Assembly (NCBI GenBank): GCA_026390015.1
Contig: JAPLGS010000162.1
Span: forward strand, 1-41,147
DNA length: 41,147 nucleotides
Direction of reading: 5' to 3'
Origin: Chloroflexota bacterium
GTDB taxonomy: Bacteria; Chloroflexota; Anaerolineae; Anaerolineales; Villigracilaceae
This document shows, piece by piece, positions 1 through 41,147 of the stretch (positions are counted from its first letter, which is position 1; each line of letters begins with the position of its first letter). The notes beneath the pieces were generated by a model. That model was not told the origin of the DNA. It saw nothing but the letters and a program-made list of their open reading frames with translations, and ran no database searches. Position numbers and translations under genes: made by a program.

Positions 1-264
1 GCTATGCGTATCATCCTGACCGATCCAAATGTTAAAGCGGTTTTATTCAACATCTTTGGCGGCATCACCCGCTGTGACGAAGTAGCGCGCGGTATTCTGA
101 CTGCCATGGATGAAGTGAAACCAAAAGTTCCAATGGTGGTACGTCTCGTCGGCACAAATGCGGAAGAGGGACGCAAATTGCTTGAGAACGCGAATATGAT
201 CACCGCGGAAACTCTGGCAGATGCGGCAAGAAAATCAGTGGAAGCTGCGAAAAAAGGAAAATAA
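1..264 (+). CDS. sucC: Succinyl-CoA synthetase beta subunit (ADP-forming), C-terminal part
   Basis: The gene enters from the left edge, so only about the last 87 residues are visible. They match the C-terminal CoA-ligase domain of SucC: the stretch [16 protein letters not shown] is the conserved loop that contacts the phosphohistidine of the alpha subunit, and [17 protein letters not shown] is also typical. With SucD it converts succinyl-CoA to succinate with substrate-level phosphorylation in the citric acid cycle. The stop codon lies 4 nt before the sucD start, which indicates one transcript. The sucD ribosome binding site (AAGG near 254) lies inside the last sucC codons. Identification is firm; the N-terminal ATP-grasp part is outside the window. 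Confidence 0.95.
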
Positions 265-268
265 TTCG

Positions 269-1129
269 ATGAGCATCCTAGTAGATAAAAACACCCGCCT
301 GATCGTCCAGGGCATTACCGGTAACGAAGGATTATTCCATACCACCCAAATGGTTGCTTATGGTACGCTGGTTGTAGGCGGCGTGACACCTGGCAAAGGC
401 GGCGAATGGGTTTTGGACGGAAAAATCCCTGTCTTTGATTCTGTAAAAACAGCGAAGGAAGCCACTGACGCGAACGCGACCATCATCTTCGTCCCCGCCC
501 GTTTCGCACCTGACGCAATGTTCGAAGCCGCCGATGCTGGCATCCCGCTTATTATTTGCATTACCGAAGGCGTAGCCGTGCAGGATATGATGCGTGTGCG
601 CAATTACCTTGACCAGAAAAAAGTACGCCTCATCGGCCCAAATTGCCCCGGTCTTTTAACGCCCGGTGAAGCAAAGGTCGGCATCATCCCCGGCGATATC
701 GCAATCCCGGGTAATGTTGGCGTAGTCTCACGTTCTGGCACACTTACCTACGAAGTCCTTTATGCCATGAAAAATCTAGGCATGGGCGCCTCAACCTGCG
801 TCGGCATCGGCGGTGACCCGGTCAACGGCACGAACTTCCTCGACGTGCTTGAAATGTTCGAGCATGATCCAAAGACCGAGAAGGTCATCATGATCGGTGA
901 GATCGGCGGCAACGAAGAAGAAAAAGCTGCTCAATACATCGCAGACAAAATGACCAAACCTGTTGCGGCCTTCATTGCTGGCCAAACCGCACCAGCCGGC
1001 AAACGCATGTGACACGCCGGCGCGATCATCGAAGGCGGCGCAGGCACAGCCGCAGACAAGATCAAGGCGCTTGAAGCCGCGGGCGTAAGAGTCGCCAAGC
1101 ACCCGGAAGAAATTCCAACCTTATTGTAA
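269..1129 (+). CDS. sucD: Succinyl-CoA synthetase alpha subunit, interrupted by an in-frame TGA at 1010-1012
   Basis: The start is the ATG at 269, preceded by an AAGGAAA ribosome binding site. The product matches SucD along its length: an N-terminal CoA-binding Rossmann domain (VQGITGNEG), then [18 protein letters not shown] and [10 protein letters not shown]. Reading stops at a TGA at 1010-1012 after 247 residues. The same frame continues without a shift as [17 protein letters not shown] to a TAA at 1127-1129, giving the normal length of about 286. The TGA sits exactly where the family has glycine in the motif KRMGHAGA, so one base change (GGA to TGA) explains it. Codon 249, just after the stop, is the phosphohistidine that carries phosphate during catalysis, so the truncated product should be inactive. 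It may be a sequencing error, a strain mutation or a pseudogene. Many neighbouring genes end with TGA, so code reassignment is unlikely. Confidence 0.9.
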
Positions 1130-1168
1130 ACATATTGAGCAAGTGATTTCCCCTACTCAAAAATACAA

Positions 1169-1201
1169 AGAGCCGCCAGACTTTAGTTGTCAGGCGGCTC
1201 T
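1169..1201. terminator. Bidirectional intrinsic terminator between sucD and acpP
   Basis: Inverted repeat AGAGCCGCCAGAC / GTCAGGCGGCTCT (13 bp with one mismatch, 7-nt loop) lies between convergent sucD and acpP. Read on the minus strand it is followed by a T-rich run (TTTGTATTTTT), so it fits acpP termination best. Confidence 0.8.
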
Positions 1202-1243
1202 CCACTTATAATAAACCTACTTTATAATTATGCCACGTTTGGT

Positions 1244-1480
1244 TTATTTGCTATGTGAGTCAATATACTTCGCGGCCTCACCAAGAGTTGTGATCTTCTG
1301 CGCATCTTCGTCAGAGATCTCGGTGCCGAACTTATCTTCAAACGCCATGATCAACTCTACCAGATCGAGCGAATCAGCTTCAAGGTCCTCGCGGAAACGG
1401 GCCTCCGGTGTGATCTTCGCCTCATCCGCACCGAGTAAATCCTTCACGATAATTACGAGCTCACTATATGTATCAGCCAT
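1244..1480 (-). CDS. acpP: Acyl carrier protein
   Basis: A 78-residue acidic protein carrying the phosphopantetheine attachment motif ADSLDLVE with Ser37, followed by the helix [18 protein letters not shown] typical of type II fatty-acid ACPs. It carries growing acyl chains as thioesters on the prosthetic arm in the cytoplasm. It is alone here, not next to fabF or fabD, as is common in Chloroflexota. The start is supported by a strong AGGAGG sequence at 1486-1491 (minus strand) just upstream, and by a promoter-like TTGACA/TACAAT pair. It reads toward sucD and away from fni. The length is normal and the identification is firm. Confidence 0.95.
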
Positions 1481-1513
1481 GACAGCCTCCTCTTTTAAAT
1501 TTTTGACTGGCTT

Positions 1514-1544
1514 ATTGTAATCGGTCTTGTTTAAACCGTGTCAA
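1514..1544 (-). promoter_or_regulatory. Probable sigma-70-type promoter of acpP
   Basis: On the minus strand a perfect TTGACA (1544-1539) is followed after 19 bp by TACAAT (1519-1514), placing transcription start around 1507 with a short leader carrying the AGGAGG site. The spacing is slightly long, so this is a prediction from sequence only. Confidence 0.5.
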
Positions 1545-1581
1545 GCCAGCGTTGGATCATCACACTCAGGAACACTACCTA

Positions 1582-2610
1582 ATGACAAAAGTTGCGCCCA
1601 TAGATCAGCGAAAAGCTGACCATATCAAAATAAACCTCGAGCAGGATGTCCGCTCCGGGTTGACTAGCGGTCTCGAAAACTATAGATTCATCCACGAAGC
1701 ATTGCCTGAACTGGATTTGGAACGCATCGACCCGACCCTCAGCCTGTTCGGAAAAAAATTAAATTCGCCGATCCTGATCAGCTCCATGACCGGCGGGACG
1801 GATGCCGCAAAGACGATCAACATGCGCCTTGCAGAAGCCGCCCAGGAATGCGGCCTCGCCATGGGAGTTGGGAGTCAGCGCGCAGCAATCGAACACGCTG
1901 AACAAGCCGAATCATTTCAGGTGCGGAAAGTTGCCCCAGATATTTTATTATTCGCAAACCTCGGCGCAGTCCAACTCAATTATGGCTACGGAATTGACCA
2001 GTGCCGCAAAGCCGTGGATATGATCGAAGCGGCCGCGCTCATCCTGCATCTCAATCCGCTGCAGGAAGCTGTGCAGGATGCGGGCGATACCAATTTTTCA
2101 GGGCTGGCAAAGAAGATAGAAGAAGTTTGCAAAAGGATCGAAGTGCCGGTCATCGCAAAAGAAGTTGGCTGGGGCATCTCCGAGCGGACAGCTAAATTAC
2201 TCGCCGATTGCGGAGTGTCAGCAATAGATGTGGCAGGCGCAGGCGGCACAAGCTGGTCTCAAGTCGAAATGCACCGCGCGCCTGATGAATTCACCCGTCA
2301 ACTCGCTGGGACTTTTATCGGCTGGGGAATCCCAACCGCAGAATCCATTCTAAACGTGAAGCGAGCCATCCCCGAAATGATAATCTTCGCCAGCGGCGGG
2401 ATCAAAGACGGACTCGACATTGCCAAGTCGATCGCGCTAGGCGCAACACTTGGCGGCATGGCAGGTCAATTCCTCAAAGCTGCCGCGATCTCAAACGAGA
2501 ATGTGGTTGAGATGATGAAGTTGACAATGAGACAGATCGAGGTCACAATGTTTGCGGCGGGAGCAGGGACGTTGGAAGATTTGAAGGTTGGAAAATTGTT
2601 GGTCGCATAG
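1582..2610 (+). CDS. fni: Type 2 isopentenyl-diphosphate delta-isomerase (FMN-dependent)
   Basis: Interconverts isopentenyl and dimethylallyl diphosphate for isoprenoid synthesis. It is the FMN- and NADPH-dependent TIM-barrel type, unrelated to the type 1 enzyme. Family motifs in order: RKADHIKI near the N-terminus, [59 protein letters not shown] and GGMAGQFL (FMN phosphate-binding loop). From the ATG at 1582 the protein has 342 residues, the usual size. An in-frame ATG at 1552 would add ten residues ([10 protein letters not shown]) not expected in the family, so 1582 is preferred, although the ribosome binding site is weak. It is divergent from acpP and followed by a strong hairpin terminator. 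Confidence 0.93.
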
Positions 2611-2629
2611 AATCACAAATTACAAATAG

Positions 2630-2663
2630 AAAAAGCTGGTGATCTCGCGACCACCAGCTTTTT
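2630..2663. terminator. Bidirectional intrinsic terminator after fni
   Basis: A perfect 12-bp inverted repeat AAAAAGCTGGTG / CACCAGCTTTTT with a 10-nt loop. The A-tract and T-tract flank the stem, so it can terminate fni on the plus strand and the exported-protein gene on the minus strand. Confidence 0.88.
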
Positions 2664-2681
2664 GTTATCTTATTTCATATC

Positions 2682-3191
2682 TTATGGATTTACTTGCTGA
2701 GCGCCCCAGCCACCCATTCCACCGCGCCCCTGACCATTTCCCATCATACCGCCAGATCCGCGCTGGAAACCATTTTGGCTGGCTCCATCTTGCATCGGGC
2801 AATTGCCGCCGTTTCTCAAGCCGCCGCGCGTCTTCATCAGATCAGCCTGTGCCTGTGTGAGGACGTTGGCTTTGACAGCCGCATCCACTGCCGCAGCGCG
2901 GACTTCTGTCATAATGGCGGGGAATTCTTCAGCGGTCACACCAGCAGAGAGGGCGATGTCGTACATGGTCTCACCAGCTGTCAGCCGCGTATTGATATCG
3001 TTCACATTCAGGTCAAGTTTCTTTGCAAACTCAGTCACCATGAAAGTGTGAAGGGGGCCGCTTGTACCGTTCTGCATCATCGGGCCGTGACCAACGAACG
3101 GAGGGGTTGCATCCTGCGCAAAAACCGCGCCTACACCAAGAACACCAAGTGCTACTACTACCAAAGCTACGATCAAAATTGTTTTTTTCAT
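2682..3191 (-). CDS. Small exported protein with Gly/Met/Gln-rich tail, unknown function
   Basis: A 169-residue protein starting MKKTILIVALVVVALG, a clear Sec signal peptide with a likely cleavage site after AVFA (about residue 25). The middle (about 55-115) is helical and amphipathic: LDLNVNDINTRLTAGETMYD and AGVTAEEFPAIMTEVRAAA. The pattern of Leu and of a short 'how long the helix is' repeat resembles small secreted DUF2680-like proteins that recur in Chloroflexota. The last 40 residues are low complexity (GSGGMMGNGQGRGGMGGWG) and could bind metal or polymer, but that is speculation. The start has an AAAGGAG ribosome binding site just upstream. It faces fni tail to tail and shares its terminator. 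No function is assigned. Confidence 0.8.
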   Translation of the reverse strand: MKKTILIVALVVVALGVLGVGAVFAQDATPPFVGHGPMMQNGTSGPLHTFMVTEFAKKLDLNVNDINTRLTAGETMYDIALSAGVTAEEFPAIMTEVRAAAVDAAVKANVLTQAQADLMKTRGGLRNGGNCPMQDGASQNGFQRGSGGMMGNGQGRGGMGGWGAQQVNP

Positions 3192-3343
3192 TTTATATAC
3201 TCCTTTTGAGTGATTGTTCAGGTTCGTTCCTGATTACTCACCAAGGATACAACCGCAATGTAAAGGTTGTGTGAAGAAAAAGGCAAGATTGGGGAAAGAA
3301 ATAAAGCAAATTGGCATATACTATAAGCAGGAGAAACTACAAA

Positions 3344-3592
3344 ATGGATGAGATGAAGTATGAAAAAATCGGCGAGGCCAATAGCCGCGCGGAAGCCGAG
3401 GTCATTGAAAGTTTCCTCGAAGCCGAAGGAATTGATGTGGAACTCGTTGAGGAATCCATCTCACGTTCAGCGTATGCGTTTCCACTGACGCGGGTACAGA
3501 TCTTTGTGCCCAAGGAGTTGTTGGACCAGGCACTCGAATTGCTTAAACCTTTTGATGATATTGAGCTTGGGGAAGATAAGCAGGAAAAATAA
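3344..3592 (+). CDS. DUF2007-like putative signal-transducing protein
   Basis: An 82-residue cytoplasmic protein. Its core, EKIGEANSRAEAEVIESFLE followed by GIDVELVEES and VQIFVPKELLDQALELL, matches the small alpha/beta DUF2007 domain, related to the PII/ACT-like fold, in which the segment LAEAEVIRSLLEAEGI is characteristic. The biochemical role of the family is not established. The ATG at 3344 is chosen because AGGAG lies 10 nt upstream (3329-3333); an earlier TTG at 3311 would read through that site. It is monocistronic, convergent with the membrane protein that follows. Confidence 0.75.
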   Translation: MDEMKYEKIGEANSRAEAEVIESFLEAEGIDVELVEESISRSAYAFPLTRVQIFVPKELLDQALELLKPFDDIELGEDKQEK

Positions 3593-3624
3593 AAAGTTGC
3601 GGCTGATTATGCCTGTTCAATAAG

Positions 3625-3894
3625 TTAAGTATATTTTGCCATATACAACAACACAGAATAAATGACTGCAGTCAACAAGCCAATAATGGAAAGCGCAATT
3701 CCGACAGTTGCGGCTCTTTTATTTTCAGATCTTCTACCCAATACTCCCAGCACAATTCCCAGGATGCCGAGAATGGTGCCGAAGATCGGAATGAGTGCGC
3801 CGCATAAACTTATTATCCCCAGGGCGGCAGACGTGAGCGCATAAAGTTTATTGATGCGTTCTTCGGGGTCAAGAGAAGCGGGATCAGTTTGCAT
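3625..3894 (-). CDS. Small two-helix membrane protein, DUF4190-like
   Basis: An 89-residue protein with a cytoplasmic N-terminus (MQTDPASLDPEERINKL), two or three hydrophobic segments (about 19-50 and 60-85), and a small basic loop GRRSENKRA between them. The arrangement ALGIISLCG ... GILGIVLGVLGRR ... ATVGIALSIIGLL is that of DUF4190 proteins, in which Gly-rich helices pack in the membrane. Function is unknown. It lies 37 nt downstream of uvrB on the same strand and could be cotranscribed with it, but no functional link is visible. Confidence 0.75.
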   Translation of the reverse strand: MQTDPASLDPEERINKLYALTSAALGIISLCGALIPIFGTILGILGIVLGVLGRRSENKRAATVGIALSIIGLLTAVIYSVLLYMAKYT

Positions 3895-3931
3895 AAGGTT
3901 ATTCCATTTTTTCAGGGCTCCGAGATTTTTA

Positions 3932-5965
3932 TTATTCCTCGCCAGTCAACAACTTGATGCGTTCCCACGGCTTCAGGCTTTCATCTTCAGCCAGCAGATT
4001 CTTCAAGTCGTATAATTCGTCACGCAATGCGGCTGCGCGTTCGAATTCAAGATTCTTCGCGGCCTCTTTCATGTGTTTTTCCACTTCGTCAACGATCTTA
4101 CGCAGCTCACCGCGCGGCAATCCGTCGGCCGCTGTTTTGTATTGTCCCTTGGCTTCGCCGATTGCTTTGGCGCTCATCATTTCGGTCAGCTCGTGAATTT
4201 CTTTGTGAATACTGATCGGCACAATGCCATTATCTTCGTTGTATTTCTGCTGCTTTATGCGGCGGCGATTCGTTTCATCCAACGCACGCTTCATCGAATC
4301 GGTTACGCGGTCGGCGTACATGATGACACGTCCATTCACGTTACGGGCAGCGCGTCCGATGGTTTGGATCAAAGCCGTATCCGAGCGCAAAAAGCCTTCC
4401 TTGTCCGCATCTAAAATTGCAACGAGGGAAACTTCGGGCAGATCCAAGCCTTCGCGCAGAAGATTGATTCCAACCAGCACATCAAAAACTCCCAGACGCA
4501 AATCACGCAGAATGGCAATACGCTCCAGCGTTTCCACTTCCGAATGCAAATACTGCACTTTGACTCCCAACTCTTTGAGATATTTTGTCAAATCTTCTGA
4601 CATGCGCTTCGTGAGAGTTGTGACCAGAGTGCGTTCGTGTCTCTCAACCCGTTTGCTGATCTCTCCGACCAGATCATCTACCTGGCCTTTGGTGGGGCGC
4701 ACATCCACTTCGGGGTCCACCAACCCAGTCGGGCGGATGATCTGCTCAACGACCTGATCAGCGTGTTCCATTTCATAATGCGCCGGTGTGGCAGATGTGT
4801 AGATCGTTGAACCCATTATTTGCTCAAACTCTTCAAACTTAAGCGGACGATTGTCCATGGCAGATGGCAAGCGGAAGCCGTATTCAACCAGCGTTTCCTT
4901 GCGTGCTCGATCACCGTTATACATGCCGCGGATCTGTGGCACTGTCATGTGACTCTCGTCTAGAATCAGCAGGTAATCGCTCGGCAGAAAATCGATCATC
5001 GTCCAAGGATGAGAGCCTGGCGCACGCCTATCAATATGACGAGAATAATTTTCAATACCAGAGCAATATCCAACTTCCTTCAACATCTCCAGATCGTAAC
5101 GTGTACGTTGTTCAATACGCTGGGCTTCAAGGAATTTGTCATTATCTTTATAAAATTTCAACCGTTCTTCAAGTTCCGCTTCGATATAACCGATCGATTC
5201 TTTCAAACGGTCGGCATCCGTTAGAAATTGTTTCGCCGGGAAAATGGATATTTCCTGCGGTTCGTCAAATATTTCACCGCTGACACGATGGAACTGCATG
5301 ATGCGCTCGACTTCATCACCGAAGAACGTAATGCGATATCCACGTTTATCTTCATAGGCAGGAATGATCTCCAGCGTATCCCCGCGCACACGGAACGTAC
5401 CCGATTTCAACTCCATGTCGTTGCGTTGATATTGACTTTCGATCAGTTGCCGCAGTAAGGCATTGCGGCGGTAGATCTCACCCACTTTAAGAGTCACCGT
5501 CCCTTTGCCGAATTCTTCTGGCGAACCCAATCCATAGATACACGAGACCGACGCCACGATAATGACGTCACGCCGCGAGATAAGCGAAGTCGTCGCCACG
5601 AGGCGCATGCGTTCGATCTCTTCGTTAACTTGGGTCTCTTTCTCGATAAACAGATCATGCCGCGGCACATAGGCTTCGGGTTGATAATAGTCATAATATG
5701 AAACAAAATAAGAAACTGCATTCTCAGGAAAAAATTCTTTGAATTCCGCATACAACTGCGCCGCAAGAGTCTTGTTGTGCGCCATGATCAGCGCAGGCTT
5801 TTGCAACTCCTGAATGACAGACGCGATCGTAAAGGTCTTGCCTGTGCCTGTGGCGCCAAGCAATACCTGATTCTTTTTGCCATCACGAACTCCTTGAGCA
5901 AGATCACGGATAGCTTCGGGTTGGTCACCCATTGGGATGAAGGGAGCATTTAGTTTAAAGTCCAT
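3932..5965 (-). CDS. uvrB: Excinuclease ABC subunit B
   Basis: The damage-verifying helicase-like subunit of nucleotide excision repair. UvrA loads it and it recruits UvrC. It has 677 residues, close to E. coli UvrB. Visible landmarks: start [19 protein letters not shown], Walker A GATGTGKT (37-44), the DNA-gripping beta-hairpin around [23 protein letters not shown] (helicase motif II), TIGRAARN (motif VI), and the C-terminal UVR motif ([17 protein letters not shown]) that binds UvrC. The start is set by homology; no good ribosome binding site precedes it. The promoter region carries a GAAC-N4-GTTC box, so damage-induced control is likely. All catalytic motifs are present. Confidence 0.97.
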
Positions 5966-5997
5966 AGTTTAGGTAATTGGGTAATTAGGGTTTAAGG

Positions 5998-6021
5998 GAA
6001 CGCGTGTTCTATTTTACTATA
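5998..6021 (-). promoter_or_regulatory. Probable SOS (LexA) box and -10 element of uvrB
   Basis: On the minus strand TATAGT (6021-6016) is followed six bases later by GAAC-N4-GTTC (6009-5998), which would cover the transcription start, 32 nt before the uvrB ATG. GAAC-N4-GTTC is the core of the LexA/DinR box of Bacillus and relatives, and uvrB is a classic SOS gene. The match is exact in both half sites. Binding is inferred. Confidence 0.6.
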
Positions 6022-6138
6022 AAGGCGAAAAAATACCAGCAAAGCCAAGAGAATGCGGGCGAATTTGTAAAGCGACCATCAGGATTGGTATACCCTGACA
6101 GCCTCATTACATAAAAGGGAAGTGTTGGGGATATTAAT

Positions 6139-7833
6139 TTATTCGCCAACGAAGAATGTGCCGGTCTGTACCAATTTGGAATCAGCATAAAGCTCAACCA
6201 CATATTCACCAGATGTGAGGACAAACACATTGGTGTAATCATACCCAAAGGTGCGATACCATTTGGAGCCTGTGCTTATATCTGCATTTGAGACGATGCG
6301 CAAGGATTGGTCTTCCACGCCGTTCACATAAACCTTCCAGACAACCTGCTGCGGAGGCGGGCCGCTGTAATTGAACTCGACCGTAACAGACTCGGTCTGA
6401 AATGGGAACCTGCCATTCGGAGAGATTTCAAAATTCGTGACCGATCCCTGTTCGTCGGTACCAGTGATCTGACCGAAGGAAAAAGGCTGAACTTGCATCA
6501 CTTCCTGCGCGGTGGGTAATTGCCCGGTATATTCAAGCGCAACTGTGATCTCTTTGAGATGTAACATTTGCTGATAAGCGAATTCGCGTATGGCAAGGTG
6601 CTCGCCGCCGATCATATCTGCCGACGGGGCTATAGTCCATGATTTTGGATTATTGTCAAGTTGATCGATTAAGTTTTGCAGATCTACAGCGCCGGCATCC
6701 ATAAAAAACCAGAGAGATGCCGAAGGTTGAGCATTGTTACTGTGTGCTTCGTTAACCTGTCGCTCTGATTCCTGAATAAGTAGGTCATATTGTTGTTGCG
6801 AGTTCGTCAGGTCTCCCATTGCAAGATAGGTAATGGCCTCATTCATGCGCACGCCCAGCACGCGCGGATCAACGGTCATTACCCTTTCATCGGCTTCGAT
6901 GCCCGCCTGGAATTGTCCATTTATGTAATATGCCCAACCCAGATTCCAGTTTGTGCTGGTATCGTCAAGCCCCGCTTCACGCGCCAACTCAAAATTCTTA
7001 ATGGCGGTCGGAATATCATTTTTATCGTAATAAGCAAAACCGCGTTCATAGTAGGCTTTTCCATAATTCGATTTTTCCGCGATGGCAAAATCGAATTTGG
7101 CAATCGCTTCATCGTATTTCAGTTGATGTGAAAGTCCCACACCTTCAGAGTACGCGTCGATGGCCGCGGTGTTGACCTCCGGGCGAATCAGTAATTCGAG
7201 CATCGACCAACTCAGCCACACCATGCACAGGCCCACAATTCCCGATCCAAGGATGACAAACAACCAACGCACGCCTCCTTTTAGAGTGGTGGAAAGGCCA
7301 TACAATGATAGAGCGACGGTTAGTAAAGTGATCTGCACAACGAGGCTGTCTGCGGTTTCATCTGTGGCCTGACCAAGTTCTGATTCTGCAAAATAGATTT
7401 CGTTAAGGCGGGTTGATTCTACAAGATAGGTATCCGATTCAAATTTGTTCGTATCAGGCCACCCGACGGCTGGATCGAAATAGCCGGGGCCAAGCAATTC
7501 GCTTAGGGCTGCGATCCGTTCCTGTAATTTTTTATAGCGTTCCACAGCCGCCGTATCGCCAGATTGGTCTGCGGCTGTGATCTGCAAGCCGATCTCACGC
7601 CAGGTTTGAAACGCGCCCTGCCATTGATAGCTGAATTGGATCGTGCCATTCAATTCTCTTTTTGTGGAAGCGACGGCATTTTCCTGCGCGCGGCGGCGAG
7701 CTTGATCAGAAATATTTGAAGCGTAGTTTTGAAAATACAAAGTGACGGCCACCCAGATCGCCACGGACGCGATCATCATAGTGATTATTTTATCGAAGCG
7801 GTCATCGTTTATTTTTTGCTGTTCAGTGTTCAT
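6139..7833 (-). CDS. Membrane protein with three TM helices and a TPR domain
   Basis: A 564-residue protein. An N-terminal helix (about 16-36) is followed by an external helical region (about 37-165), then two close membrane helices (about 167-188 and 192-214). TPR repeats (about 225-330) include YDEAIAKFDFAIAEKSNYG, KAYYERGFAYYDKNDIPTAI and WNLGWAYYINGQFQAGI. The last 150 residues look like a beta-rich ligand-binding fold (VEFNYSGPPPQQVVWKVYVNG). TPRs usually bind other proteins, so this may be a membrane scaffold; function is unknown. Its ATG overlaps the stop of the upstream gene (ATGA), so the two are translationally coupled. That gene has the same order of one helix, an outside region, then two helices, suggesting distant paralogy and a shared complex. 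Confidence 0.8.
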   Translation of the reverse strand: MNTEQQKINDDRFDKIITMMIASVAIWVAVTLYFQNYASNISDQARRRAQENAVASTKRELNGTIQFSYQWQGAFQTWREIGLQITAADQSGDTAAVERYKKLQERIAALSELLGPGYFDPAVGWPDTNKFESDTYLVESTRLNEIYFAESELGQATDETADSLVVQITLLTVALSLYGLSTTLKGGVRWLFVILGSGIVGLCMVWLSWSMLELLIRPEVNTAAIDAYSEGVGLSHQLKYDEAIAKFDFAIAEKSNYGKAYYERGFAYYDKNDIPTAIKNFELAREAGLDDTSTNWNLGWAYYINGQFQAGIEADERVMTVDPRVLGVRMNEAITYLAMGDLTNSQQQYDLLIQESERQVNEAHSNNAQPSASLWFFMDAGAVDLQNLIDQLDNNPKSWTIAPSADMIGGEHLAIREFAYQQMLHLKEITVALEYTGQLPTAQEVMQVQPFSFGQITGTDEQGSVTNFEISPNGRFPFQTESVTVEFNYSGPPPQQVVWKVYVNGVEDQSLRIVSNADISTGSKWYRTFGYDYTNVFVLTSGEYVVELYADSKLVQTGTFFVGE

Positions 7834-8465
7834 ATTAAATATCTCCCGATCAGCATGCCCATAACACCGGCAAGCCCGAGCAATATTCCGATGGTTATCC
7901 AGAAGTATTTAATACGTTTTTCGGTTACCTGTGCGAGTTGAAGGAACCAGAATGAAACTGCCAGTACGATCATATCGGCTGTGAGGAAGGACGAGCGCCT
8001 GTGCATTTGATCTGATTTTGCGAAATAAGGATCTGAATTTAGATCTTCATTTTGAGAATCCTCTGCCAGCGCCTCATCCAGTTCGCGCTGCAGATCATAA
8101 CTTCCATCAGCTGTAATATATCGAGACTCGAAAAATGTTGATTTGATTCCACTCGCCACGCCCCAAACTTCCCGTTGGGTCACACCGTTCGCCAAAGATG
8201 TTTTTTCATCGACATTCGGATCATAAAGGAGATTCCCAAGTTCGAGATAGCGCGAATAACTTGTGAAGGCACGATAATGTTGATATGCATTGATCTCGTT
8301 TATGATCTCTGCTTTTTGGGAGCGGATGGCTGAGTTCAAACCGTCAAAATCTGCGTTTGCCGCACTCGACGACGCGCTAGTTGCCATACATGCGACAATG
8401 GCCCCCAGCACGGTTACAAACGCCACCAGCACCGCCGTATTGGATTTGAAGCGATTGTTCTCCAT
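7830..8465 (-). CDS. Three-TM membrane protein of unknown function, partner of the TPR protein
   Basis: A 211-residue protein with an N-terminal membrane helix (about 11-32, AVLVAFVTVLGAIVACMA), an external region rich in Tyr and acidic residues (about 35-160) and two C-terminal helices (about 163-180 and 188-208). No family is recognised. The topology repeats that of the N-terminal 215 residues of the downstream TPR protein, with which it shares an ATGA stop-start overlap. A GAGGAGA ribosome binding site lies just upstream of the ATG at 8465. It may act as a small sensor or accessory subunit; this is inferred only from coupling and topology. Confidence 0.75.
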   Translation of the reverse strand: MENNRFKSNTAVLVAFVTVLGAIVACMATSASSSAANADFDGLNSAIRSQKAEIINEINAYQHYRAFTSYSRYLELGNLLYDPNVDEKTSLANGVTQREVWGVASGIKSTFFESRYITADGSYDLQRELDEALAEDSQNEDLNSDPYFAKSDQMHRRSSFLTADMIVLAVSFWFLQLAQVTEKRIKYFWITIGILLGLAGVMGMLIGRYLI

Positions 8466-8527
8466 TTGATTCTCCTCTGGTTTGTTAATTGTTTAAAATA
8501 TAGGCACTAAATATAAATCTAAATTTT

Positions 8528-8582
8528 CTTAAATGCTGATGGAGATCTGTGCTGGCTGCCAGGATCTTCAGCCAGATTTAAG
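8528..8582. other. Imperfect long stem-loop
   Basis: CTTAAAT (8528-8534) pairs with ATTTAAG (8576-8582), inside it AGATC pairs with GATCT, and the apex CTGGCTGCCAG forms a further small hairpin. It is followed by an A-rich run on the plus strand. There is no U-tract on either side in terminator position, so its role (leader RNA structure or element remnant) is unknown. Confidence 0.4.
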
Positions 8583-8814
8583 AGAAAAAAAAGGAAAGAG
8601 GAATATCTTGCTATTTTACTCTGATAATTTCACCAGAGCGGCATGATAGGCAAAATCCTTCTTTGGCTACAAGAGCGCATCAAACTTTGGAAAAACCAGC
8701 TATTCCCTATTAATCAGGGGCAACCTTTCATATCTATTTCGCAACCGAACCAATCTGGCTTTGGAAAATGCGGAGTGTTTTCCTAAAAACGATTATCCAA
8801 ATGATTCCAGGGTA

Positions 8815-8935
8815 CATTCGTAAAATAAACCGAACCCCATCTGAAGGGAAAGGAAGAATCAGCATGATGAAAATTCTGCGTAAAATCCCAAAAATCCTGA
8901 CGGATGAGCCAAGCAGCCAGCCCAAGGGGAATAGG
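8815..8935. repeat. Decayed direct repeat, copy A
   Basis: Begins near ATAAACCGAACCC and ends near GCCCAAGGGGA. Shared blocks with copy B, in the same order, are ATAAACCGAA, GACAAAATTCT/GAAAATTCTG, AATCCCAAAAAT and CGGATGA, AGCCAG, AAGGGGA. By eye about 65-70 percent of positions agree over some 115 bp. Confidence 0.55.
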
Positions 8936-9127
8936 CAGTGGTTTACAGGCAAGCTTATGCTGTCTGCCTTCCAGATCTTGTTGTTGAAAATAAATTGCAT
9001 CGTCAACAACCAATCCCGTTGAATCGACAGATTAAGCAACCTCAGCCAACCAACTCTGATCGTTTTCGCCACGTATTTTTATCCCGCTTACGAAATTTTG
9101 AAAACAAGCCTACAAACAGTTCTGCTT

Positions 9128-9243
9128 CTTTGTAACATAAACCGAATCCACCTTGGACGGAATAGACAATTCGTCTGACAAAATTCTCATACAGAATCCA
9201 AAAATAGCTGGCGGATGAAGCATATAGCCAGAAGAAGGGGAGA
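9128..9243. repeat. Decayed direct repeat, copy B
   Basis: Second copy of the sequence at 8815-8935, same orientation, about 310 bp further on. Begins near ATAAACCGAATCC and ends near AGAAGAAGGGGA. The spacing and decay suggest an old duplication or two relics of one element. Confidence 0.55.
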
Positions 9244-9423
9244 TGCTAAAATAAATAAAGAGGAAACGATAATAATGAATTACCTTACCATCTTTTTTGT
9301 TTCTCGATCACTAAACTGTAAAAACAAGTTAGCTCAGTTTGCAACTTTTGCCCCTAACTTTGCTTTGCAATACTAGTTATACTTGAATATTATTCACGCA
9401 ATCAACCCAAAGGAGCGCAGACA

Positions 9424-10245
9424 ATGGATGCACAAAATCAGGAGAAGGGCATAGTCATACAACCTAAGCTAGCGCTATTTTTTTTTGGCGGTATTGAAAT
9501 CATACTGATCTTATTCAGCTTTATTGGACAATACCTAAGGCTGTCTCCAAATTCATATAGCATTCATTCCCTCATCCAGGAAAAATTAATTCGTGATTTC
9601 ATCGCAGAGTTTAATGTAAATTCAGAAGCCAATCTGGTGACTTATTACAGCGTTACCATGGCAATCGTAGCTTCCCTCCTCCTTTTCGTCATTGCTTATT
9701 TTAAGCATGCCGCCAAAGATCGATATCGTTTTTATTGGACCGCACTGGCGTGGTTTCTTTTGTATATTTCGATGGATGATGCTTCAGTGATCCACGAAAA
9801 AATTAGCAAGTATTTAAAAAACTGGACAGTTATGGGCGGATGGTTCGAATATAAATGGGTAATTGTTGGGCTTGTCGTGGTCGGAGTCTTTGCCATTGCG
9901 TTCTTCCGATTCTGGCTGCATCTTGATAATAAATACAAACTGCTCTTTCTGGCATCCGCGAGTCTGTTTTTCGGCGGGGCGGTGGGTGCCGAGCTTGTTG
10001 GCGGACGTTGGGCGTATTCAAATATTGACCCTCTTGATCTATTCATTGTTACATTACATAAGTACTTATGTTCCACGGTTTTCTGTTTCAACAGAACCTG
10101 CCGTGAATCAAAGCGCGGATATGCCCTCGAATGCCAAGTGAAATTTTGCAATTTTTATTTTTCCAAATTTTGTTCCTCAATGCGCTGTGGGAAACACTTT
10201 GTACGAAGGAGAATACACTATGAATACGCAAAGTATGGAAAATGA
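9424..10245 (+). CDS. Multi-pass membrane protein, tandem copy 1, probably frameshifted near the C-terminus
   Basis: A start with a good AAAGGAG site opens a protein with five or more hydrophobic helices. Residues 15-195 align throughout with the next gene: FGGIEIILILFSF, SQYLRL-type turn, YRFYWTALAWFLLY, a polar intramembrane motif SMDDASVIHEK, GGWFEYKWVIVG, FRFWLHLDNKY and GAELVGG. After DPLDL (near 10035) similarity is lost in this frame but resumes briefly as LIYSLL in another frame, where the paralogue has LIYSLF. The cysteine-rich tail after that (about 65 residues) is therefore probably out of frame. In the current sequence the gene runs into the start of the next one. No named family is recognised; conserved Asp, His and Glu in a helix could form a metal or catalytic site. 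Confidence 0.6.
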   Translation: MDAQNQEKGIVIQPKLALFFFGGIEIILILFSFIGQYLRLSPNSYSIHSLIQEKLIRDFIAEFNVNSEANLVTYYSVTMAIVASLLLFVIAYFKHAAKDRYRFYWTALAWFLLYISMDDASVIHEKISKYLKNWTVMGGWFEYKWVIVGLVVVGVFAIAFFRFWLHLDNKYKLLFLASASLFFGGAVGAELVGGRWAYSNIDPLDLFIVTLHKYLCSTVFCFNRTCRESKRGYALECQVKFCNFYFSKFCSSMRCGKHFVRRRIHYEYAKYGK

Positions 10246-10960
10246 CCTGACCATACGCCCGAGACGGGTTTTGTATGTTTTTGGAGGGGTGGGAATGATC
10301 GTAATAATTCTCAGTTTTTTCAGTCAATATTTAAGGCTGTTTCCAGGTTTTTACAACATCCATCAACCCTATCAGGCAGATCTTGTTAAGGATTTCGTTC
10401 TGGAGTTTGATTTCAACGGGCAACCCGGTATTGCCATTTACTACAATGTATTGATCTTATTCCTAGCTTCTGGTTTGCTTTTCGTCACTGCTCATCTGAA
10501 AAATCTCAACAAGGATGCGTACCGGTTTTACTGGTTGGCCTTGGCCTGGATCGTTTTATTTTTTTCAATTGACAATCTAGCGGTCATTCACGAAAAAATC
10601 AAATTACTTTTCAAGGATCAGACTGACGTGGGCGGGTGGTCTGAATATACATGGGTGATTGTGGGGATCGTGTTCTTCGCTGTCTTGTTTTTTCGATTCT
10701 GGCGATCTCTTGACAATAAATATAGGTTTCTATTTTTTACATCTGCCATATTGTATTTTAGCGGAGTATTGGGCGAAGAAATCACCAGATTAAATGATCC
10801 AACAGAATTAATTTATTCTTTGTTTCTTACCGTTGAACAAGGCTTACAGTATGCCGGGGGAATATTATTGATCTACGCAACGCTACTCAATCTGACTCAT
10901 GTTTTTCCGAACTTTATTGTGTCGATAAAGATCGGAATAGATCAGAACAAGAATAAATAG
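10220..10960 (+). CDS. Multi-pass membrane protein, tandem copy 2 (intact)
   Basis: A 246-residue protein from the ATG at 10220, which has GAAGGAGAA just upstream. It has about six helices. It parallels copy 1, with FGGVGMIVIILSFFSQYLRL, YRFYWLALAWIVLF, the polar motif SIDNLAVIHEKI, GGWSEYTWVIVG, FRFWRSLDNKY and GVLGEEI. It then continues into an intact C-terminal helix (VEQGLQYAGGILLIYATLLNL) that copy 1 has lost. Similar proteins with an S-[IM]-D-x-x-x-[VI]-HE motif occur as hypotheticals in Chloroflexota; no function is known. The pair arose by tandem duplication and is AT-richer than the flanking conserved genes, in keeping with an accessory region. Confidence 0.72.
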   Translation: MNTQSMENDLTIRPRRVLYVFGGVGMIVIILSFFSQYLRLFPGFYNIHQPYQADLVKDFVLEFDFNGQPGIAIYYNVLILFLASGLLFVTAHLKNLNKDAYRFYWLALAWIVLFFSIDNLAVIHEKIKLLFKDQTDVGGWSEYTWVIVGIVFFAVLFFRFWRSLDNKYRFLFFTSAILYFSGVLGEEITRLNDPTELIYSLFLTVEQGLQYAGGILLIYATLLNLTHVFPNFIVSIKIGIDQNKNK

Positions 10961-11420
10961 CTACACAATAAATCGTTTTTAATTAATTGGGCCGTTTAGG
11001 ATTCTTCCCTCCATTCAAATTTACCTTTGGAAAATCTAAAATCAAAATTGAGCACCCCATTCATCGGATTTATTTGATGAATAATTTTCTCATGAAGTCC
11101 GTGTCTTGGATTGATAAATGGACTGGAAGCAAAGAAAGTTGTTCTTTGATCTTCCTCAACCAGTCTATATATTGAAAACGTGTTGTTTTTTTACGCTTTT
11201 CGATAAGGATAATTCTGTCTAATGCGCGGTTTTGGAGGTTCTCAATCAATTGGGCACGCCTATCGCCTTGATCGAACACACATTCTCCACACAATTCCTT
11301 CACTACGAAGTAATTCCTATGTGGGAATATTAGATCAATAAACTTTCACAGTATATGTAAAAGTGAAAGTCATAATCAATTTATCTATTGGAGAAAACAT
11401 GAAAAGCAAGGTGAACACTT
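10961..11420. other. Intergenic stretch with only doubtful short frames
   Basis: About 460 bases after the tandem membrane genes. It holds a weak minus-strand frame (11070-11303) and a 22-codon plus-strand frame with a good ribosome binding site (11399-11464). No terminator with a clear U-tract, tRNA or repeat was seen. Confidence 0.5.
11070..11303 (-). CDS. Doubtful small hypothetical protein
   Basis: A 77-residue frame from a GTG at 11303: charged, with a helical middle (QLIENLQNRALDRIILIEKR) and no membrane segment. No ribosome binding site of good quality and no family are recognised. It could be a remnant of a larger gene. Listed only because it is the sole sizeable frame in this gap. 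Confidence 0.22.
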   Translation of the reverse strand: MKELCGECVFDQGDRRAQLIENLQNRALDRIILIEKRKKTTRFQYIDWLRKIKEQLSLLPVHLSIQDTDFMRKLFIK

Positions 11421-11464
11421 TTATGGCTGGCTGCACTCGTTCGTGTCAAGCGGGGCTAGAGTAA
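11399..11464 (+). CDS. 21-residue micro-ORF or orphaned 5' end of a lost gene
   Basis: ATG at 11399 preceded by TTGGAG at 5-nt spacing; encodes MKSKVNTFMAGCTRSCQAGLE. It overlaps the 3' end of the lipoprotein-like gene on the other strand. The good start signal with almost no gene behind it suggests either a tiny peptide or the leftover start of a deleted gene. Confidence 0.2.
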   Translation: MKSKVNTFMAGCTRSCQAGLE

Positions 11465-12785
11465 TGGACCAGTCAGTATCTCCGCAGGCAGTACCGCCAG
11501 TGCTGGTAATGCAACCATGGTCATGGATCGAGATGGTTATTTCCTGGGTGCCAACCCCTTCCACCGTATAAGACCCATTGTCATTCTCAGAAGTGTTTCC
11601 ACTGGACGCGGTGTAATTGGATGTGCCTGCCTTTGGGCTGGATGGGGTGAAAGAAAGCGGAAAGCTTCCCCACCCACTTGTTAGCTGGAGTTCAAAGGGG
11701 TTTCCAAAATCGCACACAATGCCAGAAATCTTATCCAAGCTGCTGTTCACCTTCCAGCCCTTAGTCGGCGGGCATTTTTCGATCTTGCTGTAATCGAGTT
11801 GATCTTCCATTCCCAATAAAGACGCTTGCCGATACATTCCCAGCATGGTTGTTCGATGCGCAATTTTTTTATCGATGACGCATTGATCGTATTCCTTGTT
11901 GTAGCAGTTGGCGAGTGCCTGACTCATGGTGTCCATGATTTTTGTGTTCTCAGCCGAAAATTGTTCATCATATCCCAACAGTTGTACCTGACGCAGCCAA
12001 CCGAGCGCCTTTGAAAGGATGGCGGGAGCCGCCTCACAATTTTGGAGCGCAATTGGAAGTTGGGGAGCAATGAAACTATCATATCCCTCGCGTAAGAAAT
12101 CGCCCATTGTTTTCTGCAAGTCGGAGTCTGTGGGCTGACCCAACAGTTGAGCTTGACGTTCTCTTCCAAGATAGTCCCGCATTCGCTGAGTGAATGCATC
12201 TTCGGCATTGGAGGGAACGCGCCCTTGTTGGCTTTGAATCTCGGCTGGCGTCCCTTGAGCGGCGCCTGCTCCGCTAAAATGCCAGATTTCGATCATGAGT
12301 TGGTTACCCTTAGCTTCGGATGGATTCAGGTAAAGTCCATCACCGTTTTGATGATAGGCGAACGCCACCGTCTCGAAGCCTGTTGCTGCTACTGTCTTTG
12401 GAGATTCGATGGTGAGCATGGCAGGTTGGAAGAGCCGTAATCCTTCCGGTGCCATTTGCACTCCGCCCACAAATCCGCCGCTGAAAGGTAAACCGTCAAT
12501 GGCTGTGATCGGCGTCAGCGTAATCGTTTCGTCATTGCTTAGGGCATCCTTCGGAAAGGTCAGCGTGAACTTGGTTCCATCGGCCCCCTGTGCTGTAATT
12601 GTTCCACCATCTGGGGAGATCACTGCGCTGGAGGCGTTTGTTTCATCCACACTCACTTCGACGATAACTGGACTTGGCGTCGGAGTTGCCGCTTGGAATG
12701 TTGACGTTGCAAATCCGCACCCAAGGGTCAGACTTAATATCAGAACGAACAAGAGAAGTTTAAAAGCAAATCGTCTTTGATTCAT
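11421..12785 (-). CDS. Exported lipoprotein-like protein of unknown function
   Basis: A 454-residue protein. Its N-terminus (MNQRRFAFKLLLFVLILSLTLGCG) is a signal peptide ending in Leu-Gly-Cys, a passable though not ideal lipobox, so it is probably lipid-anchored at about Cys23. A Thr/Pro linker (AATPTPSP) follows, common in Anaerolineae exported proteins. Residues 50-165 resemble a ZU5/beta-sandwich module (GGTITAQGADGTKFTLTFP, DETITLTPI). The middle (190-340) is helical with paired cysteines (NCEAAP, NCYNKEYDQCVIDKK). The C-terminal part is beta-rich with Cys pairs (HGCITSTGGTACGDTDW). It probably sits outside the cell; ligand unknown. Monocistronic. Confidence 0.75.
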   Translation of the reverse strand: MNQRRFAFKLLLFVLILSLTLGCGFATSTFQAATPTPSPVIVEVSVDETNASSAVISPDGGTITAQGADGTKFTLTFPKDALSNDETITLTPITAIDGLPFSGGFVGGVQMAPEGLRLFQPAMLTIESPKTVAATGFETVAFAYHQNGDGLYLNPSEAKGNQLMIEIWHFSGAGAAQGTPAEIQSQQGRVPSNAEDAFTQRMRDYLGRERQAQLLGQPTDSDLQKTMGDFLREGYDSFIAPQLPIALQNCEAAPAILSKALGWLRQVQLLGYDEQFSAENTKIMDTMSQALANCYNKEYDQCVIDKKIAHRTTMLGMYRQASLLGMEDQLDYSKIEKCPPTKGWKVNSSLDKISGIVCDFGNPFELQLTSGWGSFPLSFTPSSPKAGTSNYTASSGNTSENDNGSYTVEGVGTQEITISIHDHGCITSTGGTACGDTDWSITLAPLDTNECSQP

Positions 12786-13138
12786 TTTTGCCTCCCGACA
12801 GCATTTACGTCTTCGAGCAAAGTCCGTACATGAATTGGATATTTTGATGGGCTGGGGCTTTTAATAATTTCATCCTGGCTTACTCCATTTTTGATGGCTT
12901 GCCAAACGAGCTTCTTGTTCTGGCTACTTGGTTCATCTGTTTAGTTTTGAGCGGTATAAGTATAATTTCATGTGATATTAGAGCGTATTTGAAACCAATG
13001 GTCTCGGCGCCATTCTGGAAGAATAGACACCGAGCGGGTAAAGGGTTTTCTAAATTTCAGAGAATGTTAAAAGGGAAAACAATAAAGGATTACCTTTCGG
13101 AAAAGGAACGAAAAAACCAGCGCAAGATTCAGAATTAG
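12786..13138. other. Intergenic stretch, one weak open frame
   Basis: About 350 bases between two minus-strand genes. The first 20 hold the ribosome binding site of the lipoprotein-like gene. Apart from the doubtful plus-strand frame listed separately, no hairpin, repeat or RNA gene was recognised. Confidence 0.45.
12899..13138 (+). CDS. Doubtful small single-pass membrane protein
   Basis: A 79-residue frame from a TTG start: one hydrophobic helix (LLVLATWFICLVLSGISII), then a very basic tail (KGFSKFQRMLKGKTIKDY, EKERKNQRK). Composition is protein-like, but the start codon is weak, no ribosome binding site is evident and no family is recognised. Its stop abuts the stop of the gene on the opposite strand. 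Confidence 0.25.
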   Translation: MPNELLVLATWFICLVLSGISIISCDIRAYLKPMVSAPFWKNRHRAGKGFSKFQRMLKGKTIKDYLSEKERKNQRKIQN

Positions 13139-13771
13139 TTATTGTAACTGTTGGAAGTTGAAGTGGAAATCGCTTGGTCCGTAGTAAATAAACCGCAATG
13201 AATACGAACCTTGAACAAGTTCAATTTTGAGAGTATCTGAGTCTTGGATTGCGTTGCGATCACCTCCTCGGTCAACGTTTGAATATTTAGTAATCGCCTG
13301 GCAAGTTGAATCTACTATGGATGTGATTTTGAACAGGTGGCTATCGTTGAAAAACACAAAGGAAAGCGCCGCAATCATCCTGCCGTTTTGAGTCAACTTG
13401 ATTCCTATTGGCCCAATGAAATCTTTTTTAGAAAGATCTTCACGTAAAATAGGGTAATCTTGATCTGTAACTCCCACCTCAATACTGATTTGTCTGGCTA
13501 GGTCAATGTCAGCAAAGTATTGTGTTAGGCAGTCTCCATTCCCTTCTGTTAGTGACGGGGCAGGCAAGAGCTCTGATGAATTGGTTGGCAGTTGTGCTTG
13601 AGATGAGGAGGTTGAAGCGGGCTTGTTTCGGATCCACTCAAGAATTACAGGGCTATTAAATAATGCAGTCCCGAGCGTCCCGATTAAGGCAATTAACGCC
13701 ACGATGATTGTGGTGTCAACATTTCTGGATCGTGGTTTATTCACATCTTTTGACGACAGTCGCTTTGACAT
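13139..13771 (-). CDS. Single-pass membrane protein with an extracytoplasmic domain, unknown
   Basis: A 210-residue protein with a basic cytoplasmic N-terminus (MSKRLSSKDVNKPRSRN), one helix (about 22-42, IIVALIALIGTLGTALFNS), a Ser-rich linker (ASTSSSQAQLPTNSSE), then an outer domain of about 135 residues (LTEGNGDCLTQYFADIDLA ... GPSDFHFNFQQLQ) with two cysteines that could pair. No family is recognised. Monocistronic in a run of unrelated minus-strand genes. Confidence 0.6.
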   Translation of the reverse strand: MSKRLSSKDVNKPRSRNVDTTIIVALIALIGTLGTALFNSPVILEWIRNKPASTSSSQAQLPTNSSELLPAPSLTEGNGDCLTQYFADIDLARQISIEVGVTDQDYPILREDLSKKDFIGPIGIKLTQNGRMIAALSFVFFNDSHLFKITSIVDSTCQAITKYSNVDRGGDRNAIQDSDTLKIELVQGSYSLRFIYYGPSDFHFNFQQLQ

Positions 13772-14024
13772 AAATTAGACTCCTACAAATAAAATTTTTC
13801 GCTTCTCACATAAAGACAGCGCCACAAAGCCTAGTCGGAGTTTACCGAATCAAGAATCCTTGAGCGAACTGTAGAATTATAAGCCTCACTTCCATTATAA
13901 AACCCATAATTTTCCTCGATGAGTTTCGTTATTATTAATGGGAAGGTAAATGGGCATCTGAAAATTCGCTACGCGGCCAGTGCACAGACGACAAGGAATA
14001 CCCCGCTTCGTTGCTGTGCAAAAT

Positions 14025-14600
<576 letters not shown>

Positions 14601-14716
14601 GTTTTTATATTTCCTCTGTTGAATAGGTGTTGCAAGTATTTAGTCAAAAATTCTCGGATAACATTCAAGTCTTCAGTGCGCCAAAACTCGCAAGCGAGTC
14701 GCGGTAGTGAGGGTAG

Positions 14717-15571
14717 TTAGCCGCCTTCGTTCTGCATATCATCTATTGGAGGTTGACGAACGTAATTTGGACGCAAGTAAGCAAGTTTGAATCCTGAGCG
14801 AAGCATGTTGTGATATGAAGGATTGGGGTCTTCAGGTGTGTCTTCACCAGTTTCCGTGACAAACCATTTACACCCAAGTAATAATCCATCCTGGATGCGG
14901 CGCGCAAACATTGCGCCTTGTCCACCATGCTTGCGGTGTGATTCGAGTGTACTTCCGAAACCAAGCCAGCCAACATCATCTTTTACAAACATTGCCGCTG
15001 CCGAGACTGGCTGTTCTCCATCGAAACCAAGATAATGATGCCATCCTGACCTACCTACATTACTGCTAATCACTGGAAGTAGTTCTGGCGGCATTTCAAA
15101 AGCGGTGAGTGCCACATCTGCATAAGCGTCGGCATGTTCCTTCCCGATTGATTCGATTCGTAGATCAGTTGGGGCAGATGGAGCAGGATCATTCCCTCGA
15201 TATACTTTTGCCCAATTCCGTCCTTTTGTAAATCCACGAGCATTGAGCCATTCCGGTAAATGTGATGGTTGTGCCAAAGGGCTGATTTGTGCCATGTAAT
15301 TCTTACATCCAGCGTTTTGAAGAATGCCAATAGCATCATCTATCAATGATTCTGTTGCCACGACTCCAACGCCCAAGCCCACAATACGATTAAAGAAAGT
15401 CCAATCCAATTCAGGAATCATAGTAACCCAAACTGAATCAATTTTTTTGGCTTCCAATCTGTATTTCTGGACAAATTCTGACGGAGCACAAAGAAAATAA
15501 TTCGCCCATGCTTCTGATTCTCCAAACTCATTCAGCATGGCAATCTTTTCTGGGGTCAAATTATTAGACAT
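14717..15571 (-). CDS. GNAT family N-acetyltransferase
   Basis: A 284-residue protein. The C-terminal half (about 140-275) has the GNAT fold: an N-terminal strand-helix (LRIESIGKEHADAYADVAL), the central strands AAAMFVKDDVGWLGFGSTL, and the acetyl-CoA pyrophosphate loop in SHRKHGGQGAMFARRI, which fits the Arg/Gln-x-x-Gly-x-Gly/Ala pattern. The tail YHNMLRSGFKLAYLRPNYV is the usual last helix and strand. The N-terminal half (DEFGESEAWANYF onward) is likely a degenerate second GNAT domain. It transfers an acetyl group from acetyl-CoA to an amine; the substrate cannot be told. Monocistronic. Confidence 0.85.
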   Translation of the reverse strand: MSNNLTPEKIAMLNEFGESEAWANYFLCAPSEFVQKYRLEAKKIDSVWVTMIPELDWTFFNRIVGLGVGVVATESLIDDAIGILQNAGCKNYMAQISPLAQPSHLPEWLNARGFTKGRNWAKVYRGNDPAPSAPTDLRIESIGKEHADAYADVALTAFEMPPELLPVISSNVGRSGWHHYLGFDGEQPVSAAAMFVKDDVGWLGFGSTLESHRKHGGQGAMFARRIQDGLLLGCKWFVTETGEDTPEDPNPSYHNMLRSGFKLAYLRPNYVRQPPIDDMQNEGG

Positions 15572-15715
15572 AAGTAGCTTTCTCCATATTCTATTTTTAC
15601 CGCGATAATTTTGAACAGCGGGTTAATAGTTTGCATAAGCCCCGCACGTTCTTGCAGGCAGGCGTGGAAAATATTTGGTAGTCAAAAATAAACACTGTTG
15701 GAGCAACGCAAATTA

Positions 15716-15946
15716 CTACGCTACTTTTTCAATTTGACTATCGCAGCGCAGGCATAACTGCACCAGCTGTTCATCAATTTCTTTTTCGTAACTACATTGG
15801 TCGCAGTAATTCTTCTTGCATTTCTCACAGTCGAATATCGCATTTACTCGATCATTTGTGCGTTCACTTATTTGACCCACCTTTGAGCCACAAAAATGGC
15901 AGTGAGCGCTGATGTGATTATTATGAGATAAATTAACTCGCGTCAT
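15716..15946 (-). CDS. Small eight-cysteine zinc-binding protein
   Basis: A 76-residue protein with four CxxC-type pairs: C16/C19, C40/C43, C48/C51 and C65/C68. The spacing allows two interleaved zinc sites, as in a RING- or FYVE-like cross-brace. No family name can be given. It may be a small adaptor or nucleic-acid-binding protein, but nothing nearby indicates a partner. Confidence 0.55.
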   Translation of the reverse strand: MTRVNLSHNNHISAHCHFCGSKVGQISERTNDRVNAIFDCEKCKKNYCDQCSYEKEIDEQLVQLCLRCDSQIEKVA

Positions 15947-16000
15947 TTTCCACTCCGCTAAATGTTTTATTTGGACATTCCCGGCGGCCGCTCCACGGAT

Positions 16001-16426
16001 TCAAGCTGGCTGGCGACGGTTGCGAATGAACATGGCAACTGAACCGACCGCACCAACAATGAAGGCAGCAGTGCATATCATAGCGATGATTATACTAATG
16101 GCATTGAGGACGGGGCTCTCCAGCAAGTCCAGAAGAGCGCTCGAGGTTGCCGGATCCTGGGTGATTGTATCGAGAATGATGTTCAGAATGATGTAAAGAA
16201 CAAAACTGAGTACCGAACCCAGGAGGAGAAACAGGTACTTCTTTGTGATTCGCCAGGGATGGACAAATGCAAGAACAAAGGCAGTTGCCGAAAGTAAGGC
16301 CAACAGGATACCTGGCAGGTTATCCTCGATACCTGTAACGATAGCGGCAATTGCCAGCAAGACACAGACCGCCAGAAAGATAAGCGTCAATTTTTTATGG
16401 TTTGGAGTTGAAAAAGCATCGATCAT
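16001..16426 (-). CDS. Four-TM membrane protein, unknown
   Basis: A 141-residue protein with four hydrophobic helices at about 12-30 (LTLIFLAVCVLLAIAAIV), 35-52, 62-82 and 108-132, short loops and a basic C-terminus (RNRRQPA), which suggests cytoplasmic ends. No conserved polar residues inside the helices point to transport. No family is recognised. The minus-strand upstream region has an AGGAGA ribosome binding site just before the ATG. Function is not assigned. Confidence 0.65.
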   Translation of the reverse strand: MIDAFSTPNHKKLTLIFLAVCVLLAIAAIVTGIEDNLPGILLALLSATAFVLAFVHPWRITKKYLFLLLGSVLSFVLYIILNIILDTITQDPATSSALLDLLESPVLNAISIIIAMICTAAFIVGAVGSVAMFIRNRRQPA

Positions 16427-16458
16427 GACAGTCTCCTTTTTTGAAAGAAAATATCGTA

Positions 16459-16701
16459 TCAGACGAAATCTCCATGCTGCGAGTTGTTGGGGAATGCTTC
16501 TGATGACATGGCTTTTAGAAACTCATCGTTGACTTTCATTGCGTCAAGACGAAACCCATCATATTCATAACGCTCACTTCCTCCTCCAATTGCCGAAGGA
16601 GGACTGCTCGCTCTGCGTGGTGCCTGTCCCTTATCAGAATTGGACATGCCATGCTTTGTTTGTAATCGGCATAAACCATAAGACATGCTGATAATAACCA
16701 T
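16459..16701 (-). CDS. Doubtful short hypothetical protein
   Basis: An 80-residue frame with a low-complexity middle (ASSPPSAIGGGSERYEYDGF) and a more protein-like end (RLDAMKVNDEFLKAMSSEAF). Start signals are poor and no family is recognised. It may be non-coding or a remnant. Confidence 0.25.
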   Translation of the reverse strand: MVIISMSYGLCRLQTKHGMSNSDKGQAPRRASSPPSAIGGGSERYEYDGFRLDAMKVNDEFLKAMSSEAFPNNSQHGDFV

Positions 16702-16747
16702 TTTTTAAGTTCGGAAATTGCTTTTCAATTCGACTGATTATGATTTA

Positions 16748-17230
16748 TTAAAGCGAGCCATAGCTACTTGGCATCAAACACTTGCCTTTCCAAATATTCT
16801 TGTTCTTAGCAAGAAGACTTAAAACAACCGGCCGATTCTCGGAAAAAGCATCCCAGACGGAGACACACCATTGATGGATCATTTTGTCACGCTCGAGTCC
16901 TGCCGGCGCAGCCATAACATTGATCGCAGTTACTACCCCACGGCGTATTGGAAGTGAGAAAACTGGCCACTTTTGTTTTTCCTGACCGAGTTTCATGTGG
17001 GCTAATTGAACTTGCCTGCCAGTAAACTGCTTCTCGATGTGCAAGTAAAGACCAACGAGTGCAAAAGTTAATTTGATCGGTTTGCCATTTTCGGTTGCAT
17101 TCTGCGCCGCAAATGCATCAACAACGTGCTGATGAATGAATGATGAGTCGCTGTGAGCGAGGGTGTAATAACAAAGTTCGTCGTATATGTTCTGTTCAAC
17201 ATTCACAGTAATATCCTCATGTTTTTGCAA
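16748..17230 (-). CDS. DUF5946 family protein
   Basis: A 160-residue soluble protein. YDELCYYTLAHSDSSFIHQH near the N-terminus, followed by VDAFAAQNA, KLTFALVGLYLHIEKQFTG and VQLAHMKLG, is the pattern of DUF5946, with conserved Cys and His residues (C25, H31, H38, H39) that could bind a metal. Function is unknown. It starts at ATG 17230 and is separated from the upstream gene by a region holding a 14-bp inverted repeat. Its neighbours are unrelated singletons. Confidence 0.7.
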   Translation of the reverse strand: MQKHEDITVNVEQNIYDELCYYTLAHSDSSFIHQHVVDAFAAQNATENGKPIKLTFALVGLYLHIEKQFTGRQVQLAHMKLGQEKQKWPVFSLPIRRGVVTAINVMAAPAGLERDKMIHQWCVSVWDAFSENRPVVLSLLAKNKNIWKGKCLMPSSYGSL

Positions 17231-17277
17231 AGCAGGTTATCTAACAATTCTGCAGGGCGGGTCTCCCTTCTTATCTT

Positions 17278-17322
17278 TCATGACAGTATTCGGCTAACAA
17301 ACGGACTTGAATACTGGCATGA
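17278..17322. repeat. 14-bp inverted repeat with 17-nt loop
   Basis: TCATGACAGTATTC (17278-17291) and GAATACTGGCATGA (17309-17322) are complementary except at one position. It sits in the 99-nt gap between two minus-strand genes. No U-tract follows on either strand, so it is not a typical terminator; an operator or element end is possible. Confidence 0.5.
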
Positions 17323-17329
17323 GAAAGGT

Positions 17330-17767
17330 TCATGACCACCACCGAATGTTTATCTCATCGATCCTCAATAAGGTTCTGTAATGTCTGAGGAAATGGATTA
17401 CAGCACTACGCAAGAAGAGGTGACGGCGCGATGAAACTTTGGAAAAACGAAGCTGGCCTACCTCAAATCGTTCGTACACTTGGAACCAGTACTTGCCTCG
17501 ATATTCAATCAAAACACCGTCACCAAGCTCTTCAGGCTTGGCGTTGACCGGAAAGAAGGGATCATCTACAAGAGAGGACTGCACCACTGCTACGATCGCT
17601 GACAGGGGCATCGTGACGCTACGAAGCCGTTGCTGCCTTGGCGTGGCCAGGCTCAGGTCAAGCATGAGTTTTTTTGCCAAGCTTAGTTGCTCAAGTGTAT
17701 GCATATGCTTTTTGCTGCCCTTGCGGTAGAGAAGGCAGTACTCGCCCTCTCCCAGCATACCATCCAA
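17330..17767 (-). CDS. Hypothetical protein of 145 residues
   Basis: A soluble, basic protein (LSLATPRQQRLRSVTMPLSA; FEVGQLRFSKVSSRRHLFLR). The central part, FFPVNAKPEELGDGVLIEYR followed by GKYWFQVYERFEV, has alternating strands, and the C-terminus is helical. No family is recognised with confidence. The true start may be the internal ATG of MHTLEQLSLAKKL rather than 17767, since no clear ribosome binding site precedes the first ATG. Monocistronic in the accessory region. Confidence 0.5.
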   Translation of the reverse strand: MDGMLGEGEYCLLYRKGSKKHMHTLEQLSLAKKLMLDLSLATPRQQRLRSVTMPLSAIVAVVQSSLVDDPFFPVNAKPEELGDGVLIEYRGKYWFQVYERFEVGQLRFSKVSSRRHLFLRSAVIHFLRHYRTLLRIDEINIRWWS

Positions 17768-17981
17768 ATATTCTTATTGGCATATAGTGGAGATGATAAC
17801 AGAGAAATCAACTGTGTTTACGGTGTTCTTTCAATCGTATGTACGCAAAGGTTGTCAGGGAAAGAGATCCTCTGGTAGCGTATTTAAGGGATTAACAAAA
17901 CCGATCTACCCGAGGCCCAAGTGGTATGTACTTCAAAGTTAGAATTATCCGAAATCACAATACTCATCATATAGTTATTGC

Positions 17982-18953
17982 TCATCTTGCAAGTCTCATT
18001 TTTTGTCTTACAAATGCCGCGTTGAATATTCTATTAAAGAAACCTTTATACCCATCCCCATCGTATAAGATCATATAATCCGCCGGGCCATATTCCTCCG
18101 GCTTGAACATGATACCGCCATTTGGATTAATCTCCAGGATAAACAACTCACCTTGTTCGTTCATGCGGATGTCGCAACGCCCATAGCCTGAGCAACCCAT
18201 TGCGAGATACATTTTCTTTGCAATATCATGTAAATGCGAGATTAGCTGCGGGTCAACAATTTTTTTGAAATCAAAAGGCGCGTTGTAATTCCACTTGACA
18301 TCCACATGCCAAAATTCTTCATTGGGAGGAAATACCAACTCGGCAGGCGGATATGCAAATGGTTGGCTCAAGTCATTAGCATTGTCCACAACAAGTACGT
18401 TGTATTCTTTGCCGACAATGAATTCTTCCATGCGCGCCGCGCCAAATTCCGAACATATCCGATCCACTTGAGTTCGGACTTGTTCCAGCGTATCTGCCCG
18501 TGAGTCTTTGGTCATACCAGTACTTCCATAACTTTTCGGATGTTTAACCATGATGGGATAGCGCAAATTAATCACCAATTTTTCTGCTTCGCCAACATTT
18601 TTTACATGATAACCTTTTACAAAATTGATGTCGTTTGCCTCTGCGATGGCTTGCATCTCCTCGCGTGTTGGATCAAAACAATTCGAATCCGCTCCAGTAA
18701 AAGGTAAGTTCAGCTGTTCTAAAGCATTAACGACTTCAATCGCATGATACCCGTTCACAGCATCTTCCGAATCTTCGAATTCATAACCTTCACAAATATT
18801 AAGGAATACATCGAATTCTTTTTTTTCGGCCAATGCGCGGATTTTTTCCCGAACAGGCGCAGTCAAAGTTATCAATTGCCATTCGAAATCTTTTATATAC
18901 GGAGCGGGGTCGAAATCTGAAATCTCTTCATCTGAAAGAATACAAACTCGCAT
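17982..18953 (-). CDS. ATP-grasp ligase, D-alanine-D-alanine ligase-like
   Basis: A 323-residue cytoplasmic protein with the D-Ala-D-Ala ligase/ATP-grasp layout. The N-terminal domain (1-105) has DVFLNICEGYEFEDSEDAVNG in the place of the Ddl nucleotide-loop region and LPFTGADSNCFDPTREEMQA. The ATP-grasp part has YPIMVKHPKSYGSTGM (phosphate-binding loop), MEEFIVGKEYNVLVV and YGRCDIRMNEQGELFILEIN-PNGG, containing the metal-binding Asp, Glu and Asn. It probably joins a carboxylate to an amine through an acyl-phosphate; the substrate is unknown, and it is too divergent to be the cell-wall Ddl. AGAGG precedes the ATG. A terminator separates it from the SIS gene upstream. Confidence 0.8.
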   Translation of the reverse strand: MRVCILSDEEISDFDPAPYIKDFEWQLITLTAPVREKIRALAEKKEFDVFLNICEGYEFEDSEDAVNGYHAIEVVNALEQLNLPFTGADSNCFDPTREEMQAIAEANDINFVKGYHVKNVGEAEKLVINLRYPIMVKHPKSYGSTGMTKDSRADTLEQVRTQVDRICSEFGAARMEEFIVGKEYNVLVVDNANDLSQPFAYPPAELVFPPNEEFWHVDVKWNYNAPFDFKKIVDPQLISHLHDIAKKMYLAMGCSGYGRCDIRMNEQGELFILEINPNGGIMFKPEEYGPADYMILYDGDGYKGFFNRIFNAAFVRQKMRLAR

Positions 18954-18993
18954 GATTTACCTCTTTATTGTTTTGGGCATTTTCATATAAAAC

Positions 18994-19019
18994 AAAAAAA
19001 GAGCGGCGCCAAACTGCTC
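18994..19019 (-). terminator. Intrinsic terminator after the SIS-domain gene
   Basis: On the minus strand GAGCAG (19019-19014) pairs with CCGCTC (19006-19001) apart from one A-C mismatch, and is followed directly by seven T residues and a further T-rich run. It lies just after the SIS-domain stop and before the ATP-grasp gene. Confidence 0.65.
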
Positions 19020-19038
19020 CTTGAAAAAACTGAAGGCT

Positions 19039-20076
19039 TTATTTTGTCTTGGTCACCTTGCGGATACTGCGTGGTTGTTCGGCATTATATCCCTTTGCCA
19101 ATGTTAGATGATAGGCAAACAACTGTGCAGGGAGAATACTTATCAGCGGAGATAACCACTCGGGTATATCGGCTGGAATGGTCAGAGGTGTTTGAGCCTC
19201 CGCCAACGCTCTTTTGTCATTGGAGATCACAACGAGTTCTGCTGAAAAATCTTTGCGAAGTCTTTTCAACATTTGAAGCATGGAATCGAAAACCTTGCCT
19301 TTTGGCGCGACAGCCATAACAGGAAAACCCCGCTCCACCATCGCAATGGGACCATGCGCAAAATCGGCGGAGGAATATGGTTCAGCTTTCACGTAGGTTA
19401 ACTCTTTTAATTTTAACGCCCATTCAAACGCGGTCGCATAATTAAATCCACGCCCGAGCACAATGGTTTGATCCATATAGCGGTAGCGCTGCGCGGCTTC
19501 TGCGATAAATTCGTTTTGCTTCAAAACTTCCTTCATCCAATGAACTGTTTTGTTTAAGTCTTCCCAGTATTTTTTGTTTCCGTTTAGCGCCGCTGAAAGC
19601 ATTGCAATCGACATCAACTCGGTGGTATAGGTTTTGGTCGCGGCCACAGCTTTTTCAGCGCCCGCGTTAATATCCAATAGAAAATCTGCGCTTTGTGCGA
19701 GCGGAGATTTTGACTCATTCGTGATCGCAAGTGTTAAACAATTTTGCCGCCTGCCCTCCTCCAGCACGCTGACAATATCAGGGGATTGCCCCGATTGTGA
19801 GATACCGATGACCAGCGCGTTCTTCAATTTCGGTGGCTGTTTGTAATATGTAAAAAGGGACGGGGTCGCGAGCGCGAGCGGAAGTCCGTTCAAGGCGCCT
19901 AGCAGATAATTTGCGTAGCGCCCCGCATTATCCGATGTGCCGCGCGCCGCGAGAAAGACATATTGAATATCACGTTTATGGATGGCAGCGGCGATCTGCT
20001 CCACAGTTTTTTTCTGCGAAACCAGCAGGGCGCTAATACGTTCAGGCTGTTCGGTAATTTCGGAGTAAATAGTCAT
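19039..20076 (-). CDS. SIS-domain sugar-phosphate isomerase/deaminase (GlmS C-terminal domain-like)
   Basis: A 345-residue protein made of two SIS domains without the N-terminal glutaminase of GlmS. First SIS: FLAARGTSDNAGRYANYLL and VIGISQSGQSPDIVSVLEEG, with the Ser-rich sugar-phosphate loop. Second SIS: TIVLGRGFNYATAFEWALKL-KE, then YSSADFAHGP. The C-terminus PRSIRKVTKT matches the conserved tail of GlmS, AgaS and NagB-II, which carries the catalytic Lys. It probably deaminates or isomerises an amino-sugar phosphate (glucosamine-6-phosphate deaminase type); the exact substrate is unclear. It is divergent from the dtxR-like gene with a 115-nt shared promoter region. A TAAAAT lies 6 nt before the ATG. 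Confidence 0.85.
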   Translation of the reverse strand: MTIYSEITEQPERISALLVSQKKTVEQIAAAIHKRDIQYVFLAARGTSDNAGRYANYLLGALNGLPLALATPSLFTYYKQPPKLKNALVIGISQSGQSPDIVSVLEEGRRQNCLTLAITNESKSPLAQSADFLLDINAGAEKAVAATKTYTTELMSIAMLSAALNGNKKYWEDLNKTVHWMKEVLKQNEFIAEAAQRYRYMDQTIVLGRGFNYATAFEWALKLKELTYVKAEPYSSADFAHGPIAMVERGFPVMAVAPKGKVFDSMLQMLKRLRKDFSAELVVISNDKRALAEAQTPLTIPADIPEWLSPLISILPAQLFAYHLTLAKGYNAEQPRSIRKVTKTK

Positions 20077-20121
20077 AGGCCTATTTTACACCTTGACGTA
20101 AAACTTAATAATGGCTAAAAT

Positions 20122-20141
20122 TATTTAGCTTCACCTAAATA
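20122..20141. promoter_or_regulatory. Candidate metal-regulator operator upstream of the dtxR-like gene
   Basis: A perfect 7-bp inverted repeat TATTTAG-N6-CTAAATA. It overlaps the -35/spacer region of a plausible plus-strand promoter whose -10 is TATGAT (20148-20153). The half site TTTAG resembles the TTAGG and TTTAG half sites of DtxR- and MntR-type boxes, which points to autoregulation. It could also influence the divergent SIS gene. Confidence 0.55.
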
Positions 20142-20191
20142 GTTTTTTATGATTGCAAAAAAACTAATTTTCCAAACAGTAAAGGAACAAC

Positions 20192-20863
20192 ATGTCAGAA
20201 ATTATGACCCGATCCATTCAAGATTATCTCAAGCATATTTATGAGCTTAATGAATATGGCAGCGCGGCCAGCACGAACGATCTTGCGGCGCGTCTCAACA
20301 TTGCTCCTGCTTCAGTAACGGGCATGTTGCAAAAATTAGCCAACTCCAAACCTGCGTTGGTTGTTTACAAAAAACACCAAGGCGCTACTCTCACAAGACC
20401 CGGCGAGAAAGCCGCGCTTGAGGTGATCCGCCATCACCGCCTGCTTGAAACTTTTCTCGTCACCACACTCGGCTATTCATGGGATGAAGTCCACTGTGAA
20501 GCGGATAAACTCGAGCATGTGATCTCGGAGGATTTTGAAGCGCGCATGGCTAAAGCATTGGGACATCCGACTCGCGACCCGCACGGCGAATTAATTCCAA
20601 CTGCGGATCTGGTCATGCCCGCCGACAAATCATGTCCGCTCGCTTCATTGCGGACCGACGACACCGCCACCGTCCGAAGAGTGTCAGACGACGACCCAGC
20701 CTTGCTCCGCCACCTGCGTAAGATCGGCGTTGTACCCGAGGTGAAGATCGTTGTCAAAAGTTATTCAGAGTTCGATGGGAATTTGACATTGCAAGTCGAA
20801 GGTCAAAAGTTAAATGTTGTGCTTGGGAAAGCTATAACAAGCCAGGTGTTTGTGGATAAATAA
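20192..20863 (+). CDS. DtxR/MntR-family metal-dependent regulator with FeoA-like C-terminal domain
   Basis: A 223-residue soluble regulator. Residues 5-65 form the winged helix (IQDYLKHIYELNEYGSAAST, then ARLNIAPASVTGMLQKLA). The metal-binding dimerisation domain (about 70-140) has HHRLLETFL and DEVHCEADKLEHVIS, then HPTRDPHGELIPT. The last 75 residues are an SH3-like/FeoA domain. Where DtxR has Met10 there is Asp, as in MntR, and the position of DtxR Cys102 is Asp, so manganese or mixed Fe/Mn sensing is possible. When metal-bound it should repress uptake genes such as the feoB genes downstream. AAAGGA precedes the ATG. A perfect inverted repeat lies in its promoter, so autoregulation is likely. 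Confidence 0.88.
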   Translation: MSEIMTRSIQDYLKHIYELNEYGSAASTNDLAARLNIAPASVTGMLQKLANSKPALVVYKKHQGATLTRPGEKAALEVIRHHRLLETFLVTTLGYSWDEVHCEADKLEHVISEDFEARMAKALGHPTRDPHGELIPTADLVMPADKSCPLASLRTDDTATVRRVSDDDPALLRHLRKIGVVPEVKIVVKSYSEFDGNLTLQVEGQKLNVVLGKAITSQVFVDK

Positions 20864-20882
20864 AATACAAACTCTACACTCT

Positions 20883-20930
20883 CGGCGGTGTCCCCGCCGC
20901 CGTCCACAGGATGCTTCGCAAAGGACGGCG
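20883..20930. repeat. GC-rich REP-like element with two alternative hairpins
   Basis: CGGCGG (20883-20888) pairs with CCGCCG (20894-20899), while CGCCGTCC (20898-20905) pairs with GGACGGCG (20923-20930). The stems share two bases, so only one can form fully at a time. It lies in the gap between the dtxR-like and methyltransferase-like genes and is much richer in G and C than its surroundings, like an inserted repetitive element. Confidence 0.55.
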
Positions 20931-20981
20931 ACTTGAGCAATGATGGAAATAAAATCAGAAGTAAAAAATTAGAGGTAAAAA

Positions 20982-21581
20982 ATGAACGAAAATGTTTTTA
21001 GAATTTTAGCGGCCTTCATCCTTTTTACAGGGACAGGCATTTCAGTCTACTTCCGCCGCAAAGCAGATAAAGAAACAAGGGAAAAGATCTCACGCAGAGC
21101 GGACGGTTCTGCCATGATGAACATGATTAGATTCGGCGGGTTGATTCTGTGGATGAGTCCGCTTGTATATTTGATCAACCCGAACTGGATGAATTGGTCC
21201 AAAATTGGTCTGCCAGATTTGATCCGCTGGACGGGAGTTGGAATTGGCATTCTTTGTGTCATTGGAATTTACTGGCTGTTCAGCAGTATCGGCAGCGGCA
21301 TCACCCCCACCAGCGCCACACGCAAGGAACACAAACTTGTCACGCGCGGAATCTATCACTGGATACGACATCCGCTTTACACGATAGGATCATCTTTTAT
21401 TATTTCTTTTGGCATGATGGCAGATAATTGGTTCATCTCTGCGTTTGGATTTCTGGCCTTCATCTTAATGGCAGCCCGCACTCCAAAAGAAGAAGCCAAT
21501 CTCATTGAAAAATTCGGAGATGATTATAGAGAATACATGAAACACACAGGCCGTTTTTTACCTAAATTAGGAAGTAGATAA
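20982..21581 (+). CDS. Isoprenylcysteine carboxyl methyltransferase-like membrane protein
   Basis: A 199-residue integral membrane protein with about four to five helices (4-22, 47-68, 80-103, 130-160). The C-terminal core HKLVTRGIYHWIRHPLYTIG and KEEANLIEKFGDDYREYMKH is the hallmark of the ICMT/phospholipid N-methyltransferase superfamily: the first binds S-adenosylmethionine with RHP, and the second gives the conserved Glu-Glu and Tyr-x-x-Tyr. The bacterial substrate is generally unknown. It ends 3 nt before the membrane-anchored DtxR gene, so they are one operon. A role in the metal regulon is inferred from position only. AGAGG precedes the ATG. Confidence 0.8.
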   Translation: MNENVFRILAAFILFTGTGISVYFRRKADKETREKISRRADGSAMMNMIRFGGLILWMSPLVYLINPNWMNWSKIGLPDLIRWTGVGIGILCVIGIYWLFSSIGSGITPTSATRKEHKLVTRGIYHWIRHPLYTIGSSFIISFGMMADNWFISAFGFLAFILMAARTPKEEANLIEKFGDDYREYMKHTGRFLPKLGSR

Positions 21582-21584
21582 ATT

Positions 21585-22589
21585 ATGAACATAACAATTT
21601 GGCTGGTATTGACCATCATTCTGCTCGCTGTAATTTTCATTCCGCGCGTAGGATTAATCGCGATCTACAAAACCTATCGCATCGCGCAAGCGCGAGAGCA
21701 GGTTGAAGATGCGCTCAAACATCTGCTTGACCGCGAACAACAGGGGCGGCACGCATCACCCGAGTCTTTGGGCGGGACATTGGACATGCCGCGCGGCAAT
21801 GTCACGCGACTCATCGAAGATATGGAAACACAGGGTTTGCTTGAATCTCGCGGCACGAATCTATTTCTCACAACTGAAGGCGAACGTTGGGCTATGCACG
21901 TGGTCCGCGCGCATCGTTTGTGGGAACGCTATCTCACAGATGAAGCGCGAATGCCTCTCGAGAAAGTTCATGGCGAAGCGCAGCGCCGTGAACATTCATT
22001 CACAGATGCACAGCTCAATGATCTGGATGCGGCTCTGGGCCACCCGACGCGTGACCCGCATGGCGACCCCATCCCTACCCGTGAGGGGACTCTGCTCAAG
22101 GCGGAGGGAATGCCATTGACAGCGTGGCAGTCTGAAGGTCCAGCACGGATCGTGCACCTTGAGGATGAACCTGCACTCGCGTTTGAACAAATCCTGGCGG
22201 CAGGACTCCGTTTGGGGCAAACCATCCGAATCCTGGATCGAAACTCACAGCGGATTTTATTGACAGATGGCGAGACCGAGTACCGACTTGCGCCCGCAGT
22301 GGCTGCAAATGTGAGTGTAGCTGCGCTGCCTGAAAGTGAAATTGCAAAAGCGAGCGCGATCCCGCTGGTGGAGTTGCAGCATGACCAACGCGGAGAAATT
22401 GTGATCCTGGATGATGCGGTGCAGGGTTTTACTCGGAGACGATTTTTGGATCTGGGACTCACGCCCGGGACCACGATCTATCCTGAATTGCAAAACTTTT
22501 TCGGCGACCCGCGCGCCTATCGTGTGCGAGGAACATTGATCGCGCTGCGAAAAGATCAAGCGGCACAGATTTGGGTGAAGCCGATATAA
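21585..22589 (+). CDS. Membrane-anchored DtxR-like regulator with C-terminal FeoA domains
   Basis: A 334-residue fusion. Residues 3-27 (IWLVLTIILLAVIFIPRVGLI) are one membrane helix, absent from ordinary DtxR proteins. Residues 35-100 are a winged helix (LKHLLDREQQGRHASPESLG, NVTRLIEDMETQGLLE). The DtxR metal/dimer domain follows (AHRLWERYLTDE, EKVHGEAQRREHSF, HPTRDPHGDPIPTREG). There are then two FeoA/SH3-like units, about 180-250 and 260-334; the second (FTRRRFLDLGLTPGTTIYP) is the clear FeoA signature. Because FeoB downstream has no separate FeoA partner, the protein could serve both as a membrane-side metal sensor and as the FeoA subunit. That idea is inference. Whether the winged helix still binds DNA is unknown. 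Confidence 0.8.
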   Translation: MNITIWLVLTIILLAVIFIPRVGLIAIYKTYRIAQAREQVEDALKHLLDREQQGRHASPESLGGTLDMPRGNVTRLIEDMETQGLLESRGTNLFLTTEGERWAMHVVRAHRLWERYLTDEARMPLEKVHGEAQRREHSFTDAQLNDLDAALGHPTRDPHGDPIPTREGTLLKAEGMPLTAWQSEGPARIVHLEDEPALAFEQILAAGLRLGQTIRILDRNSQRILLTDGETEYRLAPAVAANVSVAALPESEIAKASAIPLVELQHDQRGEIVILDDAVQGFTRRRFLDLGLTPGTTIYPELQNFFGDPRAYRVRGTLIALRKDQAAQIWVKPI

Positions 22590-22667
22590 GTACACACGAA
22601 AACAAGTAGACTAGTATTAAAGCACGTGCGTACTTGTTTACATGTTTACCTTTTTCTATTTACGATT
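22588..22667 (+). repeat. Inverted array of degenerate octamers, array 1 (upstream of feoB-N)
   Basis: Reads in a constant 8-bp phase. First come AAGTACAC, ACGAAAAC, AAGTAGAC and the weaker TAGTATTA, then a centre, then GCGTACTT, GTTTACAT, GTTTACCT. The left consensus AAGTANAC is the reverse complement of the right consensus GTNTACTT, so the array can fold on itself. It fills the gap from the stop of the anchored regulator to the feoB-N ribosome binding site. Confidence 0.65.
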
Positions 22668-22682
22668 TCGAAAAGAGGAAAA

Positions 22683-23519
22683 ATGACAAACACTAAAACC
22701 GTACTCCCCACCGAACATTGCGAAACCTGCCCCGCGTTCACGCAGTTGGAGCAGATGGGAATCAAGGTCGGAGATTTTGACCGCGTGATCGCGCTGGCTG
22801 GGAATCCCAACACAGGCAAATCCACTTTGTTCAATGCGCTGACTGGTTTGAAGCAGCACACAGGTAATTGGCCTGGAAAAACAGTCACCCGCGCCGAAGG
22901 CGGATTCGAATTCAACAAGATACGCTACAAGCTGGTTGACCTGCCTGGAACGTATTCGCTGCTCTCTGCTTCGCAAGATGAAGAGGTGGCGCGTGATTTT
23001 ATTCTTTTTGGCCAACCAAGCTGCACCATCGTCGTGACAGACGCGACCTCATTGGAGCGAAATCTAAATCTTGTTTTGCAGGTGATGGAGATCACAGAGA
23101 ATGTTGTGGTCGCCATCAACTTAATGGATGAAGCAAAAAGAAAAGGACTCGAGGTTGATCCGCGTTCATTGAGCCGCGATCTGGGCATCCCTGCAATCGC
23201 GATCACTGCGCGAAGCGGCGAAGGCATTCATACTTTATTGGGCGCTGTCGCAGATGTGATAGAAGGAAATATAGTGACCAAACCCCTGCGCGTGGGCGGC
23301 ACACCCGAATTCCAAAAAGCAGTGAACGAACTCGTGCCGATGATCGAACAAATGGCGCCTGGCATTCCAAATGCACGCTGGCTTGCGATCCGTTTACTGG
23401 ATGGCGATGCGCGGGTGCAGAAAGCCCTGTCCACGGGCGAGCTGGCCGATATTGTCTCACGTCAACAACGCGCGGATGTACAGTTCAGCGGCAAGATGTC
23501 GGTTGAAGGTAGACAGTGA
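22683..23519 (+). CDS. feoB: FeoB GTPase domain as a separate protein (split FeoB, N part)
   Basis: A 278-residue cytosolic G protein. Motifs: G1 GNPNTGKST (40-48), G2 region GNWPGKTVTR, G3 DLPG (86-89), G4 NLMD (146-149), and G5-type ITARSGEG. The following helical S-domain (about 200-270) is present. There is an unusual N-terminal extension of about 33 residues with a CETCPAF motif that might bind iron or zinc. GTP binding here normally gates ferrous iron import by the FeoB membrane domain, which follows as a separate gene. The ATG at 22683 is chosen for its AGAGGAA site; earlier frames lie in repeat DNA. The last codons (EGRQ and stop) are made of the octamer repeat, so the C-terminus was shaped by the repeat. 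Confidence 0.9.
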   Translation: MTNTKTVLPTEHCETCPAFTQLEQMGIKVGDFDRVIALAGNPNTGKSTLFNALTGLKQHTGNWPGKTVTRAEGGFEFNKIRYKLVDLPGTYSLLSASQDEEVARDFILFGQPSCTIVVTDATSLERNLNLVLQVMEITENVVVAINLMDEAKRKGLEVDPRSLSRDLGIPAIAITARSGEGIHTLLGAVADVIEGNIVTKPLRVGGTPEFQKAVNELVPMIEQMAPGIPNARWLAIRLLDGDARVQKALSTGELADIVSRQQRADVQFSGKMSVEGRQ

Positions 23520-23635
23520 GGAGGTAGACAGGAAAACAGGTATACAGGTAAACAAGCGGTGCTCGTTCTGCCTATACCTGTCTACGTGTCTTCTTCTACA
23601 CCTTTCTTCTTGTGTACTTGTGTACGCATTTACCA
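23507..23635 (+). repeat. Inverted array of degenerate octamers, array 2 (at the feoB split point)
   Basis: Left side: AGGTAGAC at 23507, then from 23522 in exact 8-bp steps AGGTAGAC, AGGAAAAC, AGGTATAC, AGGTAAAC. Right side from 23572 in exact 8-bp steps: CTATACCT, GTCTACGT, GTCTTCTT, CTACACCT, TTCTTCTT, GTGTACTT, GTGTACGC, ATTTACCA. The right consensus GTNTACCT is the reverse complement of the left AGGTANAC. The first unit overlaps the last codons of the GTPase gene; the last ends just before the ribosome binding site of the permease gene. Confidence 0.75.
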
Positions 23636-23647
23636 AAGGAAAAAACA

Positions 23648-25036
23648 ATGGAAGCGAATGAAATTTTAGCAAAAGCAGAATCGTTACGAAACAATCTCTC
23701 AACGGGTTTTCGCGATGAGATCGTGAAGTCACTTTATACAGAAGCGGAAAATATCGCGAAGCGCGCGGTAAAGAGTACGTCGGATAAAAAATATGATTTC
23801 GATCAAAAGATAGACCGCCTCGTCACATCACCCTATACGGGTTTACCCATTATGCTGCTGCTGCTTGGTCTGATCATCTGGTTGACAGTTTCAGGCGCGA
23901 ATGTAGTTTCGAGTTGGATCGCAGTTGTGTTATTTGGTATCGGCGATTATGGACGCGCTCTCTTTAATCAGATCGGAATACCCTGGTGGATCACGGGCTT
24001 CCTTTGGGATGGGGTCTATCTCGGACTGGCATGGGTTGTCAGTGTGATGCTGCCGCCAATGATGATCTTCTTCCCCGCCTTCACATTTTTGGAAGACCTC
24101 GGCTACCTGCCGCGCGTGGCATTCAACATGGATTGGATGTTCAAGAAGACAGGTGCGCACGGCAAACAATCCCTGACCATGGCAATGGGATTCGGATGCA
24201 ACGCGGCAGGCGTGATCGCAACCCGCGTGATCGACTCTCCGCGTGAACGCTTGATCGCCATCCTGACCAATAACTTTGTCCCATGCAACGGGCGCTTCCC
24301 GACTTTAATTATGCTTGCCACTGTTTTCGTGGCAGCGTCCTTCCCCCCAGCCTTGACCTCCCTGATCGCCGCGGCAACAGTTGTCGGCGTGGTATTGATC
24401 GGTGTGATGTTCACATTCATCGCTTCGTGGGTCTTATCCAGAACCGTCTTGAAAGGCGAAGCATCTGCATTCACATTGGAACTGCCACCCTACCGCAGAC
24501 CGAACGTCAGCCGCATTTTATACACATCCATCATTGACCGCACCATTTTTGTGTTGTGGCGCGCCATGCAAACCGCCGCCCCCGCAGGTGCGATCATTTG
24601 GGTTTTGGCAAACATCCCCATCGCTGATTCAAATTTAGCGCGCGCAATCGCTGATTGGCTTAATCCATTTGGATTGTTGTTGGGACTCGACGGCGTGATC
24701 ATCCTTGCATACATCATCGCTATTCCCGCGAATGAAATTGTCGTGCCAACCATGATGATGGTTTACATGGGCGCAGGCATGATGATCAACGGGCCGACCA
24801 ACAACACCGAAATTTTTAACCTGCTCGTGAACGGTAATGGCTGGACTATGCTGACGGCGGTCAACTTGATGTTGTTCGCGCTATTGCATAATCCGTGCGC
24901 CACAACGATCATGACCATCTATAAAGAAACCAAGTCACTGAAATGGGCAACATTGAGCGTGGTGATGACTCTCGGCACAGCAATAGTTGTCACCTTCCTC
25001 ACCGCCAGCATCGCAAGATTGTTGGGCTGGGTATAG
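23648..25036 (+). CDS. feoB: FeoB membrane permease domain as a separate protein (split FeoB, C part)
   Basis: A 462-residue ferrous iron permease lacking the GTPase. An N-terminal cytosolic helix region (1-60) is followed by paired Gate domains. Gate 1 contains GFGCNAAGVIATRVI (Cys184), and NNFVPCNGRFPTLIML (Cys213) follows; these cysteine motifs line the proposed iron path. FFPAFTFLEDLGYLPRVAF, ANEIVVPTMMMVY and FALLHNPCATTIMTIYKETK are further FeoB landmarks. Around eight to ten membrane helices are expected. It works with the GTPase encoded just upstream; the two parts together are about 740 residues, as in a normal FeoB. The ATG at 23648 has AAAGGAAAA upstream. Confidence 0.93.
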   Translation: MEANEILAKAESLRNNLSTGFRDEIVKSLYTEAENIAKRAVKSTSDKKYDFDQKIDRLVTSPYTGLPIMLLLLGLIIWLTVSGANVVSSWIAVVLFGIGDYGRALFNQIGIPWWITGFLWDGVYLGLAWVVSVMLPPMMIFFPAFTFLEDLGYLPRVAFNMDWMFKKTGAHGKQSLTMAMGFGCNAAGVIATRVIDSPRERLIAILTNNFVPCNGRFPTLIMLATVFVAASFPPALTSLIAAATVVGVVLIGVMFTFIASWVLSRTVLKGEASAFTLELPPYRRPNVSRILYTSIIDRTIFVLWRAMQTAAPAGAIIWVLANIPIADSNLARAIADWLNPFGLLLGLDGVIILAYIIAIPANEIVVPTMMMVYMGAGMMINGPTNNTEIFNLLVNGNGWTMLTAVNLMLFALLHNPCATTIMTIYKETKSLKWATLSVVMTLGTAIVVTFLTASIARLLGWV

Positions 25037-25041
25037 CAACC

Positions 25042-25076
25042 AAGGTGACAGTCACCTAAAAGGTGACTGTCACCTT
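25042..25076. repeat. Nested 16-bp palindrome between feoB-C and the CDF gene
   Basis: AAGGTGACAGTCACCT (25042-25057), loop AAA, AGGTGACTGTCACCTT (25061-25076): a perfect 16-bp stem with a 3-nt loop. Each arm is itself a palindrome (AGGTGAC-N-GTCACCT). It can act as a terminator of the feo operon, as a cruciform, or as a double operator. It overlaps the -35 region of the CDF promoter. Confidence 0.8.
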
Positions 25077-25081
25077 ATAAT
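25076..25081 (+). promoter_or_regulatory. -10 box of a possible leaderless promoter for the CDF gene
   Basis: A perfect TATAAT ends 6 nt before the ATG at 25088, so transcription would start at or next to the start codon. No ribosome binding site is present in the short gap. The -35 region is occupied by the nested palindrome and shows no TTGACA match, which would fit an activator- or repressor-controlled promoter. Confidence 0.45.
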
Positions 25082-25087
25082 GTCGAC

Positions 25088-26032
25088 ATGCAGCACTCGC
25101 ACATCCACTCCCACCTCGGCGACCTCGCCAATCAAACCACAAAGCGACTCGCGCTCTCGCTAGCATTAACAGCAGCGTTCGTAGTTATTGAAATCATCGC
25201 GGGGATTTTTGGAAACAGTCTGGCGCTCCTCACCGACGCGGCGCACAACTTTACAGACGTGATCGCGCTCGGATTAAGTTGGTATGCGGTAAAACTTGCC
25301 ACACAACCTGCTCATGCAGGTAAGACTTTCGGCTATCATCGCGCGGGAATTTTAGTAGCGTTGATAAATTCCACAACCTTGATTTTGATTGCATTGGGAA
25401 TTTTCTACGAGGCATATCATCGCTTCCTCTCTCCGCCCGAAGTTAATTCAGCGATTCTGATAGGCGTCGGCACTTTGGCATTTCTGATCAACGCGGGTAC
25501 GGCATGGCTGGTCAAAAGCGGAAGCGAACACGATCTAAATTTACGCAGTACATTTCTGCATTTGATGGGTGACGTACTATCCACGATAGGCGCGGTCATT
25601 GCTGGAATCATCATCGCGTTCACAAATTGGAATTGGCTTGATCCGCTGGTGAGTGTGATGATCGGAGCGTTTATTTTATGGAACGCATGGGGCATCCTGC
25701 GGCAGGCAACCAACATACTACTTGAAAACGCTCCCGAAAGTTTTGACATAAACTCGATGGTGAATGACCTGCTCAAGGTGGAAGGCGTGCGGGATGTTCA
25801 CGATCTGCACGTCTGGAGCATCAACGAAAATCTGCGTGCGCTCTCCGCGCACATCCTCACAGACGATGTACTGGTCAGCGCGGGGTTGCCAATTCAACGT
25901 AACCTGAATGAAATTCTGGCGCACAAGTACAACATCCGCCACGCAACGCTGCAATTGGAATGCGAATGTATCGGGAAGAATTTATTGTATTGCGATATTC
26001 ATGAAGCAACTCATCCACACGAGAAAATATAA
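25088..26032 (+). CDS. Cation diffusion facilitator (CDF), zinc-type efflux protein
   Basis: A 314-residue CDF family exporter, similar to CzcD/ZitB. A His-rich N-terminus (MQHSHIHSHLGD) comes before six helices. The metal site in the membrane uses HxxxD in helix 2 (H53-NFT-D57 in LTDAAHNFTDV) and HxxxD in helix 5 (H158-LMG-D162), the zinc-specific arrangement. A C-terminal cytoplasmic domain (about 205-314: VRDVHDLHVWSINENLRALS) has the usual dimerising metal-binding fold. It exchanges cytosolic Zn2+, and perhaps Fe2+/Mn2+, for protons. It follows the iron uptake genes, separated by a strong palindrome, and probably has its own promoter. Confidence 0.93.
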   Translation: MQHSHIHSHLGDLANQTTKRLALSLALTAAFVVIEIIAGIFGNSLALLTDAAHNFTDVIALGLSWYAVKLATQPAHAGKTFGYHRAGILVALINSTTLILIALGIFYEAYHRFLSPPEVNSAILIGVGTLAFLINAGTAWLVKSGSEHDLNLRSTFLHLMGDVLSTIGAVIAGIIIAFTNWNWLDPLVSVMIGAFILWNAWGILRQATNILLENAPESFDINSMVNDLLKVEGVRDVHDLHVWSINENLRALSAHILTDDVLVSAGLPIQRNLNEILAHKYNIRHATLQLECECIGKNLLYCDIHEATHPHEKI

Positions 26033-26045
26033 TTATTCTGACGAT

Positions 26046-26080
26046 AGGCAAAGAAACAAAAATGAGAGATTTGTTTGCCT
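26046..26080. terminator. Possible hairpin between convergent CDF and SH3 genes
   Basis: AGGCAAA (26046-26052) and TTTGCCT (26074-26080) are perfectly complementary around a 21-nt A-rich loop. It lies between the two convergent stops but lacks a strong T-tract, so termination is uncertain. Confidence 0.35.
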
Positions 26081-26091
26081 TACCAAATAAT

Positions 26092-26718
26092 TTATCGGCC
26101 ACGTAAAAAAGAAATCAGTGCGCCCAAGGCTCCAATAAAACCGAAACCGAAGATCAATAATCCAACAGGCATACGGTTAATGGCCGAATTGTCCGGGTTA
26201 AAAGTTGTTATAACCAGCGCTGCGGGTGGGGTGAAAGTTGGTAAACGAGTCGGAAAGACGGGCGAGCTAAATGCCGCCAGCAAAGTTGGGTCAATATCGA
26301 AAATCAGCGTTGCCGCAGGGGTTGGTGTAGGCGGCGAAACCAACGCGGGTAAAGGCCCCGCCTTTACGATTTTTACAAAAGGGGCATAAACCCACGCGAC
26401 AGAATTTGTTACCCCAGGATAATAGATCTGTATATAAGTTTTATCTTCAGAGTAGCCAAAGGCCGGCACTTCCTGCCCTGCCAGCAACACTCCGATCGCT
26501 GGGTATAAAAATTCGCTTGGACCTGAATACACATTGATCTGAAGCAGGTCAAGGAAAACACCAACAACCGGCCCGGAAGGTGTGCCTGTCACCGTTGGAA
26601 TGGAACCTGTCGGCTGTTGAGCCATCGCAGAAGAATATGGGGAAAAGACCGTAAGTGTCAAACCTACGAACAGGATTAAAATAAAAATAATCGAGTGCAA
26701 GATTCGAGTGGAATTCAT
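26092..26718 (-). CDS. SH3-domain membrane protein, copy 2 of a pair
   Basis: A 208-residue protein with an N-terminal signal/anchor (HSIIFILILFVGLTLTVFSP), a bacterial SH3 domain in the middle (about 53-115: INVYSGPSEFLYPAIGVL, IQIYYPGVTNSVAWVYAPF), a Pro/Thr linker (SPPTPTPAATLI) and a C-terminal helix (about 183-203). The domain is therefore held outside the cell on a stalk with a membrane anchor. SH3b domains often bind cell-wall or surface polymers. It lies 4 nt downstream of a paralogue with the same layout, and the two form an operon. Confidence 0.75.
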   Translation of the reverse strand: MNSTRILHSIIFILILFVGLTLTVFSPYSSAMAQQPTGSIPTVTGTPSGPVVGVFLDLLQINVYSGPSEFLYPAIGVLLAGQEVPAFGYSEDKTYIQIYYPGVTNSVAWVYAPFVKIVKAGPLPALVSPPTPTPAATLIFDIDPTLLAAFSSPVFPTRLPTFTPPAALVITTFNPDNSAINRMPVGLLIFGFGFIGALGALISFLRGR

Positions 26719-26722
26719 TGGA

Positions 26723-27337
26723 TTATCGATGTAAAACCACAGAGAGCAAAAAGCCGATCAATCCCAGAGTTGCGAGAGCAAGAATGATGACTGCTATTGA
26801 AACAGAGTCGCTCGAATTCGCAACCTGTGTTTCCATGTATGCTGGGGAAACTAATGATGGGGGCGGCGTAAAAGTTGGCGGACGCGTATTTGTAGCGACA
26901 ACAACAAATTGCGCGGCAAGTGTGGGGTCTATTGTCGCAGTCGCGGGCGGGACGGGAGTCGGGGGCGATCCAGCGATCTGCAATGTGCCCGGGGAAACCT
27001 GCACCAGTGGCGAATATACCCAGCCTTGATCATAAGGCGCTCCCGGATATTCGATCTTGATCCAATCTCCGCCTGCAGATCTTCCCAAGGCTGGGGCAGT
27101 GTCACCGGGATATAAAATCCCAACCTTGGGATATATGATCGAACTCGGCCCCATGCGAACATTCGCAAATGGCTCATCAGAAAGCACAGTGATATACATC
27201 CCTTGAGTTTGAGGGTCAGGGGTATCTGTAGATTGCTGAGCCTGCACAAGGGTGAAAGTGGATGCAAATAATATCCACAAAACAAAAAGGATATTACTGA
27301 TGGCAAAAGCCAAAGGGTGAAACCATATTCGCTTCAT
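26723..27337 (-). CDS. SH3-domain membrane protein, copy 1 of a pair
   Basis: A 204-residue protein with the same plan as the following gene: signal peptide (FAISNILFVLWILFASTFTL), SH3 domain (about 48-110: ANVRMGPSSIIYPKVGILYPG, WIKIEYPGAPYDQGWVYSPL), linker (GSPPTPVPPATA) and C-terminal helix (about 178-200, VSIAVIILALATLGLIGFLL). The two proteins are tandem duplicates. The SH3 loop R-x-G-P-S matches the usual NVRxGPSxxY pattern of these domains. Function is inferred as surface anchoring or sensing; no substrate is visible. Confidence 0.75.
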   Translation of the reverse strand: MKRIWFHPLAFAISNILFVLWILFASTFTLVQAQQSTDTPDPQTQGMYITVLSDEPFANVRMGPSSIIYPKVGILYPGDTAPALGRSAGGDWIKIEYPGAPYDQGWVYSPLVQVSPGTLQIAGSPPTPVPPATATIDPTLAAQFVVVATNTRPPTFTPPPSLVSPAYMETQVANSSDSVSIAVIILALATLGLIGFLLSVVLHR

Positions 27338-27358
27338 TTCGTAGTTACTCTTAAGGAG

Positions 27359-27379
27359 AATCGCAAAGGCGATTATAAT
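27359..27379 (+). promoter_or_regulatory. -10 box with preceding small palindrome, possible leaderless start
   Basis: TATAAT at 27374-27379 ends 7 nt before the ATG of the zinc-ribbon gene. A perfect 6-bp inverted repeat AATCGC-AAAG-GCGATT covers 27359-27374, directly abutting the -10. No ribosome binding site is present, so a leaderless mRNA is suggested. Confidence 0.4.
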
Positions 27380-27386
27380 CTAATTC

Positions 27387-27971
27387 ATGGAACGAAAAAT
27401 CTATCACGGGACCGTCAAACCCTCAGACATTTCTCAGACCTTGCTTGGCGAATTCAACCAAGGAAATACCCGCGCTCAAACTATCGGACAAAGCGATAAG
27501 ATGATCGTGCAAATTGGAACCCGGCCTGGGGCTGCCTCAGGCGGACAGACTGCGATGACTGTGACCATCCAAAAATTGGAGGATGGCATCATGGTCGAGC
27601 TGGGACAGCAGGCATGGCTTGGCGTAGCCGCCAGCCTGGGAATGAGCGCAATTTCCGCCTTGCGAAATCCGTTTAGTTTGCTCGGACGGCTGGATGATAT
27701 TGCGCAGGATATTGAAAACCTGCAAATGAGCGAGCGCGTCTGGCAGGTGATCTCGCAGGCGGTTCAGGCAAGCGGAGCTTCAACAGATCTTTCAGAAAAA
27801 CTCAAGCGATTGACTTGCGAGTACTGTAACGCCGCAAACCCGGTTGGCGAGCCAACTTGCGTGGCTTGCGGCGCGCCCCTGGGGAATGCCCAGCCTGATA
27901 CCTGTAAAAAATGCGGGTACGTGGTCAAGGTGAAAGATAAGATCTGCCCAAATTGCAAGCAGGCGTTGTAA
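27387..27971 (+). CDS. Double zinc-ribbon protein
   Basis: A 194-residue protein. Residues 1-125 form an alpha/beta domain of unknown family with a Gly/Ala-rich helix (LGVAASLGMSAISALRNPF). The end carries two four-cysteine ribbons: C144/C147 with C158/C161 (CEYCNAANPVGEPTCVACG) and C173/C176 with C187/C190 (CKKCGYVVKVKDKICPNC). This is the DZANK-type arrangement, common in proteins associated with FHA or kinase signalling. It is monocistronic, ending in a hairpin terminator. It stands directly upstream of the FHA operon, which may be meaningful. Confidence 0.75.
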   Translation: MERKIYHGTVKPSDISQTLLGEFNQGNTRAQTIGQSDKMIVQIGTRPGAASGGQTAMTVTIQKLEDGIMVELGQQAWLGVAASLGMSAISALRNPFSLLGRLDDIAQDIENLQMSERVWQVISQAVQASGASTDLSEKLKRLTCEYCNAANPVGEPTCVACGAPLGNAQPDTCKKCGYVVKVKDKICPNCKQAL

Positions 27972-27978
27972 AGATAAT

Positions 27979-28010
27979 AAACCGGCTGATAACTCAGTCG
28001 GTTTTCAGTT
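27979..28010 (+). terminator. Intrinsic terminator after the zinc-ribbon gene
   Basis: AAACCGGCTGA (27979-27989) pairs with TCAGTCGGTTT (27994-28004), including one G-U pair, around a 4-nt loop, and is followed by T residues. It separates the zinc-ribbon gene from the FHA operon promoter. Confidence 0.75.
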
Positions 28011-28014
28011 AGTC

Positions 28015-28043
28015 TTGCAGAAAAACCAGCCACCTTCTATAAT
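28015..28043 (+). promoter_or_regulatory. Promoter of the FHA-SEDS operon
   Basis: TTGCAG (28015-28020) and TATAAT (28038-28043) with 17-bp spacing, followed by GGAGAAGG before the ATG at 28065. It is the best -35/-10 pair seen in this part of the window. Confidence 0.6.
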
Positions 28044-28064
28044 GATTGGAGAAGGTCAAATAAA

Positions 28065-28892
28065 ATGAATTTAAAAGAATTAGAAGCTCGTCTCCAATCG
28101 CTGGTAGAAGTGGATCTGCTAAAAATACTTCCCGGCAGAAAAGTGGAGGATATCATCATCCAAAAACTGGCGGCGGCAATCCAGCTCAACACAATTTTAT
28201 TGGAGAATGGCTCGACCGTTGCTCCGGATGTTTATACCCTGATCATGCACCCAAGCACTTCCGCAAAATGGCAGGATCAGCAATTACTTTCAATTCTACT
28301 AAATTCAATTACTACCGTTGCGCAGGAAGCAGGTTTTCGGTTTACAATATCCCCTACAATAGCTGTCTCAACGGATCAAAAAATATCACTAAACGATGCC
28401 GAGATCGTGGCATCACATCGGATCGAATCTATGGCAGAAACCAACGCAACGCCTCTGGATACTGGAAATCTTGAGTCCACCGGAAAATTACCCGAAAACG
28501 CCTTTTTGATCGTTGAAGGGGTTAAAATTTTCCCGTTGACTTTAACTGTGGTAAATATCGGCCGCAGATTGGATAACCAATTAATTATCGATGACCCGCG
28601 TGTCTCGCGCAATCATGCACAGCTGCGAGCCATTAAAGGACGGTATGTAGTTTTCGACTTGAATTCAACCGGGGGAATTTTTGTAAATGGACAACGCGCC
28701 AACCAAAGTGTGCTGTATCCAGGGGATGTTATCTCACTGGCTGGTGTAGCTCTGATCTTCGGACAGGATAATCCGCCCCCACGCCCCGACTTAAAATCCA
28801 CGGCGCCATTGAAAAGTGGCGAGGAAAACTCTCCAAATCGCCCTACTGCGGCATTTAAAGATCGTTCCACAGCGAAAATCAAGAAAAAATGA
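28065..28892 (+). CDS. FHA-domain protein with DUF3662-like N-terminus (FhaA-like)
   Basis: A 275-residue soluble protein. Residues 1-115 match the DUF3662-type N-terminal domain of mycobacterial FhaA (LKILPGRKVEDIIIQKLAAA, APDVYTLIMHP). The FHA domain (about 160-235) recognises phosphothreonine: GRRLDNQLIIDDPRV, then SRNHAQL with the binding Ser-x-x-His, VFDLNSTGGIFVNGQ and the tail. The tail (240-275) is Pro-rich. In actinobacteria FhaA binds MviN/Wag31 complexes and is phosphorylated by PknB. Here it heads an operon with an FHA gene and a SEDS fusion. Its stop overlaps the next ATG (ATGA). Confidence 0.85.
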   Translation: MNLKELEARLQSLVEVDLLKILPGRKVEDIIIQKLAAAIQLNTILLENGSTVAPDVYTLIMHPSTSAKWQDQQLLSILLNSITTVAQEAGFRFTISPTIAVSTDQKISLNDAEIVASHRIESMAETNATPLDTGNLESTGKLPENAFLIVEGVKIFPLTLTVVNIGRRLDNQLIIDDPRVSRNHAQLRAIKGRYVVFDLNSTGGIFVNGQRANQSVLYPGDVISLAGVALIFGQDNPPPRPDLKSTAPLKSGEENSPNRPTAAFKDRSTAKIKKK

Positions 28893-29359
28893 GCGCCCCC
28901 ATCGTTTTGGCCTTACGGCTGATTACTGCGATTGCCCTATACTGCTTCCTGGGATGGGCTTTATTTTTTTTATGGCGTGAAGTGCGGCGACAAAGCCAGT
29001 CGCTCGCAAGTCGACGTGTTCCAGGGATCAGCATCACGGTCAAACATGCAGACGATCCTTCCATCCTCAAGCATTTCGCACAGGCTGAGATCACATTGGG
29101 ACGTGACCCCGGTTGCGATATTCCATTGATGGACGACACGGTATCCACCCGCCATGCTCAATTAACCTATCATCACACGCAATGGTGGCTGGCAGACCTC
29201 TCATCCATGAACGGGACGATCCTAAACCAGGCGGCCGTGAGCATGCCCACCGTAATTACCTCCGGTGATGAAATTAAGTGCGGCTCAACACGTTTGATCA
29301 TTGCCCTTTCGCCCAACCTGATCATTGAACCCACCCAAAGATTGGAAAAACAAGAATGA
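28889..29359 (+). CDS. FHA-domain protein with N-terminal membrane helix (FhaB/FipA-like)
   Basis: A 156-residue protein with one N-terminal helix (about 8-29, ALRLITAIALYCFLGWALFF), then an FHA domain (about 68-140). The phosphothreonine-binding residues are in place: ITLGRDPGCDIPLMDDTVS (Arg72), STRHAQL (Ser86, His89) and DLSSMNGTILNQ (Asn108-Gly109). In actinobacteria the second FHA gene beside rodA and pbpA recruits phosphorylated division proteins to the wall machinery. It overlaps both neighbours by 4 nt (ATGA), so the genes are translationally coupled. No Ser/Thr kinase is in the window. Confidence 0.85.
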   Translation: MSAPIVLALRLITAIALYCFLGWALFFLWREVRRQSQSLASRRVPGISITVKHADDPSILKHFAQAEITLGRDPGCDIPLMDDTVSTRHAQLTYHHTQWWLADLSSMNGTILNQAAVSMPTVITSGDEIKCGSTRLIIALSPNLIIEPTQRLEKQE

Positions 29360-30222
29360 CAGAAAATATATCCATCGCGATCATCGGCGGCTCTGGCTTG
29401 TATCAAATGTCGGGGCTGATCAATCCAAAAGAACATATCATTGACACGCCGTTTGGTCACCCAAGCGCCCCGATTGTCATTGGCACATTGGAGGGCATCC
29501 GCGTGGCATTCCTTGCGCGTCATGGTCTCGGTCATCATATTACTCCAAGCGAAGTGCCCTATCGCGCGAACATTTACGCGCTGAAATCGCTTGGCGTGGA
29601 ACGTGTGATCAGCATCAGCGCGTGCGGTTCATTGCGCGAGGATTACGCACCCGGCCACATTGTGATCCCTGATAATATTTTCGATAATACCAAAGATCGC
29701 GCACGCACATTTTTTGGAGACGGACTTGTTGGCCACGTCAGCGTGGCAGATCCTTTCTGCGAAGATCTTTCAGATCAGGTGGAAGCAGCCGTGCGTTCAA
29801 CAGGTGCAGTCACTCATCGCGGCGGTTCCTTTATTACGATCGAAGGTCCGCGCTTTTCCACAAAAGCAGAATCAAATGCTTTTCGAAACTGGGGCATGTC
29901 CATTATCGGAATGACCGCGGCTCCGGAAGCATTCCTTGCAAGCGAAGCCGAACTCTGCTATTCAACGATGGCGCACGTCACAGATTATGACGTCTGGCAT
30001 GAAAGCGAATCACCTGTGACCGTTGACGTGGTGATCCAAACGCTTAATAAGAACACGCATCTTGCCCAACAGGCGATCCACAATTTATTACGGGAACTCA
30101 AACCCGAGCGCTCATGTCAATGTGGTCAAGCGCTGGCCAGCGCTTTAATTACAGATCTAAAAGTAATCCCTATTGAAACACGCAAAAAGCTAGATCTACT
30201 TGTAGGTAAATACTTTAAATAA
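29356..30222 (+). CDS. mtnP: S-methyl-5'-thioadenosine phosphorylase (PNP/MTAP family)
   Basis: A 288-residue enzyme that cleaves 5'-methylthioadenosine with phosphate to adenine and methylthioribose-1-phosphate in methionine salvage; related members accept inosine. Motifs: IIGGSGLYQM at the N-terminus (phosphate loop), RHGLGHHITPSEVPYRANI, ISACGSLRED, FITIEGPRFSTKAES (ribose and phosphate), IIGMTAAPEAFLASEAEL and TDYDVWH (base-binding Asp). The length is that of the family. It is placed between FhaB and the SEDS fusion with an ATGA overlap on one side and 2 nt on the other, so it belongs to the operon, although its role in wall synthesis is not obvious. Confidence 0.93.
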   Translation: MTENISIAIIGGSGLYQMSGLINPKEHIIDTPFGHPSAPIVIGTLEGIRVAFLARHGLGHHITPSEVPYRANIYALKSLGVERVISISACGSLREDYAPGHIVIPDNIFDNTKDRARTFFGDGLVGHVSVADPFCEDLSDQVEAAVRSTGAVTHRGGSFITIEGPRFSTKAESNAFRNWGMSIIGMTAAPEAFLASEAELCYSTMAHVTDYDVWHESESPVTVDVVIQTLNKNTHLAQQAIHNLLRELKPERSCQCGQALASALITDLKVIPIETRKKLDLLVGKYFK

Positions 30223-30224
30223 AT

Positions 30225-32645
30225 ATGCCAGACGCGACGCAAAGCCGTCTCTTACGCTGGGCGGCACTCATTCTCTTCGTCCAATCGACGATCCTGACAA
30301 TCTCTCCCGCAGTGCGCGAACATACCTGGAATGTAGATTTCAGGTTTTCACACTGGCTGGGATTTTTTATATGGATCGCGCTCATGAACTTTGCGCATCT
30401 CGCAACCGCCAAACAATTACAAGAACGCGACCCATATCTTCTTCCAGCAGCAGGCCTGCTGAGCGGATGGGGACTCCTTACCATTTGGCGGTTGGATGAA
30501 ACCTTCGGGCTGCGTCAAACGATCTGGCTCGCTGTCAGCATTACCGTTTTCATAGCAGCTTTGTATCTCCCCAAAAATCTCGCCTTCCTCAGGCGTTATA
30601 AATATGTGCTTCTGAGCGGCGGGCTGATCATCACTGCGCTGACTCTCTTCTTTGGCACAAACCCGCTTGGAGCAGGTCCTCATTTATGGCTGGGATGTTG
30701 CGGTGTCTATTTCCAACCCTCTGAGCCGCTAAAATTATTATTGGTCATTTATCTTTCAGCGTATCTCGCAGACCGCGCCAGTATTCGGCTGTCATCACTG
30801 CCATTGCTCGTGCCAACACTCGTCGTCACCGGGCTTGCGCTTTTACTCCTGCTCGTTCAACGCGACCTCGGCACAGCTTCGATTTTTGTTTCAATATTCA
30901 CCATCATTATTTTTATCGCAACCGGCAAACGCCGTGTGTTATTAAGTGTGCTTTTCTTTTTAACCATGGCTCTGGCTGTCGGTTATTTTTTCATTGATAT
31001 TATTCACATTCGAGTGGAAGCCTGGCTCGACCCGTGGGCTGACCCTTCCGGGCAATCCTATCAGATCGTGCAGTCACTTCTGGCGGTTGCAAACGGAGGC
31101 ATCATCGGGCGCGGACTTGGGCTGGGGAGCCCGCTTCTGGTTCCGGTTGCCATATCAGATTTTATTTATGCGGCAATAGCAGAAGAAACCGGTTTGGCCG
31201 GGAGTATAGGATTACTCGCCTTGATCTGGTTGATCCTGGCGCGAGGAATGATCATCGCCCTGAACTCCGCGGATCGATTTCGCCGTTATCTCGCAGCCGG
31301 CATAGTGACCTACTTCGGCATTCAGAGCCTGCTGATCATTGGTGGCAACTTGCGTATGCTTCCACTGACCGGGGTCACATTACCCTTTGTTTCCTACGGC
31401 GGATCATCGCTATTAACCTCCTTCATCGCCTTGATCATTTTGCTCATCATCAGCAACGTGGAAGACAGCGAACCCGCCCTGTTGCCCGATCCAAGACCTT
31501 ACACACTGCTTGCAGGCATGCTCGCCCTGGGATTCGCCTCACTCGCATTTGCCAGCGCCTGGTGGGCGGTCATCCGTGGACCAGACCTGCTCAACCGCAC
31601 CGATAACGCCCGCCGTTCTATCGCAGATCGATACATGGCACGCGGCGAGTTATTAGATAGAAACAATCACCCCATCAATATTACCGAGGGCGAAAGCGGA
31701 ACCTATAACCGCGTCTACGTTTACCCTGATCTCGCACCTATTAGCGGCTATACAAATCCGATCTATGGACAGGCCGGGCTGGAAGCATCGCTTGATGATT
31801 ATTTACGAGGTTTACAGGGAAACCCGGCCAGTCTCATTTGGTGGGATTATTTACTCTACGGCACTCCCCCGCCCGGTCTGAACGTTCGGCTAAGCATTGA
31901 CCTTTCCCTTCAAACCGCAGCGGATCAACTGCTCGGTGGACACGCTGGCTCAGTTATCCTGATGAATGCGCAAACGGGTGAGATCCTCGTGATGGCATCA
32001 CACCCGACTTATGATCCAAACAAACTGGACACAGAAGGCGACACTCTTTCAGCGAATTCATCTGCGCCTTTGGTTAATCGCGCAACCCAGGGGTTATATC
32101 CAATTGGCACAGCCATCCTTCCCCTGTTGCGCGCAGAATTTGGAGATACCCAGCCAACAGAATCCGCGCTGAAAAAGTATTATCAAAAACTTGGTTTGTA
32201 TCAAGCGCCGTCCATCAATATGCCTGTTGCATTTGATGCCGAAGAAAATTTAATAAAAGATATCAAAGTGAGTCCATTGCAGATCAGTCTCGCGGCCGCG
32301 CTGCTAAGTAATCAAGGAATCAAACCTGTAGCGAGAATTGCCATGGCGGTGGAAACACCTGCGCAGGGATGGGTAGTGCTGTCAGCCGAGAGTCAGCCTG
32401 TTGAGTTGATTCCATCCAAAGCGGCGAATGAAGCGGCTCTATCTTTCATCTTGGAAGGCAAACCATACTGGAGTCATACCAGTCAGGTAATCGTGGATAA
32501 GAGTCCTATTACATGGTTGACAGCCGGCACATTGCCGGATTGGGGCGGCACGCCGTTGGTGTTGGTAGTTGTGCTTGAAGAAAATAACATTTTCCTCGCC
32601 GGCCACATTGGGACAGAACTTCTTGATATGGCGTTAAATCAATAA
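30225..32645 (+). CDS. SEDS glycosyltransferase (RodA/FtsW) fused to a degenerate class B PBP transpeptidase domain
   Basis: An 806-residue protein. Residues 1-430 form the SEDS fold with about ten helices; VQRDLGTASIFV, the catalytic-loop motif EAWLDPWADPSGQSYQIVQS (Asp269 and Asp273) and GNLRMLPLTGVTLPFVSYGG are all intact, so lipid II polymerisation is likely retained. Residues 440-806 correspond to a PBP2/PbpA transpeptidase. NRATQGLYPIGTAILP (Thr629, Leu632) stands where PBPs have NRALQGLYPPGSTFK, so the catalytic Ser and Lys of SxxK are lost. The SxN helix segment seems deleted, and the KTG site appears as His-Thr-Ser (751-753). It therefore looks like a polymerase with a dead partner domain, kept perhaps for activation. 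Last gene of the FHA operon, followed by a terminator. Confidence 0.85.
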   Translation: MPDATQSRLLRWAALILFVQSTILTISPAVREHTWNVDFRFSHWLGFFIWIALMNFAHLATAKQLQERDPYLLPAAGLLSGWGLLTIWRLDETFGLRQTIWLAVSITVFIAALYLPKNLAFLRRYKYVLLSGGLIITALTLFFGTNPLGAGPHLWLGCCGVYFQPSEPLKLLLVIYLSAYLADRASIRLSSLPLLVPTLVVTGLALLLLLVQRDLGTASIFVSIFTIIIFIATGKRRVLLSVLFFLTMALAVGYFFIDIIHIRVEAWLDPWADPSGQSYQIVQSLLAVANGGIIGRGLGLGSPLLVPVAISDFIYAAIAEETGLAGSIGLLALIWLILARGMIIALNSADRFRRYLAAGIVTYFGIQSLLIIGGNLRMLPLTGVTLPFVSYGGSSLLTSFIALIILLIISNVEDSEPALLPDPRPYTLLAGMLALGFASLAFASAWWAVIRGPDLLNRTDNARRSIADRYMARGELLDRNNHPINITEGESGTYNRVYVYPDLAPISGYTNPIYGQAGLEASLDDYLRGLQGNPASLIWWDYLLYGTPPPGLNVRLSIDLSLQTAADQLLGGHAGSVILMNAQTGEILVMASHPTYDPNKLDTEGDTLSANSSAPLVNRATQGLYPIGTAILPLLRAEFGDTQPTESALKKYYQKLGLYQAPSINMPVAFDAEENLIKDIKVSPLQISLAAALLSNQGIKPVARIAMAVETPAQGWVVLSAESQPVELIPSKAANEAALSFILEGKPYWSHTSQVIVDKSPITWLTAGTLPDWGGTPLVLVVVLEENNIFLAGHIGTELLDMALNQ

Positions 32646-32676
32646 ACAAGGAGAAAAACTTTTTCAGTCTAGAATC

Positions 32677-32706
32677 AAAAAGGCCAGGCGGTTGCCTGAC
32701 CTTTTT
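32677..32706. terminator. Bidirectional terminator between the SEDS fusion and the ferredoxin gene
   Basis: AAAAAGGCCAGGC (32677-32689) and GCCTGACCTTTTT (32694-32706) pair except for one C-A mismatch, loop GGTT. The A-tract and T-tract allow use from both strands. Confidence 0.82.
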
Positions 32707-32719
32707 ATTTTGAAATTAA

Positions 32720-33133
32720 TTATATGCCAAGATCGTTATCTTTGGCTCCGTAGCCAGGACCGCTTTTGAAGAAAGTATAATTTGGTTTAATATCCGGGGT
32801 CAGGTCAACAACTTCACCCGCAGCGAGTTGCTTCGCGGTTTCAAGAACAACTGCTTTACCATGATGATTTGTAGCTTCATAATGACCCGTGAGACCGACA
32901 TTGCTGATATATTCGCCGCCCTTCGCGGTGTACGCAGCAGGGACTTCATCTTCAGGGAAGATGGCGGCAAATGGGCACTCGGGGACACAAGCACCGCAAT
33001 CGATGCAGGTGTCAGGATCAATATAGATCCACGGCCATTCTGCAAGAGGCTGGCCAGGGATCATACACTCGACGGGGCATACATCGATGCAACCGCGGTC
33101 ACGAACGCATAAACTGGTGATAATGTGAGTCAT
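32720..33133 (-). CDS. Ferredoxin family protein (two cluster sites)
   Basis: A 137-residue small electron carrier. The N-terminal cluster region uses C9, C15, C19 and C23 (CVRDRGCIDVCPVEC), and the second is a classic C43-x2-C46-x2-C49-x3-C53-P motif (CIDCGACVPECPF). The first site has five residues between its first cysteines instead of two, as in 7Fe ferredoxins, so a 3Fe-4S/4Fe-4S pair is likely. The C-terminal 75 residues form an extension found in this type (TGHYEATNHHGKAVVLETAK). It is convergent with the SEDS fusion. It serves redox reactions that cannot be named. Confidence 0.9.
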   Translation of the reverse strand: MTHIITSLCVRDRGCIDVCPVECMIPGQPLAEWPWIYIDPDTCIDCGACVPECPFAAIFPEDEVPAAYTAKGGEYISNVGLTGHYEATNHHGKAVVLETAKQLAAGEVVDLTPDIKPNYTFFKSGPGYGAKDNDLGI

Positions 33134-33249
33134 TTAACTTTGCTCCTGATTGAAATGTATTTGAATGGAACGAGCCAATTATATCTTCGTTTATGTTCGT
33201 GGCAAGGGTAAGTTTATTTTTTCACGATACACACGTTTGGTGTGGGAAA

Positions 33250-33613
33250 TCAATTTGAACGGACCCACATGATCTTATCCAGCTCTTTATGGTTAGTGAT
33301 GTCATGGATAATTGAAAAAAGAAGCTGCTTCCCTTGCAACACAAGCGGGGATGAATATACTTCCACAATGCGCTCTTCTCCGCTGGCTAACTTGTGCGGA
33401 AAAACAAAATAATTTCTCTCCTCATGCACCGCAAAGTTTTGTTTTGGGGTATCCATAAAAATCAACGGCAACTTGATTGGCGTCAAAAATAACACCTGTT
33501 ATAGGTTCAATGAGCAGCATGATCTCCGGATCTTTCTCAAACATAAGGCGGAAAGCCTGTTCATCAGGCACCAGCGCCAGTTTGTTTTCCGGGGTGTTCT
33601 TTTTTGAAGCCAT
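33250..33613 (-). pseudogene. PAS-domain gene broken by an internal deletion/frameshift
   Basis: The N-terminal half (from 33613) reads LVPDEQAFRLMFEKDPEIM, EPITGVIFDANQVAVDFYGYP, the first half of a PAS domain, and then stops out of frame after KTKLCGA. In another frame the second half continues as HEERNYFVFPHKLASGEE and VYSSPLVLQGKQLLFSIIHD. Compared with similar PAS domains about 20-25 residues between 'FYGYP' and 'EERNYF' are missing, so an internal deletion shifted the frame near 33430. It lies downstream of the sensor-kinase operon on the same strand and may once have been its fourth gene. It could also be a sequencing or assembly artefact. Confidence 0.65.
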
Positions 33614-33759
33614 TGAATTACTCCTATTACATTTGACGCTATTCAGTTTTCTGTTAGGTACTACTATGATTACACATTATCGGAAATGATCCGCGGATTT
33701 GTAGATGCTCATGATGGCGTCCGCTATACCCGATAAATAGATTTATGGAATCTACCTGC

Positions 33760-34674
33760 TCAAGAAAAAACCACGCGGTTACCGCCTTCACGTTTAGCGC
33801 GATACATGGCTTCATCAGCGTCATTCATTAATTGATCCAAACTGCTTTCCGCGTTTGCTGTGGCAACTCCCATGCTCATCGTTACAGACACTTCACCGGC
33901 GTTGGTCTTGATCGGGGATTCGGAAATGCTGGTTACCAATCTATCGAAAAGGTTCTTGTAATATTCTTCATCGCTTTCCAGCGCCACCACCAGGAATTCA
34001 TCGCCGCCCAGGCGGCTAAAAGAATCATATATCCGAAGTTGGCGCCCTAAAATTTCCGCGATCCCGCATAACACTTCGTCCCCGGTCTGATGCCCATGCT
34101 GATCGTTGACATGTTTAAAATGGTCGATATCAAAAAAACCAATACTAAGTTTTTTGCCCACACCGTCTGAATCACTGCGCCGAATACGGGATAATTCTTT
34201 GGAAAGTTGATCTCTGATTGCACGGCGGTTAAGTATACCCGTCAGCGGATCATGAGTGGCGAGATGCGCCATGGTTTGCTGGGTTTCGTACAGGCGAGTT
34301 TGCAATTCAACTGAACGCTGACCGACTCGGATTCTGGCGAACAATTCCTCGTGATCAAATGGCTTTTTGACATAGTCATTGGCGCCAGTTTCAAGACCCG
34401 AAAGGATATCGCCTTTTTCATCCTTGCTGGTGAGTAGAATAATATATGGCGGCTGCTCAGTAAGCTGGGCGCGCACCCGTCGTATCACTTCCAGTCCATC
34501 CAAGCCCGGCATCATCCAATCCAAAATAGCCAGGCGCGGCGAATCTGGTTGTTGCAGAATTTCCCAGGCGGCCAGCCCGTCTTTGACCACCACAGGATCG
34601 TAATCCCATTTCTTCATGATCCCCACTAGAATAGTTCGGGCAGTAACATCATCTTCCGCGACCAAAATGCGCAT
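33760..34674 (-). CDS. Response regulator with GGDEF diguanylate cyclase output
   Basis: A 304-residue protein. Residues 1-120 are a REC domain: phospho-acceptor Asp52 in LAILDWMMPGLDG, acidic pocket VAEDD, switch residues LLTSKDEKG and Lys in YVKKPF. After a linker helix, residues 145-304 are a GGDEF domain with the active motif SRLGGDEFLVV; the upstream RIYD has the RxxD product-inhibition site at the right distance, so both synthesis of cyclic di-GMP and its feedback are expected. GMATANAESSLDQLMNDADEAMYRAKREG closes the domain. It is third in the operon after the hybrid kinase and the single REC protein, with 14 nt to the latter, and is their likely output. Confidence 0.93.
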   Translation of the reverse strand: MRILVAEDDVTARTILVGIMKKWDYDPVVVKDGLAAWEILQQPDSPRLAILDWMMPGLDGLEVIRRVRAQLTEQPPYIILLTSKDEKGDILSGLETGANDYVKKPFDHEELFARIRVGQRSVELQTRLYETQQTMAHLATHDPLTGILNRRAIRDQLSKELSRIRRSDSDGVGKKLSIGFFDIDHFKHVNDQHGHQTGDEVLCGIAEILGRQLRIYDSFSRLGGDEFLVVALESDEEYYKNLFDRLVTSISESPIKTNAGEVSVTMSMGVATANAESSLDQLMNDADEAMYRAKREGGNRVVFS

Positions 34675-34688
34675 GCTATTCCTTTAGG

Positions 34689-35084
34689 TTATGAAATAAG
34701 CTCGAGTTTGCGTAATTCTTTCAACAATTGTTCCTTATGGATGGGCTTGGATAGGTATCCATCGCAAAGACCGGAAAACGCGCTGATCTTGTTCTTCATA
34801 TCATCCAATGCCGTGGTCATGATTATTTTAGCACCATCGCTGGATAAAATACCCTTATCCTCTTCCATTTCCCTGATCACTCTCAGGGTCTGTTGTCCAT
34901 CCAATTCCGGCATCATAATATCCAGACAGATCAGGTTGAATGGCTCTCCGCTTTTTAGAGCCAAGCGCACGGCTTCCACGCCTTCCTGCCCATCCACGGC
35001 AACGTTCACCATCCCAAAACCCTTCAACAATTCCTGCATCAGCAGTCGGCTTGTAAAATCATCCTCAACGATTAATGTTTTCAT
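34689..35084 (-). CDS. Single-domain response regulator (CheY-like)
   Basis: A 131-residue stand-alone REC domain. The acceptor is Asp55 in LICLDIMMPELDG; the acidic pair is VEDD (residues 7-9), Thr in IIMTTALDD and Lys in YLSKPI are also present. It has no output domain and so probably shuttles phosphate between the large hybrid kinase upstream and a further regulator. It lies 14 nt before the REC-GGDEF gene and 88 nt after the kinase gene, in one transcription unit. Confidence 0.92.
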   Translation of the reverse strand: MKTLIVEDDFTSRLLMQELLKGFGMVNVAVDGQEGVEAVRLALKSGEPFNLICLDIMMPELDGQQTLRVIREMEEDKGILSSDGAKIIMTTALDDMKNKISAFSGLCDGYLSKPIHKEQLLKELRKLELIS

Positions 35085-35172
35085 GATTCAAATCTCCTCT
35101 TGATAGAATGCCATTTCAATTAGTAGGATAGCGCTTTCTGTATCTTTATGCAACTCCATCCGCTGATCCATT

Positions 35173-38100
35173 TTAAATCTCTTTTTTCAACACTTCTCTT
35201 AAGCGTTCGAATTGTAATTCCAATTTACTCATACGTTTTCGAATGGCGGAAAGATCGCCGGACTTACCGTTCTTTTCCATCTCAAAGGCTGTCGCCCGCA
35301 GCGCCTCGGCGCCAATATTAGCGGCCGCGCCCTTAATGGTATGCGCCTGGCGTTCAGCGCCCGTGCCATCACTTGCCGCCAAATAGTCTTTCAATGACTG
35401 TATTTGAAGCGGGATATCTTCCAGAAAACCTGCGATGACAATGTGAACCAGCTCCTCGTCATTCATGAGACGCTGCAACAATGCTGATTTATCGAATACC
35501 GGCACTTCGTTTGCGGATAAGCTGGGAGCTGCTTCCGGTGCTGCAGAGGATTGGTTTTCTCCGGCATTATCATCAACAGGTAGCCAGCGATTTAATGCCT
35601 CCGTCAGCGATTGCGCATTGATCGGCTTGGGCACGTAGTCGTTCATGCCTGCCTCCAAACAAAGTTCACGGTCACCTTGCATGGCGTTGGCAGTCATGGC
35701 AATGATCGGAATATTATGATTGAGTACTCCCGAATGAATATCACGGATATGACGGGTGGCTTCCAATCCGTCCATTTCTGGCATCTGTACATCCATCAGC
35801 ACAATGTCATAAGGAACGCTCTCCAGGGCTCTCACTGCCTCGGCGCCGTTGGCTACGGCGTCTGCTCTGAGTCCAAGTTTCTTGAGGATTCCCAATGCCA
35901 CCAGTTGATTGGTTCGGTTGTCCTCTGCCAGCAGGATGCGCGTCAGAATCACAGCACCCGCGCCGCCACGCTGAATCTCGCGGACGGAGTGGCGCGTTAC
36001 GATCGGAGTTGTTTCAGTCGGCGAAGCATTCCCAGCGAACGCAATGGATAGTACGTTGCGAAGGTCCGTGGGAACCAGAGGTTTTACAAGATAACCTATA
36101 AAACCGATCTTCGCATACCGGCGGGCATCGCCTCGTTCTCCCAGTGATGACAACAAGATAAGATGAGTCCCGCTTAAGTGTTCATTTTCTTTGATCTTCT
36201 GGGCAAGGGTCGCTCCATCCATGATCGGCATCTTCATATCCAAGATCGCAATTTTGAAGGGATCGCCCTGCTCATGCGCTTCAAAAAGCGCCTGAAGTGC
36301 GGCAGCGCCGTCATTCACTTCCGCCGGGCGCATGCCCCAGTCTGCCAGCCTTACGCTCAAGATCTCACGACTGGCTGCGTTATCATCCACGATCAAGGTT
36401 CGTACTTCTTTTAGGTCAACCTGGATATGTAATTTTCCACTCAGCCTGCCTGGTGCGCCTTCGGGTTGTGGTTTCATAAGTACAGTAAACCAGAATTCAG
36501 ATCCACGGCCTACCTCGCTATTTACGCCAATATTCCCGCCCATCAATTCAACCAACTGTTTCGAGATAGCCAATCCCAGCCCAGTGCCGCCGAACTTGCG
36601 AGTGGTCGAAGCATCCACCTGGGTAAATTTATTAAATAGCAATCGAATCTTTTCGGGCGGGATGCCGAGGCCGGTATCGCGGATCGAGAAGCGCAATTCA
36701 ACTTCGTTATTGGATTCAGACAAGCAGGAGACGCGTACTGCAACTTCACCCTGGCTGGTAAATTTAATGGAATTGCCCACCAGGTTGGTAAGGATCTGGC
36801 GCAGGCGCCCCGGATCTCCCTGTAGGAAGATTGGCACTTGAGGATCGGCGGCGCAAATAAACTCAAGCCCTTTTTCCTGGGAACGCAGAGCTAGCGTGGC
36901 GGCAAAATCGTCGAGCAAACTCTGCAAGTCAAAATCCAATACTTCCAGTTCCAGCTTCCCGGCTTCTATCTTGGAGAAATCCAGGATGTCGTTGATCAGG
37001 GTCAGAAGTGCCTCACCGCTGGAGCGCACGATTTCAGCATAACGCTGTTGTTCTTCATCCAATTGGGTATCCAGCAGCAGACCAGTCATTCCGATGACAC
37101 CATTCATTGGCGTGCGGATCTCATGACTCATGTTCGCCAGGAATTCGCTCTTGGCGATACTGGCCATATCGGCCTGCGCGGCAAAAGCATTGGCGCGGAT
37201 GATCGACTCTTCGAGCCGATAATTGGTTTCCAGGATTTCAGTCTCAGCCTGCTTGCGCTCGGTAATATCTTGAAACGTACCAATTGATCCGTGCGAGACA
37301 CTATCTTCACCAAACAATTCCACTGCGGCTTCAAGTACCCAATGGATTTTTCCATCACGCGCACGGATGCGGTGTTCGCACTTCCAGATCGGAATTTCTC
37401 CGGAGCGCACTTTAAGAATGGCTTCATCAATACTGTACTGAGCAAGGTCGCCGAGGAGCAAGGTTTCTTGAATCAGTGAATCCCAAATCTGCGTAGTAAA
37501 TTCTTTCGCCGAGTACCCAGTAATCGAGAAGATCCCGTCGCCAATGAAAGCATATTGAACAATACTGCGGCCCATGTAAGATTGTCGATAAGGTACAGCC
37601 CCGGCAACTTCAATCGCCTGCCGATAGAGCGATTCGCTTTCGCGGAGTTCCGCTTCTGCATTCTTGCGTTCAATGGCGACCGCGATCTGGGCGGCAGCCA
37701 ATTCCAATAATGCCAAGTCTTTCTGGTTGTAGGTGTTTTCCTTGTAATAATCCTGAATCACCATGGCGCCAATTGCATTTTTGTTGATCATCAGCGGAAT
37801 GCCCAGCCAGCACTTTGGGGAGGTTCCCAAACCCTCCGAATAGGATCCAAAACGATCCTTGAATAGCGCTTCATTCATCCATAATAGAGATTTCTTCAGG
37901 TTTATAACATCCAAAGTTATTGATCGTGTGTCTCTCACATCTATGTCCGGCCAGTCGCCTGGATCTTTTTCATCAACTGAATAAGGATAGGATAAGGTTT
38001 GTCCGTTGTTCTTAAGCAGCGCAATATAAAAGTTATTGACCGGCAGGATGCCCTTTATAAGCTGATGAATGTGCTGAAATAACTCGTTCATGTTTGCTGT

Positions 38101-40941
38101 TGAATGAGCATCTTTGGTTATTTCATAGAGTGTCTCAGTAAGTTTCTTAGCCTGATTGCGTTCGGAAATGTCAGTAATCACTCCGATCACTTGAAACACC
38201 TGATTATCTTTATCCTTGAGCGCTGATACGGATAATTCAGCCCAGAAAGTTGAATTATCTTTTCTTACAAAACGTTTTTCAAGCCGATAATTATCCACTT
38301 GCCCATTAATGAGTTTTTGAAACAACGTTCTACTTTGCTCTCTATCATCCAAATATGTAACATCTATATTTGTCAGCCTATTCATTTCTTCATCATCATA
38401 ACCAAGCTGGTTTTTCCACCAATCATTGAACATCACATATTTTCCGTTGGTATCGGTTATGGAAATCCCAATGTTTGCAACATTAAAGACTGCCTGTATT
38501 TTCCCTTCGCTCGCGCGCAGCGATTCTTCCACCTTCATGCGCTCGGTGATATCTTCTTTCACAGCCAAAAAATGGGTGATCTTGCCATTATCATCCTTGA
38601 CTGGAGAGATCGTTGCAGACTCCCAATAAAGCTCGCCATTTTTCTTTTTATTATGAAAAACCCCGTGCCAGCTCTGACCGGAAAGTATCGTATCCCATAA
38701 AATCTTATAATCTGATTTCATCAGATGGTCAGTTTTTAATATTCTGTGATTTTTACCGAGCGCCTCTTCAGCGGTGTAGCCGGTGGTTTCCGTGAACCTC
38801 GGATTCGTGAATATAATGTTCCCCGCCAAATCGGTTATGACCGTCGTCACAGGACTCTGCTCGATCGCTAATGAAAGTGTCCGCAGCCTGGCAAGAGTTC
38901 TCTGCTTCTCTTCTTCAGCCTGCTTGCGCTGGGTGATGTCCATCAGAGTAACAATCACCTTAGACCAGTCACTCTCGTAGCCAGGGAGAATAGCCCAATT
39001 CAAACTGATCGAGATCAGCTTTCCATCCAGGGTGCGGTTAACTGTTTCCATTTCAAATTGAGGCACATTCGAAGCGATCAGAACAAGTTCATCACGGAAA
39101 TACTTTATAACCTCTTCGGAGAAAATGGATGTCAGATTTTGATAAATATCCTCCTTACTGACGGCTCCAAATAAGCGGAGGGTGGCTTTATTGACATCCA
39201 ACACTTTTATCAATCCAGCACACTCCAGCACTACTTCGGGATGCTGACTAAGATAAGAAGCGAAATCGCTCACTCCGCCAGCGCGCAAAGCATCCAAGAG
39301 CTGCTTGACCGCTGAAAAATCTTCCTCCCACTGAGAGATGGGTGAATCATCAAACAAGCCGTGGAAGCGCTTTTCACTCTCGATCACCATCTCCTCCGCC
39401 TGCCTGCGCTCGGTGATGTCCTCGAATGTCACGACAGCCCCAATTACCTCGCCTTGTTCTAAAATGGGTGTGCTGGCGAACTCGACGGGAAAACTCACGC
39501 CGTCTTTTCGCCAGAATACCTCGTCGTTCTTGTGATGCACAACTCCGTCCTTGAGCGCCGCGTAGATGGGACACTCTTCTTCCGGATAAGGGCTGCCATC
39601 AGGCTTGGTATGATGCCAGATGGAATGACTGTGCCGATCGATAAGTTCCTCAACTTTATATCCTAGCATCGCCGCGGCCGCAGGGTTGACAAAAGTATGT
39701 ATCCCCTCGAGGTTCACTCCCAGGATTCCCTCGCCTGCCGAATTCAATATCAATTCGTTTTGGCGGCCAAGTTGCGCAAGCGCTGCTTCCGCCTGCTTGC
39801 GCGCGGTGATATCGCTCACGCTCCCAATGCGCGCCAGGGGCTGTCCATCCGCATCTCGCAGAACGGAGAATTTTTCGTGACACCAATGATACTGACCAGT
39901 ATTGTGTCTGGAACGGTACTCCATTTGATACTCCGTGCCGGCAGGATTGCTCATAGCCTCGGCCTTCACGCGTTTGACTTCAGCCTGATCATCGGGATGC
40001 ATCAATTTCAATACAGCATCAACAGGCACTTCAATCATCTCATGCGGAATATAGCCAAAGATGCGGGCGAAAGCGGGGCTCAAATACTCGTAAGTATCGG
40101 TTTGCAAATTGCGTTTATAGAACCCATCCTGCGAATTTTCCAGCACCTCCCGAACACGTCCTTCGCTTTCAAGCAACTCCGCCTGATTGAGTTGCAATTC
40201 TTCCAGGACTTCATCGGTCGCTGCCCGTTCTTGCAGGAGCTGATTCTGGCGAGCAAGCAGCGTAGTCGCACTGGCGAAAGCTGCGTACACAACCATCAAA
40301 AAGCCAGCGCCGAATAGACCAACGATGATCGTGATCTTTCGGCGGGCGGCTGCAATATCCGCCCGGAGCGATGCGGCGTCCTCATAGATCTCGTAGGCGC
40401 CCACCGTCGTCTGTGTTCCCGGGGTTTTGATCGGCAGGTAAAGCTCCAGAAACTCCATGCCAAGTGCACCTTCGAAGATATTCTCCGCTTCGCTGCTTGG
40501 CGCGAAATCACCCACAGTCACACCATCCAACGCCTGCCTGAGTTCTTCGTTGATCGGGAAGTGCTGGCCGATCACAATTGGCAGATCCGAGTAGACGACA
40601 GTGCCATCCGGCGTCCAAACCTTCACGCGCAGGATCTTATGTGAACTGACGATTTCATCCAATAAGCGGTTGATCTCAGCAGAAGATTCGCTCGTCGGAG
40701 CTTTAATGGCGCTTCCAGTGAGAAGCTCATCAACATCGGAATGAACAATTACCTCAGCGCCGAGAATCGCCTCATTGACGGCTGTTTTGAAAAGGCTGTC
40801 GGCCATAGTGCTAGCGACAACAAATGCCATAATGAGAATCAGAGCGGCTGCCACTGCCAGAGCTGTAACGCGAAATCCCAGCCCCTGGGATTTTTTTGTT
40901 GGGGTAATGGCTTGTGCGAGTCGGTTATCCGTGCTGGTCAT
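35173..40941 (-). CDS. Giant hybrid histidine kinase with six PAS, GAF, two REC and HPt
   Basis: A 1922-residue sensor. Membrane helices at about 25-46 and 202-226 enclose an extracytoplasmic Cache-like sensor (about 48-200). In the cytoplasm: PAS 1 (265-380), PAS 2 (395-510), a PAS-like region (520-670, preceded by a helical insert), PAS 4 (690-800), PAS 5 (815-925), GAF (935-1090) and PAS 6 (1105-1228). Then HisKA with His1273 in SHEIRT, HATPase with DTGLGI and GGTGLGL, REC 1 (Asp1568 in LDMKMP), REC 2 (Asp1717 in MDVQMPEMDG) and an HPt domain with His1867 in AHTIKGAA. All phosphorelay residues are present. PAS and GAF modules suggest several cytoplasmic inputs such as redox or small ligands. 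AGAGG precedes the ATG. It heads an operon with REC and REC-GGDEF. Confidence 0.95.
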   Translation of the reverse strand: MTSTDNRLAQAITPTKKSQGLGFRVTALAVAAALILIMAFVVASTMADSLFKTAVNEAILGAEVIVHSDVDELLTGSAIKAPTSESSAEINRLLDEIVSSHKILRVKVWTPDGTVVYSDLPIVIGQHFPINEELRQALDGVTVGDFAPSSEAENIFEGALGMEFLELYLPIKTPGTQTTVGAYEIYEDAASLRADIAAARRKITIIVGLFGAGFLMVVYAAFASATTLLARQNQLLQERAATDEVLEELQLNQAELLESEGRVREVLENSQDGFYKRNLQTDTYEYLSPAFARIFGYIPHEMIEVPVDAVLKLMHPDDQAEVKRVKAEAMSNPAGTEYQMEYRSRHNTGQYHWCHEKFSVLRDADGQPLARIGSVSDITARKQAEAALAQLGRQNELILNSAGEGILGVNLEGIHTFVNPAAAAMLGYKVEELIDRHSHSIWHHTKPDGSPYPEEECPIYAALKDGVVHHKNDEVFWRKDGVSFPVEFASTPILEQGEVIGAVVTFEDITERRQAEEMVIESEKRFHGLFDDSPISQWEEDFSAVKQLLDALRAGGVSDFASYLSQHPEVVLECAGLIKVLDVNKATLRLFGAVSKEDIYQNLTSIFSEEVIKYFRDELVLIASNVPQFEMETVNRTLDGKLISISLNWAILPGYESDWSKVIVTLMDITQRKQAEEEKQRTLARLRTLSLAIEQSPVTTVITDLAGNIIFTNPRFTETTGYTAEEALGKNHRILKTDHLMKSDYKILWDTILSGQSWHGVFHNKKKNGELYWESATISPVKDDNGKITHFLAVKEDITERMKVEESLRASEGKIQAVFNVANIGISITDTNGKYVMFNDWWKNQLGYDDEEMNRLTNIDVTYLDDREQSRTLFQKLINGQVDNYRLEKRFVRKDNSTFWAELSVSALKDKDNQVFQVIGVITDISERNQAKKLTETLYEITKDAHSTANMNELFQHIHQLIKGILPVNNFYIALLKNNGQTLSYPYSVDEKDPGDWPDIDVRDTRSITLDVINLKKSLLWMNEALFKDRFGSYSEGLGTSPKCWLGIPLMINKNAIGAMVIQDYYKENTYNQKDLALLELAAAQIAVAIERKNAEAELRESESLYRQAIEVAGAVPYRQSYMGRSIVQYAFIGDGIFSITGYSAKEFTTQIWDSLIQETLLLGDLAQYSIDEAILKVRSGEIPIWKCEHRIRARDGKIHWVLEAAVELFGEDSVSHGSIGTFQDITERKQAETEILETNYRLEESIIRANAFAAQADMASIAKSEFLANMSHEIRTPMNGVIGMTGLLLDTQLDEEQQRYAEIVRSSGEALLTLINDILDFSKIEAGKLELEVLDFDLQSLLDDFAATLALRSQEKGLEFICAADPQVPIFLQGDPGRLRQILTNLVGNSIKFTSQGEVAVRVSCLSESNNEVELRFSIRDTGLGIPPEKIRLLFNKFTQVDASTTRKFGGTGLGLAISKQLVELMGGNIGVNSEVGRGSEFWFTVLMKPQPEGAPGRLSGKLHIQVDLKEVRTLIVDDNAASREILSVRLADWGMRPAEVNDGAAALQALFEAHEQGDPFKIAILDMKMPIMDGATLAQKIKENEHLSGTHLILLSSLGERGDARRYAKIGFIGYLVKPLVPTDLRNVLSIAFAGNASPTETTPIVTRHSVREIQRGGAGAVILTRILLAEDNRTNQLVALGILKKLGLRADAVANGAEAVRALESVPYDIVLMDVQMPEMDGLEATRHIRDIHSGVLNHNIPIIAMTANAMQGDRELCLEAGMNDYVPKPINAQSLTEALNRWLPVDDNAGENQSSAAPEAAPSLSANEVPVFDKSALLQRLMNDEELVHIVIAGFLEDIPLQIQSLKDYLAASDGTGAERQAHTIKGAAANIGAEALRATAFEMEKNGKSGDLSAIRKRMSKLELQFERLREVLKKEI

Positions 40942-41147
40942 CGTGCGCCTCTTTAATTGATCATTCGATTAATCTTTGATTCTCTTGCACGTCCGTAGTC
41001 GCAATCATACACATCTTCGGAATTCAATATCATCATATCATTCTCTCATTTAACAACCACGGCGTTAACAGGCGACTGGTAAAACCATCCACAATTTAAA
41101 ATAAATATTACTCTTTGAAAAAAAACTTGTACCAGTAAATTATCCCA
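40942..41147. other. Upstream region of the hybrid kinase operon, no gene seen
   Basis: About 200 bases to the window edge. Apart from the ribosome binding site of the kinase gene, the sequence is AT-rich without a recognisable tRNA, hairpin or repeat. The operon promoter must lie here. Confidence 0.4.

What the first reader, a model, noticed from the sequence alone, without database searches (positions are those of the whole stretch)
22588..23635. Inverted arrays of a degenerate octamer flanking the feoB GTPase gene and lying exactly at the FeoB split
Both gaps (22588-22667 and 23507-23635) consist of 8-bp units: first AGGTANAC/AAGTANAC, then, after a centre, its reverse complement GTNTACCT/GTNTACTT. 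In array 2, four left units and eight right units keep a strict 8-bp step. The left part of array 2 overlaps the last codons and stop of the GTPase gene, and the right part ends at the permease ribosome binding site. The repeat may have inserted into an ancestral single feoB and split it, or it may act as an RNA structure or a multi-site binding array controlling the two halves. I know of no named element with this octamer architecture.
Basis: partly seen in the sequence, partly recalled or inferred. Interest (0 to 1): 0.75.

Follow-up and report, generated by a model that had tools for sequence, protein, structure and literature searches.

The report
Swappable hairpins between operon genes
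The odd 8-letter repeats around feoB are two of many short inverted arrays that can fold into hairpins between neighbouring genes of uncultured Anaerolineales bacteria; at several of these places related species also have a hairpin, but built from quite different repeat letters.

Summary
Both feo gaps hold convergent arrays of ANGTANAC, part of a dispersed family: 61 exact two-unit hits in this genome against 1 for the reversed pattern, 0 to 304 in congeners. The repeat did not split feoB: nine congeners have the split with gaps of 2-13 nt. Paired arrays face each other 109 to 1, 14 tandem neighbours apart, mostly in co-directional gaps and near the upstream stop codon. Free positions do not pair between arms above chance, and elements are not copies of one another. 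At three further octamer sites 30 of 30, 27 of 27 and 26 of 29 congener gaps fold better than shuffles (z below -2), built from many unrelated repeat kinds. But hairpins are common in these genomes: 64 of 88 other co-directional gaps in the same loci also reach z below -2, and the feo gaps only 8 of 20 and 6 of 21. Best reading: intercistronic RNA stem-loops like cyanobacterial STRR hairpins or REPs, whose sequence is exchangeable. How uncopied units share one consensus is unexplained.

The parts
22588..22611 (+). array 1, left arm: three units of ANGTANAC, beginning inside the stop codon of the feoA-type gene
22612..22627 (.). array 1, centre
22628..22651 (-). array 1, right arm: three reverse-complement units
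23507..23514 (+). extra forward unit, out of 8-bp step, overlapping the last codons of the GTPase gene
23522..23553 (+). array 2, left arm: four forward units in strict 8-bp step
23554..23571 (.). array 2, centre
23572..23635 (-). array 2, right arm: eight reverse units in step, three of them degenerate, ending at the ribosome-binding site
21585..22589 (+). gene with a FeoA domain and an iron-dependent-repressor C domain (upstream cistron)
22683..23519 (+). FeoB GTPase (G domain) gene
23648..25036 (+). FeoB permease (Gate, FeoB_C) gene
25042..25076 (.). third hairpin, a perfect 16-bp stem of unrelated sequence (AAGGTGACAGTCACCT) after the permease stop
   Evidence: z -7.5

Best explanation
The two arrays are intercistronic stem-loops of the feo mRNA. 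The forward arm starts at or near the upstream stop codon; the reverse arm ends before the next gene's ribosome-binding site. The six fixed letters of each octamer can pair between the arms; the two free letters match only at chance level and drift. SHOWN: a dispersed family of such elements, their convergent polarity, their place in operon gaps, folding hairpins at orthologous gaps built from different repeat kinds, and compensatory changes in one hairpin group at one such gap. INFERRED: that selection acts on the RNA hairpin (differential stability, processing or attenuation between cistrons, as proposed for REPs and cyanobacterial STRR hairpins). NOT SHOWN: transcription, any expression effect, any bound protein, or how arrays with one consensus but unrelated free letters arise.
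For: gapdh-pgk gap: 30 of 30 congener loci z below -2, 29 of 30 below -3; co-directional gaps of 45-120 bp in G017: 27 of 69 and 17 of 69. metY-metA: 27 of 27 gaps under 300 nt, 3 of 30 loci left out. fer4-apbC: 26 of 29 adjacent gaps of 30 loci. At each site several unrelated repeat kinds serve, assigned by eye. In the GTAGGGGC-type group at gapdh-pgk 10 of 12 pairs show changes on both sides that keep the pair. Context: 75 of 82 distinct paired elements between co-directional genes, 6 convergent, 1 divergent (gaps available 906, 166, 158). Orthologous elements of G000 and G001: fixed positions 554 of 606 identical, free 107 of 202; fourfold sites of feoB 199 of 349.
Against: Hairpins are common in operon gaps of these genomes anyway: other co-directional gaps of 25-300 nt in the same loci reach z below -2 in 39 of 51 (pgk loci), 4 of 11 (metA) and 21 of 26 (apbC), 64 of 88 in all, so part of the three-site result is background. 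Free positions do not pair above chance; in the seven octamer rows at gapdh-pgk only 1 of 16 pairs is doubly changed. The feo gaps are weak: z below -2 in 8 of 20 (gap 1) and 6 of 21 (gap 2); array 1 alone z -1.7. Some arrays have one arm and no structure (G005 gap 2, z +0.6). Non-orthologous elements also agree at 87% of fixed and 45% of free positions once aligned, so the constraint estimate is soft. Many of the genomes are fragmented metagenome bins.
Confidence: 0.5

Rival explanations
1. Protein-binding arrays: a DNA-binding protein that reads 7-8 bp steps cooperatively (ribbon-helix-helix proteins such as Omega bind unspaced 7-bp repeats in direct or inverted order) holds the six fixed letters by selection; genomes with different binders have different unit dialects.
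For: Same six fixed and two free positions throughout; free positions are 59-74% purine in unit coordinates in both arms; Omega arrays of 7-10 heptads in both orientations. RHH_1 genes in 7 of 10 octamer-rich (30 or more hits) and 5 of 27 octamer-poor genomes, Fisher p 0.006, rank test p 0.008.
Against: The RHH genes fall into several non-orthologous groups; none of the 16 stretches examined (18 matches listed), about 5 kb or less each, holds a two-unit array; the rich genomes G009, G019, G036 have no RHH_1 match. Arrays sit inside operons, hardly ever at divergent promoters. Different repeat kinds at the same sites share a hairpin, not a word.
Confidence: 0.17
2. End-extension scars: both 3' ends at a break are extended with the same short degenerate unit by a template-using polymerase or reverse transcriptase and then joined, which gives convergent arms with independent free letters.
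For: Convergent 109 to 1; free letters independent between arms and, in G000/G001, between neighbouring units; no octamer element is a copy of another; one element with a different inner repeat kind (L038). Genomes with reverse transcriptase genes have higher octamer counts by rank test, p 0.007.
Against: Fixed positions are kept across species more than fourfold sites; unpaired single arms in co-directional gaps run in sense 40 to 8, where both orientations should be equal; reverse transcriptase genes occur in 8 of 10 rich but also 12 of 27 poor genomes, Fisher p 0.07, and have no match in rich G009 and G033.
Confidence: 0.13
3. Repeats of slippage origin, or other small repeats, that simply pile up in operon gaps able to bear them, with no function for the hairpin.
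For: Hairpins are frequent in other gaps of the same loci, 64 of 88. Local duplication in long arms: neighbour match 0.37-0.51 against about 0.31 in GTDB stretches chosen for four-unit arms; perfect single-unit arrays in Bacteroidales records.
Against: Little neighbour similarity in G000/G001; inverted geometry; compensatory changes in one group; focal gaps folded 83 of 85 against 64 of 88 for neighbours.
Confidence: 0.12
4. Ordinary mobile palindromes (MITE or REP/RAYT type) that are copied around the genome.
For: Copy number 0 to 304 within one genus and 0 against 1271 in another; one 70-bp nonamer array in G017 occurs twice within a larger near-identical element.
Against: Among 40 octamer elements the best within-genome pair by free letters scores 4.6 against 4.7 expected at random; no common full-length sequence or GTAG tag seen in those printed.
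Confidence: 0.07

Closest known systems
STRR, short tandemly repeated repetitive sequences of filamentous cyanobacteria (for example between hupS and hupL)
   Same: Short tandem units between genes, able to form a hairpin, suspected role in transcript stability or translation coupling (PMC2670836, passages)
   Different: Usually 7 bp; here 8 bp with two free positions, convergent arms, Chloroflexota; different repeat kinds at one and the same gap in related species
TAACTGA direct repeats of marine Beggiatoaceae
   Same: Intergenic short-unit arrays in a preferred orientation to genes; 169 direct sets in one genome (PMC4679880, abstract and one section)
   Different: Fixed heptamer, direct (one inverted set), near start codons
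REP / GTAG palindromic repeats
   Same: Small palindromes, family size varying between relatives, Chloroflexi included, possible RNA role (PMC3733652, passages)
   Different: REPs carry a GTAG or CGTC tag and a recognisable family sequence; the octamer elements printed have neither. The GTAGGGGC hairpins at the same sites look closer to REPs
parS heptad arrays of the Omega (RHH ParB) protein, plasmid pSM19035
   Same: Consecutive short units in direct and inverted order, at least four needed for full ParA activation (PMC9499535, passages)
   Different: Promoter or centromere sites with a known binder; no binder identified here

Membership tests
STRR | tandem units of 7 bp | tested here: not met
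   octamer units in both window arrays; heptamer inverted arrays do occur in the same genomes
STRR | intergenic and able to form a hairpin | tested here: met
   array 1 only weakly (z -1.7)
STRR | descent from cyanobacterial STRRs | not tested
   no cyanobacterial sequence compared
REP / RAYT elements | terminal GTAG or CGTC tag and common family sequence | tested here: not met
   elements printed; no pair alike beyond chance
REP / RAYT elements | associated RAYT transposase | not tested
   no family search spent on it
MITE or other copied mobile element | copies similar to each other along their length | tested here: not met
   best within-genome pair equals random expectation, 40 elements of G000, G001, G017
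Intrinsic terminator | G+C stem followed by a T run | tested here: not met
   consensus scan of 22500-23700 finds none on the + strand; two on the - strand lie inside the GTPase gene
RHH-bound array (Omega/MetJ type) | a cognate RHH protein | tested here: inconclusive
   association without orthology
Covarying structured RNA | compensatory changes in the stem | tested here: inconclusive
   octamer group 1 of 16 pairs; GTAGGGGC group 10 of 12 pairs
Known Rfam RNA | match above gathering score | tested here: not met
   four matches listed in 21000-25500, all far below gathering score

The most novel reading that the evidence does not exclude
Each lineage of these bacteria writes its operon junctions in its own short-repeat dialect: a dedicated factor, an enzyme that makes the units or a protein that selects them, imposes one degenerate word on many independently built, convergent arrays. 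A change of factor then rewrites arrays at the same junctions into another word while a hairpin remains. Nothing here excludes it: octamer units share six letters without being copies of each other between neighbours (G000/G001), between arms or between elements.
Probability: 0.18. Interest if true: 0.88.

Novelty: new variant of a known kind. Interest (0 to 1): 0.6.

Why it matters
Operon gaps are usually treated as spacer. Here, within one genus, the gaps gapdh-pgk, metY-metA and fer4-apbC hold a hairpin in nearly every species examined while its sequence belongs to unrelated repeat kinds. That is a natural experiment on what an intercistronic hairpin must preserve, if anything; it offers a common frame for scattered observations (STRRs, TAACTGA repeats, REPs) and raises a concrete puzzle: how many arrays share one degenerate word without being copied from each other.

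Tried and rejected
Split by insertion: rejected, split without repeats in nine congeners.

Covarying hairpin arms as the cause of the octamer pattern: free letters match between arms 13/74 and 18/74 (0.30 and 0.28 expected) in three genomes and 90/334 (0.269 against 0.294 expected) in GTDB stretches; energies no better than phase-preserving within-arm shuffles on average, with a few single exceptions such as L016.

Transposed copies: rejected for octamers. Snap-back copying of one arm: rejected by the same arm data and by polarity.

RHH binder and reverse transcriptase as linked genes: weak, uneven associations. Rfam and terminator scans: nothing usable. Stop-codon supply as the general reason for polarity: in 63 of 192 sense arrays with a long reading frame running in, the gene's stop ends at +6, +14, +22, +30 or +38 of the array, that is on the TAA/TAG of a unit; 16 of 110 unpartnered reverse arrays have such a frame. 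But by my reading of the units, kinds such as GTTRCAR and GTCRAAR carry no sense stop and still run purine-first.

The first metY-metA measurement used a metA start inside the array and cut the gaps short, so that 15 of 28 looked unpaired and 6 too short; one search repeats it from MPVK and replaces it. One search leaves out 3 of 30 loci: two not adjacent and G023 with a 405-nt gap (z +0.4); for G025 the start codon reads AGG, so that gap's end is uncertain.

The same call showed that one element is shared by the sets (hence 109, not 110).

Virus contigs: 19 stretches with three units, mostly direct arrays, looked at once, not pursued. Repeat-kind labels at the sites are by eye. Five gaps were compared across congeners in all; all five are reported.

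Full report
CHECK. The window lies in G000:C47, a 4.31 Mb genome in 177 contigs. Relatives include Anaerolineales bins: G017, for example, has a 3,100,835-bp contig, the length of JABFGC010000002.1, Chloroflexi bacterium CFX11. Both feo gaps hold forward then reverse octamers as described, apart from one out-of-step unit at 23507 and three poor units in the right arm of array 2. The unit is ANGTANAC; positions 2 and 6 take all four bases, with 59-74% purines by arm and position.

FAMILY. Exact ANGTANAC x2 hits 61 times in G000 against 1 for the reversed pattern. Among 61 genomes (G000 and 60 relatives) 36 have at least one hit, single hits being near the control level; counts run from 0 to 304 within the genus. 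In a class-wide sample 89 of 396 have a hit; G209 has 1271 and its congener G253 none. In 0.40 Mb of contiguous G017, taken without regard to repeats, a detector blind to the unit finds 16 inverted arrays, mostly of period 7-9; in G021, G032 and G016 it finds 5, 4 and 8 in 0.14, 0.12 and 0.14 Mb; the Markov controls of these four gave 0 rows. Octamers are thus one dialect among heptamer, octamer and nonamer arrays. In six genomes, stretches chosen around octamers included, 78 of 86 arrays of period 7-9 have the more purine-rich arm first.

GEOMETRY. Neighbouring octamer arrays within 60 bp face each other 40 times, face away once and run in tandem once in G000, G001 and G017; in 120 GTDB stretches 70 face each other, 0 face away, 13 run in tandem; one element is common to both sets. 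Of 82 distinct paired elements with flanking genes, 75 lie between co-directional genes (10 of them mostly overlapping a called gene), 6 between convergent, 1 between divergent genes; gaps in the same stretches number 906, 166, 158. The median distance from upstream stop to element is 1 nt (65 elements). Unpaired arms of four or more units in co-directional gaps run in sense 40 times and antisense 8 times; those overlapping called genes 10 and 8. Some may have a partner arm too degenerate for the detector.

NOT COPIES. In G000 and G001 neighbouring units agree at the free positions in 66 and 71 of 234 cases, as expected from base frequencies; at two and three units' distance up to 0.36 against 0.29. 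Between arms they agree no more than chance. Elements within a genome are not copies. In GTDB stretches selected for four-unit arms there is local tandem duplication. Seven gaps orthologous between G000 and G001 hold octamer arrays in both: fixed positions agree in 554 of 606 comparisons, free in 107 of 202, counted in both directions; fourfold sites of feoB agree in 199 of 349. Common descent is suggested for one element by a shared deviant unit and a shared centre. But non-orthologous pairs reach 87% and 45% after alignment, so the free positions are near saturation.

feo SITES. In 20 loci (G000 included) with feoA next to the GTPase gene, 11 have a short-repeat array in gap 1, of about five kinds by eye; 8 of 20 fold with z below -2, 6 have gaps of 9-27 nt, 3 overlap. 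In gap 2, 6 of 21 fold with z below -2 and 9 of 21 have gaps of 2-13 nt. The split therefore does not depend on the arrays.

THREE OTHER SITES. I picked G000 octamer elements beside well-conserved genes and read the same gap in congeners. gapdh-pgk: 30 of 30 loci with z below -2; octamers in about seven, simple GTAGGGGC-type hairpins in about twelve, several heptamers and others. metY-metA: 27 of 27 gaps under 300 nt, built of GGATGAA, ATGCAGA, octamer, GTAGGGGC and other kinds; 3 of 30 loci left out. fer4-apbC: 26 of 29 adjacent gaps, two without and one of 10 nt; octamer, CACRAAGG, GTCATTGCGAGG and others. The GTAGGGGC-type group of twelve at gapdh-pgk shows double changes that keep the pair in 10 of 12 pairs; the octamer group of seven shares a core stem with little variation and 1 of 16 pairs doubly changed.

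CONTROLS. Co-directional gaps of 45-120 bp in G017: 27 of 69 with z below -2, 17 of 69 below -3. Other co-directional gaps of 25-300 nt in the very loci used for the three sites: 39 of 51, 4 of 11 and 21 of 26 (64 of 88) below -2, 36 further gaps being under 25 nt. These neighbours are themselves orthologous sets, not independent gaps. The focal gaps that were folded stand at 83 of 85. So hairpins are widespread in operon gaps of this genus; the octamer sites are at the upper end, and site-specific selection is less certain than the focal counts alone suggest.

INTERPRETATION. What recurs at these sites is a hairpin between two cistrons; what differs is its sequence kind. That points to the mRNA and to the kind of role discussed for REPs and STRRs. 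If the stem is what matters, fixed letters are held because they pair and free letters drift because they mostly do not; no special binder is then needed for maintenance. This does not explain how independent arrays come to share one word, nor the strict polarity, nor single-arm arrays. Those facts keep a specific factor or a templating mechanism alive.

NOVELTY. Short-repeat hairpins between genes are known in cyanobacteria, so this is a new variant of a known kind; the octamer dialect, the polarity and the site-wise exchange of kinds did not appear in the listings of the papers searched.

Noticed in passing
window 25042-25076: A third hairpin of the operon, a perfect 16-bp stem AAGGTGACAGTCACCT, directly after the permease stop; unrelated to the octamer (z -7.5).
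   Followed up: partly
L038:4928-5021 (G000) and L131 (G001): Octamer arms enclose a centre of a different repeat type (GTGTCGAAAGTGTC), shared by both species: a nested element.
   Followed up: partly
L019:5981-6038 (G000:C100): The one divergent (reverse arm first) octamer pair seen in G000, G001 and G017.
   Followed up: no
L147:14943-15012 and L160:9475-9545 (G017): Two near-identical copies of an inverted nonamer array, each inside a larger palindromic element with matching flanks: this kind, unlike the octamers, seems to move as a unit.
   Followed up: partly
L125 (G001), orthologue of L011:7073-7138: An insert of roughly 125 bp with its own palindromes sits between the two octamer arms in G001 and is absent in G000.
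   Followed up: no
   Followed up: partly
window 20192-20863 and 21585-22589: Two nearby genes each join a FeoA domain to an iron-dependent-repressor domain.
   Followed up: no
L362-L391, L422-L451: Other co-directional gaps in the pgk and apbC loci also fold strongly in most congeners (39 of 51 and 21 of 26): operon gaps of 25 nt or more in this genus often hold a hairpin.
   Followed up: partly
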